Shown: piece after piece, positions 1 through 64,000 of the stretch
Numbering within the stretch: position 1 is the first letter of the stretch
Layout of the letters: each line of letters starts with the position of its first letter
Source: Pirellulaceae bacterium
GTDB lineage: Bacteria; Planctomycetota; Planctomycetia; Pirellulales; Pirellulaceae
DNA length: 64,000 nucleotides
Direction of reading: 5' to 3'
Assembly (NCBI GenBank): GCA_020852965.1
Contig: JADYZV010000036.1
Location: 1 to 64,000 of the forward strand
The notes under the pieces: generated by a model
What the model saw: only the letters and a program-made list of their open reading frames with translations
Database searches by the model: none
Told to the model about the DNA's origin: nothing
Made by a program: the position numbers and the translations under genes

Positions 1-77
1 CTTGGTTCTTGGTTCTTGGTTCTTGGGGCTTGGGGCTTGGTTCTTGGTTCTTGGGGCTTGGTTCTTGGGGCTTGGTA
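1..77. repeat. heptamer microsatellite
   Basis: Eleven contiguous 7-bp units of the form CTTGGTT or CTTGGGG, the last ending in CTTGGTA. The array is cut by the window edge, so its true length is unknown. It lies upstream of rpoN and encodes nothing recognisable. Confidence 0.9.
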
Positions 78-78
78 G

Positions 79-127
79 TGGACGAGGTTACGAGTCCCTG
101 ACACAAACGGACTCGTAGCCTCGTCCA
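79..127. repeat. long hairpin (19-bp inverted repeat)
   Basis: Arms at 79-97 and 109-127 are complementary over 19 bp with one mismatch (a G-T pair in RNA) around an 11-nt loop. No T-run follows, so it is more likely a dispersed palindromic element than an intrinsic terminator. It directly follows the heptamer array. The remaining bases to rpoN at 339 show no gene. Confidence 0.75.
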
Positions 128-338
128 TTGCGATGTGCTTGGTGGCAGATGCACTTCGGCGAAGGACCGCCGAGCAACTTCAAAAAGTTGCGTAGCAAGC
201 TCTGCAAGCTAGTCAAGGGCAACTTCTGTTCCTTTTTATGGCAAATTGACCTCCATGCCTGGACTTTTGATGATAAAATTTGTTATGGCGCTTTAGGCTC
301 GCCTGGATGTTGTTCCTCGTTTCTGGCAGGTAATTTCG

Positions 339-1835
339 ATGCGACTTTCATTTGGTATGGAAACTCGCCAGCTTCAAACCCAGAAGCTGGCACCGAAGAT
401 GATCCAGTCGATGGAGATCTTGCAGCTTCCCGTTTTGGCATTGCAGGAGCGCGTCGAGCAAGAGCTGAACGAAAATCCGATGCTGGAAGTGACCGAGGAG
501 GAGTTGGCACCGGACGACGTCGAAGAAAAGGAGGATCCAAACGAGCCTGCCGAGGACGAAAAGGAACTCGTGGTTCAGGAGGACGACAAGTCCAACACCG
601 AGGATTTCGAGCGGCTGGCCAATATGGACAGCGACAGCTCTCAGAATTTTGATGACTTCCGCACGTCGGCCAATCGCACTCAAGAGGCCCAAGATCGTCA
701 ACACGATTTGATGGCCAATGCCATGGAGCGTCCCGAGTCGCTCAACGATTACCTGATGCACCAACTGGCAGAGATGGAAATCGATACGGAAGTCGAGCAG
801 CTTGCCGAGCGGATCATTTCGACGCTCGACGCGCGCAACGGTGGCTACTTTAAAGCCAGTCTGCGCGATCTCCTGCCCGCCGAATGCACCGATGAACAAA
901 TCGCGCGAGCCGAAGAAGCGCTACGCGTCGTCCAATCGCTCGATCCACCGGGCATCGCCGCGCGCGATTTGAGCGAGTGTTTGATGAACCAGTTGGATCC
1001 CGACTTGGAACACTACGAAGCCTTGAAGGTACTCATCGAGCATCACCTCGAGGATCTGGCCGAAAACCGACTGCCCTTAATCGAGAAGAGAACAGGGCTG
1101 TCGATCGAGGAAATCCAGGCGGCCAAATTGGACTTCCATCACCTCAATCCCAAACCCGGTGCGGCCTTCTTGGAAACACATGTCCCGATCGTGACTCCCG
1201 ATGTGGTGGTCGAGCAAGACGCGACTGGGCGCTACATCGCTCGTCTGGAAGACGATCGCTTGCCACCGTTGAGGATTAGTGAATACTACCGCCAGCGTTT
1301 GGCCGACAAGAACGCGAGCAGTGAAGAACGCGACTTCATTCGGCGCAAAATTGAATCGGCCAATTGGTTGATCGAAGCCATTCAACAACGCCGCAACACG
1401 GTTCATAAAGTGGCTCAGTCGATTGTCGACTATCAAAAGAAGTTCCTCGACGATGGCCCCGAATTTATCGAGCCGCTCAAGATGCAGCAGATTGCCGACG
1501 TCGTAGGTGTGCATGTGACGACCATCAGTCGTGCCGTAGACGACAAGTGGATTCAAACGCCACGTGGAATTTTTCCATTGAAGCGGTTTTTTGTTCACGG
1601 TACTCGCAGCGAAGATGGCGAAGACATCGCTTGGGAAACGGTGCGTCTGAAGCTCATCGATTTGATCGAAACCGAAGACAAGCAGAAGCCGCACAGTGAT
1701 GACGATTTGGTGAAGGAACTCTCCAAGCTGGGGCTGACGGTAGCCCGACGCACGATCACCAAGTACCGCAAGAAACTCAACATTCCCAGCAGCCGACAAC
1801 GCAAAGACTGGACGAAGGCAAAGCCCCAAGAATAA
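339..1835 (+). CDS. rpoN: RNA polymerase sigma-54 factor RpoN
   Basis: Sigma-54 directs core RNA polymerase to -24/-12 promoters, which need an AAA+ activator to open. The 498-residue protein has the family order. A Gln/Leu-rich activator-responsive region I covers about residues 8-50 (LQTQKLAPKMIQSMEILQLP), followed by an acidic linker at about 50-110 and a core-binding domain. A helix-turn-helix near residues 385-410 (IADVVGVHVTTISRAV) precedes the RpoN box ARRTITKYRK at 469-478. The length is normal. The ATG at 339 gives the conserved start MRLSFGMETRQ. The stop overlaps the next start by one base (TAATG), so translational coupling is likely. Confidence 0.97.
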   Translation: MRLSFGMETRQLQTQKLAPKMIQSMEILQLPVLALQERVEQELNENPMLEVTEEELAPDDVEEKEDPNEPAEDEKELVVQEDDKSNTEDFERLANMDSDSSQNFDDFRTSANRTQEAQDRQHDLMANAMERPESLNDYLMHQLAEMEIDTEVEQLAERIISTLDARNGGYFKASLRDLLPAECTDEQIARAEEALRVVQSLDPPGIAARDLSECLMNQLDPDLEHYEALKVLIEHHLEDLAENRLPLIEKRTGLSIEEIQAAKLDFHHLNPKPGAAFLETHVPIVTPDVVVEQDATGRYIARLEDDRLPPLRISEYYRQRLADKNASSEERDFIRRKIESANWLIEAIQQRRNTVHKVAQSIVDYQKKFLDDGPEFIEPLKMQQIADVVGVHVTTISRAVDDKWIQTPRGIFPLKRFFVHGTRSEDGEDIAWETVRLKLIDLIETEDKQKPHSDDDLVKELSKLGLTVARRTITKYRKKLNIPSSRQRKDWTKAKPQE

Positions 1836-3262
1836 TGGCCAAGAAACGTTCGCCGAATAAAAAAGTCTCGCCCCACAGTTCGACTTCTCCCGATGCCCAG
1901 CGTCTGAACAAGGTGCTTGCCGCCGCTGGCTTGGGGAGTCGACGCAAGGTTGAAGAACTGATCGAGCAGGGCCGCGTCCAAATCGATGGAGACATCGTCA
2001 CCGATTTAAGCTGCAAGGTCGAACCGGACCAAGTTAAAATCAAGGTCGATGGTCAACTATTGAAGCGATCGCGCCCCGTCTACTACGCACTCAATAAACC
2101 ACCGGGCGTGCTTTCAACCAACTACGATCCCAGTGGGCGCATGCGCGTGATCGACCTGGTCCCCGATCGCGATCGCGTGTTTTCGGTCGGACGGCTCGAT
2201 CAAAGCAGCGAAGGTTTGATGCTGCTAACCAACGATGGCGACCTGGCGCAGCGTCTGGCGCATCCACGCTTTCACATTCAGAAGACATACTTCGTAGTGG
2301 TAGCTGGGCAGATGACCGAAGACGAACTGAACAAACTTCGCAAGGGCGTCTACCTGGCGGAAGGCATGGCGCGCATTGACGGTGCCACGCTCAAACGCGT
2401 GCGCAAAGGTTGTACCGAGCTCGAGATCGTTTTGTCGGAGGGAAAGAATCGTGAGATTCGTCGTATTCTTGCGCGGGCGGGTCACAAAGTCGTCCTGCTG
2501 CGCCGCATCGCCATCGGTACATTGCGGCTTGGCCAAATGCCCGTGGGCGCTTCGCGCACCTTGACAGCCGCCGAAGTAAAGGCACTGTACGCTGCCTCCG
2601 ATCCGGCCAACCGCGCCAAGCGCCAAGCGGCCAGTTCGTCAGGCAAGCCAGCCAGCGTCAAGTCACTGGCGAACAAGAGGAAACTCCCCAGTCGCTGGAA
2701 GAAGAACGATGACGAAGAGGATGATGATTTGCTGTCACGGGCGCTGAACGATTCCGGCAAGGACGAGACTGGCAATCCGGACAACGATTTCGTGGGGGAT
2801 TTGAGTGGTACCGGTGGTCGAGGAAGCGTGTTGGCTTTTGAGGATGACGCGCCCACTTCGAGTCCACGGCGCGCAGCCCGCGAGCGTGGCCCGCGTCGCG
2901 AACCACCCATCCGCTCGGCGGGAGCCGCGCGCAGAGAAGCTCGCTCGGCTGACCAAGCAGAAAAAACATCTGGGCGCCCCGCCGGTAATCGAGGTGGTCA
3001 GAGGACCAAGACCATGCGCTCGAAACCCTATGGGTCCAGCCCAGCCGGCGACGCGAGTGCACCGCGCGGCAAGTCATCCAGTCGCCGGACTGAAAAGGAC
3101 CCGCCGAGGAGCACCAGCCGAGGAACGGGCAAGAGCGCCAGCAAGAACACCAGCAAAGTTGCGAGCTCACGTGGGCGCACCGGTGGCCGCCCCAGTAGCA
3201 CTTCCGCCAAGTCGGCGCCACGCGGAAAAAAAGGCTCAAGCAACTCGCGCGGCAAACGTTAG
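1835..3262 (+). CDS. RNA pseudouridine synthase, RsuA/RluB family, with long basic tail
   Basis: Converts uridine to pseudouridine in rRNA. An S4 RNA-binding domain at about residues 22-70 (RLNKVLAAAGLGSRRKVEEL) is followed by a catalytic domain whose motif GRLDQSSEGLMLLTNDG carries the catalytic Asp122. Residues from about 265 to 475 form a low-complexity tail rich in Arg, Ser, Lys and Gly, with an acidic patch near 285-325. Bacterial RluB/RsuA enzymes are usually 230-300 residues, so the tail almost doubles the protein; it probably adds nonspecific RNA contact (inference). The gene is coupled to rpoN by a one-base overlap. RluB versus RsuA specificity cannot be decided by eye. Confidence 0.93.
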   Translation: MAKKRSPNKKVSPHSSTSPDAQRLNKVLAAAGLGSRRKVEELIEQGRVQIDGDIVTDLSCKVEPDQVKIKVDGQLLKRSRPVYYALNKPPGVLSTNYDPSGRMRVIDLVPDRDRVFSVGRLDQSSEGLMLLTNDGDLAQRLAHPRFHIQKTYFVVVAGQMTEDELNKLRKGVYLAEGMARIDGATLKRVRKGCTELEIVLSEGKNREIRRILARAGHKVVLLRRIAIGTLRLGQMPVGASRTLTAAEVKALYAASDPANRAKRQAASSSGKPASVKSLANKRKLPSRWKKNDDEEDDDLLSRALNDSGKDETGNPDNDFVGDLSGTGGRGSVLAFEDDAPTSSPRRAARERGPRREPPIRSAGAARREARSADQAEKTSGRPAGNRGGQRTKTMRSKPYGSSPAGDASAPRGKSSSRRTEKDPPRSTSRGTGKSASKNTSKVASSRGRTGGRPSSTSAKSAPRGKKGSSNSRGKR

Positions 3263-3371
3263 CCTGCTTAGGCGCAGCTGCGCTGACCAGACCGTAGAAG
3301 TCTACCGTCTACCATCTGGCGATGCGACTACCAAGTAATGAGACGAACCTACATTCCTCTGGGAACCACCC

Positions 3372-4220
3372 ATGACCCGCTTTGCCGACCAGGCTTGCTC
3401 TGTGCAAACTGAGATCGTGGAAAATGTTTCCGTTGCGCGCAATACCATGCGTCTGCGTTTTCGCGCTCCGGCAATGTCCCAATGCGTGGTGCCAGGTCAG
3501 TTTTTCATGCTCCGAAATCCAGCCGGCAACGATCCGCTCATTGGCCGCGCACTGGCACTCTACGACGTTGGCAGTGATAGCTCGGGGGATTGGATCGATG
3601 TTGTGTACGTCGTAAAAGGCAAACTGACGTCGAGCTTGGTGAAATTGCCGGCTGGGGCCCCCCTGGCAATCTGGGGACCGTTGGGCAATGGCTTCGCTCC
3701 GCCGTCCGCCGAGCATCTGGTCATGGTGGCGGGAGGGATCGGACAGACCCCCTTTCTCGCCTTAGCTAAGGAAGGGCTGGGGCGTCAGCGTTTTGGCCAC
3801 CCCACACCGCGTCCGTCAGGCGGGGCGGGGCGAGTGAGCCTTGTGTATGGAGTTCGATCTGCCGAGTACTTAGCCGGCGTCGACGCGTTTAAGGAGGTCG
3901 GAGTAGAAGTGCACATCGCTACGGAAGATGGTTCGATCGGCCCACCGCGCCGCGTGACCGAACTGCTCGCGGAAGTCCTCGATGCATCGCCTGCGGCGAC
4001 GGTTGTCTGCTGCGGTCCAGAGCCGATGATGGAAGCCGTCTGTCAGTTGACTGCCGCTCGCCATGTCGACTGTCACGTCTCATTAGAGACTCCGATGGCC
4101 TGCGGCATCGGCATTTGCTTTACCTGCGTCGCCAAAGTCGGCAGCCCTAATGATTGGGACTACAAACGCACTTGCGTCGAAGGCCCTGTCTTCGATGCAC
4201 GCGACATCGTTTGGCAGTAG
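3372..4220 (+). CDS. pyrK: dihydroorotate dehydrogenase electron-transfer subunit (PyrK type)
   Basis: Flavin and [2Fe-2S] reductase that passes electrons between dihydroorotate dehydrogenase B and NAD+ in pyrimidine synthesis. The 282 residues show an FAD domain (GRALALYDV at 59-67), an NAD-binding segment GGIGQTP at 121-127 and CGPEPMM at 214-220. A C-terminal cluster motif follows, with Cys244, Cys249, Cys252 and Cys268 (CGIGICFTC then C). All four ligands are present. No pyrD lies next to it here, so the partner must be elsewhere, and a related ferredoxin-reductase-like role is possible. It follows the pseudouridine synthase after about 110 bp. Confidence 0.88.
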   Translation: MTRFADQACSVQTEIVENVSVARNTMRLRFRAPAMSQCVVPGQFFMLRNPAGNDPLIGRALALYDVGSDSSGDWIDVVYVVKGKLTSSLVKLPAGAPLAIWGPLGNGFAPPSAEHLVMVAGGIGQTPFLALAKEGLGRQRFGHPTPRPSGGAGRVSLVYGVRSAEYLAGVDAFKEVGVEVHIATEDGSIGPPRRVTELLAEVLDASPAATVVCCGPEPMMEAVCQLTAARHVDCHVSLETPMACGIGICFTCVAKVGSPNDWDYKRTCVEGPVFDARDIVWQ

Positions 4221-4227
4221 TTGAGCC

Positions 4228-5244
4228 CTATCGCAACAGCGGCAACGTGCCGCCTGTGCCCGTTGCCGATGTGCCCGTTGCCGACGTGCCTGTATTGCCA
4301 CCGCTGAAATCGTAGGCGGTTGATCGACCCGTCGAACCGGGGCTATATGGGGTGAGCGTCGTCGATCCCTGATAGGCGCTCGACGTCGCACTGGCTCCTC
4401 CCGCTGGAACCGCTGGTGAAGTGAGTTGGCTTCCGCTTGTGGCCGGCGGTAAACTCGCAGCCGGCATCGAGGGTAGCCCCGCTGTGCTGCCAACCGTCGT
4501 GACCGGAGTGGTCGCATGGCTAGTGCTGGCGGGAAAAGCTGGAGGCTGCGCGGCACCTGGGCTGGTCGGCAATTGATAGGCGGAAGTGGCTGCTGGTGTT
4601 TTTGCATTATTGGCATAGCCAACTGGCATGGTTGTCGCACTTGGCAATGCTGGAGCCGAGGCTGCGTTGGGGAATGCCGGCAGGCTGCTGCCAACCGTCG
4701 CGGAAGGAGCATAACCCCCTAGTGTACCGGGACCTTTACTCAGCGCGGCGGTGACGCTGTTGGGTAGCGGCACATCACCCGTTGGCGAGCCGGTCGATGG
4801 TGTGTTTAGGCTGGCCGACGAACCATTGTAGCTTCCGCCATAAGGACTCGGTAGCGCACCGCTGGTAGCCGTCGAAGCGACAGATGTGGCAGGTGGCATG
4901 GTTTGAGGCGCTGTTGAATAGGGGCCTGTTTGGTAACCGTTGGCCGCAGCGGCAAGTCCAGGCTGCGTGGAACCAGTCCCGTAGGAACTACCCGCCGGCG
5001 CACTTGTCGGTTTGCTTCCCAAGGATGCAATGGCGGACGGATCGTACTTGACCGCTGGGCTCTCGGGCAGGTTCGGACCTTTGTCCTTGCCCGCTAACGT
5101 CTCCGCATCGGGTGCTCGATTCCAACTGAACATGTTCTTGCCAGGCATCGAAAACCCGGTGCTCTTGCAGCCACTGGCTGTCGCTGTCAGAGCCACCATC
5201 GCTAGGAAACTCCAGCCGAACCGAGATTGCAGTCTATTCTTCAT
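4228..5244 (-). CDS. putative lipoprotein, Ser/Thr/Pro/Ala-rich
   Basis: The function is not recognised. The 338-residue product begins with a basic stretch and hydrophobic core ending in the lipobox-like TASGC, so Cys near residue 26 is probably lipidated. The rest is low complexity, dominated by Ser, Ala, Thr, Pro and Gly, and ends in short GTSATGTSATG-type repeats, which suggests a flexible cell-envelope linker protein. I chose the ATG at 5244 because AGGA lies 9 nt upstream; the ATG at 5250 has only 3 nt of spacing. The gene converges with pyrK, with only seven bases between stops. Confidence 0.75.
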   Translation of the reverse strand: MKNRLQSRFGWSFLAMVALTATASGCKSTGFSMPGKNMFSWNRAPDAETLAGKDKGPNLPESPAVKYDPSAIASLGSKPTSAPAGSSYGTGSTQPGLAAAANGYQTGPYSTAPQTMPPATSVASTATSGALPSPYGGSYNGSSASLNTPSTGSPTGDVPLPNSVTAALSKGPGTLGGYAPSATVGSSLPAFPNAASAPALPSATTMPVGYANNAKTPAATSAYQLPTSPGAAQPPAFPASTSHATTPVTTVGSTAGLPSMPAASLPPATSGSQLTSPAVPAGGASATSSAYQGSTTLTPYSPGSTGRSTAYDFSGGNTGTSATGTSATGTGGTLPLLR

Positions 5245-5552
5245 GTCCATCGATCCTTCGACGTTACTCGTCACGCTCTCGCCATCCATGCGAGGCTTAG
5301 CCTGTATTTTTTGTTTCGGACGTTTACGGTAGTAAATTCAGACTAAGTCGGAAATTCTACCCAACTAGCGCAAGCCCACCGCGTGGACATGCTAGGCAAT
5401 GGCTCACAGGAAAGGCAAGGTCAAATCAACGTACCTCAATGAATGAACCAATGTGGCCCGACGCTCCGCGTCGGAATTACCTCACCCATCATCCCACCCG
5501 CGCAAATCTATTTCTATTCGATGTGACCCGACGCTCCCACGTCAGTAGTGCA
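5245..5552. other. intergenic stretch with REP-like palindrome
   Basis: No gene is seen in this 308-bp gap. It contains one clear copy of the window's GC-rich palindrome near 5451-5480 (AATGTGGCCCGACGC then GCGTCGG) and a degraded copy near 5519-5545. Sequence upstream of the lipoprotein gene may hold its promoter, but no convincing boxes were found. Confidence 0.6.
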
Positions 5553-5969
5553 TCACACATTGACCGACTCGCGAATCGCTACTTCGAGGTTGCGGAATTG
5601 CGATCGCATCAACGCTATAGAAATATTATGCAGTGATTCGTTCTTTGCTATCTCGGTAACTTGTTCTTCCAAACTGACGTCGCTGCCGTCATGCAACAGG
5701 ACTTGTTTACTTACGTCGCGCACGCGCTGCATGGCAGGCACAGAGCTGGGTGGTTCACCAGCGGAGCGACCGGCACTCAGCGTCGTGTCAGCAGTAATCG
5801 CTTCGTGAAGTCGTTGTTGAAAATCGCTGGTCGAAATATCGCGAGTCTTATAGCCCGGCACATCCATATTGGCAATATTCCCAGCCAGCAACGCTTGGCG
5901 ATTCTGTGTGAATACGGCAGTCTGTTCCAAAGCGGGCAGCGCTGAGCTGTTGATCCAACTATTCCACAT
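5553..5969 (-). CDS. flgB: flagellar basal-body rod protein FlgB
   Basis: Proximal rod subunit of the flagellar basal body, exported by the flagellar type III apparatus. The 138-residue protein is normal length and carries the rod-family signature GNIANMDVPGYKTRD near residues 30-44. The C-terminal helix (NISIALMRSQFRNLEVAIRE) is typical of axial proteins. I used the ATG at 5969 because GGAGG lies 6 nt upstream, whereas the longer frame starts inside the preceding gene. flgC and fliE, which usually follow flgB, are absent: the next gene is a lipoprotein. Confidence 0.92.
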   Translation of the reverse strand: MWNSWINSSALPALEQTAVFTQNRQALLAGNIANMDVPGYKTRDISTSDFQQRLHEAITADTTLSAGRSAGEPPSSVPAMQRVRDVSKQVLLHDGSDVSLEEQVTEIAKNESLHNISIALMRSQFRNLEVAIRESVNV

Positions 5970-5979
5970 CGCCAACCTC

Positions 5980-6471
5980 CTAAGCCACTTTGGCACGAGC
6001 CAAACGCGAATTCATCACCAATGTCCAAGCTTGACCACCTTGCGGACAACGCGTGTGATACACGTCCAGGACCGTCGCGCTGCCCCATCGCTGTGGTTCG
6101 CTGCGGTTCAAGTTCGACGACCAAGCATGGCCGCGTGAGAAAGCGCTGGTCGGAGCGTCGTCGGTTAGCGAGTCTTCATCTGCAATTTCAATCTCGACCC
6201 CACGCGCAGTACGGCAGGCCGAGACGGTCAGTTGGCTCCCAGTGGTACAGTGCGCGATAGCTGATCGCACCAATTCCAACAGACACGTCTCCACATGGAG
6301 CTGGCAGTCCAACTCGGCCACTTGCCTTTCTACCTCCAGCTCGACACTGACATTCAGCTCTCGCAAATCGTCCTGATGGAATTCGATGGTCGCTCCAATG
6401 ACTTGGCGCAACGTTCGATGAGCCGCCAACTCACGCTGACGGTGAGCGAGGGAATGTGTGAATTGTACCAT
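5980..6471 (-). CDS. HATPase-like (histidine-kinase ATPase fold) protein upstream of flgB
   Basis: A 163-residue protein resembling the ATP-binding domain of histidine kinases. An N-box-like helix lies near residues 66-76 (LLELVRSAIAHC) and a G1-like segment follows (GVEIEIADED). The C-terminal part (WGSATVLDVYHTRCPQGG) sits where kinases have the G2 box and final strand. A clear phosphoacceptor histidine and glycine-rich lid are not seen, so ATP binding is uncertain. It ends 10 bp before flgB and is probably co-transcribed with it and the FlgN-like gene, suggesting a role in flagellar regulation (inference). Its ATG has GGAG at good spacing. Confidence 0.6.
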   Translation of the reverse strand: MVQFTHSLAHRQRELAAHRTLRQVIGATIEFHQDDLRELNVSVELEVERQVAELDCQLHVETCLLELVRSAIAHCTTGSQLTVSACRTARGVEIEIADEDSLTDDAPTSAFSRGHAWSSNLNRSEPQRWGSATVLDVYHTRCPQGGQAWTLVMNSRLARAKVA

Positions 6472-6510
6472 GGGTAACTCCGCTACTTAGATTTCCACGA
6501 GTGGTTGGGT

Positions 6511-6999
6511 TTACAGGTCGCCGATATCTAACGCGCTTTGTCCGAGAAAGCTGTCAGCCATATATGCGGTATGCGCCAGAATGGAATCCTTGCCATCCTG
6601 CAATTGAGCTGCCACAGCATCGCGTCGCAACGTCATCTCTTGCAGTGCATCCTGTTCGAGTTGCATGGTTTCCTGTAGCAGACGTTGGCACTTATCTGCC
6701 AGCCTGCGGCAGCGTTGCCGATGCTCGGCAGACTTCCAGACCCGCCGCTCAGGATCGTCGTTAAAGTACGGCTTGAGTTTGAGTTGTACGTCCGCCAGTT
6801 CTTCCAGCAGAGCTTGCTTGCGCCCCAATAGGCCGAGCGTAAGATCGATTTCTGTGTGGCCTGCCGCATTGGCTTGCGATTCGGCCAAAGTCTTGAGTGC
6901 TTCCAGCAGGTCACAGCGTTCTTGCATGCAGTCGAGCAGTAAGTCCGTATATTGGAACTCTACTGAATTTCCTCGCCAGGGGCTGGTATGGGAGGACAT
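6511..6999 (-). CDS. putative FlgN/FliT-like flagellar export chaperone (coiled coil)
   Basis: A 162-residue all-helical protein with heptad-like Leu spacing across residues 15-130. Its size, helical hairpin character and place two genes upstream of flgB fit FlgN-type chaperones, which hold hook-associated proteins before export. No diagnostic residue was found, so the family assignment rests on composition and context. The start at 6999 (MSSHTSPWRG) has GGAGAAG just upstream. First gene of the flgB cluster. Confidence 0.5.
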   Translation of the reverse strand: MSSHTSPWRGNSVEFQYTDLLLDCMQERCDLLEALKTLAESQANAAGHTEIDLTLGLLGRKQALLEELADVQLKLKPYFNDDPERRVWKSAEHRQRCRRLADKCQRLLQETMQLEQDALQEMTLRRDAVAAQLQDGKDSILAHTAYMADSFLGQSALDIGDL

Positions 7000-7359
7000 A
7001 GGACTTCTCCGAAAGCCGTCGAGTTGGGAACCACGCATCGTCGCTCATTCCGCTTGTAGCAACAACTTCACGTTACCGCGATAGCAAAAATTGTGAATCG
7101 CCCAAGCTCCCAAGCTTAACTGAAGTTGGAAAAAGTCGATGATGAGCGAGCACTAGTCCGCTCTGGGTACTGAGGAGATGCTACCATTGACTGTGCATGA
7201 CTGAATTCTCGAAGTGCCTCTGCAACGCGGGATACCAAGTTTTCAATGAATCGAAAGGTAACCCACAAGCGGCCAAGGAAAATGACTTGGAACCGCTGGT
7301 CATCGAGTTAACCCAGAAGTTATTTCCGAGCAGGTTCGCCGGCGATAGGGGGTCGCATC
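7000..7359. other. divergent intergenic region
   Basis: 360 bp between the leftward flagellar cluster and a rightward membrane-protein gene, so it should contain two promoters. I found no coding frame with support and no clear sigma-28 or sigma-54 consensus. Short AT-rich tracts occur near 7080-7140. Confidence 0.5.
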
Positions 7360-8283
7360 ATGTCGGATAGTCCCAATCCATTCCAGCCGCCAGGCTGGCA
7401 ACCGCCAACCCGTGTGAATCCAGCGAGTGATTTTGGCGAGGTGATCCAACGTGGTTTCGCTGCGGCGCACGCGAGGCCAGCTGGGGGCATCTGGATGTTC
7501 ATCGTCCTAGTTCCCATCCAGATCCAAAACACAATCATGGCTTCCATCGTGCTCAACAGTGGCTTGATGGAGCAACTGCAACGCGACAACATCGACACCA
7601 GCAATGGAGCGCCACCGGCTCTATGGGTGCTGATGGGGCTCGGCTGCTTTTCTTGTATCTGGCTGCTGACTCTGCTCTTAGCAATCCCTTGGATCTGGGG
7701 TGGCTCAGCAGGACAATTGCGAGCCCAGTTGCTGGGAGTGAATGTCAGCAGTTTTGGAGCTTACGGCAGGCAGTATTACGGCGGGATGTTTGCGTTTTTG
7801 TTGATGTTCGTGGTCGTCGCTGTTGTACTGAGCATTCCCAACGCCCTCGTTAACCAGATCGTCTCCGCTAGCGCAATTCGTCCCGGTCAGCCTTGGGACG
7901 CCGAAACAGCTAGGAGCTTGGCTCGGCACCCGGCAAATATCATCAGCAGTATCGTCACCGTTTTGATTTTTGCCGGTGCCGGTACCCTGCTCAATGTATT
8001 GATCTCCGTTTCTGTAGCCGTCGGGCGAGGAATTCGCGCAGGCCTTGGTGCTGGCTTTGCATTTTGTAGCGACAATCTTACGGACGTCCTTAGACTATAT
8101 CTGACGTGCGTTTTATTAACGCTCCCGTTTGTCATCCTCGCCTGGATACCTCCCCTGATTACGCCAAGCATTTGGATTGGAATCGTGTTCGGCGTGCTTA
8201 GTGCTGCGTATCTCGGCTATCTCTCACTTGTCAATTTAGCGTTGGCCAACGCGCTAATAGCGGCCAAGCCGGAACGAGATTAG
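7360..8283 (+). CDS. polytopic integral membrane protein
   Basis: Not a family I can name. The 307-residue protein begins with a Pro-rich cytosolic leader (NPFQPPGWQPP), then has about six hydrophobic segments. These lie near residues 45-70, 88-112, 140-165, 190-225, 245-270 and 275-298. Overall it resembles the glycine-rich multi-pass proteins that planctomycete genomes annotate as hypothetical. It stands alone, divergent from the flagellar cluster and convergent with the DUF1501 operon, so context gives no function. Confidence 0.7.
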   Translation: MSDSPNPFQPPGWQPPTRVNPASDFGEVIQRGFAAAHARPAGGIWMFIVLVPIQIQNTIMASIVLNSGLMEQLQRDNIDTSNGAPPALWVLMGLGCFSCIWLLTLLLAIPWIWGGSAGQLRAQLLGVNVSSFGAYGRQYYGGMFAFLLMFVVVAVVLSIPNALVNQIVSASAIRPGQPWDAETARSLARHPANIISSIVTVLIFAGAGTLLNVLISVSVAVGRGIRAGLGAGFAFCSDNLTDVLRLYLTCVLLTLPFVILAWIPPLITPSIWIGIVFGVLSAAYLGYLSLVNLALANALIAAKPERD

Positions 8284-8702
8284 GCGATTGAACGATTCGT
8301 TGAGAGTTTCTCACGCGGTCGATCAAAATGCTGGTACTAACTCACACTATCCTAACATGGCATCCAACCCCGCTATCGTCAATCTGTCGGAATGAAAGCT
8401 TGTAGCCTTCATAGACAGCGATACTGCAAAAGAGAAGATCCAATGGGCTGAAGCGGGCTTTCATCAATTCAATAGCCATTGCAGGCTGAGACGCGAAAGC
8501 CAAAGTTGTGCCACGATCGGCTTTTCGCCGCGGTTCATAGCAGGAGTGGAGCGGCACGCATCGAAATGAAGGTATTGGCACCCGCCTGTTGGATCAACTG
8601 GTAAGTCTTGGATTGATCGAGCGTCGCGGCACCAAGAAAGCCCCATTCATTTCTCGTGTTGACTTGATCAGCCGCTGATGCTGTACGCGATCGCAACTTT
8701 CG
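8284..8702 (-). pseudogene. possible decayed reading frame downstream of DUF1501 gene
   Basis: A 419-bp gap without an intact gene. On the minus strand an open stretch from 8699 to 8535 directly continues the frame of the DUF1501 gene after its TAA; it reads like protein (for example GAATLDQSKTYQLIQQAG). A second plausible stretch in another frame follows (AMAIELMKARFSPLDLLF, ending at 8342). Together they could be a frameshifted remnant. I do not recognise the parent family, and chance open frames are a real alternative. Confidence 0.25.
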
Positions 8703-10163
8703 TTAGGCCAGGATGTTGCTGACGATGCGGCCACGCACGTCGGTTAGCGTCTCGTCGCGCCCTTGGTGAAAATAGGACAGCGTTTCGTGATCCAGCCCCA
8801 TGATGTGTAGGATCGTAGCGTGCAAATCGCTCACATGCACTTTGTCGGAGACAGCTTCGAAACCAAATTCATCGGTCGCACCGTAGGTCATCCCCCCCTT
8901 CACCCCGCCACCGGCCAGCCACATGCTGAAGCCGTAGGGATTGTGATTGCGACCCGGTGCGCCTTGCCCTTCGCTAAAGGGCATGCGACCAAATTCGCCC
9001 CCCCAGACCACCAGGGTTTCATCGAGCAAGCCACGCTGCGCTAGATCGGTTAACAGAGCCGCGACGGGCTGATCGATTTCCAAGCCATGGCGTCCGTGAT
9101 TTTTTTCAATACTTTCGTGAGCGTCCCAAGTCTCTTCCAAGTGCCCGCCACCCGAGTAGAGTTGAATAAATCGCACACCCCGTTCGACCAGCCGCCGAGC
9201 GATGAGACAATTCCGACCGTACTCATCGGTAGGACTGCTGCCGACTCCATACATTGTCAACGTCTCGGTCGACTCCTGCGACAAGTCGACGGCATCGGGA
9301 GTCGCCGCCTGCATGCGGTAGGCCAATTCGTAACTCTCAATGCGCGCGGCAAGTTCATGACCACCTGGGCGCTGCTCCAAGTGCTCGGCATTGAGTTTTG
9401 CGAGTAGATCGAGTTGAGCGCGTTGCTCAGTGCGCGATAGATAGGCAGGTCCCTGCAAGTCCAAGATTGGGTCCCCAGTAGGGCGAAACAAAGTGCCCGC
9501 ATAGGTGGCAGGCATAAAGCCACTCGACCAATTGGGCTGGCCGCTGATGGGCCCACCGCGTTTATCAAGAATCACGACGTAGCCCGGCAGGCTTTCATTT
9601 TGCGTCCCCAAACCGTAGACGGCCCAACTTCCCAGCGACGGTCGCCCGATCAACGGCTTGCCTGTGTTCATAGCCACCAGGGCCGAACCGTGTGCGTGGC
9701 TATCTGTATAGCACGAGTTCAACACGCACAGCTTGTCGGCATGCTCACGGATCCTGGGTAGGTAGTCCGAAACCATTAAGCCGCTTTCACCGCCGGGCCG
9801 AAACTTGCGGAAGGCGGGTGTCAAAAAGCCCATCTGGCGACCACCGGAATTGATGAACTTCTTGTCGGCAGGCAATTGCTTTCCTGCGTACTTTTCCAAT
9901 TCGGGTTTCGGGTCAAACGTATCCACTTGCGATGGCGCGCCGTTCATCATCAAGAAAATGCACGATTTCGCGCGAGCCGCGCTCTGCGGCGGTTTGGCCG
10001 CGAGCGGTTGCGTCGCTTTCTCCTCAGCCCGTAGTTGGCCTGCGTAGAACCCATCGCGGGCTAACAGGTCGGCTAGGGCCAGTCCAGCAAAGCCACCACC
10101 CATTTGCCACACCAGCTCGCGTCGCGTCAATCCGCACGGGAATAAGCGATTTGGTTGTCTCAT
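8703..10163 (-). CDS. DUF1501 family protein (exported, Tat-type signal)
   Basis: Member of the DUF1501 family, related to sulfatase/alkaline-phosphatase folds and greatly expanded in planctomycetes. The 486-residue product starts with a Tat-like motif (LTRRELVWQMGGG). It has the family landmarks DTFDPKP, DSHAHGSALVAMNTGKP, GGHLEETWDAHE, WGGEFGRMPF and GRNHNPYGFSMWLAGGG. The ATG at 10163 is preceded by GGGGG at 7 nt. It lies 253 bp downstream of the PSCyt gene in the same direction; such pairs are a recurrent planctomycete unit, proposed to act in complex polysaccharide breakdown. The substrate is unknown. Confidence 0.92.
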   Translation of the reverse strand: MRQPNRLFPCGLTRRELVWQMGGGFAGLALADLLARDGFYAGQLRAEEKATQPLAAKPPQSAARAKSCIFLMMNGAPSQVDTFDPKPELEKYAGKQLPADKKFINSGGRQMGFLTPAFRKFRPGGESGLMVSDYLPRIREHADKLCVLNSCYTDSHAHGSALVAMNTGKPLIGRPSLGSWAVYGLGTQNESLPGYVVILDKRGGPISGQPNWSSGFMPATYAGTLFRPTGDPILDLQGPAYLSRTEQRAQLDLLAKLNAEHLEQRPGGHELAARIESYELAYRMQAATPDAVDLSQESTETLTMYGVGSSPTDEYGRNCLIARRLVERGVRFIQLYSGGGHLEETWDAHESIEKNHGRHGLEIDQPVAALLTDLAQRGLLDETLVVWGGEFGRMPFSEGQGAPGRNHNPYGFSMWLAGGGVKGGMTYGATDEFGFEAVSDKVHVSDLHATILHIMGLDHETLSYFHQGRDETLTDVRGRIVSNILA

Positions 10164-10268
10164 GTAAATCCCCCTGCAACTCACGCAAAAAATCGACTCT
10201 TCGCGCAGAACTCCACCGCGTTTTGCTCGTCAATCATCACCATTTGGAGATTTCCCAAAGCATAATCC

Positions 10269-10335
10269 CACGCAAAGGCGCCGAGGCGCAATGTGTTTTC
10301 CGGCGGATTCCTTGCGAGCTCCGCGCCTTTGCGTG
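10269..10335. repeat. inverted repeat, CGCAAAGGCGC family
   Basis: Arms CACGCAAAGGCGC at 10269-10281 and GCGCCTTTGCGTG at 10323-10335 are exact complements over 13 bp, with 41 nt between. The element lies between the PSCyt and DUF1501 genes, so it would sit within their shared transcript if they are an operon. Confidence 0.8.
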
Positions 10336-10416
10336 AGGCATATTTCCCTGAGAATTGGCGAGCGGTATAGTTTCTGTTGATTGGTTCTGCGGTGGTGACC
10401 GGCTACAAATGTTTAG

Positions 10417-12672
10417 TTAATCGACGTAGATGAATTCGTTGCAATTGAGTAGCACATGGCACAGCGATGCGAGTGCTAAATGTTCGGGAATCAAATCCTG
10501 AGACAATTGCTTGGCGTCGGCTTGTGCCGTAAATGCGGCACGCTGGACAGTTAGGTGTTGTATGGATGCGTCGAGCTCACTAGGGCTGGGCTCTCGCCTG
10601 ATAGTGGCCAACCATGCACGCTGAACTTGCTCGACCGGCTCGATCGCCTCGGCCAATATCGTCTCCGACAACTTTTGACTTCGATCATGGACAAACTGAT
10701 TGTTGAGCAGCGTTAAAGATTGCGTGGGAACAAGCGTGACGGCGCGTTGTCCAGTCGGTCCGGTAGCATCGCACAGGTCGAAGGCTGTTAACAATGGCGG
10801 CAGTAGGCTACGTTGAAGATAGCCGTAAATGCTGCGCCGATTCTGCTCATCGATGGGGCTGGCTTCATAGGCGGCCGACTTCATCGATAAACCCTCCAGC
10901 GCTTCAGGTGCCAACGTCGGTCGAAAGCACTCACCACCCAGGAACAGGTCGAGTTCACCCGTAACCGCTAACATCGAATCTCGCAGGGCTTCGGCATCCA
11001 GTCGACGTCGCTCGGCGCGCCACCACAATCGATTCGCTGAGTCGATCAGCGCGTACGTATCTTGTGCGGGGTGCAGCGAAGACTGCTGCCAAGTCTGCGA
11101 CATGAGAATCAATTTATGCAACCGTTTGAAGCTACCGTGGGAAACGAAATCCGCCGCCAGCCAATCGAGCAATTCGGGATGCGTTGGTGGATCGGCCAGA
11201 AAGCCGAAGTTGTCGGGTGTGCGCACGATCGCTTCGCCAAAGTGGTGTTGCCATACCCGATTGACCGCGACGCGCCACGTCAGCGGGTTCTTAATGTCTG
11301 CTATCCACTTGGCCAACTGCAGTCGGCGCCCCGATGTCTTCGCCCCGGCCGACGGCGGATCGAACGCTCGATACATGGCTGGCACACAAGAAAGCGACGC
11401 GGGCTCGACCGTTTGCTGAGGTTGTGCGCGATCGCCATTCTTGAGCAAATGCAGATCGCTCGGAGCGGTTGTGATATCCGTCCAAGCCAATACGTTCTCC
11501 ATCCCTATTTCTTGGGGCGATGGCCCACCCAACCACGCTCGATCGCGAGCGTGAATTGGGCCCGGCCAAAAGGCGGACGCCACGCGATAGTAATCCTCGT
11601 GCTCGATTGGATCGAATTTGTGGGTATGGCATCGCGCGCACTTGACCGTCAATCCGAGAAAGGCGGTGGTCGTGGTATGAACCAAATCTTCCAAACGCTC
11701 GTACTGATAGTCCTCTTGATCGTTCGGCTCGTCATTCCAGGTTCCGAGCCGCAGAAAGCCGGTTGCGATTACCGATTGTTCATTGGGGTTTTCGATCTCG
11801 TCACCTGCGAGTTGTTCGATCACGAATTGTTGGTAGGGCATGTCGTCATTGAAGGCCTTGATCACCCAATCGCGATACTTCCACGCATACGGTTTTTCTT
11901 GATCTCGCTCATAGCCACTAGTATCCGCATAGCGTGCCAGGTCGAGCCAAAACCGCGCCCAGCGCACGCCATACTGCGGCGATGCAAGCAGTTGATCAAT
12001 CACCTTTTCCCACGCGTCTGGCGAGCGGTCTTGCACGAAGTCGGCGATTTGAGTTGGCGTAGGAGGCAGTCCGACAAGATCGAAGGTCAAGCGACGCAGC
12101 AGCACGGATCGGTCTGCCTGTCGTGCTGGTACTAAGTCGTGCTGCTCCAGCCGAGCGAGTATGAAAGCATCGATCGGATTCTCCGGCTGAGGCAGTTTGA
12201 CGAGCCTGGGTAGCTCAGGCTCTGAGATGGGTTGCAAGGACCACCAATCGCGGCCAGCGCGCAGGTCCGTGGTCCGTTCCAGCCAATCCAGCTCGCGATC
12301 TTCGGGCCACTGAATACCAGCCTCCAACCAGCGTTCGAGCAACTCGATTTCCACTGGAGGTAGTTGTCGTAAATGCCCTTTTTCTGGCGGTGGCATTTCG
12401 CCACTTGTCACTCGCTCGAGCAGGTAGCTCTCGCTCGGCGATGCGATATCGACAACGGCTCCCGAGTCGCCTCCGGCGAGCAAGGCGGCATGAGACGTCA
12501 GTAGCAAACCACCAGAAACATTGTTCGCTTGATGGCACTCCACGCAACGTCTAACCAGAACTGGCGCAATGTCGGCTTCGAAATCTACCGTCGGCTCGGC
12601 GGCTAACGAGTATTCCTGCGAACAAGTGAACCATAGACAAGCCGTCAGCAATATGCGTCTAAGTTGTGTCAT
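10417..12672 (-). CDS. PSCyt1-PSCyt2-PSD1 protein (DUF1549/DUF1553)
   Basis: Planctomycete-specific multidomain protein of 751 residues. An N-terminal signal peptide (LLTACLWFTCS) is followed by a cytochrome-c-like PSCyt1 segment with haem motif CVECH at 43-47. PSCyt2/DUF1549 comes next (DRSVLLRRLTFDLVGLPPTP, QYGVRWARFWLDLARYAD), then a second CARCH motif. PSD1/DUF1553 ends the protein (NPLTWRVAVNRVWQHHFG, LTLLNNQFVHDRSQ). It is probably periplasmic and redox-linked. It is transcribed toward the DUF1501 gene, its usual partner. The length is on the short side for the family but all landmark blocks are present. Confidence 0.93.
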   Translation of the reverse strand: MTQLRRILLTACLWFTCSQEYSLAAEPTVDFEADIAPVLVRRCVECHQANNVSGGLLLTSHAALLAGGDSGAVVDIASPSESYLLERVTSGEMPPPEKGHLRQLPPVEIELLERWLEAGIQWPEDRELDWLERTTDLRAGRDWWSLQPISEPELPRLVKLPQPENPIDAFILARLEQHDLVPARQADRSVLLRRLTFDLVGLPPTPTQIADFVQDRSPDAWEKVIDQLLASPQYGVRWARFWLDLARYADTSGYERDQEKPYAWKYRDWVIKAFNDDMPYQQFVIEQLAGDEIENPNEQSVIATGFLRLGTWNDEPNDQEDYQYERLEDLVHTTTTAFLGLTVKCARCHTHKFDPIEHEDYYRVASAFWPGPIHARDRAWLGGPSPQEIGMENVLAWTDITTAPSDLHLLKNGDRAQPQQTVEPASLSCVPAMYRAFDPPSAGAKTSGRRLQLAKWIADIKNPLTWRVAVNRVWQHHFGEAIVRTPDNFGFLADPPTHPELLDWLAADFVSHGSFKRLHKLILMSQTWQQSSLHPAQDTYALIDSANRLWWRAERRRLDAEALRDSMLAVTGELDLFLGGECFRPTLAPEALEGLSMKSAAYEASPIDEQNRRSIYGYLQRSLLPPLLTAFDLCDATGPTGQRAVTLVPTQSLTLLNNQFVHDRSQKLSETILAEAIEPVEQVQRAWLATIRREPSPSELDASIQHLTVQRAAFTAQADAKQLSQDLIPEHLALASLCHVLLNCNEFIYVD

Positions 12673-12974
12673 GTATCCGCCTTCACAACAGCTCCGCCTT
12701 CACTCTAGTGCATTATAATCGATTTCCGAAGCCGCGTTCTCGGTTGAAAATGGCTTGATCATGCTGTTCGGCATTCTACCACTTAGAACGATTTTCATTG
12801 AAAAGGGCATTCGTTTCAATCGAAATGGAAAACCGCAAAGTACGCCCGATCACGACACCAAAACTGCCGACCATTGAATAGTGCCCTATCTATTTTGCTT
12901 GTTGCTTAGGCGCGTGATGTGGTATTATAAGACATGGTGTGTTGCGTATTACCCATGCGAAAAAAGGTTAACGG
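12673..12974. promoter_or_regulatory. divergent intergenic region with possible promoter
   Basis: 302 bp between the PSCyt gene (-) and the Uma2 gene (+). TATTAT at about 12933-12938 could be a -10 box for the Uma2 gene, with TTGCTT about 15 bp upstream as a poorly spaced -35. AAAGG at about 12964 is a good Shine-Dalgarno site for the ATG at 12975. No gene is seen. Confidence 0.35.
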
Positions 12975-13706
12975 ATGAGTTTGGCAGTTTCTTCAACCGA
13001 AATTGACTATCCAAGTAACGATGGGCAGCCCATGTCAGAAAACACTCTTCAGTTCGAATGGATTGTGGCGCTCAAGGGGAGTTTGGATCGGGTCTTTCGA
13101 GACGACCCGAATGTTTTCGTTGCCGGAGATTTGCTGTGGTATCCAGAGCAAGGGAACAACAAACTGCGAACGGCACCAGACGCTATGGTTGCTTTAGGAC
13201 GCCCCAAAGGCTATCGCAGCTCGTACATGCAATGGGTCGAAGGCAACATCGCTCCACAAGTGGTCTTCGAAGTCCTCTCGCCGGGCAATCGAGCCGGTGA
13301 GATGACCCGCAAGTATGAGTTCTACAACAAGTATGGAGTCGAAGAGTACTATCTCATCGACCCCGACGAGCATACCGTCGACGGCTGGACTCGTCGCTCC
13401 GGCGTGCTCGAAGCGGTCGAGTCGATCGACGGCTGGACCAGCCCGCTGCTAGGCATTCGCTTCCAAGTCAGCGAGGGCGAGTTGGTGAAGGTATTTCAAC
13501 CCGATGGCTTGCCCTTCATGACCTATTCCGAAGTGGTGACCGAGTCGGAGGAGTCGCGGCAATTGGCCGAGCAACTACGCGAGCGCGCCGACCAGGAGAG
13601 CGCGCGTGCTAATCAAGCAAGTGTCCGTGCCGAGCAGGAGAGTGTCCGCGCAGATCGCTTGGCGGCCAAGCTCCGAGAATTGGGTGTCGACCCAACTCAG
13701 CTCTAA
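12975..13706 (+). CDS. Uma2 family (DUF820) restriction-endonuclease-fold protein
   Basis: Uma2/DUF820 proteins have a PD-(D/E)XK nuclease-like fold; their function is unsettled and they are abundant in cyanobacteria and planctomycetes. The 243-residue protein shows TAPDAMVALG near residues 69-78, then VVFEVLSPGNRAGEM with Glu as a likely catalytic residue, and the C-terminal core YGVEEYYLIDPDEHTVDGW. Residues about 190-240 form a charged coiled coil of imperfect ESARANQASVRAEQ repeats. A clear AAAGG ribosome site precedes the ATG. The neighbours downstream are repeat debris, consistent with mobility. Confidence 0.85.
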   Translation: MSLAVSSTEIDYPSNDGQPMSENTLQFEWIVALKGSLDRVFRDDPNVFVAGDLLWYPEQGNNKLRTAPDAMVALGRPKGYRSSYMQWVEGNIAPQVVFEVLSPGNRAGEMTRKYEFYNKYGVEEYYLIDPDEHTVDGWTRRSGVLEAVESIDGWTSPLLGIRFQVSEGELVKVFQPDGLPFMTYSEVVTESEESRQLAEQLRERADQESARANQASVRAEQESVRADRLAAKLRELGVDPTQL

Positions 13707-13783
13707 GTTGTCAGGCCAACCCAAATCTTTCTACCAACCTGGCTGAATATCTGAAGATTACTTGGCAAGCGGCGCGAGATCTG

Positions 13784-13999
13784 TTGGTTTCGTTCAGCCC
13801 CTTTGAGTTTGTGTTTTGGATCATCAGCGGCTGGTTGATTCTGGGTCGACTTTACCCGACTGGCTGCCGCTTGATGAAGGAAACGCGACCGCCTCAATCA
13901 ACTCAAGAACAACAAATGCCTGCCGCGCTGTACGCAGGCTATCGCAATAGCTTGCTGAGCCTGATTGCCTTGTTTGCTGTCTACAGTTCTGGCGATTAG
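13784..13999 (+). CDS. small possible membrane protein
   Basis: An open frame of 71 residues from TTG at 13784 contains a strong hydrophobic segment (FEFVFWIISGWLILGRL) and a second near the C-terminus. The frame is open further upstream into the end of the Uma2 gene, without a good start. No family is recognised. It could be a small gene or the tail of a decayed one; the ribosome site is weak. Confidence 0.3.
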   Translation: MVSFSPFEFVFWIISGWLILGRLYPTGCRLMKETRPPQSTQEQQMPAALYAGYRNSLLSLIALFAVYSSGD

Positions 14000-14295
14000 T
14001 GTTCGATTAGCGAAGATTAGTGTTCCCAGAAACTCGATGCTCAAGCAATTAAAAAGGCGATGCAATGTTCAAAAAAGAAGGTTACGATCTGATGAGGGCC
14101 GCTTTCGAGGTCTACAACGAACTCGGCTACGGCATGGCAGAAGATGTCTACCAATTGGCACTGGAGATTGAGCTAGGCCTTCGGCAGGAAGTGCGATTGG
14201 GAGTGGAAGCGTTTTACCAGCGACGATCTGCACATCCCTCATATCGCTGAGCAGCAGTCTAGGGAACACTAATCTTCACTAATCGAACACTAATC
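13994..14295. mobile_element. inverted-repeat-bounded element (MITE-like) carrying a GxxExxY remnant
   Basis: Arms at 13994-14027 and 14262-14295 are 34 bp long and complementary with a single mismatch. Each arm itself contains three near-copies of CACTAATC. They enclose 234 bp with the 5' part of a GxxExxY gene. No transposase is present, so this resembles a non-autonomous element or a remnant left by deletion. Part of the interior and right arm recurs at about 56670-56784. Confidence 0.65.
14065..14250 (+). pseudogene. truncated GxxExxY family protein
   Basis: The first 45 or so residues match the N-terminal half of the GxxExxY family: a helix MRAAFEVYNELGYG, the signature GYGMAEDVY, then LALEIELGLR. 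Full members are about 120-130 residues and have a PD-(D/E)XK-like core, which is missing. After residue about 45 the reading leaves the family pattern and stops at 61 residues. The last third is the repeated DNA that recurs near 56.7 kb. The family often appears as mobile or stand-alone genes. Confidence 0.6.
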
Positions 14296-14402
14296 CATTC
14301 GACGCCCCTGATAAGCACCCACGCATGAGTTTATGCGCATATTTGGCCGCTTTGCCGTTGGTCAGGGTTCATTGATATCCAAGTAACTTATGCGTGGGTG
14401 TT
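14190..14402. repeat. dispersed two-module repeat, copy 1 (order A-B)
   Basis: Module A (about 14190-14312, ending CCCCTGATAAG) is followed by module B (about 14313-14402), which begins with the 15-bp arm CACCCACGCATGAGT and ends with its near-complement ACTTATGCGTGGGTG. The same two modules recur near 56582-56786 in the opposite order. Module B is a hairpin-capable element of about 85 bp. Confidence 0.75.
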
Positions 14403-14554
14403 TACTTCTAAAAATCAGCCGAGACCATAGCTTTGTATGGTTGATTCACAGACAATTGTGGGTGCCACTGCTGGCCATCGCATCGTTCGCTCTGCTCCCA
14501 GTCGATTGGTTTGTCAATAGTTATAATGCTCGCCACAAGTTATTAGTGCAATGA
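14390..14554 (+). CDS. short open frame with one hydrophobic helix (doubtful)
   Basis: An ATG at the end of the second arm of module B opens a 54-residue frame with one likely membrane segment (LWVPLLAIASFALLPVDWF). It has no homolog I know. It overlaps the antisense fragment at 14514-14594, and only one of the two, or neither, is likely to be real. Confidence 0.2.
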   Translation: MRGCLLLKISRDHSFVWLIHRQLWVPLLAIASFALLPVDWFVNSYNARHKLLVQ

Positions 14555-14594
14555 AAGTGGTTGCGATAGTCAGATCGCGAATTGAAAACTTCAT
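14514..14594 (-). pseudogene. N-terminal fragment of a planctomycete FSIRDL-type membrane protein
   Basis: A 26-codon frame starts MKFSIRDLTIATTFIALI and stops soon after. MRFSIRDLLWLT-like starts open many small planctomycete membrane proteins, so this looks like the 5' end of such a gene cut off by rearrangement at the repeat patch. Too short for certainty. Confidence 0.3.
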
Positions 14595-14664
14595 GTGGTT
14601 TTCAAAGATACCACAATGGCAAGAGGACGTGGCAAGAAAACAAGGCGGAGGCGGCGGTGTCAAG

Positions 14665-17103
14665 TTAATCCCACTTGCGCAGCGAACCGAGCAAATCGGA
14701 CCAGCCGGTGCGAGAGGCGCGAGTGAGATGGCCAAACTGCGGATCGTACTCGGCAGGTATGCGCGTTAACACTTGTTCGGCTTGCGCCAGTACGCGTTGA
14801 GCGACCGCGTCCTGTCCGAGCTTGTGATAACACTGGGACATCTGTAGCAAGGCTTCCAATGATTCGGGTTTGTTGAGAAAACGACTGGCCACGTTTTGAT
14901 AGGCATTGATGGCTTCCTCCCAGCGGTTGAGCTCATAGAGTGCATCGGCTTCGCCAAAGTAACAATTGCGAAGCAGTGCCGTTGTCTCCTCGGGAAGCGT
15001 CAACGATTCTTGCTCGCGTGTGATGGTCTGGTGCAAGTTGCGGAATTCGCTCAATGCTTGCTCGAGCAGTTGACGTCGTTGTTGCAGCAGTTTTCTTCGC
15101 GCGGTTTCTATCATTAGTGCATTGGAAGCCATGAGCCGCTGTGGAGTTTCGGCTGCCAAGCGGTGAGATTTGGCAACCAAATACATTGCGTCAAAGTGGC
15201 GTGGATCTTGTGGATAGCGAGTAACGAAACCTCCAAGCCGATTGACGACATCCAAGAATCGATCGTGGCTGGCCTGCAATCTTTCCTGCTGGTCGTCGGC
15301 GGGGGCCGTGTTCGGGTTGAGCTGCATTTCGAGCAATAGTTCTTCACCTTGCCGAAAGCGAGTGTGTGCAAGCTGAAACAGTGAGTCACGCCAGATGTCA
15401 CTAGTGGGGCGCAGCGAGGTGGCGCTGCCCGACAAATTATCTTCGAGAAGTTCCGCTGCGTCGTCGAGTCGATCGAGTTCGTACAGAGCTTTGGCAGCTA
15501 ACAGCCTCGCTTCGAAGCTAATCGGGTGCGTGGGGTGTTCGATGCGACACCGCTCGAGCGGTTCAATCGCTTTTTGCCACTCGCCAGCATTCACAAAATT
15601 GCGCCCCATCGCCAAGAATCCGCGTGGTCGTTTGGTTCGATCTTCATAGCGCAAGTAGTCAATCAATAGCGCGTTGGCGCGGTCTAGGTCTCCAGACTGT
15701 TGATAGTTCGTAATGGAACGCCATAAAATGTCAGGATACTCGGTCGAGCGCAGTTCCAACTGGGCCAACCTCTGATATTGCTCAGCGGCCGCTTGGTGCT
15801 TGCCGCGAACCTGATCTCGATAGGCTTGTTGCCACTGGGCACGATTTCCGGGTGAACTGTTTGCGATCACTTCCGCCCACTGCTCGTAGGCCTCTGCCTT
15901 AAGTCGCACGGAATCCGAAAGCGGGAATGCCAGCCCGATTAGCTCGGCAAAATCGAGCGCACGTTCAAACTCTCCCGCCTCGCGAATACGTCGACCGATG
16001 TCCAGCAGCCGACTACGGAATTCGGCCAGTGAAATCCACGACTCATTGAATACCGAGATATCTTCGAGATTGCGGAGCAAATAATGAAGTGAGGCGTTGG
16101 CTTCGGATAATTCACCTTTCTCGACTAACATTTCCGCTTCTTCGAGACCAGAAACAATAGCTTCGGCGGAATGCGGGCTACTTTGCCGTGCGGCGCTGAA
16201 AGTACTCAATGCTTCTTTATAGGCACCTTGCGCACGGAGTACTTTGCCCGATAGGTAGGTGGCCTGCCGACGCAAGTCGATGGGCGTGTCTGGGGCTATC
16301 TTGAGAGTTCGTGTAATCTCTTTGGCCTCTTCCAGCAGTTGCACTCGCTCCGCAGGCGTTTGGCGATTGGCTGGAGCGGCTTGAGCCAAACGCCAACGCG
16401 CACGCCACAATGCAGCTTGAAATCCGGATGGTGTATCGCGGGGAACCTGTTGCAACAACTCCTCGCACCGCTGCGGCTGGTTGCGCAAAAACGCTAGGTT
16501 GGCTTGAGCCAGCTTGATACGGTCTTGCTCAGCTTGGGACATCCCCGCGATCGCTTGCCAACTACCGAGGATCGCCTCAGCGGCACTTGAATCGGGAGGC
16601 GATTTGCGCAATTGGGCTTCGACCTGCATCCGCAGAGCATCGCTCCGCTTTTCAGGCCACAGTCGATCGACGTCTTGCAGTTGCTTGACCGCTTCATCCC
16701 AATGATAAGTATTGAATTCGCACCAGCCCAGATAGTACTTCCCTTGCCCGAGATAGCCGGCAGGAAAGCCAATCTCTTCCGCTTGGATCAAGTGCTGGGA
16801 AGCTTCGAGTAGCACGCGGCGGTTTTCCGCAGTGTCGACGTTATTCTCGACCGACTGCAGCTTCGAAACACCTTGGACGTAGTGCCAACTGGAGTTTTTC
16901 TCCTTGTCGACATCCGCTTCCAACTCGCGGGCGATATGGCCGGCCAAGTCCCAACGCCCTTTGTCGAGCAGTGTCATGGCAAACTTGAGTTTTTCGTTCG
17001 CATCCAGACCGCCCCCACCGACGATGTATGCGAAGAGCGCACCAAAGCCGAGCAGCGCAATTAGGCTCCCCCCACCCGCTAGCAATAATCGCTTCTTGGA
17101 CAT
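14665..17103 (-). CDS. membrane-anchored tetratricopeptide-repeat protein
   Basis: An 812-residue protein with one N-terminal transmembrane segment (LLLAGGGSLIALLGFGALFAYIV, about residues 6-28) that acts as an uncleaved anchor. It is followed by TPR-like helical hairpins to the C-terminus. Recognisable repeats include AKALYELDRLDDAAELLEDN, ADALYELNRWEEAINAYQN and MSQCYHKLGQDAVAQRVLA. The topology puts the repeats in the periplasm, where they would act as a scaffold for protein complexes. No enzymatic motif is visible. It lies upstream in the same direction as nothing obviously related. Confidence 0.8.
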   Translation of the reverse strand: MSKKRLLLAGGGSLIALLGFGALFAYIVGGGGLDANEKLKFAMTLLDKGRWDLAGHIARELEADVDKEKNSSWHYVQGVSKLQSVENNVDTAENRRVLLEASQHLIQAEEIGFPAGYLGQGKYYLGWCEFNTYHWDEAVKQLQDVDRLWPEKRSDALRMQVEAQLRKSPPDSSAAEAILGSWQAIAGMSQAEQDRIKLAQANLAFLRNQPQRCEELLQQVPRDTPSGFQAALWRARWRLAQAAPANRQTPAERVQLLEEAKEITRTLKIAPDTPIDLRRQATYLSGKVLRAQGAYKEALSTFSAARQSSPHSAEAIVSGLEEAEMLVEKGELSEANASLHYLLRNLEDISVFNESWISLAEFRSRLLDIGRRIREAGEFERALDFAELIGLAFPLSDSVRLKAEAYEQWAEVIANSSPGNRAQWQQAYRDQVRGKHQAAAEQYQRLAQLELRSTEYPDILWRSITNYQQSGDLDRANALLIDYLRYEDRTKRPRGFLAMGRNFVNAGEWQKAIEPLERCRIEHPTHPISFEARLLAAKALYELDRLDDAAELLEDNLSGSATSLRPTSDIWRDSLFQLAHTRFRQGEELLLEMQLNPNTAPADDQQERLQASHDRFLDVVNRLGGFVTRYPQDPRHFDAMYLVAKSHRLAAETPQRLMASNALMIETARRKLLQQRRQLLEQALSEFRNLHQTITREQESLTLPEETTALLRNCYFGEADALYELNRWEEAINAYQNVASRFLNKPESLEALLQMSQCYHKLGQDAVAQRVLAQAEQVLTRIPAEYDPQFGHLTRASRTGWSDLLGSLRKWD

Positions 17104-17398
17104 CCTATGCCTATTGTTGAGTTTGTCAGTGCATTAGATTTCAATCGGCTAGGGCACGCGGAGTCTGCCTGCTACTTTGAAAAATTGCGCGGTATCCTAC
17201 GTAAATGTGCCACCGCGCAAGAGGGATGCAAGCACTTTTAGGGACTTGTTGAATCGCACCAGAACAAGTCGAGAGGGATGCAAGGCTTGCATCGAAATTA
17301 CCGATCAGTTCGGCAGCATGGATTGAGGAAGAGATGACAACCGCTGCTACTGGGCGCGTCGCTTAGGATACGTTTTGGCGATTCGCGCGCACAATTAT
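17104..17398. other. intergenic region with CCTGCTACTTT repeat
   Basis: No gene. It holds a copy of the dispersed sequence GGAGTCTGCCTGCTACTTTG at about 17159-17178, also seen in variant form near 23680 and 37285. It also has a short direct repeat, GAGGGATGCAAG, at about 17220-17231 and 17272-17283. Confidence 0.5.
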
Positions 17399-18172
17399 TT
17401 AGTTTTTCGAAAAACTCTCTTCGAACGACGTTTCGAAGTTTGCGGGCTGGTTGGTGACGCGTTCCATCAACCAACCGTTGGTATCGAACAGCATGTTGCT
17501 CAATAGATCGTTGCCACACGGGTATTGACGGATGGCAACTTGGAGCGCTGCGCTGTGCATGACAGGCAGGGCTTCGCAGACGTGGGGCACCCCGCAGTTG
17601 GGTGATTCGTCTCCGTACATCCACAACGACGGCAACTGCCGAGCTTCGCTCAAATTCGCTAAAGCCTGCTGTTGGGTCGGGAATTGTCCACAGATGGAAA
17701 CCACACCCGCGAAACGTTGCGGATACCGCAAGGCAATGCGCCAAGCCATGCTGCCACCGCTGCCAAAACCAGCCAAGAAAATTTTATTGCGTGCGATCGA
17801 GAACTGAGAGCAAGCCAACTCGATTGAATCGAATACCAGCTCTTCGGCAATCGCGGTGGAAGCGGTTGAACGCCCCCAACGAAATTGGCAACCCTCTGGA
17901 TCGCAAGCGATGGTCCCACGCGGTGCGCAAGCTACGTAGTTCTGCAAACTCAACTCAGGCATCACCTGCTTGAGTTCATTTTCGGAACTGTGGCAACTGT
18001 GCAGCCATACGATCAGCGGGTAATTGTAACGCGGTTCGTAACGCTCTGGTCCAAACAGGCACACCTGCTGTTCCAAATAAGCTTGTTCCGACGCCATGGA
18101 TAAAGGGCTAGTTTCATGCATTTGTTCGAGTCGACCAATCAGCTCCGCAGAGCTTGGGAGACGGTTTCGCAT
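17399..18172 (-). CDS. alpha/beta hydrolase, esterase/depolymerase-like
   Basis: A 257-residue alpha/beta hydrolase resembling the PHB-depolymerase/phospholipase-carboxylesterase group. It has the oxyanion strand PLIVWLHSCHS, the nucleophile elbow GFGSGGS (Ser near residue 148) and an Asp candidate in LWMYGDESPN. Where the catalytic His is expected, the sequence reads YPCGNDLLSNMLFD, so the His may have been lost or lie elsewhere. No signal peptide is obvious, suggesting a cytosolic protein. It could be an esterase or a non-catalytic relative; the substrate is unknown. Confidence 0.75.
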   Translation of the reverse strand: MRNRLPSSAELIGRLEQMHETSPLSMASEQAYLEQQVCLFGPERYEPRYNYPLIVWLHSCHSSENELKQVMPELSLQNYVACAPRGTIACDPEGCQFRWGRSTASTAIAEELVFDSIELACSQFSIARNKIFLAGFGSGGSMAWRIALRYPQRFAGVVSICGQFPTQQQALANLSEARQLPSLWMYGDESPNCGVPHVCEALPVMHSAALQVAIRQYPCGNDLLSNMLFDTNGWLMERVTNQPANFETSFEESFSKN

Positions 18173-18403
18173 GGGTCGCCAATCTTTAATGGTGGAATGA
18201 AGGAGAAGCTTTTAAGATGAGATGCGTGATTCACCGAAAACTTCCGCGATTTGAATCGCTCTACCTCAACTCTCTGACATGGTTTTTATTCGCCCTGGCC
18301 CTACAAGTCAACGTCAGCGTCTGAACTTCTCGAAATGATCTCGAAATGGGACAGCTCATCTTGCCGGAGTTGACGATTGGTTAGGCGTGCTAGCATTCGA
18401 GAA

Positions 18404-22290
<3,887 letters not shown>

Positions 22291-22419
22291 GGTCAAAACA
22301 TTTTTAAAAACGCAACAGTAGCTGTGACCGCCTGGCCTTAGAATACTAGCCTTTGGCAACGGTAGCTACCAAGTATTGTAAGCGAGTGACCGGCGGAGCG
22401 GTCAGCGACTATGACGTGG

Positions 22420-23565
22420 TTAACCTTTCGGGTCATGAGCGGGGGCACCGACGCCGGCGCCTTGGGGCATGTACTTGCACAATATGATTCCGAGGAAGTA
22501 CAAGCCGACCAACGGAATAAACAAACCAAGCATGCTGTAGATGTCGGCTGGAGTGAGCAACATCGACAGGAAGGCGATCACCAGCACGGCGATACGCCAC
22601 TGAGCAGTGAAGCTATCGACCGATATGATGCCAAAGCGATGCAAGCCCAACATGAGAATCGGCAACTGAAAGGCGACCCCAAATCCAAGAGGCAACATCA
22701 ACGCGAAAGACATGAACTCATTCAGACGCGGTGTGAACTCGACATTCAAGCCCGCTGTGTAGGTCATCAAAAAACCCAACACCAATCGAAAGATAGCGAA
22801 GAACGCCAAGGCGACTCCGGATAAAAACAGCAACAGGCTCAAGGGCAAATACCAAAACACGTAACGTCGTTCGTGCGGATACAGACCGGCGGCCAGGAAC
22901 TGCCAGATGTGCCAAAAAATACCTGGACTGGCAATGACCACTCCGGCTACCAAGCCCGCTTTGAGCCAAACCATAAAGCCTTCAGTAATGGTCAAGGCCA
23001 CCAACTTGCTGGGGATGGGCCTGAAGAGCAAGAATGGCTGCAAACGCTGGAGCTTGGCCAAGTCGATTCCCTGCCAGGGGTTGGGCCGATCGAGTTCTGT
23101 GAAATCAGCTTCGTCCGGCAACGGGGCACTTTCGCCGCCTACCGCTTCTTCATCGGCTGCGGAGTCGGATGCTACGGCCTTAGTTGTAGATGCCTCCGCC
23201 GCAGCCGACTCCAGGGGAGGAACTGCTTGGCTTGGGACCTCCTGCAACGAGTGAGGGTCGATAAATACCCGTTCGGGCATAATCTTATTGAAGTAGATCC
23301 ACCTTGCTAACGCATCGGAGGGTTCTTGGCCATTTGCCTCACGGAATTCTGCTTTGGCCTGCGCGACATAGAAGTCGGTAATGGCCAGTTCCAGCGGACT
23401 CTGGATGTATCTGACGATATCCTCCGCGAAATACAAACCGACGCAGGTCCCCACCCCTACCCAAATAAATGCCTTGACGAGTGCCTTACGGAGCTCTTCC
23501 AAGTGCTCGCCAAAGGACATCGAGCTTTTTTCAAATAAGTCGTCCGCAGGTTGCTTCTTGAGCAT
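22420..23565 (-). CDS. tatC: Sec-independent protein translocase subunit TatC
   Basis: Receptor of the twin-arginine translocase, which exports folded proteins carrying RR signals. The 381-residue protein has the N-terminal signature SFGEHLEELRKAL and six membrane segments typical of TatC. Between segments 1 and 2 there is an insertion of more than 100 residues (about 55-185), acidic and Ala/Ser-rich in its middle (ASDSAADEEAVGGES). Ordinary TatC is about 250 residues. The loop should lie on the trans side of the membrane, as in other planctomycete TatC proteins. Several Tat-type signals occur in this window, though tatA/tatB are not seen. Confidence 0.94.
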   Translation of the reverse strand: MLKKQPADDLFEKSSMSFGEHLEELRKALVKAFIWVGVGTCVGLYFAEDIVRYIQSPLELAITDFYVAQAKAEFREANGQEPSDALARWIYFNKIMPERVFIDPHSLQEVPSQAVPPLESAAAEASTTKAVASDSAADEEAVGGESAPLPDEADFTELDRPNPWQGIDLAKLQRLQPFLLFRPIPSKLVALTITEGFMVWLKAGLVAGVVIASPGIFWHIWQFLAAGLYPHERRYVFWYLPLSLLLFLSGVALAFFAIFRLVLGFLMTYTAGLNVEFTPRLNEFMSFALMLPLGFGVAFQLPILMLGLHRFGIISVDSFTAQWRIAVLVIAFLSMLLTPADIYSMLGLFIPLVGLYFLGIILCKYMPQGAGVGAPAHDPKG

Positions 23566-23601
23566 GCCAAGGCGTTTCTAACAAGGGTCGAAGTTATTCA
23601 G

Positions 23602-23692
23602 TGTAGCAGGCGCAGGCCCGCGTGCCGTAGCCCACCCAAAGCAAGAATCTCACGCTCCGGCGGACGGCACAAGGGATTGCGCCTGCTACTTT
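23602..23692. repeat. palindromic repeat with GTAGCAGGCGCA / TGCGCCTGCTAC arms
   Basis: A 12-bp perfect inverted repeat with outer arms near 23603-23614 and 23680-23691, in the gap between tatC and manA. The right arm belongs to the CCTGCTACTTT family found also at about 17170 and 37290. No T-run typical of terminators follows. Confidence 0.7.
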
Positions 23693-23803
23693 TTCAAAAT
23701 GAAAGGGCTGCTATAGTCTAATCAGTGTTCCCCATTATAGGCAGGTCGGCATGGCCCGCTTTCTCCCCTCTCTTTCCCTTTCATCCAATCCAGGAAATCC
23801 GAC

Positions 23804-24853
23804 GTGATACCTCCCTACCCTCTGCGGCTCGTCCCGCTTTTTCGTGATTATCTATGGGGCGGCCGCAAGCTGCAAACAGTATTGGGAAAGACTCTGCCGG
23901 CCAATGGTGTGTGGGCCGAAAGCTGGGAGATTGTCGACCACCCCGAGCACTCGAGCGCAATCCTCAACGGGCCATTGGCCGACAACACGCTGCACCAGGT
24001 TTGTGAAGCCGATCCCAAGTGGTTGCTGGGAGATCAACCACAAGAAAAAGAGTCCAGCGGGGGATCTGACAACCGTGAAACCAACCCTCGGACGCTGCCG
24101 CTATTGCTCAAATACCTCGATTGCCAACGCGTGCTGAGCGTCCAGGTCCACCCAGACGATCACTATGGACAGCAGATGCTACCGCCCGATCTCGGTAAGA
24201 CGGAGGCGTGGTACATCATTGCCGCCGAACCCGAGTCGGTGCTCTACGCCGGCCTGAAGTTGGGAGTCACGCGAGAAGACCTGCAAGCTGCTCTTGCAGC
24301 GGGCGAAGTCGAGCAGTGCTTGCATCGTATCCACCCTCAAGCGGGCGATTGCGTGTTCATACCAGCCGGAACCGTACACGCGCTCGGTGCCGGACTGCTG
24401 GTCGCCGAGATCCAGCAAGCCTCCAATACCACGTTTCGTTTGTTCGATTGGAATCGGCTCGACGCCGACGGCCAGCCTCGTGCACTACATGTCGAGCAGT
24501 CCTTAGAAGTGATCGATTTTGCAAGTGGCCCCAGGCGCTTGCAGGTAGCTCAGCCCATTGAGCAACTCCCCAGCGGTCAAGTAGTTCGAGAGAGACTGGT
24601 CGAGTGCGATAAATTCTTACTCGATCGCTTGCGGGCCGCGCAAGAGGATGCTGTGACGTTACAGCTCGGCGGCGATGGACGTTGTCACCTAGTGACGGTC
24701 CCAGTCGGTCAAGCCACACTGAGTTGGGGCGACGCTAGTTCACACTCAGAACAATTGGCCACTGGCCAGTCGATATTGCTTCCGGCGGCCTTGTCTGCCG
24801 TGAGTGTGCAGCTCGAACCCGGGACGACCCTACTCGACATGCGCGTCCCGTAA
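23804..24853 (+). CDS. manA: mannose-6-phosphate isomerase, class I
   Basis: Zinc enzyme interconverting mannose 6-phosphate and fructose 6-phosphate. The 349-residue protein shows the cupin landmarks of type I isomerases: LFRDYLWGGRKL, LSVQVHPDD (zinc ligands), GKTEAWYII and FIPAGTVHALGAG. The conserved block QQASNTTFRLFDWNR follows. The start is a GTG at 23804 preceded by AGGA at 9 nt. The length is typical of the short bacterial form. It probably supplies mannose or GDP-mannose precursors. It stands alone and is followed by a tandem repeat. Confidence 0.92.
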   Translation: MIPPYPLRLVPLFRDYLWGGRKLQTVLGKTLPANGVWAESWEIVDHPEHSSAILNGPLADNTLHQVCEADPKWLLGDQPQEKESSGGSDNRETNPRTLPLLLKYLDCQRVLSVQVHPDDHYGQQMLPPDLGKTEAWYIIAAEPESVLYAGLKLGVTREDLQAALAAGEVEQCLHRIHPQAGDCVFIPAGTVHALGAGLLVAEIQQASNTTFRLFDWNRLDADGQPRALHVEQSLEVIDFASGPRRLQVAQPIEQLPSGQVVRERLVECDKFLLDRLRAAQEDAVTLQLGGDGRCHLVTVPVGQATLSWGDASSHSEQLATGQSILLPAALSAVSVQLEPGTTLLDMRVP

Positions 24854-24870
24854 GTTCGCACGGAGTCACG

Positions 24871-25020
24871 CTCCCCGAAGGACTTGCTCCGTTTGCGTGA
24901 TGCTCCCCAATGGACCTGATCCGTTTGCATAATGCTCCCCGATGGACCTGCTTCGTTTGCATAATGCTCCCCAATGGACCTGCTTCGTTTGCGTGATGCT
25001 CCCCGATGGACTTGCTCCAT
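24871..25020. repeat. 32-bp tandem repeat array (about 4.7 copies)
   Basis: Units begin at 24871, 24903, 24935, 24967 and 24999 (last partial), each starting CTCCCCRATGGACYTG and ending TTTGCRTRATG. The copies abut without spacers, differ at a few fixed positions and are not a multiple of three. The array lies between manA and the convergent thioredoxin-protease gene. Confidence 0.9.
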
Positions 25021-25069
25021 CGGAGGCTAAGTTTTGTTGCTAGATGCAGATCGTCAAAACACTCGCGTT

Positions 25070-26827
25070 TCACTTAATCTGCTGTTGGCTCTGCTGCTGG
25101 ATCATTTGCAGTAATTGTTCAGGAGGTGCGTTGATCGTGACCACTTTATCGTGGCCTGCAGAGTCGCGGACGATACAGATGACTTGTCGTGTATTGCTAG
25201 CAGCCATCGGCGCTTCCCCCACAGCGCCTACTTGAGATTGGATTGCGAGAGATTGCTGCGATGCAGAATTTTGTCCACCAGTGACGGATAAGTTGGGAAT
25301 CGAGGCCGATTGGTCGGGCCATTGCAGGTTACCACTGGTTGGCTGTCCTCCGACAGCAGCGGCTGGCACGACTAGTTCTCGACCGAGTTGTTGCGTACTC
25401 GATTGTTGCGAACCCTGTTGCTGCCAACCTTGCGATGGGGATGTGAGCGAAGTGCTAGCGAGCTGTCCTGCTGCGGCAGGCTCGGCGACAGGTTCCCCTT
25501 CGTCGAACAATTCCGAGAGCCCCAAGCGTTCGATTTGCGTGTAGACGACTTCGGCCGACGCGTAAATCCCTTCGTCATCTTCCGCATTGGCTGCGTTGCA
25601 GACGCCGATCAATCGACCTTGCATGTCGAACAGCCCCCCACCGCTACGGCCCATCGATGGGGCGCCGACGATCTCGATATTGTCTGCACCCAAGTAACGA
25701 TTGACACTTTTGATCTGCGTATCGCGACGTGTTGGGTTGGCACCATGGTCGCATCCAAAACTGAATGCGGGTTGCCCTACGCCGATATTCTGCCCGCGCC
25801 CCAAAATGGGAACTGGTTCAATTTGTAGTGGGATGCGGAAGCTAATGAGTCCGATATCCTCCCCTTCCGCTTTGAAGTCGATCAGTTCGCTAGGCAAATT
25901 GACCTCTTGGGCAGTCCCTGGAAATAGGTCGATAGTCAGTTGCGAATGTGGCTTCATTTCGCGGAACAAGTGCCCGCAGGTAAGCACGAGTGCTTCCTGC
26001 CCACGCACGTCGACAATAGTGCCCGTGCCATAAGCGGTCGTATTGGCTTCGTCGACGCGAATGCGCACCGTCGCCGCCGCCGCACGCGAGATCGCTTGCT
26101 CCACGCTCAGCGTTTGGCGCTCCAATGTCGCCCCACGCTCCAATGTGGCCCGACGCTCCAATGTGGCCCGACGCTCCGCCGTCGGAGGAGCTGCTGAATT
26201 CGTCTGTGCTATATTCGTCTGTAAGCCATTCGTCTGCCCTGTGCTCCACTCCGCTATTGCTGCCTGCTGTTCAAACGCCTCGGGCGCTCGACTACCGGCG
26301 CTACTATTGGAAGCCAGCAGTGGAAAACCGCTAAGTTCGGGCGACTGCCCACGCACGATCGCTTGAGGGGCTGCTGGCGGCGCTGCGTGCACATGAGCTG
26401 TCCCACCTGCATGATTGCACGACTCACCAACTCCATGATTGTGCGAGCCACCGCGAGGTGGACCATACTCGACCTGGCTGGATGCAAGCTGGCCGTGAGC
26501 TGCTCCACTTTGATTGCGCGCCGCAGCGCGCTCGACTCGTTCTAAAATGCGTTCATACGATGCCGCGCCCACCATGCGATCAACTTCCTGATCGCGGCAT
26601 AAAATGGCCAAAGTCGGCAGGTTTTCGATGCGAAATTGTTGGACTAATTCTCGTTGACGGTCTACGTCGACGGTTTGGATCGTCCACCCCTCTTGTCGCA
26701 GTTGATGCAACGCGGGTTCAATTTGTTTGCAGGGCTCGCACCAATTCGCAGTAAAATAAACGACGGTGCAGTCGGAGCTTCCACCCACGACGGCGCACAA
26801 CATCGCCGACAGTATCCAGCTTGCCAT
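25070..26827 (-). CDS. thioredoxin-like / trypsin-like serine protease fusion
   Basis: A 585-residue exported protein. An N-terminal hydrophobic signal leads into a thioredoxin domain with active site WCEPC (Cys30, Cys33) and the cis-Pro segment IENLPTLAI. A linker with in-frame ERRATL-type repeats precedes a trypsin-like domain with LTCGHLF (His), EGEDIGLISF (Asp) and GRSGGGLFD (Ser). The C-terminus is Gln-rich. The triad looks complete, so it may both handle thiols and cleave proteins outside the cytoplasm; coupling of the two activities is inference. The ATG at 26827 has GGAAGG upstream; the longer frame needs a TTG start. Confidence 0.85.
   Translation of the reverse strand: MASWILSAMLCAVVGGSSDCTVVYFTANWCEPCKQIEPALHQLRQEGWTIQTVDVDRQRELVQQFRIENLPTLAILCRDQEVDRMVGAASYERILERVERAAARNQSGAAHGQLASSQVEYGPPRGGSHNHGVGESCNHAGGTAHVHAAPPAAPQAIVRGQSPELSGFPLLASNSSAGSRAPEAFEQQAAIAEWSTGQTNGLQTNIAQTNSAAPPTAERRATLERRATLERGATLERQTLSVEQAISRAAAATVRIRVDEANTTAYGTGTIVDVRGQEALVLTCGHLFREMKPHSQLTIDLFPGTAQEVNLPSELIDFKAEGEDIGLISFRIPLQIEPVPILGRGQNIGVGQPAFSFGCDHGANPTRRDTQIKSVNRYLGADNIEIVGAPSMGRSGGGLFDMQGRLIGVCNAANAEDDEGIYASAEVVYTQIERLGLSELFDEGEPVAEPAAAGQLASTSLTSPSQGWQQQGSQQSSTQQLGRELVVPAAAVGGQPTSGNLQWPDQSASIPNLSVTGGQNSASQQSLAIQSQVGAVGEAPMAASNTRQVICIVRDSAGHDKVVTINAPPEQLLQMIQQQSQQQIK
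26133..26190. repeat. 18-bp in-frame repeat resembling the REP element, inside a coding region
   Basis: CTCCAATGTGGCCCGACG-type units follow one another and end in CTCCGCCGTCGG, matching the intergenic palindrome family of this window. Read on the minus strand they encode ERRATL/ERGATL hexapeptides in the linker of the thioredoxin-protease protein. Confidence 0.8.
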
Positions 26828-27190
26828 TGGATTCCTTCCCAAAAGCCGATCAATATTCGAGCGAAAAGTGTCTCAGCCGCGTCCTGCGACCGGTCGGGAG
26901 TGTCGCGGGATATGCCTGTCAACGCAAGATCAGATTGGCATGATGGCAGCTTAGTGCTTTGGTACAACTAGCTTTTCGGATCAGCCGTTTTGGAGCTAGT
27001 AGATAGAATCATTAAGTTCCACTTCCGGGTAAGCCCAACACATTGCGCTGGCGCGCTGCATGCGGAATCCGACGGCGGAGCGTGGGGCCACATTCCAGCA
27101 ATAGCCGAACACTGTGCGCTGGCGCGCTGCGCGGTTCCACGGACTAAACAGGCGTCAATCCGAAAACAAGCAACAGGGTGTAGTCGAACC
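26828..27190. repeat. intergenic region with 16-bp direct repeat and degraded REP
   Basis: No gene in this 363-bp gap. TGCGCTGGCGCGCTGC occurs at 27045-27060 and again at 27115-27130. Between them is a degraded copy of the GC palindrome (GACGGCGGAGCGTGGGGCC, about 27070-27090). Confidence 0.65.
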
Positions 27191-27883
27191 TCACAGCAAG
27201 TCGCGACGCCGGTCGTGCGTGCGCTCGACGCGTTGGGCAGCCCGCCAGGCGGCTATCTGTTGGTGATTGCCCCCCAGTAGAATCTCGGGGACGCTGTGCC
27301 CACGGAATTCGCGGGGGCGGGTGTACTGCGGAAATTCGAGCAGTGCCTCGTCCGAGAACGAATCCTCGACCGCGCTGCGCTCATCGCCCAATACGCTAGG
27401 GACGAGACGAATGGCCGCATCGATAATCGCCATGGCTGCCACTTCGCCTCCGTTGAGCACGAAATCGCCCAAACTAATCTCGCGAGGTTGCAGAATCTCG
27501 ATGACTCGCTGATCAAATCCTTCATAACGACCACACAATAGAATCAACCGACTCGACTCAGCCAACTCGCCGACCAACGATTGTTTGAGTGTCTCCCCCT
27601 GGGGACTCATTAGCAGCAATTGGCCTGGCTCCGGAGCGAGCTTGCGCACCTGTTCGACGCAGTCGACCACTGGCTGAACCTGGATCAACATTCCAGGGCC
27701 GCCGCCGTAGGGGGGCGCGTCGACCTTGTGATGCTTGTCGGTCGACCAATCGCGAAGATTGTGGATATGCACTTCGACTTGCCCACGCTCGATCGCCTTG
27801 GCTAGCAGGCTCTCCCCTAGATAACCAGGAAAGATGGGGGGAAACAGAGTGATGATGTCAAAGCGAATTTTGGGTGACGGCAT
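27191..27883 (-). CDS. trmD: tRNA (guanine-N1)-methyltransferase
   Basis: Methylates G37 next to the anticodon of several tRNAs with S-adenosylmethionine, preventing frameshifting. The 230-residue protein has all family blocks: FDIITLFPPIFPGYL, PPYGGGPGMLIQ, LLMSPQGETL, LCGRYEGFDQRV and the trefoil-knot cofactor site LGDFVLNGGEVAAM. VEDSFSD follows. The length is typical. In many bacteria trmD lies with rpsP, rimM and rplS, but none of these is adjacent here. Divergent from mlaE. Confidence 0.96.
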   Translation of the reverse strand: MPSPKIRFDIITLFPPIFPGYLGESLLAKAIERGQVEVHIHNLRDWSTDKHHKVDAPPYGGGPGMLIQVQPVVDCVEQVRKLAPEPGQLLLMSPQGETLKQSLVGELAESSRLILLCGRYEGFDQRVIEILQPREISLGDFVLNGGEVAAMAIIDAAIRLVPSVLGDERSAVEDSFSDEALLEFPQYTRPREFRGHSVPEILLGGNHQQIAAWRAAQRVERTHDRRRDLL

Positions 27884-28056
27884 TGGGCAAGCAAAAAGAG
27901 TAAGGTATTGAGGCTAATAGAATAGACAGCAAAGTAAAAATGGGACTTTCGATCAAGCCGCAAGGTTTGCGCAGTCGATAAATCTTAACATGGTGTCGGA
28001 ACTGCGTTTTGCGCGGTTAGATAACTAATGCAATTAATAACACATCATAAATACTA

Positions 28057-28123
28057 CCGACGCGGAGCGTCGGGCCACATTGCTAGATAAGTCTGCCGAC
28101 GCGGAGCGTCGGGCCACATTACT
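28057..28123. repeat. two REP-like palindromes upstream of mlaE
   Basis: CCGACGCGGAGCGTCGG, a 7-bp palindrome around GGA, occurs twice (about 28058-28074 and 28098-28114). Each copy is followed by GCCACATT, in direct orientation about 40 bp apart. The second copy ends roughly 20 bp before the TTG start of mlaE, so it may overlap the promoter or leader. Confidence 0.85.
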
Positions 28124-28142
28124 ATAAACGGGAGTTCCACCA

Positions 28143-29024
28143 TTGTCCTCGGTTCCGTCATCGCGGCCGAATAAAATACCAACCACCGAGCTGCCTGGGC
28201 TGCGCGACTCGCTCGTCCGCTGGGTCAGCGATTGGGGTGGATTGGTCGTGGACGCCATGACCACGGTTGGGGACATGGCCATTTTTACCTACCGTGTGTT
28301 CCTGTGGCTATTCACCTCGTGGCCCAGTCGCGGGACGATACTCCCCAACTTCTATCAAGTGGGCGTGCTCAGTCTCCCAGTGGTCGCATTGACTGGCACC
28401 TTCATTGGGATGGTGCTGGCCAATCAGAGCTATGATCAGTTTCGCGATATCGGCTTGGAAAATCAGCTCGGGGCCGTCATCAACATGTCACTCGTGCGAG
28501 AGCTTGGACCGGTGCTGGCGGCCACGATGCTGGCGGGCCGAGTCGGCAGTTCGATGGCCGCCGTGATTGGTACGATGCGTGTCACCGAACAGATTGACGC
28601 GCTGATCAGCATGGGAGCCAATCCCATTCGCTACTTGGTCGTCCCTCGGTTTTTGGCCTGCATTATGTTGATCCCCGCCTTGACGATCATGGCGGACTTC
28701 ATGGGCATCGTGGGGGGCTATTTCTATAGTGTGGTGATGCTCGGCATCGACCACTATCAGTACTTGAACAACAGCCGCCAATTCGTGGGTGGCTGGGACT
28801 TCTTCATGGGCATCTTCAAGAGTTTCTTTTTTGGTGGCACGATTGCGATTGTCAGTTGCTATCGTGGCTTTCATTGCCAAGCGGGAGCGGAAGGAGTCGG
28901 TCGTGCCGCTACAGCCGCCTTCGTCATCAGTTTCGTATTGATTCTTGTGGTCGATTTGATGCTTAACATTTTACTCAATGCGGTGTACACCTCCTTGGGT
29001 TTCGCCGGCAAGAAGATGTTTTAG
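28143..29024 (+). CDS. mlaE: MlaE-family ABC transporter permease
   Basis: Inner-membrane permease of an MCE-type phospholipid transporter, which moves lipids between outer and inner membranes. The 293-residue protein has the MlaE features: an amphipathic N-terminus, a first membrane helix, LTGTFIGMVLANQSYDQF, VRELGPVLAATMLAGRVGSS and the helices to the C-terminus. The coding frame begins at a TTG supported by GGGAG about 8 nt upstream; the next ATG, at 28258, would cut into the domain. First gene of an mlaE-mlaF-mlaD operon. Confidence 0.9.
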   Translation: MSSVPSSRPNKIPTTELPGLRDSLVRWVSDWGGLVVDAMTTVGDMAIFTYRVFLWLFTSWPSRGTILPNFYQVGVLSLPVVALTGTFIGMVLANQSYDQFRDIGLENQLGAVINMSLVRELGPVLAATMLAGRVGSSMAAVIGTMRVTEQIDALISMGANPIRYLVVPRFLACIMLIPALTIMADFMGIVGGYFYSVVMLGIDHYQYLNNSRQFVGGWDFFMGIFKSFFFGGTIAIVSCYRGFHCQAGAEGVGRAATAAFVISFVLILVVDLMLNILLNAVYTSLGFAGKKMF

Positions 29025-29124
29025 ATCATGTGTTGTCACCATCAACCATAGGAATTGCCGTTTTGGCGCTGGCCACGATTCCTGCACCGACTCACTATCG
29101 GGGCCAGCCCCCAGACCGCTCATC

Positions 29125-29988
29125 ATGACTACCACCTATCCAAGTTCGAACACACAAACCGATCGAGCGGGCGATCCGTCGCAGCCGCTGGTGGAACTGC
29201 GCAGCATGACACTGCAGTTTTCCCGACAAACGATCCTCAACAAGATCACCTTGAGCATTCCGCGCGGCCAGACCTTGGTAGTGATTGGCGAGAGCGGCTG
29301 CGGCAAAACGATGTTGCTAAAAACGGTCGTAGGACTGACGCGTCCCAGGTCGGGACAGGTAGTTTACGATGGCGACGACATTCACACACTCAACGATCAC
29401 GACTTGACCAACCTACGCTGCAAGTTCGGTTTTGTGTTTCAGAACGCAGCGTTATTCGACAGCATGACCATCGGCCAAAACATAGCCTTTCCGCTGCAGC
29501 AACATGACTTGGCCCAAGGTCGCGACGTCAACCGCATCGTGTTCGACCGACTGGCCGAAGTTGGCTTGCCCGATAGCGTTGCTGCCAAACGCCCAGCACA
29601 GTTGTCCGGCGGGATGCGAAAACGCGTCGGGCTGGCGCGCGCTTTGGTGCTCGAACCCGAGTTGATGCTGTACGACGAACCAACCACGGGCCTCGACCCC
29701 ATCATGAGCGACGTGATCAACGAACTGATGTTGCGCACCAGCGCCAAACCAGACGTGACAAGTCTGATCATTACTCACGACATGAAAACGGCTTACAAAG
29801 TAGCCGATCGTGTCATCATGTTGTATCCATTTTCACGGTTGGAAAAGGGAGAGGATCAAATCATATTCGATGGAACTCCCCAGGAACTCGAACAGGCTAG
29901 CGACAGACGTGTCCGTCAGTTCGTCAACGGTGAAGCGGGAGAGCGACTGATGGAACTACGGAGCTCGGCGTTGGAAAACTTTGAGTAG
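29125..29988 (+). CDS. mlaF: MlaF-family ABC transporter ATPase
   Basis: ATP-binding subunit of the lipid transporter. The 287 residues contain Walker A GESGCGKT, the Q-loop region FGFVFQNAALFDSMT, signature LSGGMRKRVGLARAL, Walker B LMLYDEPTTGLDP and the switch His in LIITHDM. I chose the ATG at 29125, as the upstream extension is unlike the family and overlaps mlaE in another frame. Gene order mlaE-mlaF-mlaD fixes the assignment over other ABC ATPases. Confidence 0.92.
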   Translation: MTTTYPSSNTQTDRAGDPSQPLVELRSMTLQFSRQTILNKITLSIPRGQTLVVIGESGCGKTMLLKTVVGLTRPRSGQVVYDGDDIHTLNDHDLTNLRCKFGFVFQNAALFDSMTIGQNIAFPLQQHDLAQGRDVNRIVFDRLAEVGLPDSVAAKRPAQLSGGMRKRVGLARALVLEPELMLYDEPTTGLDPIMSDVINELMLRTSAKPDVTSLIITHDMKTAYKVADRVIMLYPFSRLEKGEDQIIFDGTPQELEQASDRRVRQFVNGEAGERLMELRSSALENFE

Positions 29989-30017
29989 CCGTTCTCGGCA
30001 GGTACAAGGAAGCGGAA

Positions 30018-31220
30018 ATGGACGAACAGGGATATCGCTTTGGAGTGGGAGTGCTCGTGGTCGCCTCGCTGGTGATCGCGGTCATACTCATTCTATTCTT
30101 TGGTGCCGCCCCAAATTTCTTCGTCGAGCGCTACACGGTGACTATCCGTTTCCAGGCTGCTCCGGGAGTCGCTTCGGACACGCCGGTCCGCAAGAACGGT
30201 GTACAAATCGGTCGCGTCAAGTCGGTTCAGCTACTGGACGAAGAAGGTGTCGACCTGACTCTGGAGCTTGATGGAAAGTACAAGGTTCGCGCGCAGGAAT
30301 TGCCGCAGATAGGCAAAGGATCGTTGATCACTGGCGATGCGGTCGTCGAGTTTGTGCCGCCGACCCAGGAGAGTCTCATGACGCGCTTCGACGGCACCGG
30401 TGGATCGCCTCGTGACGGAATACTCGACGAAAGCGAAATGCTCCTCGCCGCGACCCCCATTCAAGACGGTGACTTCTTCCGTGGTGGGCGCGTAGCCCCA
30501 GATCCACTCGACGCACTGCTGAACATGCAAGAGGGCTTTGGCACCACACTGTCTGCTATCGAAACGGCCGGCAATCAAGTCACAGCGCTCGCCTTAGATG
30601 TACGAAAACTATTGGGTAGCGGCGACGGTGCAATGCAAGATGTCGCCCGAAAGATGGACCTCACCATCGACAATTTTAATGACACGCTGGACGCGATCGA
30701 GGGCCTGTTCAACGATCCGAATCTCAAGTCGTCGCTAGACACATTGGCCGTTCGGCTACCGGACATCGTCAATGAAGCTGAGTCTGTCATGAAGCAAACA
30801 GGCGACACGTTGGCCGCCTTTGAAGACGTAGGCCGCGCTGCCGAAGAGACAGTCCGAGGAGTGACCAAGACAGTCGAGCACGTCAATCAGCTCACCGAAC
30901 CGCTTGGTCGAAACGGGGAAAAACTGGTCGGCGATGCCGTGCGCACTCTCGACAATCTGAACTTGCTCCTTACCGATTTACGCTCGGTGGCAGACCGCTT
31001 CAATAGTGGTCAAGGTACGGTCGCTAAGTTGATGGATGACCCACAACTCTACTACCAAGTCATGAATACTTTGGCGAATATCGAAACGCTGACTCGTAAG
31101 CTCGAACCGATCGTCGACGACGCGCGCGTGTTCACCGACAAGGTCGCTCGACAGCCATCGAGCCTCATCGACTTGCGCGGGGCCATCTCCGGCCGCCCTT
31201 TAGGAGCCGGGATCAAGTAA
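30018..31220 (+). CDS. mlaD: MCE/MlaD-family substrate-binding protein
   Basis: Periplasmic, membrane-anchored lipid-binding component of the transporter. The 400-residue protein has an N-terminal transmembrane helix (VLVVASLVIAVILILFFGA, about 13-31). It is followed by one MCE domain (TVTIRFQAAPGVASDTPVRK, residues about 40-125) with strand KNGVQIGRVKSVQLL. The remainder is long amphipathic helix that in the family forms a tube or needle. E. coli MlaD is about 180 residues, so this is the longer MCE form. It starts about 30 bp after mlaF. Confidence 0.9.
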   Translation: MDEQGYRFGVGVLVVASLVIAVILILFFGAAPNFFVERYTVTIRFQAAPGVASDTPVRKNGVQIGRVKSVQLLDEEGVDLTLELDGKYKVRAQELPQIGKGSLITGDAVVEFVPPTQESLMTRFDGTGGSPRDGILDESEMLLAATPIQDGDFFRGGRVAPDPLDALLNMQEGFGTTLSAIETAGNQVTALALDVRKLLGSGDGAMQDVARKMDLTIDNFNDTLDAIEGLFNDPNLKSSLDTLAVRLPDIVNEAESVMKQTGDTLAAFEDVGRAAEETVRGVTKTVEHVNQLTEPLGRNGEKLVGDAVRTLDNLNLLLTDLRSVADRFNSGQGTVAKLMDDPQLYYQVMNTLANIETLTRKLEPIVDDARVFTDKVARQPSSLIDLRGAISGRPLGAGIK

Positions 31221-31636
31221 ATGTAACCGCGAACGAGTTAGTTCGTTCATTGACCACGAAATACACGAAGAACACGAAAAACTGGCTTTTTTGTCGACAC
31301 TCCTCGCTGAACGCCACCATGCTATAAAATCCACGCGGCATCTCGATAACAAAATCACAGTGGATAGTTGTAGTGGGGAATCTCTATTATCCGGCCGGCC
31401 ATTATTCTGCCTTGAAGTGGATTTGGGGGAATAGGCAGAGTCATGGGAGTCAGAATGATAAAACGTGTTTCGGTGGTGGCGTTCAGCGAAAAGTGTCCTT
31501 CGTGTGCTTCGTGGTTCATGCAATTCCTCTGACACCGACCCAGCACTATTGAATTCTGCTCGCATCCGTTATGTTACATTCGCTGTCCTAAGAAACTCGT
31601 ACCACACACGCACCTCGTTACCGAGACGCCACCAAC
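31221..31636. other. intergenic region with TTCGTG-type inverted repeats
   Basis: No supported gene in 416 bp. Near-complementary copies of the ACGAAGAACACGAAAAAC motif sit at about 31252-31282 and, inverted, at about 31491-31520; a third copy lies near 35709-35734. They suggest dispersed repeat DNA between mlaD and dapB. Promoter elements for dapB were not identified. Confidence 0.55.
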
Positions 31637-32434
31637 ATGCCCCATACACTTGCCATCCACGGTGCCGCTGGCCGCATGGGTAAGCGACTGATCGCCCTGG
31701 GAAGCCAAGACCAAGCTTTCAAAATCGTCGCGGCCATCGACAATTTTAGCCATCCAGCTATTGGTCAAGACGCTGGAGTTTCGGCAGGTGTGGCCCCACT
31801 GGGAGTGCTGCTGGGTTCGGCCTGGCCCCAGAAATGTGATGTGGCCATCGACTTCTCCATTCCCGCCGCCTGCTCGGCGGCCGTGCGCCAGTGCCACGAG
31901 CAGAGAATTCCGTTGGTCGTCGCCACCACGGGTTTGAGCGAGGCACAAACGGCCGAAATCAAAGACGCATCCAAGGACATACCGCTGTGCTGGGCCCCCA
32001 GCATGTCACTCGCCGTCAACTTGGCCATGAAACTAGCCCAACAAGCCGCCCAAGCGCTGCGACATGTGCCTCAAGGCGTCGATGTCGAGATCATTGAACG
32101 CCATCATCGTTTCAAAGAGGATTCCCCCAGCGGCACGGCATTGAAGTTCGGTGAAATCATCGCAGAAGAAATGGCATTGACCGAGCACGTGCATGGGCGC
32201 GAAGGACAGTGCGGCCAGCGAACACGAAATGAAATTGGCTACCACGCGGTGCGCACCGGCGACAACCCTGGCGAACACACCATCGTGTTCGGAATGCTCG
32301 GCGAGGTCATCGAACTGCGCGTAGCCGCCTCGAACCGCGACTGCTACGCCTCGGGTGCCTTGGCCGCGGCCAAGTTTCTGCTCGGTAAACCGCCTGGACT
32401 TTACAACATGTTCGATGTGTTGGGATTGTCGTAG
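31637..32434 (+). CDS. dapB: 4-hydroxy-tetrahydrodipicolinate reductase
   Basis: NAD(P)H-dependent reduction step of the lysine and diaminopimelate pathway. The 265-residue protein begins with the nucleotide motif HGAAGRMGKR and has the substrate motif EIIERHHRFKEDSPSGTA with the catalytic His and Lys. It ends with the family block KFLLGKPPGLYNMFDVL. Normal length. The downstream small gene starts five bases after the stop, so they likely form a two-gene operon. Confidence 0.96.
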   Translation: MPHTLAIHGAAGRMGKRLIALGSQDQAFKIVAAIDNFSHPAIGQDAGVSAGVAPLGVLLGSAWPQKCDVAIDFSIPAACSAAVRQCHEQRIPLVVATTGLSEAQTAEIKDASKDIPLCWAPSMSLAVNLAMKLAQQAAQALRHVPQGVDVEIIERHHRFKEDSPSGTALKFGEIIAEEMALTEHVHGREGQCGQRTRNEIGYHAVRTGDNPGEHTIVFGMLGEVIELRVAASNRDCYASGALAAAKFLLGKPPGLYNMFDVLGLS

Positions 32435-32439
32435 TTGTC

Positions 32440-32805
32440 ATGGCCAAGTGCGACGAAGGCTACCTGTGTGAAGTATGCGGCGAAGAGGTCGAAGGACTGA
32501 CCAATAGCGCGCTCTATTTGCAATACGTCATTGGCTGGATCGATCCCGAGACGCTACACACGCGCCGCGAGTGTCATTTGCGTTGTCTACCCAGCCTAGC
32601 GCAGTTCATCGAAGACGAGCGTTTCCAACCACCCGTTCAGGTCGAAGGTCCCTTCGATCGGCGACAGCTCGATGCGAGCTTCGCACAGCGGCAAGCCGAA
32701 TTGATCACGCGGGGCTATCAGCGATTGTGGGAGCTACAAACCAAACGTCGCGGCCTGACTGTCACGGACTACCCACTACCCGAAGCGCAAACCCGTTGGA
32801 AGTAG
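32440..32805 (+). CDS. small Cys-rich conserved-type protein downstream of dapB
   Basis: A 121-residue protein of unknown function. The N-terminus has CEVCGEE (Cys10 and Cys13), and further on HLRCLPSL supplies His and Cys at about residues 47 and 50. Together they could bind one zinc ion. The rest is helical and charged, without signal peptide. The tight spacing to dapB suggests co-translation, but a role in lysine synthesis is not shown. Confidence 0.65.
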   Translation: MAKCDEGYLCEVCGEEVEGLTNSALYLQYVIGWIDPETLHTRRECHLRCLPSLAQFIEDERFQPPVQVEGPFDRRQLDASFAQRQAELITRGYQRLWELQTKRRGLTVTDYPLPEAQTRWK

Positions 32806-32825
32806 TTTGGCAAGGCATTACGCCT

Positions 32826-32985
32826 TCCCGCCCCCATCGCCCGCTTGCGGGCTGGAGCGAAAGTTTTACAGATAGAAAACCGCGCTGCCCCATCGCCCTT
32901 CCGATATCGATTTACGCGCGCGATCACCCACGCTAGCAACCAGACTTCTTCACCGGTGGGACGAGCCCGAGCGGCGGGTCCGGAG
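32826..32985. repeat. composite repeat R1-R2, left of DUF4058 gene
   Basis: R1 (about 32826-32865, CCCCCATCGCCCGCTTGCGG then GGAGCGAAAGTTTT) is a hairpin-capable element. R2 (about 32943-32982) contains CTTCTTCACCGGTGGG. The two, and the less conserved sequence between them (GATAGAAAA, CGCGCTGCCC), recur in the same order and orientation right of the DUF4058 gene. Confidence 0.75.
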
Positions 32986-33028
32986 GCTAACACAGCGAAA
33001 GGGCGCGCATATCAGCAGCGCCCGTGCA

Positions 33029-33763
33029 TCAAATCAGCCGCAGCGTGCTGCATGTCTGTTGATACGAGACTTCGAGATCAAGTGAAATTGCTTGGTCGTT
33101 GTCTAGCCAGATCGGTAGGATAGGCAATCGCTGGCCGACGAGCATGGGATAGGCCCAAGTTTCGAATCTCGACCGCGTGGCCAGACTGTGACTGCGACAG
33201 GTGACCGCGTAAGTCGACGGCGGTTTGACAGCGAATGCGGGGTCTGCTTGACCGAAGACGTCCAGCACCTCACAGTACAAATTGTAATGCTTAACCGTCA
33301 CCAGATCGACAATCGAAACGCAGATCTTCTTCTGCAACAATGCCGCGCATTTGGACACAAATGCCTGACGAGTCTCAGGGCGATCCTTGTTCGCTGGACT
33401 GACCAATTCGATTGCTGCGACAAGCTCACGGCCTCGTGCTTGGTCAAAGATCAGTACTTCATATTCGTAGTGCTCAGTCGGGTCAAGCTCGAGTGTAAGC
33501 GTCGGTTCGGGCGGAGCCCAAGTCGCAGTTGCCGAGCTCGGTCCCGACGAATCCGCTCCGCCCTCAGTTCTTCCTTGAACATCAAACGTGCAGACATCGA
33601 TTTCAAAATTCTTGCCCAGATGTACTCGCGGCTCTGCTACGTATCGCTCAGGCAATAACTTGCACAAATCTATGACGATCAGCGCAGGCCACATTCCATG
33701 AAAACCCTCCCAGGAACCCTTGTTCAACGTCGGCGGTCGAAAGTGATCTAACATCGGCATCAT
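33029..33763 (-). CDS. DUF4058 family protein
   Basis: The 244-residue protein fits DUF4058, a family of unknown function common in cyanobacteria and planctomycetes. It has an MPMLDHFRPP start with a Trp-containing helix (SWEGFHGMWPALI), RVHLGKNFEIDV, a long YEVLIFDQARGRELVAAIEL strand set with VSPANK, and a Tyr-rich C-terminus. AIELVSPANK resembles the E-x-K edge of PD-(D/E)XK nucleases, like Uma2 proteins (inference). AGGAG precedes a pair of adjacent ATG codons, so the start may be 33763 or 33760. Repeats on both sides suggest a mobile cassette. Confidence 0.72.
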   Translation of the reverse strand: MMPMLDHFRPPTLNKGSWEGFHGMWPALIVIDLCKLLPERYVAEPRVHLGKNFEIDVCTFDVQGRTEGGADSSGPSSATATWAPPEPTLTLELDPTEHYEYEVLIFDQARGRELVAAIELVSPANKDRPETRQAFVSKCAALLQKKICVSIVDLVTVKHYNLYCEVLDVFGQADPAFAVKPPSTYAVTCRSHSLATRSRFETWAYPMLVGQRLPILPIWLDNDQAISLDLEVSYQQTCSTLRLI

Positions 33764-33787
33764 AAATCTCCTAGCTTAGATTATAGC

Positions 33788-34100
33788 TGCTCCCGCCCCC
33801 ATCGCCCGCTTGTCGGGCTGGAGCGAAAGTTTTTCAGCTAGCACCCCGCCCCCATCGCCCGCTTGTCGGGCTGGAGCGAAAGTTTTTAGGATAGAAACGC
33901 GCTGCCCGCAATCACCCCTCCGACGTCGTTTCGCGCTCAGCCGCGAGCTCTATCTCCTAAAACTTCTTCACCGGTGGGGCAAGCCCACAACGGGGTCGGG
34001 AACAATGCAAATATGAGATGCGAAATGCAGATGGTTCGAGCTCTATCTCCTAAAACTTCTTCACCGGTGGGGCAAGCCCACAACGGGGTCGGGAACAATA
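33788..34100. repeat. composite repeats R1, R1', R2, R2' right of DUF4058 gene
   Basis: R1 occurs at about 33791-33832 and 33848-33889, each with the palindrome CCCGCTTGTCGGG and GGAGCGAAAGTTTTT. R2 occurs at about 33959-34010 and 34049-34100, each CTTCTTCACCGGTGGGGCAA through GGGGTCGGGAACAAT and almost identical. GCTCTATCTCCTAAAACTTC precedes both R2 copies. No gene lies in this stretch. Confidence 0.85.
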
Positions 34101-34102
34101 AA

Positions 34103-35446
34103 TCATGTTGTATTCGTCTTCAAGCGATAGAACACGGCTAGAGGTAGTACCAGTAGGCCCATCATCAAGAAGACACTGCAAATGGGCCAGCCGGCCAACC
34201 GCGAGATCCACTCGAACACTTGATAGAGAGGACCGGATATCAAGATGCCGACAAAGTTGGCTTGATTCATGGTCGCGATCATGCGCCCCTTCAAGTTCGA
34301 GGGGGGGCGCTCTTGCAGAAAGACTTGAATGGGGATCGCAAAGATGGCCGCAAATACTCCCATCGAAATCAAGGCAACAATACTGCCGTAGAAACCGATT
34401 AAATGCTGACCACCGCCTGACCACAAACCCAGCATGACTAGCGATCCGAGAATGCCCCACAAGCCTAGCGATACGGACAGGTCGCCGTACCCCTTGCGAC
34501 ATAGGAAGCTGGCAAACAGGGCGCCGCCCATAATCCCTAAACCGATCGACGCGGTCAACATGCTCGTAGCCGTATCTCCAACTTGTAGCAGACCGAGCCC
34601 AAGGCGATTGACGGTGGGGACGGCAAGTCCGGAGACCAGCCAAAACACACTCGAGACCAACAAAGCGCTCAGCAATACTCGATCAGCTTTGAGCATCGAG
34701 GAAACATCATTGCTGACTGCCATGCAATCAGCGGTCAACTTGATTCCAGGCTGAGCTGGTGGAACCTTGCGAACCATTAGCGACGTCAACGTTCCCAAAA
34801 TGGCGATCCCCACACAAACCAACAGGGCCAGCCACAGATTCTGATTGGAGCCATCGCTGGTGAGCAATTCTTTGAGTCCGCCAGCGAGAACGGTACCAAA
34901 TATGATGGCTAGAAAGGTGGTCATCAAAATGATGCCGTTGGCGCGAGGCAGTTCACGATGCGTAAACAGCTCAGGTAAAATCCCGTACTTCCCCGGACCA
35001 AAGAAGGCACTCTGCGTCCCCATCAAAAATAGCACCACCCACGTTCCCGCCATCCCTAAGACATCGTAGTAATAGAAGGCAAGCAGTCCCAACAACATCA
35101 CACCAATCTCAGCCACTTTGCAGAGCACGATGATCGGTGTCTTGCTAAAGCGGTCGGAGAGATATCCTGCGTAACCACTGAACAGAACAAACGGCAGGGA
35201 GAAAACGAGCGTCGCCCAGCCCTGGACATCGCTCCCTTCATCCGCTTCGACGATACCTGCCGCCACCTCCGTTACGGCGTCTCCCGCGAGCGCAGCCATG
35301 GGGATCGAGATTGCGAGCAGTAGCATCAGTTGCTTGTACAGATTGTCGTTGAAGGCTCCCAGGAACTGCGTGCAGGTCATGCCCCAGAAGGATCGATCGG
35401 CAAACAGCGTCGGCGGGCTAGGCGAAATGGGGTCTTGACCTGTCAT
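34103..35446 (-). CDS. major facilitator superfamily transporter
   Basis: A 447-residue MFS protein with about 12 membrane helices. The first is preceded by FWGMTCTQFLGAFNDNLYKQ, a pattern shared with LplT-like lysophospholipid transporters. The loop between helices 2 and 3 has GYLSDRFSKTPII, matching the MFS signature. The ATG at 35446 is preceded by AGGA. LplT is usually linked to an acyltransferase/acyl-ACP synthetase gene (aas), absent here, so the substrate is uncertain. Export of a lipid or drug are both possible. Confidence 0.82.
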   Translation of the reverse strand: MTGQDPISPSPPTLFADRSFWGMTCTQFLGAFNDNLYKQLMLLLAISIPMAALAGDAVTEVAAGIVEADEGSDVQGWATLVFSLPFVLFSGYAGYLSDRFSKTPIIVLCKVAEIGVMLLGLLAFYYYDVLGMAGTWVVLFLMGTQSAFFGPGKYGILPELFTHRELPRANGIILMTTFLAIIFGTVLAGGLKELLTSDGSNQNLWLALLVCVGIAILGTLTSLMVRKVPPAQPGIKLTADCMAVSNDVSSMLKADRVLLSALLVSSVFWLVSGLAVPTVNRLGLGLLQVGDTATSMLTASIGLGIMGGALFASFLCRKGYGDLSVSLGLWGILGSLVMLGLWSGGGQHLIGFYGSIVALISMGVFAAIFAIPIQVFLQERPPSNLKGRMIATMNQANFVGILISGPLYQVFEWISRLAGWPICSVFLMMGLLVLPLAVFYRLKTNTT

Positions 35447-35815
35447 CGTGCTTCCTAAAACCAAAGAGACGAGCTAACCTGCGGCATGCTGGTGGGCTCC
35501 CATTGTGGCGATTCCGGCGAATTGCCGAAACCCCGCTCGAAGATTGCGCGTTTTCAAACTGGAAAAGGTGTAGACTTAAAGATGACCGTGTTATTACAGG
35601 AGCAATGTCCGAGTTTTCCAAAGAGCAATACAACGAATCTCGAAACAAAATATTCTGAGGATAAAATCGCGGGATATAGTAAACAATCATACGAGAACAG
35701 AGCCCGCTTTTCGTGTCCTTCGTGTTTTTCGTGGTCGCCGGCGAACTAACTAGCGCACAGTCACGACGAGAGTTACATTATTAGAAATCGCCACTCCGAT
35801 TCGAGGAGCCAACCC

Positions 35816-37159
35816 ATGCAATGCAACCGCCGTCAAACGCTACAAGCGATGTTGGCTATGGGGGCTGCCGCAGGACCGCTGCTGTCATGGCCCAGCCGTT
35901 TAGCCGCCGAGATGAAGGCGCGTCATAGCGAGCGCAGGCTGATCGTATTGTGGATGCCCGGTGGTCCGTCGCAAATGGACACCTTCGATCTCAAGCCGGG
36001 GCATTCCAATGGCGGCCCTTTCCAAGAGCTGCAAACCAGCGTGCCTGGCATGCGTTTTAGCGAGCACCTCCCGGAGCTGGCCAAGCTAGCTGAGCACCTG
36101 GCTATCGTGCGCGGTATGCAAACTAAAGAAGGGGATCACAGCCGCGGTACCTACCTAGTGCGCACCGGACAGCGTCCAGGCAACCCACTGCGCTACCCCG
36201 CTGTCCCGGCTGCGCTGGCCAAAGAGCTCTCAGTGAGTAATGCTTCGATCCCCGGTTACGTTAGCATTCTCCCCAATTCGTTTATCAACCCTCCCGCCTT
36301 CAGCGCCGGCTTCTTGGGGGCAGGCCGCGAGCCGCTCACGGTAGGCAACACGGCCAACTTCGACCCGACCACTGCCGCCTCCGTCAGCACGACCGGTCGA
36401 GACAAGCCGGCAGACCTACGAGTCGACAATCTACTGCCGCCGGACGACTTGGATGCTGAGCGTATCGCGCGCCGACAGCAATTTTGGAATGTGTTGCAGA
36501 GCAGCTACGGCGCGGCCAGTCGCGGTGGGGCTGCAGCCACGCATGAAACCGTCTATCGTCGCGCAATGCAGTTGGCAGAAAGCGAATTGGTTGCCGCTTT
36601 CGATCTCAGCCAAGAGCCCGACGCGGTGCGCAGCCGCTATGGCAACGATCCCTTTGGTCAAGGCTGCTTGATGGCCAGGCGATTGGTCGAGCGCGGCGTG
36701 CCTGTCGTCGAAGTTTCACTCAGCGATGGCCCAGCAGGACTCTCTTGGGATAGTCACGCGGATAACTTCAATACAGTTAAGCGACTCAGTTCGCAACTCG
36801 ACCGCGCCTGGAGTCAACTGCTCTTGGATTTGAAGAGCTCGGGCCTACTCGAACAAACCACAATCGTGTGGATGGGCGAGTTTGGACGGACACCGCAGAT
36901 CAATGAGATGGGCGGTCGCGATCACTTCCCCAATGCTTGGAGTTGCGTGCTGGCGGGTGCCGGGATCGTCGGCGGTTCGACCGTTGGCAAAACTAGCGAC
37001 GATGGCATGGAAGTCACCGATCGTCCCGTCACCGCCCCTGAATTCCTTGCCACCCTTTGTCGCGCTGTCGGCGTCGATCCCAGCCAAGAAAATCTTTCTG
37101 AAGATCGCCGCCCAGTGAAGATCGTCGAGGGTGACGCAATTAGTGAGATCCTGAGTTAA
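35816..37159 (+). CDS. DUF1501 family protein (exported, Tat-type signal)
   Basis: A second DUF1501 protein, 447 residues. The N-terminus NRRQTLQAMLAMGAAAG looks like a Tat signal. Family blocks present are WMPGGPSQMDTFDLKPG, GDHSRGTYLVRTG, WDSHADNF, VWMGEFGRTPQIN and GRDHFPNAWSCVLAGAGI. It is more similar in layout to the shorter DUF1501 group than to the one at 8703. No PSCyt gene lies next to it, unlike the usual pairing, so it may act alone or with a distant partner. Confidence 0.92.
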   Translation: MQCNRRQTLQAMLAMGAAAGPLLSWPSRLAAEMKARHSERRLIVLWMPGGPSQMDTFDLKPGHSNGGPFQELQTSVPGMRFSEHLPELAKLAEHLAIVRGMQTKEGDHSRGTYLVRTGQRPGNPLRYPAVPAALAKELSVSNASIPGYVSILPNSFINPPAFSAGFLGAGREPLTVGNTANFDPTTAASVSTTGRDKPADLRVDNLLPPDDLDAERIARRQQFWNVLQSSYGAASRGGAAATHETVYRRAMQLAESELVAAFDLSQEPDAVRSRYGNDPFGQGCLMARRLVERGVPVVEVSLSDGPAGLSWDSHADNFNTVKRLSSQLDRAWSQLLLDLKSSGLLEQTTIVWMGEFGRTPQINEMGGRDHFPNAWSCVLAGAGIVGGSTVGKTSDDGMEVTDRPVTAPEFLATLCRAVGVDPSQENLSEDRRPVKIVEGDAISEILS

Positions 37160-37214
37160 AAACTTTTCGCGATCTGCGAAAATATCCTGTTCAAAGAACA
37201 TTCATCTGTGCCTC

Positions 37215-37310
37215 GGCCTTGCCATCCGTGCAAACAAGAGAATTGTCTCGCACGGATGGCAAAGCCGGCGCACGGATGGTAAATGCACACGGAGTGTACC
37301 TGCTACTTTG
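37215..37310. repeat. GCACGGATGGCAA inverted repeat plus CCTGCTACTTTG
   Basis: Arms at 37215-37231 and 37250-37266 are complementary over 17 bp with one mismatch. A third copy of GCACGGATGG follows. The stretch ends with GTGTACCTGCTACTTTG, the family seen near 17170 and 23690. A related GCACGGATGG cluster lies at about 41758-41825. Confidence 0.8.
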
Positions 37311-37712
37311 TTACACGGAAGCGCCGAGTGATGCAAACGTCCCAGGTGCTGCCGAGGGTTGATTACTGTCTCGTCTCACCATCGCTTTGGCGGCCAGTAT
37401 GAAACGTTCCCACAAACCGCGTGGGTGTGAATCGATAAAATAGGTTGTGCCCGAAATCTCTAGCATGTCCCCTACATGAAGTTCACTCTCCTTCACTCGC
37501 TTACCATTGACGAACGTCCCATTGGTGCTTTCCAAGTCGAACACCTTCAATATGCCGTTGTGGTAGATCAATTCGGCGTGATTGCGGCTCACCCCGCGAT
37601 CCTTCGGACAAACATCGCAGAACTCAGCTCGTCCAATTAGGAAACTCGCTTTGTCTATTGGTCGACTTTCCGCACCATCGAGCAAATAGAAGTCATCATT
37701 GGTACCGTTCAT
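37311..37712 (-). CDS. FHA-domain protein
   Basis: A 133-residue protein that is almost entirely one forkhead-associated domain, which binds phosphothreonine peptides. Visible motifs are FLIGRAEFCDVCPKDRGVSR with the conserved Gly-Arg, SRNHAEL (Ser, His) and LESTNGTFVNGKRV. No other domain is attached apart from a short basic C-terminus. It probably reads Ser/Thr kinase signals, though no kinase gene is in the window. ATG at 37712 with GGAAGG upstream; converges on the DUF1501 gene. Confidence 0.9.
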   Translation of the reverse strand: MNGTNDDFYLLDGAESRPIDKASFLIGRAEFCDVCPKDRGVSRNHAELIYHNGILKVFDLESTNGTFVNGKRVKESELHVGDMLEISGTTYFIDSHPRGLWERFILAAKAMVRRDSNQPSAAPGTFASLGASV

Positions 37713-38050
37713 CGCAACGCCTTCCCAAATACGCAAAACCGAAGTGGATTTCTCGTAAACTACGCTGAGTCAATACAAACGCAAGCATTGTGCCAACTTG
37801 CGGCAATTTGCTAAAACCCGGTTCGGGCAACACCGATCGAGGGGGAAACGCGACCTCCCAGCGAGCACACTGTACGGCAATACGCCAAAATGAACGCGTG
37901 GCGGATGGCTGAAGTAGCCCCAGTTTTTGGCCCGCCATCGACCGAGAAAGAAAGACCAATTGAGAGATGGCGACTGCTGGCTACGAAACGGATTTACCTG
38001 CGAAGCGATTGTCAAGCTTCTCAGGGGGTGGAACACTCGCAACGGCAGTT

Positions 38051-39193
38051 TTACCCTGCCGCCGTTGGGTCTTCGATCAGATGCACGTAGCTGTTGTAGC
38101 GGCGCGGGTCGATGTGACCGTCGGCCACCGCATCTTGCACCGCGCAGCCGACTTCGTGAATGTGAGTGCAATCGGGAAAGCGACAACCGCTGACGTAGGG
38201 GCGAACGTCGCGGAACAATCCAGCGACCTCTTCGGCGGCTACGTCCCACAATTCGAGTTGCCGAATGCCTGGTGTATCGACCAAATACCCGCCACCAGAA
38301 AGTGGTAACAGCTCGGCCGTGGTGGTGGTGTGCTTGCCTTTGTGGTTTTCGGTACTGACCGGTTGCACGCGCAATCCCAAACCATCCTGCACCGCGTTGA
38401 GAAGTGAGCTCTTGCCCACGCCGCTCTGCCCAGCCACTACGCTTTGGCGACCTGTGACCATGTCGCGCAAGTGATCGATTCCCCAGCCGCGTTCGGCGCT
38501 GGTGAGCAGAGTACGATAGCCCAACTGCGCGTAGACTCCCAGCAGCGGTTGTAGTTCGACAGGGTCGATCAAGTCGGCTTTGTTGAGGACGATGAGCGCG
38601 TCGAGCTGGGCCTGTTCTGCGGTAACAAGAAAGCGATCGATCAAGTGCGGCTTCAAGTCAGGGTCAGCCGTGCTGGCCACGATGATGACCAAGTCGACGT
38701 TGGTCACCAAAATGTGGCGGCGGCCTTTACTGGTGCGGCTAAGCACGCCCCGTCGCGGCTTGACGGAAAAGATGATCCCTTGCTTGGTCCCCTCTGGGCG
38801 GAAGACTACGATATCACCGGCGGCAACTACGTGCCGCTGATCGGTCGAAAGGCTTTTGAGAACCTGCCGCACCGCGCATCGGTACTCGCGTCCTTCCGCC
38901 GTCAGGACCACGCACTCGAGGCCATGTACGCGCAATACGCGGCCTTGCAGCACACTTGGATCGGCCGACTCCATTTCGACTGCGAATCCATCGCTAGTAT
39001 CGTCCAGGGTTTGGCCGACTATCGTTCGATGTCGCGACATATCCCCTTTGCCACTGACACGCTCACGCGACACTTGTGCTTCGTCGTCGTGCGGATCTTG
39101 GTGAAACTGGCGCGTCAAGTCCGACGTACGAACTCGCTGCTGATAATTCTTTTTGAACTCCGTACGAATCTTGGCTGGGCGCTTCTTAGACAT
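38051..39193 (-). CDS. rsgA: ribosome small-subunit-dependent GTPase RsgA
   Basis: Circularly permuted GTPase that helps 30S subunit maturation. The 380-residue protein has a basic N-terminal extension (SKKRPAKIRTEFKKNYQQR), an OB-fold with VLRVHGLECVV, and the GTPase motifs in the permuted order. These are VLNKADLI, GQSGVGKSSLLN and VDTPGIRQ. The C-terminal zinc motif is CRFPDCTHIHEVGC. All motifs are intact. The extension is longer than in E. coli RsgA and is probably for rRNA contact. Confidence 0.95.
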   Translation of the reverse strand: MSKKRPAKIRTEFKKNYQQRVRTSDLTRQFHQDPHDDEAQVSRERVSGKGDMSRHRTIVGQTLDDTSDGFAVEMESADPSVLQGRVLRVHGLECVVLTAEGREYRCAVRQVLKSLSTDQRHVVAAGDIVVFRPEGTKQGIIFSVKPRRGVLSRTSKGRRHILVTNVDLVIIVASTADPDLKPHLIDRFLVTAEQAQLDALIVLNKADLIDPVELQPLLGVYAQLGYRTLLTSAERGWGIDHLRDMVTGRQSVVAGQSGVGKSSLLNAVQDGLGLRVQPVSTENHKGKHTTTTAELLPLSGGGYLVDTPGIRQLELWDVAAEEVAGLFRDVRPYVSGCRFPDCTHIHEVGCAVQDAVADGHIDPRRYNSYVHLIEDPTAAG

Positions 39194-39452
39194 GGTAACT
39201 GCGGCAGTAACGAAGTTTGTGAGTTGAATCGACTTGCAAGCTGAACGGCATTGCTTGGTGCGTCCTGCTATAGGTCAGTGAGTCGTCTCTCGACATACTG
39301 CAACCCTCGTCTAAGTCACGCTCTACTTCCATCCGAATTTTTACTTGCACGGACCCGCTCCTTAACGCGAGCCATCGCCTCATCCAGTGGCAGTGGGGGG
39401 GTAGCCGACGGATTTGAGAGTCTCGTACGCCGTCAACCTGGGCTATTACCAA

Positions 39453-41528
39453 TTAGCTCGATTCATGCGGGCTATCGTCAGAGGTGACGTCATTCCCCAA
39501 GCCAACTCCTGCGGCTTCGGGGGCAATCACTATTTTGGCGTCGTCGCCAAAGCGCTCGACCGGCCCATGCACGCTGGGACCGACGATTTCTTCGATTTCG
39601 ACTTCACCCAACTCTTCGCGTTCGAGCAATTGTTGCGTAACCGATTCTAGTTCTTCTCGCCGCTCGGTGAGCAGTTGCATGGCGCGGTTGCCAGCTTCGT
39701 TGAGGATGCGCGCCACCTCACCATCGATCACCTCCTGCGTGTGCTCGCTGAACTGGCGTTGTTGGTGCATCTCGCGACCGAGAAACGGATCGTCTTCAGA
39801 ACTCTTGTAGCTAACCGGTCCGAGCTTGGGGCTCATCCCCCAGTGGGTCACCATTCGCCGAGCCAACCCGGTGGCGCGTTCGAGATCGTTCTCGGCCCCA
39901 ACGGTAATCTCATCATAGATCAAGCGTTCGGCAGCGCGACCCGCGAGCAGGACGACCAGTTGATCGAGCAACTCGTTTTCGCTGGCACTCATGCGATCTT
40001 CGGAAGGTACGATTTGCGTGCTGCCGAGCGAACGTCCGCGCGGGATGATGGTCACTTTGTGCACGCGTTGAGCGCCTTTGAGGAACCAAGCGGCCAGGGT
40101 ATGCCCGGCTTCATGGTATGCGGTTTTCTCTTTTTCGTCTTGCTGAAGAATCTCTTCGCGTTTGGCTCCCATGAGCACCTTGTCGCGCGCATAATCGAAA
40201 TCGGACATGCCAACGCGAGTCTTATCGTTGCGCGCAGCCCACAGTGCCGCTTCGTTAACCATATTGCGGATATCGGCACCGGTTAGCCCGATCGTCACAG
40301 CGGCCAAGCGGGCCAAGTCGACGTCGTTATCCAACGGAACATCGCGCGTGTGGACTTTGAATATCTCCAGACGCCCTTTATTGGTTGGTCGCCCGACGGT
40401 GATGTGGCGATCAAAACGGCCTGGGCGCAACAGAGCCGGATCGAGCACATCGGGACGGTTGGTGGCAGCCACCACAATGACCGACTCGACGCCCGAAAAC
40501 CCATCCATCTCGCTCAATATCTGGTTGAGCGTCTGCTCGCGCTCGTCGTGTCCGCCGCCGAGCCCCGCACCTCGTTGACGTCCGACCGCATCGATTTCAT
40601 CGACGAAAATGATCGCCGGAGCATTCTCTTTGGCCGTTTGAAACAGATCGCGCACGCGACTGGCCCCAACCCCCACGAACATCTGAATGAATTCGCTACC
40701 GTTGACGGAGTAGAACGGGACGTCCGCCTCGCCGGCGACCGCACGAGCCAGCAATGTTTTGCCTGTTCCGGGAGGACCGTTGAGCAACACTCCCTTGGGA
40801 ATGCGGCCACCCAAGCGTTGGAATTTTTCTGGCGCTTTGAGAAAGTCGACGATCTCTTGCAAATCGGCTTTGACTCCATCCAGACCTGCCACATCGGCAA
40901 ATGTCGTTTGCTTCTCGTTCGGCTCAAAGCGCTTGGCCGTAGAGCGCGAGAAGCTCGACAGGAATCCACTCCCCCCCATCAATTGATCGCGAGTGCGGCG
41001 GAACATCATCCAGACCGCAATCATCAACACGATTGGCAACCCGATCAGGAAGAAAAGCATTAGATATTCGAACGGGTTGGAATTGCTATAGCTCAGACTC
41101 AGCGGCTCTTTGTTGCTGGCTGCATTCCGCTCATTTTGCTCATTTTGCTCTTTGACCGATGCTTCGATGCGCTCGATCGAGCCCTCCGAAAGCTGAACCA
41201 TGAACTTCTTCTCCAGCTTGCCCGGCTCCTTGCCGGCCTCTGGCCTAACCAATTCACCCTTGGCATCGTAGCTAGCTGGGCGATCTGGGGGAACTTTAAA
41301 CGTTCCCAACGCCGTGGTGCCGTTGATTTCCAACGACTGCACATTTTCGCTGTCGAGCTGCTTCAAAAAGAGGCTGTACGGCACCTCCTCGATACTCAGC
41401 GCGGGCCAAATCGAGCGGAGCATCAAGAAACCCAGGAGAACGATCAACAGAACGGGCCAGAACTGGTTGCGTCGTGGGGGCGTATTTTCTCTCGGTTTGC
41501 CAGCAGGCTCCCGCTGCTTACTGTCCAT
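39453..41528 (-). CDS. ftsH: ATP-dependent zinc metalloprotease FtsH
   Basis: Membrane-bound AAA+ protease that degrades misfolded membrane and regulatory proteins. The 691-residue protein has two N-terminal membrane helices flanking an extracytoplasmic domain of about 100 residues, with [16 protein letters not shown]. The AAA module has [20 protein letters not shown] and the SRH region [20 protein letters not shown]. The M41 peptidase follows with zinc site HEAGH. The C-terminal tail is acidic. Length and motifs are normal. It lies between rsgA and recQ in the same direction, each with its own gap. Confidence 0.97.
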
Positions 41529-41841
41529 TCAATTTCCTTTGGGTCTTCAGCATCTGTCAAATTATCTACGGTCAATTACCTACAGCGGCATAGCGTGTGC
41601 CAAACTTGCGCAAGATTGCTATTCTATCGCACAATTCCATTCAGTGTGCACCCCAGAGAATGCCGATCGTTCGTAAAATGAAATAGTTTTACACCCGTGC
41701 GCCACCGTATTTAATCGTGAAGTGCAACAGAGTGCCTTGCTATTCGTACTTCTTCTCTGCCATCCGCGCTAGCGTATGGCACGAATTTCCGCACGGATGG
41801 CAAGGCCGAAGAGCACGGATGACCGCGGCCAAGCCTGCTAA
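41529..41841. other. intergenic region with GCACGGATGG repeat
   Basis: No gene in 313 bp. A repeat patch at about 41758-41825 contains GCCATCCGCGC, CGCACGGATGGCAAGGCCGA and GCACGGATGACC, related to 37215-37285. The part next to ftsH is AT-rich and probably holds its promoter; no boxes were assigned. Confidence 0.5.
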
Positions 41842-44688
41842 TTAATTGGTCCATGCAGCCGACTTACGGCGGATCTCGTGGACCACTCGCTGTTGCCCAG
41901 CGGTGCGCGGGCTGTCACTTGAACCTGCCAGCCAACTGCGGTCGACGCGGCCTCCCCCAGCCAAGGCGGCTGCCAAGCTCTCTGCCAATTCACTATCCGA
42001 CATGCGTCGCAAGGCGATTACCTCGGCCCATGAGTGCCCAGCCTTGAAGAGCGTCAACGTCCATTGCCAGTCAGGCTTCGCCTCCTCAGTCGGGCTTCCA
42101 GTCGAACTGCCATGCGCCCCCCCAACTGGCGCGTCGAGGGGAGGCTTGTCTGATGCCCCACCACCAACCGACCTCTCTTCGGGCGAACCGGAGTGACGGC
42201 GCGCAATCGTCCCGTGCTCTGAGTCGAACTCAGCGAAATCGAACATACCCGTTCTCGTCGGTCGAGACTGCGAACCAAGACTCGGCGGAGCGGCAGGCGG
42301 ACCGGTTTGCGCGGGCTGCGGCTGAGAAGGCGTCGGCAGTGCAGACGCAGGCGGGCCAGAAGTTTGCAGGCCGGATACTGTTGGTTTTTCTGATGAAGAA
42401 GGTTCGGCAGCGGGAGGCTGCGACACACGATTCGTCTTGCGCAACATGGCCACCAACTTGGTCTCTAGCTTGGCCGGAAACACAATACCAGCGAGCAACT
42501 CCGTCCGTAGCTGCGGATCGGCAAGCTGAGGTGCCACCGAGACCGTCGGACGATTGCGATTGACCTCTTGTTGACGCAATATACCTGTGGCCAACAACAA
42601 GTCGATCAACTCGACACCGTCGGACTGGCGAAAGCCGACCAACATGCCAAAACCGCTCAGGCGATGCAGATTCAGTTTTTGCAATTTCGAGTTCTGCGAA
42701 CCGCACAGATACTGCGCTAGCAGGATTTTTCCGATGCGACCGTGAATCCGCTCGATCGATCGCACGATGTCCTCGAGCACTGACAGTTTCTGTTCATCGC
42801 TGAGCCCGCCTCGTTTGGAGTTCGCCGACTGCCTCGCTCCCCCCTGCCCTGCTTCTCCTGTCCGCTGAAACACGGCCGGTCTGTTCGTATCGGTGGCTGG
42901 ACGGCCGGACGAATCGACGGCAGGGGCGTCATCGATTGCCGCCAAGTTTTTCACTTGAGGCAATCTCAACTGAGGCCAACCCGGACTACGTCCGCAACGA
43001 TCGCATTGCCCACAGTTCTCTGCCGATGGATCGCCGAAGTAATTCAGTATCGTCGCTTGGCGACACAGCGGAGACTGTGCGTAGTTGACGACTTGATTGA
43101 GACGGTCGTACTCGGATTTTTTGAGTTTATCGAGCGCTTCAAAATCGATCTCCAGCGAGCTGAAAGGCACATCGCGGCGCAGGAAGTGGACGGCTCGACC
43201 GCGAAAGGGTGGCACATAGTCAAATCCATCCAACTTGCACAGTTCGCGCAGCGCACGACTCAGATTTTCGCGCTCCATCTCGGTCGCTTGCAATAGCCAA
43301 CGTGGATGGACGAAGACCTGTTCACCACGTCGATCACCGATCGCGCGCTCGATCACTCGCAATACCTTGCGCTGCACGCGAGCTTCTCGCGGAAGCAGAT
43401 CGACTAGTGTAGGAAGTTGACTATCGATACGCAGCATCGCCAGACCACCACCCATCTCCAAGCGTTCGATGACACCGGTTCGCCCGAGCACTTGCAGGCT
43501 ACTGCCGATCGCTTCTGGAGAGACATTCTCACCAAGTGCATCGCGGATCTCTTCCAACGTCAGCTCGATCGGATCCTCTTCGCGAGCAGCCAAGAAGTCA
43601 TACGTCTTGGCGATCAACTCGCGAGGCGGATAGTTGTTATCGATAAAGAACTCTTGGATATGCCGATCTTGGTAGGAGTAGAGCATGACGCACACCGACT
43701 GCTTGCCGTCGCGTCCAGCGCGTCCCGCCTCTTGATAGTAGGCTTCCAACGAGCCTGGCATGTTGTAGTGGATCACGAAGCGCAAATCGGGTTTGTCGAT
43801 CCCCATCCCGAAAGCATTGGTGGCCACGATGATTCGCAGCTCGTTCTTCATGAAGCGCTCTTGAATCACTCGGCGCTGATCGGGCATCAAACCCGCATGG
43901 TAGGCACCCACGGATACCTTGAGCTTTTTACCGATCCACTCCACCAATGCTTCGCAGCGTTTCCGAGTGGCCGCATAGATGATCCCCGAGCCGTGCATGC
44001 CGGCGAGGAATTTCTCGAGCTCTTCATCCTTCTCGCGATCATTGGGGCGCGCGACCACTCCAAAATGCAGATTGGGTCGAGCAAATCCACTCATGAACTG
44101 CTTGGGCTTCCTCAGCCCCAGCACTTGCACAATATCCTCGCGAACACGCGGCGTAGCTGTAGCCGTCAGTGCGACCGTCTGCACTCCACCGAGCCACTCC
44201 CGAAAGCGACCGATGCGCGCGTAGTCCGGGCGAAAATCATGCCCCCATTGACTAATACAATGCGCCTCGTCGATCGCCAATAGTTGAATTGGCGTTGCGC
44301 GAATCGCTTCCAGAAAGCGATTGTTCCTCAGCCGCTCGGGTGCCACGTAGACCAATTGATACTTGCCCGCAGCCACATCCTGCAATCGCTGTTGCTGCTC
44401 TGATTGCGACAGGGTGCTGTTGATCAACGCCGCAGGTATGCCTCGTCGCCCCAAGCCATCGACTTGGTCCTTCATGAGAGCAATCAGCGGCGATACTACG
44501 ATCGTCAGCCCCGGACGAATTAGACTCGGCAATTGGTAGCATAGACTCTTGCCACCTCCGGTCGGCATCACGCACATGCAGTCGTTTCCTGCCACGATCG
44601 ACTCGATCACTTCGCGCTGCCCTGGGCGAAATGACTGCAATCCGAACTTGCTTAGTGCGTCATCGAAACTAGCATCGCGGTGGGTCAT
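41842..44688 (-). CDS. recQ: ATP-dependent DNA helicase RecQ, with unusual C-terminus
   Basis: 3'-5' DNA helicase for recombination and fork repair. Residues about 1-340 hold the helicase core (TGGGKSLCYQLPSL, DEAHCISQWGHDFRPDY, ATNAFGMGIDKPD, QEAGRAGRDGK). The zinc domain CRQATILNYFG...CGQCDRC and a winged helix follow. Residues about 600-950 carry a second winged-helix-like segment (LQKLNLHRLSGFGMLVG), a long Pro/Ser-rich linker and a C-terminal helical piece (WAEVIALRRMSDSELAESLA). No HRDC domain is evident. The total of 948 residues is long against about 600 in E. coli. ATG at 44688; a GTG lies two codons upstream. Confidence 0.94.
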   Translation of the reverse strand: MTHRDASFDDALSKFGLQSFRPGQREVIESIVAGNDCMCVMPTGGGKSLCYQLPSLIRPGLTIVVSPLIALMKDQVDGLGRRGIPAALINSTLSQSEQQQRLQDVAAGKYQLVYVAPERLRNNRFLEAIRATPIQLLAIDEAHCISQWGHDFRPDYARIGRFREWLGGVQTVALTATATPRVREDIVQVLGLRKPKQFMSGFARPNLHFGVVARPNDREKDEELEKFLAGMHGSGIIYAATRKRCEALVEWIGKKLKVSVGAYHAGLMPDQRRVIQERFMKNELRIIVATNAFGMGIDKPDLRFVIHYNMPGSLEAYYQEAGRAGRDGKQSVCVMLYSYQDRHIQEFFIDNNYPPRELIAKTYDFLAAREEDPIELTLEEIRDALGENVSPEAIGSSLQVLGRTGVIERLEMGGGLAMLRIDSQLPTLVDLLPREARVQRKVLRVIERAIGDRRGEQVFVHPRWLLQATEMERENLSRALRELCKLDGFDYVPPFRGRAVHFLRRDVPFSSLEIDFEALDKLKKSEYDRLNQVVNYAQSPLCRQATILNYFGDPSAENCGQCDRCGRSPGWPQLRLPQVKNLAAIDDAPAVDSSGRPATDTNRPAVFQRTGEAGQGGARQSANSKRGGLSDEQKLSVLEDIVRSIERIHGRIGKILLAQYLCGSQNSKLQKLNLHRLSGFGMLVGFRQSDGVELIDLLLATGILRQQEVNRNRPTVSVAPQLADPQLRTELLAGIVFPAKLETKLVAMLRKTNRVSQPPAAEPSSSEKPTVSGLQTSGPPASALPTPSQPQPAQTGPPAAPPSLGSQSRPTRTGMFDFAEFDSEHGTIARRHSGSPEERSVGGGASDKPPLDAPVGGAHGSSTGSPTEEAKPDWQWTLTLFKAGHSWAEVIALRRMSDSELAESLAAALAGGGRVDRSWLAGSSDSPRTAGQQRVVHEIRRKSAAWTN

Positions 44689-45124
44689 CGGCACAGTGCA
44701 ATCGATATTGGTTCGTAAAAAAACTCAACGCGTAAGTAGGAAACGCCGCTTTGTGCTGGAGTCCAGGCTTTAGCCGCCTTTGTGCTGGAGTCCAGGCTTT
44801 AGCCGCCTTTGCCGCATTCGACATGCCAAGTCGTCTAAAGGCTATACCTCAACAAACTTGCGGAAAATCCAAGCTCTCGAAGTGGCGCTAATCCATTGAG
44901 CAACCTGTCCAAGGTGCCAGCCCTATTGGTCAACCGTGGCCAGCCTCAAAACGGCCAATCATGTGGAGAAACGGGTGCTTGGGCGCTTGTGCCTTGACGA
45001 GGTCCCTAGCGGGTGTAAGGTGGGGGACGATTCTAACATTTTTGCTCCATCCCTGCGCCCAGCCCGAGCCTGATTTCGTTCGACTTTTGACTTGGCCTTC
45101 CACCTCACGGTTTTTTGAAACATT
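44689..45124. other. intergenic region between recQ and comB
   Basis: 436 bp with no supported gene. It includes a 29-bp tandem duplication at 44750-44807. The rest has no recognised signal; promoters for both divergent genes must lie here. Confidence 0.5.
44750..44807. repeat. 29-bp tandem duplication
   Basis: Two exact 29-bp copies (44750-44778 and 44779-44807) of a unit starting TTTGTGCTGGAGTCCAGGCT and ending TTAGCCGCC. It contains the palindrome CTGGAGTCCAG and lies just upstream of recQ, so it may affect its promoter. Confidence 0.92.
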
Positions 45125-45958
45125 TTGACTCTACCAGTTATTCGCCGATTGTTGGTTGCCCTGCTTCCAAGCCAGGCCGCCGAGCTCTCGCTGTTGGGCG
45201 ATCCCACCCACCAACCAACTACGGCCATCGTCATCGACACGTTAAGATTCACCACCACGGCCAGCCAAGCGATAGAGTTGGGTGCCCGCTCGGTGCATGT
45301 CAGCTCCACGGTCGAACAGGCAATTCGATTGGCAGCCGAACTTCCGACGCGGCCGCTACTGTGCGGCGAAAGGCATTGTCACCCTATCGAAGGTTTCGAT
45401 TTGGGCAACAGCCCTCTGGAGCTGACGCGAAATCTAGTTGAGGGGCGAGATTTGGTGTTCACAACCACCAATGGCACCTTGGCCGTCGAGGCAGTGCGGC
45501 ACATACCCAGCGTGCTGCTGGGCGCGCTGGTCAATCGTCATGCGGTCTGCCAGCACGTGAGCGAATCTACTGCCGGCGACGTGCTGTTGGTCTGCTCTGG
45601 AACGGATGGGCAATTGACTTGGGAAGACGTCCTCACTGCCGGAGCCATTATCGACGAACTCTGCCGCGGCGAGAACTTCCAATACGGTCACGATACGGCA
45701 CGACTGGCCCACGCCGCTTGGCAAGTCATCGAAGGTCGTCATTCGGCAAACCCCAATGCCATACCACACGAAACGGAGCCATCGAGCGGGGGAGCACCGC
45801 AGCGATTGGCGCATCTGGAAAAGGAGCTCTCGCACTCAATGGGGGGGCGCAATCTGCTAGAATCGGGTTTTGAAACCGACGTGCATTTCGCCGCACAGCT
45901 CGATTGCCTAACCGCCGTGGCAAAGAACTCGAACCAGAACCCACTAGCGTTTTGCTAA
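45125..45958 (+). CDS. comB: 2-phosphosulfolactate phosphatase (ComB family)
   Basis: Mg-dependent phosphatase that releases sulfolactate in coenzyme M-type pathways; many bacterial members have unknown physiological roles. The 277-residue protein shows TTAIVIDTLRFTTTASQAIE, LCGERHCHPIEGFDLGNSP, LVFTTTNGTLA and DVLLVCSGTDGQLTWEDVLTAG, which are the family blocks. The frame begins with a TTG at 45125, since an in-frame stop lies three codons upstream; no good ribosome site is visible. The following amidohydrolase is 30 bp downstream on the same strand. Confidence 0.85.
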   Translation: MTLPVIRRLLVALLPSQAAELSLLGDPTHQPTTAIVIDTLRFTTTASQAIELGARSVHVSSTVEQAIRLAAELPTRPLLCGERHCHPIEGFDLGNSPLELTRNLVEGRDLVFTTTNGTLAVEAVRHIPSVLLGALVNRHAVCQHVSESTAGDVLLVCSGTDGQLTWEDVLTAGAIIDELCRGENFQYGHDTARLAHAAWQVIEGRHSANPNAIPHETEPSSGGAPQRLAHLEKELSHSMGGRNLLESGFETDVHFAAQLDCLTAVAKNSNQNPLAFC

Positions 45959-45987
45959 GGCCACCCACCATCTACAGGAAGCTCCCC

Positions 45988-46965
45988 ATGATACCCAAGC
46001 TACCTCCCCATCCGTCGCGCCGTAGCTTTATCAACCAGTGCCTGGCTGGTGCGAGCGCATTGCCGCTCGCCTCTGCCTTGCTCACCAAGACTCGCGCTAC
46101 CGCGCAAGACAAGCAGCAGCCCGCAGTGGATTCTCCTGGATCGATCGATGCGCACGTCCACGTCTGGACACCTGATATCAAACAATATCCGCTCGGCCCC
46201 AATTTCAAAGTCGATGACATGCAGCCCCCCAGCTTCACCGACGCAGAATTGCTCGGCCATTGCAATCCGCTGGGTGTGGACCGTATCGTGTTGGTACAGA
46301 TGAGCTTCTACCAGTATGACCACCGCTATATGCTGCAGGTCATGCGCAAGCATCCAGGCACTTTTTCCGGCGTCGGACTGATCGATCACCGCAGCCCACA
46401 ACTCGGCGAACGCATTGTCGAACTAGCGGCCAGCGGCATACGCGGCTTCCGCATACACTCGATGGGAGATGCCGACGACTGGGTCGCCGATCCTGGCATG
46501 CACCGCTTGTGGCGCCAAGCCACCGAGGAGGGATTGGCTATCTGCCCGCTGATCAATCCGACCGACATTCCCTATGTCGAAGCACTTTGTAAAAAGTTCC
46601 CCGACACGACCGTCGTGGTCGATCACTTTGCCCGCATTGGTGTCAGCGGCACCATAGAGAAAGATCCCCTCGACCGACTTTGCCGCTTGGCCCGTTTTCC
46701 CAACACGCACGTCAAGACTTCTGCGTTTTATGCACTCGGAAAGAAGACGGCTCCCTACGACGACCTCATTCCAATGATGCGTCGCGTGCTCGACAGCTAT
46801 GGCCCCGAACGATTGATGTGGGGGAGCGACTGTCCCTATCAAGTGCAGGATGGAGGAACGTACGAATCGTCACTCGCCCTCATCCGAGACCGCATCGATT
46901 TCCTATCGGACAGTGACCGACAGTGGCTGCTGCGCCGCACCGCTGAAAAGGTGTTCTTTGCGTAG
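45988..46965 (+). CDS. amidohydrolase family protein (exported, Tat signal)
   Basis: A 325-residue metal-dependent hydrolase of the amidohydrolase-2 group, which includes L-fuconolactone hydrolases. A Tat signal SRRSFINQCLAGASALP is followed by the metal motif SIDAHVHVW, then VVDHFARIGV and LMWGSDCPYQV near the C-terminus with the catalytic Asp. It is probably periplasmic, hydrolysing a lactone or similar ring. The ATG at 45988 has AGGAAG at 6 nt. It may be co-transcribed with comB. Confidence 0.88.
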   Translation: MIPKLPPHPSRRSFINQCLAGASALPLASALLTKTRATAQDKQQPAVDSPGSIDAHVHVWTPDIKQYPLGPNFKVDDMQPPSFTDAELLGHCNPLGVDRIVLVQMSFYQYDHRYMLQVMRKHPGTFSGVGLIDHRSPQLGERIVELAASGIRGFRIHSMGDADDWVADPGMHRLWRQATEEGLAICPLINPTDIPYVEALCKKFPDTTVVVDHFARIGVSGTIEKDPLDRLCRLARFPNTHVKTSAFYALGKKTAPYDDLIPMMRRVLDSYGPERLMWGSDCPYQVQDGGTYESSLALIRDRIDFLSDSDRQWLLRRTAEKVFFA

Positions 46966-46994
46966 TATAAAGTGGCTCGGTGGTCGCTTTTTAC

Positions 46995-47042
46995 AGGTAG
47001 AAGATAGCCGGTAGAAGATTTTCTACCGGCTATCTTCTACCT
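46995..47042. repeat. perfect 22-bp inverted repeat
   Basis: Arms at 46995-47016 and 47021-47042 are exact complements around a 4-nt loop (GATT), the arm core being GTAGAAGATAGCCGGTAGAA. It follows the amidohydrolase stop by about 30 bp. There is no T-run, so this is a strong RNA hairpin or cruciform, possibly a factor-dependent terminator or 3' stabiliser. Confidence 0.92.
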
Positions 47043-47200
47043 TCAAGGCGCGTCGTGGTGGAGGTGAGTGGCTGGTCTTGATCGAGGGAAAGCAAGGGAT
47101 CGAATTGGCATCGACCCTCGACAAGAAAATTGCTATACGCGGGTGTGCTGCCCACTCGACAGCACATCCAACTTCACCCAATTCGGTTGAGACGTAGCGT

Positions 47201-48817
47201 ATGGCCAGCACTTTTCGATTTCAATTGCTATCAACGGTCACTTGGGCGTTTGTGCTCGTCTTAGTGGGTTGCGCGCCTCCGCAGCACGAGTCGGCTCGCG
47301 CCAGCAAAACGGTCGACGAACCACCAACGGCAAGCGAGCCGAGTCAGGCTGGAAGCTCTGATAAAGCTGAGGAAAGTTATATACTCTCCCAACCCACCGC
47401 CAGTTTTTCGGCATCCTCGAGAATCGAGAGTTTCGCTGCGCCGGCAAAAGTGGAGCCCATGCAAACGGAGGCGATGATGGTAGCGCCTCCGAACCGCTTG
47501 CGGGCAGCTCCGACGCCTAGTCTCGAACCCGACTTACCCGGCGCCCATCTAACGCACCTACCCGCAGGGACACAGCGCAATAGCCAAGCAGGCTATTCGA
47601 CCGTCCGAGTATTCTACGCTACCGATCGAAAACGCGATCAACTGTCGTTGAGTGACTTTCATCGCTATGCGCAAAACCAAAACTTCGTCACCCTCAGCGC
47701 AATCTCCGCCACACTGATCTTTATGGCGCTAGTGAGTTTGCTACTCAAACGCGTCCGCATCGGCGCCCTATGCACTTTAGCTGGCGGAAGTATCGGTTGC
47801 CTGGCAATCGCCATGGTTATTTTCGGCAAGCCAGAAATCGAAAAGCAAGGGGTTATTTACACGGGCGATCGTGGCGAGCTGGTGCGTGGAATTTGCGACG
47901 TTACGGTTCCCGACTCTCACCACACTGGACTTGTCGAACGGCCTAGCCTGCTTAGGTTCGAGTTTCGCGAGGATCAAAGCGAACACATCGTGCTCACCAG
48001 CGCGGTCGAGCTGTCGAACTCCGAGTTTAGCCAAAAGCTCTCGCAGACACTCGATCAATCACGCGAACGCGATCTGTTGGTGTTTATCCACGGTTTCAAT
48101 GTTGGATTCGAGGCCGCAGTACAGCGGACGGCGCAGATTGCCGTCGACCTGCCTTTCGAAGGGGTACCGATCTGCTACAGTTGGCCAAGCCAGGGTTCGC
48201 TGCTGGGCTACTCGATCGACGAAAACAACTCCGAATGGACCATCCCGCATCTCAAACAATTCTTGCTAGAACTGGCTAACAGCAGCGGTGCCAAATCGGT
48301 CAACGTTGTAGCTCACAGCATGGGCAACCGTGTGATGACGGCGGCCATACAACAAATCAACATGGGGCTCGTTGCGGACGCGCCCGCACCCTTCGATCGC
48401 ATCGTATTGGCAGCGCCCGACGTTGATGCCGATCGCTTTCGTCGCGACTTTGCACCCGCCCTATTAAATGTCGCCAAACAAGTCACTCTGTACGCTTCGT
48501 CCGACGACCGAGCCCTGATCGCATCGAAACAAGTTCACGGCTATCCACGTGCCGGCGAGAGCGGTGCCAACATCGTTATTGTCCCCGGGATCGAAACGAT
48601 CGACGTCAGTGGTATCGACTTGAGCTTGCTGGGCCATAGCTACTATGGTGACAGCGAACCCATGCTGCGAGACCTATTTGGGGTGGTCCGCGCGCGACTT
48701 CTCGCGCCGCAGCGACAATCATTGGTCTCGCGCCGCAGCGGAGAGCTGGTCTATTGGCAACTTGCCCAGCGCCCCGACACGGCGGCCAATCAGGTTGCAC
48801 CCAACCAACTACGGTAG
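47201..48817 (+). CDS. DUF900 alpha/beta hydrolase lipoprotein
   Basis: A 538-residue predicted lipoprotein: signal TWAFVLVLVGC with lipidated Cys near residue 24. It has a Ser/Pro-rich linker, then two central membrane helices (LSAISATLIFMALVSLLL and GALCTLAGGSIGCLAIAMVIF). The DUF900 hydrolase domain has LLVFIHGFNVGFE (oxyanion strand), VNVVAHSMGN (nucleophile Ser), IVLAAPDVDADRF (Asp) and LGHSYYGDSE (His). The triad looks complete. The internal helices between lipobox and hydrolase are unusual. Substrate unknown. Confidence 0.85.
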   Translation: MASTFRFQLLSTVTWAFVLVLVGCAPPQHESARASKTVDEPPTASEPSQAGSSDKAEESYILSQPTASFSASSRIESFAAPAKVEPMQTEAMMVAPPNRLRAAPTPSLEPDLPGAHLTHLPAGTQRNSQAGYSTVRVFYATDRKRDQLSLSDFHRYAQNQNFVTLSAISATLIFMALVSLLLKRVRIGALCTLAGGSIGCLAIAMVIFGKPEIEKQGVIYTGDRGELVRGICDVTVPDSHHTGLVERPSLLRFEFREDQSEHIVLTSAVELSNSEFSQKLSQTLDQSRERDLLVFIHGFNVGFEAAVQRTAQIAVDLPFEGVPICYSWPSQGSLLGYSIDENNSEWTIPHLKQFLLELANSSGAKSVNVVAHSMGNRVMTAAIQQINMGLVADAPAPFDRIVLAAPDVDADRFRRDFAPALLNVAKQVTLYASSDDRALIASKQVHGYPRAGESGANIVIVPGIETIDVSGIDLSLLGHSYYGDSEPMLRDLFGVVRARLLAPQRQSLVSRRSGELVYWQLAQRPDTAANQVAPNQLR

Positions 48818-48819
48818 AT

Positions 48820-50190
48820 TCACACCATGTTGATTTCGTAACCCTTACGGTATTCGCGGGAGAGGAAGGCGTTGGCCTGATCGTCACCGGTGATTTCGCG
48901 CTTGTCAGCATCCCACTGCAGCGCTCGATCGAGACGCATGGCGATGTTAGAGAGGTGGCAGATTTCGAGCATGCGATTATGCGACCACACGTCAGAGATC
49001 GGTTGCTTACGCGACCTCATGGCTTCGATAAAGTTGGCCGTATGATTCTCGCTGACAGGTCCACCATAGACCTTTTCGATGGCGTCATCAGGTAGCGGAT
49101 CATGCGCCAAGTCCTCGACTGGCTTGCCGGTAATCTTGCCGCGATTAACGAAGAACTTACCCTTCGTCCCTTCAAACAAAATGCCGTTATCCCCTTCACT
49201 GGTGATAATCATTTCCACATCGTTCGGCATGTCCACTTTGATCTTGAAGCTGGTAGCCGCGTTGTATTGATCGATCACCTGAGGGAATCCGTCCTTGTAC
49301 GCAACCGGCAATTCGAACTCGACCGGTGTCACTCTGCTGGGGCCAGTATCGGTAGCTCCCAGTGCCCAACAGGCAATGTCGACATGGTGTGCACCCCAGT
49401 CGGTCAACTTGCCACCAGAATACTCATGCCAGTTGCGGAACGAGTAGTGGCAATTGCTGTACAGCGGCACGCCACCACCATAGCCTTCGCGCATTTCGGG
49501 CAGCGCTCGATAGTCGACTTTGGGTGCAGGCCCAAGCCAGAAATCCCAGTCAATGTATTCGGGCGGGGCAACTGCGGGAATAGCCGGCGAAGCTTCCATA
49601 CCATTGATGCCACAAGTCACTTTTTGAACCGTGCCGATACGCCCCTGCTGGACCATCGCAACGGCCTGTAAGAAGCGCTGCTCCGATTCCGTGCGTTGCA
49701 TCGTTCCGACTTGAAAGACGCGCCCAGTCTTCTCAACTATCTTCTCGATCAGCTTACCTTCGTCGATGGTCAATGTCAGCGGTTTTTCACAGTAGACATC
49801 TTTGCCCGCCAGCATGGCTTCGACGGCGATCTTGGTGTGCCAGTGATCCGGTGTGGCGATCATCACCGCATCGATATCCTTTCGGTCGAGGATCTTGCGG
49901 TAGTCCTTGTAAGCGTCTGGCTTCTTTCCTTGTGCCTGCTGCACTTTTTCCACGTTGGCCCCGAGTACATGGGCATCGACGTCTGCCAAGGCAGCGAAAT
50001 CAGCAAACTTGATCGACTTGCCGGTAATATACGTGCCCTGGTTTCGCAGCCCGATGGAAGCAAACACAGGGCGTTCGCTGGACGACTGGGCGACTGCGCG
50101 TCGTAGCGATGGGGTTAGCATGGCTGCAGTTCCCACCGCAGCGGAACCCTGAAGAAAACTGCGACGATTGGTTTGGCGTGATACGGACAT
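48820..50190 (-). CDS. Gfo/Idh/MocA family oxidoreductase (exported, Tat signal)
   Basis: A 456-residue NAD(P)-dependent sugar or inositol dehydrogenase-like protein. The Tat signal TNRRSFLQGSAAVGTAAM precedes a Rossmann domain, with VMIATPDHWHTKIA and the family motif YCEKPLT. The substrate domain has WDFWLGPAP and a His-containing helix GGKLTDWGAHHVDIACWA. I chose the ATG at 50190; the longer frame overlaps the preceding gene. Planctomycetes hold many such secreted paralogs. Last gene of a three-gene operon with a nitrilase and an enolase-superfamily enzyme. Confidence 0.92.
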   Translation of the reverse strand: MSVSRQTNRRSFLQGSAAVGTAAMLTPSLRRAVAQSSSERPVFASIGLRNQGTYITGKSIKFADFAALADVDAHVLGANVEKVQQAQGKKPDAYKDYRKILDRKDIDAVMIATPDHWHTKIAVEAMLAGKDVYCEKPLTLTIDEGKLIEKIVEKTGRVFQVGTMQRTESEQRFLQAVAMVQQGRIGTVQKVTCGINGMEASPAIPAVAPPEYIDWDFWLGPAPKVDYRALPEMREGYGGGVPLYSNCHYSFRNWHEYSGGKLTDWGAHHVDIACWALGATDTGPSRVTPVEFELPVAYKDGFPQVIDQYNAATSFKIKVDMPNDVEMIITSEGDNGILFEGTKGKFFVNRGKITGKPVEDLAHDPLPDDAIEKVYGGPVSENHTANFIEAMRSRKQPISDVWSHNRMLEICHLSNIAMRLDRALQWDADKREITGDDQANAFLSREYRKGYEINMV

Positions 50191-50252
50191 CGATAACATT
50201 CTCTCAGTGAAATTAGCTAGAAACTTAAACGGGATATGTACAAGTGCAACTC

Positions 50253-51104
50253 TCACACACCGGCTTGGAATCGCATCTGCCACTCAGTTCCCCGAGCAGG
50301 ACGCGGTGCCAGTCGTATGTCAGCGTATAGTATAGTCTCGGCGTCGGCCCCATAGGGTCCTTGCAGCACTTCGCGTCCCTCCGCGTCCACCACCATCGAA
50401 CAGCCGATACAATTCCTCCCGCGCCAGGGTCCTGCTGTCATGGGCCCAACGCAACTGGCCGACGCGAACCACACTGAATAATCGCGAGCGACTGGAAGGT
50501 AGGCATTTCGCCAAACGGATCCGTAGGGATCTGCGATATTGTCATGCGTCGCAGGCCGCGCCCAAGCGCTTGGCGAAAGTATGATATCGGCCCCCATATA
50601 GCACAAGGAACGACTCAATACCTGATCGCAGGCGAAGCCATCGGCGCATATCATCACTCCTATAGCCCCCAGTCGCGTCTGCACTACACTCAGGCGGTCG
50701 CCCTGCGCGTAGAACTCGTGGCCGATCTCCAATTCGTTCAGCTTGTGATGTTTGAGCAATAGCTGACCCGAGTCGTCGATCAACACGGCCGAGTTGAAGA
50801 CCTGCATTCGCTCGCGTTCGGTAAGCCCCGCGCAGACGAAAACGCCATGCTGTTTGGCTGCCGCGCTCAGTCGCTCATACGGCTCTCCTCCAGGAATTGC
50901 CTCAGCCTGTTCCTTGGCCGACGGATGCGTCCACCCCAGGTCGAGCGTTTCTGGAAGCAAGACAAGCTGAGCACCCTGCCCGGCCGCCTCGGCAATCGCC
51001 AATTCCGCGCGCCGTAGATTCTCCTGCTTCGCGCCTCCGGTGACAAGCATCTGCACCAGAGCGATTTTGAAACCAAGCTTCGAGTCGATGCTAGCTGTTG
51101 CCAC
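50253..51104 (-). CDS. carbon-nitrogen hydrolase (nitrilase superfamily)
   Basis: A 283-residue amidase-type enzyme. The Glu-Lys-Cys triad is visible: Glu in LVLLPETLDLG, Lys in LLLKHHKLNELEIG and Cys in IGVMICADGFACD. The residues after the Cys (DQVLSRSLCYMGADIILSPS) match the family. No signal peptide, so cytosolic. Nitrilase-superfamily members hydrolyse amides, carbamoyl groups or nitriles; the precise substrate is unclear. The start at 51104 is followed by a short leader. It lies 65 bp after the enolase-superfamily gene and 62 bp before the Gfo/Idh/MocA gene. Confidence 0.88.
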   Translation of the reverse strand: MATASIDSKLGFKIALVQMLVTGGAKQENLRRAELAIAEAAGQGAQLVLLPETLDLGWTHPSAKEQAEAIPGGEPYERLSAAAKQHGVFVCAGLTERERMQVFNSAVLIDDSGQLLLKHHKLNELEIGHEFYAQGDRLSVVQTRLGAIGVMICADGFACDQVLSRSLCYMGADIILSPSAWARPATHDNIADPYGSVWRNAYLPVARDYSVWFASASCVGPMTAGPWRGRNCIGCSMVVDAEGREVLQGPYGADAETILYADIRLAPRPARGTEWQMRFQAGV

Positions 51105-51169
51105 TGCTTCGTCCGTTACAAAAAGAGTTTTCGATATCCAATAATTCCTGTTTGGAGTTTAACTGCACA

Positions 51170-52348
51170 TTAAGAAAGAGGCGGAGTGCGATAGAGCAAT
51201 TTGCCTCCAACGCGAATTTCTGTGTCGACCAAATAGGATTGAATACCAACTAAATTGGGTTCGATCCCGAGTCCAGGCGCGTCGGGCGCACTTAGGAAGC
51301 CCTCGGCGTCGGGGGTGATATGATTTAGGGTCATCTCCCTGGCTAGAACTTGTAGCTCCGTCGGATACTCGCAAATCACATGCGTATCGAGTCCCGCAAA
51401 CGGTTGCAATGAGGCCGATAACGCCAGGTTGGAAGTGAACGTGTGGTTGACATACGTTACCGACCTCGTGGCCGCATAGTCCGCCACATCTTTAGCAACG
51501 GTAATACCGCCGATACGACCGGCGTCGATTTGAACATATTGCAGACCGGCCAAATCTATCATGTTCTTGGCCATGTGGAAATTGTGACAACCCTCCCCAC
51601 CGGCCAGACCAACGGGTTGGCTTTCCTGCGACAGTGCATGGTATTCGGAGAGTGCTCCAGAAACAAAAGGCTCCTCTAGCCACTGCGCCCGTGCGCGCTT
51701 GAGTGCGGGTAGTCGAGTCCGTGCTCTTGCCAGATCATCGTTCCAAATGGTCCCAACGTCAACCAATAGAACCCCTTCTTCTCCAATGCCCTCTCTGGCA
51801 GCCTGCAGTTGGCTTTCATCGTCGGCTACATCGAGCGTTCCAAAGGGTCCCCAGCCAAACTTTGCAGCTCGAAACCCCAACGCACGAATTCGCTTGGCCT
51901 TTGCTAATGTCTCCTGCGCGGTATTGCCAAACAGGACGGAAGCGTAGGGCATCTTGGGATAGGACTGCGCATAGCCGAGCAACTTCCAAACCGGCTCGTC
52001 GAGCCGTCGCCCGAGCAAGTCCCACAGAGCGATGTCGATGCCCGACAGAGTATGATCGGCCTGCAATAGGTCGAGACTATTGGCTCGAACTAGATTTCCA
52101 ATCCGGCGAATGTCATCGACGCCATCGATCGATTGCCCAAGCACCGATGCTTGAACAGGTTTGCAAGCGCTATGTGACATGGGACAAACGAGACTGGCGA
52201 TCGAAACCAGCGGTGCCGCTTCGCACTCGCCCCAGCCCACATGCTCCCCGGCGCTGACGCGAACTAGCAACGCATCCTGACTACCGTCACCAATATCCAG
52301 AACTTGCGGCATTGTCAAATAAAAGAAGTCGATCGAATCAATTTTCAT
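51170..52348 (-). CDS. enolase-superfamily enzyme (mandelate racemase/muconate cycloisomerase type)
   Basis: A 392-residue TIM-barrel acid-sugar dehydratase or racemase. Metal ligands appear as Asp in VLLVDVGTIW, Glu in AQWLEEPFVS and Glu in GLAGGEGCHN. The base region is AAKFGWGPFG (one Lys, not the usual K-x-K). A His is in SVTYVNHTFTSN and an Asp in VQIDAGRIGGIT. The KFGWGPFG form is seen in uncharacterised sugar-acid dehydratases. First gene of the three-gene set; probably dehydrates a sugar acid (inference). Confidence 0.88.
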   Translation of the reverse strand: MKIDSIDFFYLTMPQVLDIGDGSQDALLVRVSAGEHVGWGECEAAPLVSIASLVCPMSHSACKPVQASVLGQSIDGVDDIRRIGNLVRANSLDLLQADHTLSGIDIALWDLLGRRLDEPVWKLLGYAQSYPKMPYASVLFGNTAQETLAKAKRIRALGFRAAKFGWGPFGTLDVADDESQLQAAREGIGEEGVLLVDVGTIWNDDLARARTRLPALKRARAQWLEEPFVSGALSEYHALSQESQPVGLAGGEGCHNFHMAKNMIDLAGLQYVQIDAGRIGGITVAKDVADYAATRSVTYVNHTFTSNLALSASLQPFAGLDTHVICEYPTELQVLAREMTLNHITPDAEGFLSAPDAPGLGIEPNLVGIQSYLVDTEIRVGGKLLYRTPPLS

Positions 52349-52415
52349 CTACAGGCATATCCGTCAAGAGAAAAAAATCAGCACACGGCATTTCGACAAT
52401 TAGTTGGCAGCGCTC

Positions 52416-52472
52416 AGAGTAGAACGATTGTCCCGATCGCTTCTCAAGCGATTGGGACAATCGCTCTACTCT
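52416..52472. repeat. long imperfect inverted repeat
   Basis: Arms of about 27 bp (52416-52443 and 52446-52472) pair with few mismatches, core AGAGTAGAACGATTGTCCC against GGGACAATCGCTCTACTCT. It lies in the 205-bp gap between the enolase-superfamily gene and the acidic protein gene, downstream of the latter. No T-run. Confidence 0.88.
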
Positions 52473-52553
52473 CCCAGCCCGAAAGTTAAATGTGGTTGAA
52501 GCATTAGCATCGATTGATTCAGATCGCAAAGTCTAGTGGATGTGGCAGGAGGT

Positions 52554-53393
52554 TTAGGTGGTAGCATCATCCACTGCGCTGGTATCGCTTGCAGCGGGTT
52601 CGCTGGTTGTCGTGGTGGCAGAGTAGTCCGTCGTCGAGGTTGCTGTAGGCTCGGGTGTGTAAGTATCGTAGTGATGAGATTCGATTGGTGCGGCGGGATC
52701 GGTCGCGGCCAGCGGTCCGCCGTGTTCACCCAGATCTCCGTAGTGTTCGGCTACGGCCCCGTGATTTACAGCACCATCGAGATAGTTTTCAGCGCGGCCT
52801 AAATCGCCCTCGCTCGCATAATCTACCGCGTTCGTGAGCATATCATTAGAAATCTGCTGGTGCCAATCTGCCCATTCCATGTTGGCTACCTCTAATTCCG
52901 CTTGCCCGGAATGGTCAGCTCCACCTGCCAATTGATCTGATGTTTTATGCTCGTAGGCCGCTTCAGCAGCCAAATCGCGAGCGGCCGCGTAGTCTCCATT
53001 CTGAGCCGCCTCGGCTTGCTGAGTCTCGAGTTCCATGGCGCGATCCTGATGCTCATCGGCAACTTGCAATTCAAGCGCAGTTGGACCATCTAGAAGCGAA
53101 GCGTCCCCCAGCGTGTCGGCAGCCGCTTCAGCCAGCCCCTGATGATAGGCAGCCGCTTCGTAGTCGCCGACCGAAACCGCAGCATCCGCAGTTGCCTGCG
53201 ACTCTAAGGCGTCAGTCCGTAGTTCCGCTTCAACAATCTCCGTTTCGGTGAGCGAATCTTCAAGCGCATCATGGGTCGCATCGATGGGGGCGTTCGCCAA
53301 ACCATCGAGCACCTCCAATTGCGAGTCAAGCAATTCCATTTCGTCGACCGCTTCGAACTCAAATTCGTCTGCATTCCACTCGAAAGTTGCCAT
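52554..53393 (-). CDS. very acidic Ala-rich repeat protein
   Basis: A 279-residue protein, family not recognised. It holds only one Lys and four Arg among many Asp and Glu, so it is extremely acidic. Three loose helical repeats share a G-D-x-x-x-A turn (SVGDYEAAAYHQGLAEAAAD, QNGDYAAARDLAAEAAYE, SEGDLGRAENYLDGAVNHG), like degenerate TPR units. The C-terminal 50 residues are Thr/Ser/Pro-rich. No signal peptide. It could be a scaffold or cation-binding protein. The next gene upstream, 10 bp away, is the M48-like protein; probably one operon. Confidence 0.75.
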   Translation of the reverse strand: MATFEWNADEFEFEAVDEMELLDSQLEVLDGLANAPIDATHDALEDSLTETEIVEAELRTDALESQATADAAVSVGDYEAAAYHQGLAEAAADTLGDASLLDGPTALELQVADEHQDRAMELETQQAEAAQNGDYAAARDLAAEAAYEHKTSDQLAGGADHSGQAELEVANMEWADWHQQISNDMLTNAVDYASEGDLGRAENYLDGAVNHGAVAEHYGDLGEHGGPLAATDPAAPIESHHYDTYTPEPTATSTTDYSATTTTSEPAASDTSAVDDATT

Positions 53394-53402
53394 AGTATTG
53401 CT

Positions 53403-54662
53403 TTACTCCACAGTTAAGTCTGTTTTAATTTGGTCAGTTGGTTGCATCGTTGCTTTCGCTCGCAGACGAGTAGCCTTCCGGCAATCTTCGTGCGGACATC
53501 GCACAATAATTCCGTCGGACAATTTACTAACCGAACTAGGAGCGAGGGCTGACTGAGGGAGCCAGAAGGGTCGGCGACAGCTTGGGCATGCAAAGGAATG
53601 TGGTTTCTTTTTCGCACTGGGAGACTGAGGGCTAGGCCTACGATCTGCAGTTGCCACAGGCCCCTGCTGGGTCGATGTGGGCGCTGCTGGGACTGGAGAT
53701 GAACCGACGCGTGGCGGCGTGTTGAGTCGGATCGTCGACATCACTTGTTGTCGAAACTGTCGCACCAATAATGAAGCATCATATTCTTGCATCAGTTTGA
53801 GGCGACGAGTCAAGTAGGTGGTGGCCGAAGTGACCGATTCCGCTAAGCGAATGTTGGCATCCAGCGAATCGCTCTCCTGCTGTTGAAGCCACGCGTCAAT
53901 ATTGATCTGGCGATACAAAATGGGTGATTTGAGCGACCATATCATCAAAACTTTGCGGGCTTCAACAAGCCCGCTGGAAACGAGCAAGCCTGCGCGATCT
54001 GCGGTAACCTCAGCTTGCCGCGCCCAGGCGATCAGAGGCAGTTCGATTGCACTCTCAATCAGCCGACTGGGGTCGAGTAGCCCGGCCACTCCATTGCGCA
54101 TCATCCCACTACCAGCAGACTGTTCACCCACGAGAAACTGAATCACGGTTTTCCACAGCGCATGCCCAGCCAAAATATGTCCCATCTCGCGCGCGAACAA
54201 GAACATCAATTCGCTGCGTTGGAAGCAAGAGACTAGGGCCGACCCCATCACGATGAAGGCATCGCGATCGGTTCCAAACGTCAAGGCATCCCATGGTCGA
54301 GCGCCAGACACGTAGATCATCGGCATCCTGGAAAGCCCTAACATTTGCGCGGCTTGTACGGCTGCACTATGCACTTGCGGCATCTGACGAGCGCTAAGCC
54401 GGATTCCATTGAAATTCGCTTCGATCCAGGGCCTACCAGCTCGTTGGGAGACGCTTTGCGCGAAAGCAACGAGCGGCTTGATCGAGCGCAATTTGGCCAT
54501 GGCTTGACCATCCTGGGCCCATTGAAAAATCTCTGGGGCTACACCATGTCCAATCCCCAACGGCTTTAGCGTACGACAGTTTGCACACTCGACGGCACGA
54601 GCCTCGAAGGCCGCGCCGCAGGCCGAACAATGTTGCGGAGTGTACATGGGAGTTGGTCTCAT
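53403..54662 (-). CDS. M48-like metallopeptidase with zinc ribbon, catalytic His replaced
   Basis: A 419-residue protein. An N-terminal zinc ribbon (CSACGAAF, CANC) precedes an M48-type peptidase core. The expected HExxH reads RExxH: Arg158-Glu159-Met-Gly-His162 within LFAREMGHILAGHALW, while EVTADRAG, the third-ligand region, is kept. The C-terminal part has a second Cys-containing region (FACPSCRRPFWLP, VRCPHEDCRK). With the first zinc-binding His gone, activity is doubtful unless the zinc site is rearranged. No signal peptide, so the core may face the cytoplasm. Ten bases upstream of the acidic protein gene. Confidence 0.82.
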   Translation of the reverse strand: MRPTPMYTPQHCSACGAAFEARAVECANCRTLKPLGIGHGVAPEIFQWAQDGQAMAKLRSIKPLVAFAQSVSQRAGRPWIEANFNGIRLSARQMPQVHSAAVQAAQMLGLSRMPMIYVSGARPWDALTFGTDRDAFIVMGSALVSCFQRSELMFLFAREMGHILAGHALWKTVIQFLVGEQSAGSGMMRNGVAGLLDPSRLIESAIELPLIAWARQAEVTADRAGLLVSSGLVEARKVLMIWSLKSPILYRQINIDAWLQQQESDSLDANIRLAESVTSATTYLTRRLKLMQEYDASLLVRQFRQQVMSTIRLNTPPRVGSSPVPAAPTSTQQGPVATADRRPSPQSPSAKKKPHSFACPSCRRPFWLPQSALAPSSVSKLSDGIIVRCPHEDCRKATRLRAKATMQPTDQIKTDLTVE

Positions 54663-54701
54663 GCGAGTGCCAAACGAAAAACGGCAATCGGTGGAATAGA
54701 A

Positions 54702-55166
54702 TTAATATCCGGGGGGCATCGGTTGCACATAATCAAACTCGCTACCGGTCTGCGACATACTCGCCATGACGACCATGAGAATGAACAATCCAATGCCAAC
54801 GATGGTCGCGAGGATGCCTAAACCATTGAGCAGCAGACCTACGTTCGAGAGCGTCGTGCTACGTCCTTGAGCCTTAGCCTGCGTCAACGACGACCAACTG
54901 AAGTAAATGCCCGGAATCGAAGCAAACACTCCACACATGAACATGGAGAGGACCCCACAGATCAGACCAGCCTTCTCATGCCACTGGTCTTTGGAAGCGG
55001 GAATGGCCTGAACTGGCTGATGCGCGCTGGCTGCGCTCGAACCAACCGTCGCTGGCGCGGCGACCGGGCTATCTACAGTTGTTGGCTTGCCGCAATTCCC
55101 GCAGAACTGGGCCGTGCTGATATTCTGAGCTTGACAATGCGGACAATTGATTACGGATAGTGACAT
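54702..55166 (-). CDS. zinc-ribbon membrane protein (DUF4190-like)
   Basis: A 154-residue protein with a N-terminal zinc ribbon (CPHCQAQN, CGNCGKP), a Pro/Ala linker and two membrane helices (AGLICGVLSMFMCGVFASIPG and a Gly/Val-rich one near residues 105-135). The order ribbon-linker-GLICGVLSM-two helices with FSWSSLTQAKAQGRS matches the DUF4190-type small membrane proteins. The longer frame adds 35 implausible residues; I use the ATG at 55166. It starts the row of leftward genes that ends with the acidic protein. Confidence 0.78.
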   Translation of the reverse strand: MSLSVINCPHCQAQNISTAQFCGNCGKPTTVDSPVAAPATVGSSAASAHQPVQAIPASKDQWHEKAGLICGVLSMFMCGVFASIPGIYFSWSSLTQAKAQGRSTTLSNVGLLLNGLGILATIVGIGLFILMVVMASMSQTGSEFDYVQPMPPGY

Positions 55167-55378
55167 GGGATGACTCAGGCGTGGTACTTGGAAATGCTGT
55201 GGTTCAATAGAATGGTTTCGACAGCGAAGCCGCTGACGTTGCATCTTAGTCTTAAGAGATGCATTCGGCAAATCCCGAACAGGTTACACAGTTTTTCAAA
55301 GTTCGAGTTTACGTCAAACTGCAATTCTTGAAAAACAACCCCTACGCTCGAACTCAAACCAACTTTTCTTACTAATCG

Positions 55379-56347
55379 CTACGATTTTTCTACACGTTCG
55401 AAGGTGAATGTCACAACGCCATCCGGCATCGCGACGACGAGGTAGCCGTCTTCGAACTTGAACTGCGCTTGTAGAGGCCCCTCGTTGGTCTGCAAGAACA
55501 ACGTGTTTCCACGAACCAAGTAGGTTCCGACCACGGCTTCGCGATCTTCGCTGCCCCAAAGGTCGAGAGCGATCGTGTCCATGCGAAATCCCCCCTGCTC
55601 GTCAAACGCGGCCAGCATGGTGACACCATAGTCCCCCACATCGTCTTGCAGATACCATTGGCCGACGAGTGGATTGCGGTGAGAAGCATCCGTGCCCTGA
55701 CTACTTCCGCCCCGCTCGCGTCGATCGCCTGAGGAAATGGTCTGACCAGCGTCAGTTGGTTGTGCTCTCGGACCAGCCACAGTCAGCGTGGGCAACGCGG
55801 CAGGTATCTGCGATTGCACCAGCAGATAGATAATGTCGGAATCGTTCTTGGTTTGCATGAGTACAGCGGGAGCGCCCGTCAGGGAGCCTTTTTCCGCTCC
55901 GGGAAGTTGTGGATAGGCGACGAACACTTTGGTCGCAACGGCAACCAGAGGGTGGCTGGTCATGACGATCCCCCGTTCATTATCGACGATCCAACCGACT
56001 GTGTGGAACTCTTTGCCATCCTCCATGACCGCCACGACCAGCACTCCAGCTTGACCGAACCGAGCTTCCAGCTCGGCGGGAACTGCCGGGCCCTCTACAG
56101 TGCGAGTCTCCTTCGCCGGCGAAACTGGTGGCTGCGGTGTTGACGACTGCGATTTGACCTGCGATTCGTTTGAGCTGGCGGGGGGCTCAAGCCCCCACTC
56201 TTCGTATTCGGCAGCTAGATCGGCTGAATCTGCTGCTAGGAGGCGGCCGCCCAGGGGAGCGGAAACGCTGCTTTCAACGACTACCAACAGTAGTACGGCC
56301 TTGAAAAAGCGGCCAGTAAACCAGCGATTAACAAGAGTAGCGGTCAT
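55379..56347 (-). CDS. secreted protein with trypsin-like region and C-terminal beta domain
   Basis: A 322-residue protein of no certain family. A signal peptide (FFKAVLLLVVVESSVSA) is followed by a Ser/Pro-rich linker. A region resembling the first half of a trypsin-like fold comes next (GWIVDNERGIVMTSHPLVA), with His in the place expected for the triad. No GxSGG motif follows, so protease activity is not supported. The C-terminal 110 residues (LVGQWYLQDDVGDYGVTMLA, FRMDTIALDLWG, LFLQTNEGPLQAQFKFEDG) look like a lipocalin-type or similar small beta-barrel domain. Likely a secreted or periplasmic binding protein. Confidence 0.65.
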   Translation of the reverse strand: MTATLVNRWFTGRFFKAVLLLVVVESSVSAPLGGRLLAADSADLAAEYEEWGLEPPASSNESQVKSQSSTPQPPVSPAKETRTVEGPAVPAELEARFGQAGVLVVAVMEDGKEFHTVGWIVDNERGIVMTSHPLVAVATKVFVAYPQLPGAEKGSLTGAPAVLMQTKNDSDIIYLLVQSQIPAALPTLTVAGPRAQPTDAGQTISSGDRRERGGSSQGTDASHRNPLVGQWYLQDDVGDYGVTMLAAFDEQGGFRMDTIALDLWGSEDREAVVGTYLVRGNTLFLQTNEGPLQAQFKFEDGYLVVAMPDGVVTFTFERVEKS

Positions 56348-56581
56348 CTCATATTCCTCTGCTTAAGTGGATCTGTGGCGTAAAGACACTCCACTTACCC
56401 TCCACCGCTGGGCTTGTGACGCCGTTCCCACGAGATTCCCAAAGAAAGTGCATTCATTGCTGGCTGCGAACATCTCGTCTATTATTGAATTGGCTATATG
56501 GATTTTGCAGCGTACAGTGAATGAAGGCGCAGACATACGAGCGTAAAATACGAGCGTAGGATTTGTTCGTCGTTTCCATGT

Positions 56582-56786
56582 AAGCACCCACGCATAAGTC
56601 TATGCGCATATTTGGCCGCTTTGCCGTTAGCCAGGGGCAATTGACATGCCAGGTAACTTCGGCAGGAAGGGCGATTTGGAGTGGAAGCGTTTTATCATCG
56701 ACGATCTCCACATCCCTCCACATTGCTGAGCAGCAGACTAGGGAACACTAATCGCACACTAATCCATTCGACGCCCCTGATAAGGA
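56582..56786. repeat. dispersed two-module repeat, copy 2 (order B-A)
   Basis: Module B (about 56582-56665, AAGCACCCACGCATAAGT through CCAGGTAACTT) is followed by module A (about 56668-56784, GGCAGGAAGGGCGATTTGGA through GACGCCCCTGATAAGG). Copy 1 near 14.2 kb has the same modules in the order A-B. The right end lies within 15 bp of the TPR-CHAT start codon, so the repeat supplies its upstream region. Confidence 0.78.
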
Positions 56787-56797
56787 TTGACCGCTCG

Positions 56798-59700
56798 ATG
56801 ACTCTGAAAATCGAGATAGCCGCCAAACCGATCAGAACGCTTCTTGTATTGAGCTGTCTACTATCAGCCCACCGTCCGGCAACTTCGCAGGAGCCGCCGA
56901 GTTCGACGGTGCCACAGGCAACAGTGCACACCACGCTCTCTGTGTCGCCGGCGCAACAGCGAGCGGAACTACAGTCGCAATCGCAGCAGCATTGGCTCGA
57001 CGGCGAGTTAACTCCAGCCATCGAGCGCTTGCAACAATTAATCGACCTTGAGTCGAGCCTTTTCGGGGACGACAGCCAGCGATTGGCTCAGCGCTACGAA
57101 ACGTTGTCGAATCTATATCTCGAAGCGGGAGACGTGCAGCAAGCCGAAACAAGTATCCGTCGCGCCAGCCAAATACTCCGAGCGAATTGCCCACCCACGA
57201 GTTGGCAGGCGGTCGAAGCCGATCGCAAACAGGCGGTGTTCAAGCTATGGGTTGCAATTCCAATGACGGATCGACAAGCGCTGTTTGACCTCAGCCGCGA
57301 AGTCAACCAGCACTACGAATCGCTGCAGTTGGGCGATGCGCTGATTGCTGCCGAAAAATTGGCTGCGCTAATTGCCAAACATGTCAGCGAACGCCATCCC
57401 GCTTGGATTGACGTTATCTCATCCATCGAGACGATACACATGTCGCAAGGGAACCTGGAGAACGTAGGCCCCCAACTGGAGAAGCTCTACAGCATACTCG
57501 AGCAAGTCGAACACCCTGACCATCCCAATTTTGGCAAGCTCCTATGGCTACTGGCGAACCACGCTAGTTTTACTGGCGATCACGCTGCCGCACTCCGTTA
57601 TGGTTCAGCGGCCGTAGAACAATACGAGCGGGCCAATGCCACCAGCGATCTCAACTACGCCAGAGCTCTGAGCCAGTACGCAACGACCCTCTACGGCCAA
57701 GGGGACCTTGATCAGTCCATTCCCATCCTGCGCAAGGCTTTCTCCGTTTGGACTGAGGAATTGGCCATCCAAGACGAACAGGAAACAGTCATCGGGTACT
57801 CCCTTTGCCTCGCGTTGGAGGATGCTGGTGTACGAGAGCTCAAGTCACAGCACTGGGATACAGCCGAAGCAGCCTTCGGTGAATCGCAACAAGTGGCCAT
57901 CCAGACTTGGGGGGAAAGTCACTATCGATCCAAAGATCTAGGATTCAAACTGAGCCTAGTGCAATTAGCGCGCGAGTGGACGACCGCGGAACTGTCCAGC
58001 TTCGAAAAGTTAGTTGCGTTAGAGAGCACTATCGCGGAGCAAGTAGCCCAGGCCAACTTCCCCGAAGCCATCGATTTAACTCAGCAGCGTCTCGCCACTG
58101 CCCAGGACTTACTGGGAGCGGATGCAGCAATGACGCTGACCATCGAGCGAGAATTATTCATATTGCAAATGAGTCATGGCAGGTATTCACCGAGTGGCTG
58201 GCAGCGATTTACTACGGGCCTTATCGAATTTATCGCGCGCCACCAACAGTGCTTTGGGGCGAATCATCCCGATCACGCGGAGCTGTGCTTCCATGCGGCT
58301 GAGTTCCTAAGTGAAAGCGACCCCATGGCGATCGACTTGGCCAGGCAGTCGATGGAAAGCTATCAAGAAGTATACACTCGGACTTCAGAAGAGTATCTGG
58401 CGGCACGTACGTTGTTAGGAACGCTGCTAGCAACCCAGGAAGATGAAAGCTGCATAGAGATCCTCGAAGACTCCATCGAACTTTGGGAGGCCGGACCCTC
58501 GGCGGGTTGCTTTCGCCACTGCATGGCGGCGTTAAAGCTCGGGCGATTCTATTATGAAATAGCAAATCCTTATGAAGCCAGAATTCAAACGTCTAAAGCC
58601 GTAGCGCTGATTCGCGAAAATGAACAAGTGCCAACCTACCAACTGGTCAATGCACTGAACGATCTGGCCAACATTTATTCCGACTTCGAAGACTACGACG
58701 GCGCGCTAGTCTACTATCGCGAAGCACTTGACCTCGCTCGCCAATCGGCCCCCGGGTCGAACGCAGCCGACTCTCGCCCTAGCGATTGGTTGCTCTACAA
58801 CGCGGCCAGAAGCTATTATTACACGCAGCAGTACGCCGAAGCAGAAGTGCTGCTGAGTGAATTGGTCGACCGATTTCCTGTGGCCTCGCTCAGTGATGAA
58901 GATGCCTTTCGCAGTGGCTGTTACTATCTGACCAAAGTATTGTTGAAACTTGAAAAAGCCGATTTGGCCAAGCAGACTTTGGGCAAAGCCAGCGCTGCGG
59001 TGGAAATGCACTTCTCGAATGACCCACAAGTGTTTGCGGAAATGCTACTCGAGAATGCCGAGCTCCACTCCCAACTTAAGCAAACCGACGCGGCCAGGAA
59101 ATTTCTCGACCAGGCCTTTGAGAAGCTGAGTTCGCAATCCGATTTATCCGCTCTTTCGGCGGCGGACGCATCGAATCTCTTTCGCCTGCTCGATCAACTA
59201 ATCGCTATATCCGAAGACATTGGAGCTTGGGATAAATCTGCAGAAGTCAGAAGCTTTACGGTCCCCTTGGTCCACGAATACTACTCGGAGAGTTGGGGAT
59301 GGATCTACATACTCGAGCGACAGCAATTGGCTGAGGTGAAACGGATCGCTCAATCCTCACCAGAACAGCAGGCACAAATCCGAGAGCTACAGGAACGCAC
59401 CAAGTACTTGGCTGACCATGCGCTGACCGACTATCGCTCGCTCAAGCCTACAGATCTCCCGCATTTGACAGCTTGCTACGAAAGCTGTGTCGAGATACTC
59501 GGGGAGCACAGCCTGATCGCGGCCAATTATCGCCAACAAGCGGCAGCCTATTTCGAACATCAGCAACAGTACCAAATCGCCTTAACGTCTCAAGCATACG
59601 CAGTACAAACCTACCTGCAACTGCTGGGTGAAACGCATCCTCAAACGGCGCGCGCCTTGGTGAAATGTGCCCGCATGGGACGGCAGATCGGTGCCTATGA

Positions 59701-62281
59701 ACAATGTAAACGGATGTTGGATCTGGGGATCCACACCCTGAAGGATGTTCAAGGGGAGCAGAGCGAGGACACGCTCGAAGCCACGCTGGAGCTGGCCAGA
59801 CTGCTGGTCGATGTCCGAGACTATGCTGCCGCCCTGCCACTTGCCCGAACTGCGGAAGCTTCTTTTGGCGGGCTATGGGGTAAAAACAGTGTGCTCTATG
59901 CCAGCGCCTTGGGCGTACTGGGAGAGGTCTACTCCGGGATGAACGAACTCGATCTAGCTGCCGACTACATGACCCGCGCGCACGCCATCCTGGTGGATAT
60001 CCTGGAACCCTTTGATAGGCGGCTGTTACGCAGTGCAGCGCGGGCAGCAATTGCCAATACTTGGAGCCTGAAAAAGGCGGATTTTTCGACTGAGCCGATC
60101 GAGCAAGTCCTGGAGGCCTATGCGGAGTCTCAACAAACAGAGCTGGTCGACTACGTAGAATTGCTGGTCGACTATGGCGATGTGCTCGTGCAACAGTCCA
60201 AGTTTGCAGAGGCTGAAGGGGTGTTCGGGCGAGCGTCCGACTCGGTTGTCGAATTGGACGGTATGGGCGATGACATCATGCGCGCAGCCATCAACAGTCG
60301 CCTCGGCTCAACCCAGCGCAAGCTAGGGAAATTAGCCGCCGCAGCCGAGAGTCTAGCCAGTGCTGCCGAGACTCAGCGTCGTATCTTCGGCGACCAGTCG
60401 CAAACGCTGTGCGAAACGCTCTTCCAGCAATCGATTGCTGCGCAGCGCGCTGGCGATGCGCAGCGCGCCACAGCGCTGGTACTCGAAAGCCTACACATCG
60501 AACAAAAGCTATTGGGAGACCTCGGCTACTTGCTTTCCGACAAGTCGCTGAGTTCGATGTTGACCGCAGACGAAAATCGTCTCAGCCTACTGCTACGTGG
60601 ATTACTCAATTCGGACCGCGATTCCGAAGCGGTCGCCCAAGGGTTCTACTGGACGCACCAACGCAAGGGTTTGGCCCTCGACTTGAGCTGCCGCCTGCGC
60701 AAGCTGCAGCGCTCGCGGCTGTACGATTCCAACGTCGTGCGGCTGGCTGGGCGCGCGCGTCTGCTCAATCAAGAATTGGCCGACCTGGCACTGTCGCCAA
60801 CGCAGAAGCTGACTCTCCAAGAGATCCGACAGAAGCAGGCCAGCCTTGCGCGAGAGATTGCCACCACCAATAGCGCACTATCGCTAGCGCTCCGTAGTGC
60901 CGAGGGTGAGAGCGAAGTCAACTTGATGCAAACCGATGAAGATCTCACCGCAGTGCAGAAATCGCTCCCCGCGGGAACTCTCTTCCTGGAGTACGTGCGG
61001 CTGGATGGTTTTGTCAATTCGTTGGCCGAGAAGCAACCACCACGCTACGTCGCATTTTTGGTGCAATCCAATGCAGCAGCCCCTATCCAGATGGCCGATC
61101 TGGGCGATGCGGACGAGATCGATGGGCTCATCGACGAGATGCGTAACGAGACTCGCGGGCTGACGCGCGCGCTGAGCATCTCCACGGAAGCCGCCTTAGA
61201 AGACAAGTACAAGCAGCTCGCAAGCCGACTGTATACCACCCTACTCGGGCCATTTGTCACGCCATTGTCAAACAGCCAGGCTTTAATCGTGGGGCCCGAT
61301 GCCAACCTATCCTCGGTTCCCTTTTCGGCCCTGGTAGGTGACGACGGCCAGTACTTGGTCGAAAAGCTCGATATCAGCTACGTATCTTCGTCACGAGATC
61401 TGCTGCGACCGGCCGCCAGTGTCGGCAGGGGGACATTGATCTTGGCCGATCCGAACTTTGACGCGGGAGTTGAAAGCCGCCGTGAAGCAGCTAAAGAGAT
61501 CGACCAGCAAACCGACACGCGCTCACTGCTGGTGACGCGAAGCGCCGCCCAGATCGAGCTACGCTCTCTACGCTGGCGAAGGCTGCCCGGAGCGGAAGGT
61601 GAGGCCAACGAGATCGCGGAGATTCTCACTGGCTCTGAATTTGGTCCGGTGAAGAAATACCTGGACAATCAAGCGATCGAGGAGGTTTTGCAGGGAGCCC
61701 AATCGCCAAGAATCGTACACTTGGCCACCCACGGGTTTTATGTCCCTCTGGAGGACGAGCTCCGACCTGCAGATTCCGATTCTCGCGCCATAAGTTTCAC
61801 CTCAGGATTAGCCAGATTGCGGACGGACAGCAATCCCTTGATGCGTTCTGGAATCGTACTGGCTGGTGCCAATCGAGTAACGGAATCGAAGGCTGCAGAG
61901 ACCACCATGGAAGATGGCTGGGTAACGGCGCTCGAGATCGCCAGCATGGATTTTCAGAATACCGAACTGGTGGTGCTGAGCGCTTGCGAAAGCGGACTGG
62001 GAGATGTTTCCAGCGGCCAGGGATTGCAAGGCATCCGCCGCGCATTCACTAGCGCCGGGGCCCATTCGGTGATCACCAGCCTGTTTGAAGTACCCGACGC
62101 GGAAACGCGCGACTTGATGCGCGGCTTCTACCAGACGTTCGCGACGACCAACAATCGAGTCTCCGCCATCAACTCGGCCCAACGCCAGCAGATCGCCCTG
62201 CGCCGCCAGGAGTTCGACGCCGCTCATCCATTCTTCTGGGCCAGCTTCGTCATTTCTGGAGGAGTCCCGAGCCCTAAGTAG
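56798..62281 (+). CDS. exported TPR-CHAT protein (giant caspase-like protease)
   Basis: An 1827-residue protein. A signal peptide (TLLVLSCLLSAHRPATS) precedes dozens of tetratricopeptide-like helical repeats from about 70 to 1380, for example SNLYLEAGDVQQAETSIRRA and LASAAETQRRIFGDQSQTL. A CHAT domain occupies about 1470-1827. The caspase-like dyad is intact: His1645 in VHLATHGFYV and Cys1730 in VVLSACESGLG. The longest frame starts with a GTG within the repeat, so I use the ATG at 56798 with AAGGA nearby. CHAT proteases are usually cytosolic effectors; the export signal is notable. Followed by a small secreted protein and an M48 peptidase. Confidence 0.9.
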   Translation: MTLKIEIAAKPIRTLLVLSCLLSAHRPATSQEPPSSTVPQATVHTTLSVSPAQQRAELQSQSQQHWLDGELTPAIERLQQLIDLESSLFGDDSQRLAQRYETLSNLYLEAGDVQQAETSIRRASQILRANCPPTSWQAVEADRKQAVFKLWVAIPMTDRQALFDLSREVNQHYESLQLGDALIAAEKLAALIAKHVSERHPAWIDVISSIETIHMSQGNLENVGPQLEKLYSILEQVEHPDHPNFGKLLWLLANHASFTGDHAAALRYGSAAVEQYERANATSDLNYARALSQYATTLYGQGDLDQSIPILRKAFSVWTEELAIQDEQETVIGYSLCLALEDAGVRELKSQHWDTAEAAFGESQQVAIQTWGESHYRSKDLGFKLSLVQLAREWTTAELSSFEKLVALESTIAEQVAQANFPEAIDLTQQRLATAQDLLGADAAMTLTIERELFILQMSHGRYSPSGWQRFTTGLIEFIARHQQCFGANHPDHAELCFHAAEFLSESDPMAIDLARQSMESYQEVYTRTSEEYLAARTLLGTLLATQEDESCIEILEDSIELWEAGPSAGCFRHCMAALKLGRFYYEIANPYEARIQTSKAVALIRENEQVPTYQLVNALNDLANIYSDFEDYDGALVYYREALDLARQSAPGSNAADSRPSDWLLYNAARSYYYTQQYAEAEVLLSELVDRFPVASLSDEDAFRSGCYYLTKVLLKLEKADLAKQTLGKASAAVEMHFSNDPQVFAEMLLENAELHSQLKQTDAARKFLDQAFEKLSSQSDLSALSAADASNLFRLLDQLIAISEDIGAWDKSAEVRSFTVPLVHEYYSESWGWIYILERQQLAEVKRIAQSSPEQQAQIRELQERTKYLADHALTDYRSLKPTDLPHLTACYESCVEILGEHSLIAANYRQQAAAYFEHQQQYQIALTSQAYAVQTYLQLLGETHPQTARALVKCARMGRQIGAYEQCKRMLDLGIHTLKDVQGEQSEDTLEATLELARLLVDVRDYAAALPLARTAEASFGGLWGKNSVLYASALGVLGEVYSGMNELDLAADYMTRAHAILVDILEPFDRRLLRSAARAAIANTWSLKKADFSTEPIEQVLEAYAESQQTELVDYVELLVDYGDVLVQQSKFAEAEGVFGRASDSVVELDGMGDDIMRAAINSRLGSTQRKLGKLAAAAESLASAAETQRRIFGDQSQTLCETLFQQSIAAQRAGDAQRATALVLESLHIEQKLLGDLGYLLSDKSLSSMLTADENRLSLLLRGLLNSDRDSEAVAQGFYWTHQRKGLALDLSCRLRKLQRSRLYDSNVVRLAGRARLLNQELADLALSPTQKLTLQEIRQKQASLAREIATTNSALSLALRSAEGESEVNLMQTDEDLTAVQKSLPAGTLFLEYVRLDGFVNSLAEKQPPRYVAFLVQSNAAAPIQMADLGDADEIDGLIDEMRNETRGLTRALSISTEAALEDKYKQLASRLYTTLLGPFVTPLSNSQALIVGPDANLSSVPFSALVGDDGQYLVEKLDISYVSSSRDLLRPAASVGRGTLILADPNFDAGVESRREAAKEIDQQTDTRSLLVTRSAAQIELRSLRWRRLPGAEGEANEIAEILTGSEFGPVKKYLDNQAIEEVLQGAQSPRIVHLATHGFYVPLEDELRPADSDSRAISFTSGLARLRTDSNPLMRSGIVLAGANRVTESKAAETTMEDGWVTALEIASMDFQNTELVVLSACESGLGDVSSGQGLQGIRRAFTSAGAHSVITSLFEVPDAETRDLMRGFYQTFATTNNRVSAINSAQRQQIALRRQEFDAAHPFFWASFVISGGVPSPK

Positions 62282-62576
62282 AGGTCTAAGTGTCCAAAAG
62301 GAAACTTTTGAGAATTTTTACCACACTGCAATGTCACAAGCATGAAAATCATCTGTAGGTGAGCTGTCAGAGAGAATTGCTCGAGCACCACGTCGGGTTG
62401 GAACGGGTTCAGCCGTTAGAATCGGGACAATCCCTCGGGCGGCTGGCGATGTCCCCTAGGGCAGCAATTCTCATCAATGGCAGAGTTTGCATTCCGAGTT
62501 GCGACCTACTAGAATCAGCCTCAATCGTTCGGGCTGCCGTAGAGTCAACTCAAACCCTTTCACAGGATCTATTGTG
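62282..62576. other. intergenic region downstream of TPR-CHAT gene
   Basis: 295 bp without a gene. It contains AT-rich tracts near 62300-62320 and ends with AGGAT at 62563 as ribosome site for the next gene. No hairpin with T-run was found, so read-through into the next two genes is possible. Confidence 0.4.
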
Positions 62577-63068
62577 ATGAAAAGAATTAAAACAGTTGCG
62601 GCTGCACATGCGCTGTTGGGATTGGCTGCCGGGGTTCCTTCCGAAGCGTCCGCCCAGCAGTTGACTCCTCCCCCACATGTCGAGCGGCTCATTCCGGATG
62701 CGTCCGACCTGCAAAGCTCCAAGGTGTCACACCTTGGGCAGCTTGAAACGAAAGGGCAAGCGTTCACCACAGCGATGGCCGCTATCTCGCACCCCTCTGG
62801 TTCGGCAGGCAAGATCGTAGTGGGTGAAATGGCTGGCGCGGTCGAGCGATCGGCGCTTACCACGAAAAGTGCCAGCACGACTGTGGCTAGTGTTGCAACT
62901 GCTCGAACCAAGGAAATCTCATTTCCGGAACAGACCAGTAAAATTGCCGCGCACGGTTCCCTGGCTAAAGAAATCCCAGCGCTGGCGCGCACACAGCCTG
63001 CTGCCAAAACCAGCACGGCAAACTCGATCAGCCGCGAGCCGTTCTCCATAGAATCCATCACCAACTAG
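62577..63068 (+). CDS. small secreted protein of unknown function
   Basis: A 163-residue protein with a cleavable signal peptide (RIKTVAAAHALLGLAAGVPS then ASA-Q). The mature part is rich in Ser, Ala, Thr and Lys, with no Cys and no recognised domain. It looks like a disordered, exported substrate or peptidase propeptide. The ATG at 62577 has AGGAT upstream; the longer frame adds 30 unlikely residues. It lies between the TPR-CHAT gene and an M48 peptidase on the same strand and could be a substrate of either (inference). Confidence 0.6.
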   Translation: MKRIKTVAAAHALLGLAAGVPSEASAQQLTPPPHVERLIPDASDLQSSKVSHLGQLETKGQAFTTAMAAISHPSGSAGKIVVGEMAGAVERSALTTKSASTTVASVATARTKEISFPEQTSKIAAHGSLAKEIPALARTQPAAKTSTANSISREPFSIESITN

Positions 63069-63096
63069 TACTCGAGCAGTGATGGGAGCTAACAAT

Positions 63097-64000
63097 ATGC
63101 GTGCGTTAATAACTTGCGTTTCGCTGGGTATCGTCATGCTATCCAGTGTGTTTACGGGCGGACCGTGCATGGCAGAGGTGACCGATCGCCACCGCGAAGT
63201 GGTACAGGAGGTCGCTGACAGACTGTTGGCGGTTATGGAAAAACCTGAGGGATGGGAGGCCTGGCCGCCGGAGGTTACTGTGGTTGACCCAGGCTTTGCG
63301 AACGCGTTCGCCAGCTTTCGCGAGGAGAATGGAGTTGAGATTCCGATGGTGGAAATCACCGTGACCACCATCGAAGATATCGCCAAATTCGAGCCCGACG
63401 TATTGGCTTACACCATTGGGCACGAACTCGGGCATCTGCACTTCAGGCATAGCCATACGAGAATTGATCTCGCGGAAAAATTCGGCGACAAACTAACCAC
63501 GATTCGCATGGCTTGCGGTCGAGAGCACGAATTGGAAGCCGATTTATTCGGTATGCAGTTGGCACTCAAAGCCGGCTATTCTCGCCAAGGCCTCCTCAAG
63601 GATCTGCAGGCCTGGAGAGAGTTGACGCCACCCTACTGTCGCTTCGAGGGTTTGGCCGTTGTCCATCCACCCTGGGAGGAGCGCGCCGCCTTTTTGCTGC
63701 GTGGAGAAAACCAGGAGGCCCTCTGGCAGTCGCTGGGATCCTTTCAGACCGGAGTGATGTTTCTTGAGAATCAACACTACAACTTGGCTCAGCTTTGCTT
63801 TCACAACGTCACGACTGAATTCCCCGAGTGCTACGAAGCCTGGGCCAACATGGGTTACGCCTACTTGATGCAGTACTGTGATGCACTGGATGCTGAGGAC
63901 CTACGGACGCTGGATGTTGGTCATCTGGTCGTGGGCGGGTTCTATCGTCGTCCCGATTCCCTTGAGCCTGACGTAAAACGAGGGGGCGGTGACCCAGAAC
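63097..64000 (+). CDS. secreted M48-family metallopeptidase with TPR (BepA-like), partial
   Basis: The frame from ATG 63097 is open to the window end, giving 301 residues; the C-terminus is missing. A signal peptide (LGIVMLSSVFTGGPCMAEV) is followed by an M48 core with HELGH at 109-113 (zinc His109 and His113, catalytic Glu110) and the third-ligand motif EHELEADLFG (Glu145). TPR-like helices begin near residue 240 (NLAQLCFHNVTTEFPECYEAWANMGYAYLM). The order M48 then TPR resembles BepA (YfgC), which acts in outer-membrane protein quality control. All zinc residues are intact, unlike the M48-like gene at 53403. Third gene after the TPR-CHAT gene. Confidence 0.88.
   Translation, partial: MRALITCVSLGIVMLSSVFTGGPCMAEVTDRHREVVQEVADRLLAVMEKPEGWEAWPPEVTVVDPGFANAFASFREENGVEIPMVEITVTTIEDIAKFEPDVLAYTIGHELGHLHFRHSHTRIDLAEKFGDKLTTIRMACGREHELEADLFGMQLALKAGYSRQGLLKDLQAWRELTPPYCRFEGLAVVHPPWEERAAFLLRGENQEALWQSLGSFQTGVMFLENQHYNLAQLCFHNVTTEFPECYEAWANMGYAYLMQYCDALDAEDLRTLDVGHLVVGGFYRRPDSLEPDVKRGGGDPE

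Follow-up and report, generated by a model that had tools for sequence, protein, structure and literature searches.

A rare planctomycete locus placing an apparently exported TPR-CHAT protease near a kinase, an ECF sigma factor and a promoter-like motif

Genes and features of the locus

The window analysed here is a stretch of 64,000 nucleotides, bases 1-64000 of a 135,517-base contig from a planctomycete with an 8.37 Mb genome, which is referred to below as the host. Toward its right end a TPR-CHAT gene, a gene for a small secreted protein and an M48 metallopeptidase gene follow one another rightward, as proposed in a first-pass annotation and borne out by the ORF coordinates and by Pfam. When 12 host-locus proteins were scanned with Pfam, CHAT/TPR, M48, kinase, sigma and zinc-ribbon matches were obtained. 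The features are the following, those marked as contig lying wholly or partly beyond the window.

55379..56347, minus strand: exported "WYLQD" protein, 322 aa (homologues aligned; no Pfam match)
56798..62281, plus strand: TPR-CHAT protein, 1827 aa, His1645/Cys1730 dyad intact, predicted exported (Pfam, alignment, tree)
62332..62357, plus strand: promoter-like motif TGTCACA-N14-CTGTA (exact match; 245 bases ahead of the small gene's ATG)
62577..63068, plus strand: small Ser/Thr/Ala-rich secreted protein, 163 aa, predicted signal peptide (positional homologues)
63079..65007 (contig; the window ends at 64000), plus strand: M48-family metallopeptidase (HELGH), 642 aa, predicted exported (Pfam)
65062-65613 (contig), plus strand: small exported protein, 183 aa (gene map, signal rule)
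65685-68228 (contig), plus strand: protein kinase, 847 aa (Pfam)
68720-69481 (contig), plus strand: ECF sigma factor, 253 aa (Pfam)
72365-72943 (contig), minus strand: secreted protein, three genes past the ECF sigma factor (gene map, signal rule)
72999-73024 (contig): second host copy of TGTCACA-N14-CTGTA, ahead of the 72365-72943 gene (exact match)

In the TPR-CHAT protein the CHAT domain was placed by Pfam at residues 1473-1821 (E 2.1e-67; 228 bits against a curated cut-off of 24 for PF12770), along with eight TPR_12 stretches. The columns of the catalytic His1645 and Cys1730 were invariant in all 19 aligned sequences, so that the reading of this gene as an 1827-residue TPR-CHAT protein with an intact dyad holds. 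The protein is similar to other CHAT peptidases in its domain, its His/Cys dyad and the TPR in front, and differs in its length of 1827 aa and in belonging to a clade of its own that is tied to the locus. The match to NF040586 (FxSxx-COOH TPR protein) reached 105.6 bits against a cut-off of 300, and in a search of PDB sequences the CHAT profile matched 8rot_B ("CHAT domain-containing protein", E 0.0011) and nothing else up to E 0.1.

Export was judged by a rule that combines a basic N-region, a hydrophobic core and a small-residue cleavage site; the rule is loose and no equal of SignalP, as 85 of 1236 internal start groups used as controls pass it, and the 224 of 475 long predicted ORFs of the loci that pass are true exported proteins and false ORFs together. 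The host TPR-CHAT protein, small protein and M48 all pass, the signal peptide of the first requiring the ATG at 56798; the longest ORF begins at a GTG 39 codons upstream. To our knowledge, those CHAT proteases whose function has been established are cytoplasmic enzymes. A census of CHAT ORFs covers 60 regions fetched from the stronger family matches listed, the host and the cluster loci; six matches scoring over 100 bits, and any weaker match that falls outside the fetched regions, are not part of it. Region L126 yielded no CHAT ORF, and at locus L086 an ECF gene, a kinase gene and a CHAT gene adjoin one another. Both dyad positions were aligned in 62 of the 78 ORFs, Cys only in 13, and 3 were unaligned. 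The loose signal rule was passed by 52 of 63 full-length CHAT ORFs of the fetched regions and by 43 of the 50 full-length ORFs with both dyad residues aligned. The earlier suggestion of an extracytoplasmic caspase-like protein is thus a fair inference from the export signal, but that signal is shared by most of the CHAT ORFs examined and so is not what sets this locus apart. Kinase genes filled 10 of 84 same-strand slots next to non-cluster CHAT genes versus 15 of 287 control slots (Fisher p 0.034), which we regard as too weak to lean on for a general CHAT-kinase link.

The small protein had no match in Pfam or NCBIfam and passes the loose signal rule, which agrees with its first description as a secreted protein of 163 residues with no domain. 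Positional homologues were found in eight other loci, and all nine proteins pass the rule. The host copy is 21-23% identical to seven of them and 13% identical to the one in genome G096, which was assigned by position only and had no phmmer similarity; phmmer related the host protein to the Gimesia-side ones at E values of 3e-7 to 4e-6, the space searched being very small. Five pairs of homologues, none including the host copy, had pN/pS of 0.07-0.35. Given the positional homologues and this purifying selection, the small protein is very likely a true gene. A 196-aa ORF on the opposite strand overlaps it in the host. Once mature, the proteins would consist of Ser, Thr, Ala, Asn, Gln and Gly to 46-61% and contain no cysteine, and within this variable, low-complexity chain an Ala-Arg-Thr/Asn site is kept in eight of nine, the G096 protein being the exception. 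A search of the host family gave two weak matches (E 0.005 and 0.008), both in low-complexity sequence.

As for the third gene, the host protein has HELGH and a Pfam M48 match (E 4e-11), and HExxH was found in 10 of 10 homologues and the downstream Glu, in ELEAD, in nine of 10. BepA-type enzymes are M48 metallopeptidases with TPR. The comparison with BepA made in the first-pass annotation stands with respect to the M48 family, HELGH and predicted export, and there is a possible repeat part behind the peptidase; it stands only partly for the TPR, for which the host evidence is weak (TPR_16, E 0.25), and the locus enzyme further differs in an extra C-terminal region and in having no relative among PDB sequences up to E 0.01.

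The WYLQD protein consists of the N-terminal half of a trypsin-like fold followed by a C-terminal NPLVGxWYLQD domain; by eye, from the alignment, the catalytic His is inconsistent and the Ser half is absent altogether. A phmmer search related two WYLQD paralogues to an exported trypsin (E 1.1e-9 and 4.6e-10). A "YbjN" label given by eye to the small exported protein was supported neither by Pfam nor by PDB sequences or structure. AlphaFold2 models from two-row alignments, with a mean pLDDT of 42 for the CHAT region and 41 for the small exported protein, were discarded.

Distribution and conservation

Within the host family the M48 gene was found in one of 60 genomes, and within the genus in one of 15, in both cases the host itself. 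Taken by itself this would have spoken against a conserved cluster, which matches on the Gimesia side and in the wider phylum then revealed. A contig scan recovered M48 relatives 61-65% identical in Planctomycetaceae bacterium HKST-UBA56 and Gimesia sp. SAT87, and a profile search found the gene in six of 392 sampled genomes of the phylum and in eight of 170 of a second family.

In all eight loci with enough sequence, host included and two families represented, genes for TPR-CHAT, small protein, M48, small exported protein, kinase and ECF factor were present, the last five in the same order and on the same strand in 8/8. Each of these loci also has one or two WYLQD genes, in one case a contig-end fragment. 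A ninth locus, on a 5-kb contig of HKST-UBA56, holds the start of the CHAT gene, the small gene, M48, the small exported protein and the start of the kinase. The gap between the small gene and M48 is 10 bases in the host and is close elsewhere too. The CHAT gene, of about 1800 aa and interrupted by unread bases in one locus, is rearranged: it runs in the direction of the operon in three loci and is divergent in five. Five loci have it less than 1 kb from the small gene; a single gene intervenes in G096 (about 3.1 kb) and a pair of genes in G208 and G265 (about 4.6 kb), so that the distance stays within about 5 kb throughout. G096 also has two copies of the pair of M48 and small exported protein, separated by another gene. 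Thus the co-occurrence of CHAT, small protein and M48 that the first-pass annotation proposed to look for is conserved, all three lying within about 5 kb in 8/8 loci (the G096 small gene by position) and the ninth contig agreeing. As a unit, the bare trio falls short of the larger locus, to which the kinase and the ECF factor past the window, WYLQD and the motif also belong.

Over the loci, the signal rule was passed by seven of eight cluster CHAT proteins, the failing one containing unread bases, by five of 10 M48 proteins (in the five Gimesia-side copies a Glu lies close to the probable cleavage position), by 10 of 10 small exported proteins, by nine of 11 WYLQD proteins (the host copy fails and one is a fragment) and by six of seven secreted proteins past the ECF factor, and by only one of eight kinases and no ECF factor of eight.

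The dyad motifs, His and Cys, are present in 8/8 cluster CHAT proteins, which form a single clade with support of 1.0 in a tree of 46 leaves, the other 32 of the 78 CHAT ORFs having been left out for an aligned domain segment of at most 250 residues. TPR-CHAT genes mostly occurring without the partners had been named as evidence against the proposal, and this is indeed the case for CHAT at large, found in at least 56 of the 60 family genomes versus one for M48, but not for the clade of the locus. A CHAT domain query of the second family scored 399-515 bits in eight of 170 genomes and then dropped to 253 bits; seven of these eight have the M48 gene, and the eighth is 76% complete. By these scores the locus clade would hardly ever occur without the locus M48. 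WYLQD was found in seven of the 170 genomes, all among the eight with M48, the exception being an assembly 78% complete. The patchy distribution would suggest horizontal transfer of the locus, but its GC content, 55.6%, is that of the remainder of the window (55.7%).

A promoter-like motif ahead of secreted genes

The motif TGTCACA-N14-CTGTA was found by two-block word enumeration in the upstream regions of 34 cluster genes; its first count comes from the sequences that yielded it, and the genome-wide counts and the matches at paralogues are independent checks. Over the nine loci, 224 kb in all, exact matches number 19, and every one lies shortly ahead of a cluster gene. The motif precedes the small gene in eight of nine loci, the exact copy being absent at the G096 small gene, and, in five genomes, seven of the 11 WYLQD genes; two of the WYLQD matches lie within predicted ORFs whose starts are over-long, upstream of the conserved start. 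The others are ahead of the secreted gene past the ECF factor in three genomes and ahead of the second M48 of G096. The G096 WYLQD gene has a one-base variant, and the exact motif is missing ahead of one WYLQD gene of G308 and of the host WYLQD gene, for which only a site with three mismatches was found; such sites number 28 against a shuffle mean of 35.6 and are not enriched. No exact motif was found ahead of CHAT in eight loci, nor ahead of the kinase or ECF genes.

The host genome, 8.37 Mb in length, has two exact matches, both in the locus. The second precedes the 72365-72943 gene, whose product has a weak likeness to that of the Gimesia-side gene in that place. In a search of 20 genomes the motif had 28 matches versus four for a backward-read control (one of them in the host), and three motif matches in total came from 12 genomes that lack the cluster, of which four belong to the same genus as the Gimesia record. 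In the nine cluster genomes 19 of 26 matches are in the locus. Extra matches in G208 and G265 lie in over-long ORFs, 75-84 bases upstream of the start of WYLQD similarity, and look like the same arrangement ahead of further WYLQD paralogues outside the locus; the remaining five are inside unrelated open reading frames. Over the second family the motif had 70 matches, of which the eight cluster genomes account for 24 and the remaining 162 genomes for 46, and the control had about 62 matches with one in a cluster genome, as counted from the table. The spacing of the motif is short for a typical ECF promoter, and it could thus be the operator of something else.

Signalling across the envelope and competing explanations

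With the kinase, ECF factor, WYLQD and motif included, a signalling module becomes a likelier function than a protease cascade by itself. The kinase has VAIK/VALK, HRDLKPxN and DFG motifs in 8/8 loci, and a single hydrophobic segment behind a basic RRHP stretch, which places the kinase domain inside the cell and the TPR part outside; a survey of planctomycete kinases likewise describes their TPR parts as mostly predicted to be periplasmic (PMC11032199). Its gene adjoins the ECF gene in 8/8 loci, at 50-491 bases. Known kinase-controlled ECF factors, such as ECF43 EcfP-PknT and EcfK-PknS, are also encoded beside a Ser/Thr kinase gene, and these pairs have lost the DAED motif, whose charge phosphorylation restores (PMC8103513). 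The locus differs from that account in the outer TPR of its kinase, in its exported proteases and in the ECF factor itself, where the DAED position, set by eye, is acidic in 8/8 (QADD, LADE, QADE, EADD) and the replacement by uncharged residues typical of ECF43/59/60 was found in none. As the acidic residues are kept, the locus kinase would need a different mode of action. No anti-sigma gene was recognised among the host genes scanned with Pfam, but the small exported genes belong to no known family.

A parallel is also provided by Craspase, in which Csx29 is described as a specific, regulated protease that cleaves Csx30, an inhibitor of the ECF factor CASP-sigma, and cleavage is proposed to free the sigma factor (PMC10028731). 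In both systems a TPR-CHAT protease is encoded with an ECF sigma factor; the locus differs in the predicted signal peptide of its CHAT protein and in the membrane kinase beside the sigma factor. In the Pfam scan of 12 host-locus proteins no gene like Cas7-11 or Csx30 was recognised, the lone Cas-named match being a zinc ribbon, Cas12f1-like_TNB, at 53403-54662 of the window (E 0.048; 14.3 bits against a cut-off of 26.3).

The reading that we prefer, with a probability of about 0.5, is an autoregulated envelope-signalling module in which the ECF factor drives secreted products and the exported CHAT is a constitutive partner. The membrane Ser/Thr kinase would sense a state of the envelope and would, directly or not, activate the adjoining ECF factor. 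We infer that the latter reads TGTCACA-N14-CTGTA ahead of the operon running from the small protein through M48 and the small exported protein to the kinase and its own gene, which would give positive feedback, and also ahead of the secreted WYLQD and related genes, so that the output would be mostly extracytoplasmic. TPR-CHAT has no motif and one or two genes intervene in G096, G208 and G265, so its tie to the circuit is one of linkage and shared presence; being linked by position and clade and not by promoter, it may be made from another promoter as a standing extracytoplasmic partner. By analogy with Csx29 it likely tunes the circuit from outside, where it would most probably cleave, or be restrained by, an induced secreted protein and thereby set or reset the signal. 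A bolder and unlikely version would have the outside CHAT control the inside ECF factor through the membrane kinase, an outside-in counterpart of Craspase, with the small protein as both CHAT target and ECF-induced feedback signal, perhaps the precursor of a peptide read by the kinase TPR.

It is also possible, if somewhat unlikely, that the locus is an envelope proteostasis cassette, in which CHAT and M48 break down or process exported proteins that are damaged; the kinase and the ECF factor would only regulate the amount, and CHAT would lie outside the signal path. M48 enzymes with TPR parts, such as BepA, are quality-control proteases, the locus M48 is within the motif-bearing operon, and it was duplicated jointly with the small exported protein in G096; however, a locus in six of 392 genomes is rare for housekeeping, and the specific, regulated action of Csx29 on Csx30 (PMC10028731) also argues against this view. 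The cascade of the first-pass annotation, a proteolytic switch outside the cell with the small protein as substrate or inhibitor of CHAT, M48 or both, seems quite improbable. It would account for the nearness of the three genes, and the Ala-Arg site retained in eight of nine small proteins fits the cleavage after positively charged residues reported for prokaryotic caspase homologues (PMC6426788). That site is a sequence pattern only and is absent from G096, the small proteins align weakly, and CHAT is without a motif copy in 8/8 loci. Least probable by far is a defence or self-killing effector, with CHAT as a death protease against invaders or competitors: CHAT and trypsin domains are described as effectors of bacterial conflict systems (PMC10907252), but the protease parts are predicted to lie outside the cell, the motif-bearing genes mostly encode exported proteins, and no NTPase, vWA or TIR domain was found by Pfam in the 12 host-locus proteins, which are host genes only.

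Available portions of the open full-text literature on CHAT domains, planctomycetes, Gimesia and ECF sigma factors, including PMC10907252, PMC10028731, PMC8103513, PMC8567305 and PMC11032199, do not describe the locus, subscription papers and preprints being mostly outside this body of text, and a CHAT domain and an ECF sigma factor occur together there in the Craspase work alone. ECF-kinase systems and TPR-CHAT proteases are of kinds already known; what is new is a rare, rearranged yet linked locus with its own promoter-like motif. Taken together, the apparently exported CHAT, small protein, M48, kinase, sigma factor and near-private motif suggest an undescribed signalling unit across the envelope. 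Csx29, one of the CHAT proteases of established function, relieves inhibition of an ECF factor. Here a CHAT protein that appears to be exported is encoded close to a kinase and to an ECF factor with a seemingly private promoter. With a candidate regulon, a kinase-sigma step and candidate substrates all named within about 20 kb, ordinary genetics could test what an exported caspase-like protease does.

Duplicated and altered M48 genes

In one cluster genome of the second planctomycete family (G096; L062, L061), the genes for the M48 peptidase and the small exported protein were found to be doubled as a pair, and the two pairs are separated by a gene coding for an exported protein of 1016 aa, which appeared WD40-like by eye. 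The second M48 gene has its own copy of the promoter-like TGTCACA-N14-CTGTA motif.

An M48-like protein is also encoded in the window:

53403-54662, minus strand, M48-like protein (Pfam M48, E 1.9e-11)

It has a zinc-ribbon-like N-terminus and carries REMGH in place of HExxH, with Arg substituted for the first His.

Other TPR-CHAT neighbourhoods

Another TPR-CHAT neighbourhood was located in the host genome:

G000:C183:1-7667 (L008), TPR-CHAT gene followed by genes for an exported trypsin-like protein (labelled by eye) and a Ser/Thr kinase

On another host contig (L007, G000:C35) we noted by eye a tandem pair of TPR-CHAT genes with a 178-aa gene in between and, where the contig stops, a transposase-like gene. 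Elsewhere in the host family, one genome (L086) has genes for an ECF sigma factor, a kinase and a TPR-CHAT protein adjacent on one strand, and none of the genes at this locus was labelled M48.

Possible pseudo-CHAT proteins in the host family

One further host protein was noted:

G000:C181:76258-79242 (L009:6259-9243), minus strand, 994 aa, N-terminus signal-like; by eye, its CHAT domain is degenerate and lacks the SACE motif

Among the matches listed, at least 56 of the 60 host-family genomes had some CHAT match, and ORFs of about 1000 aa with weak PF12770 matches were common across the family. These ORFs may represent a conserved exported pseudo-CHAT.
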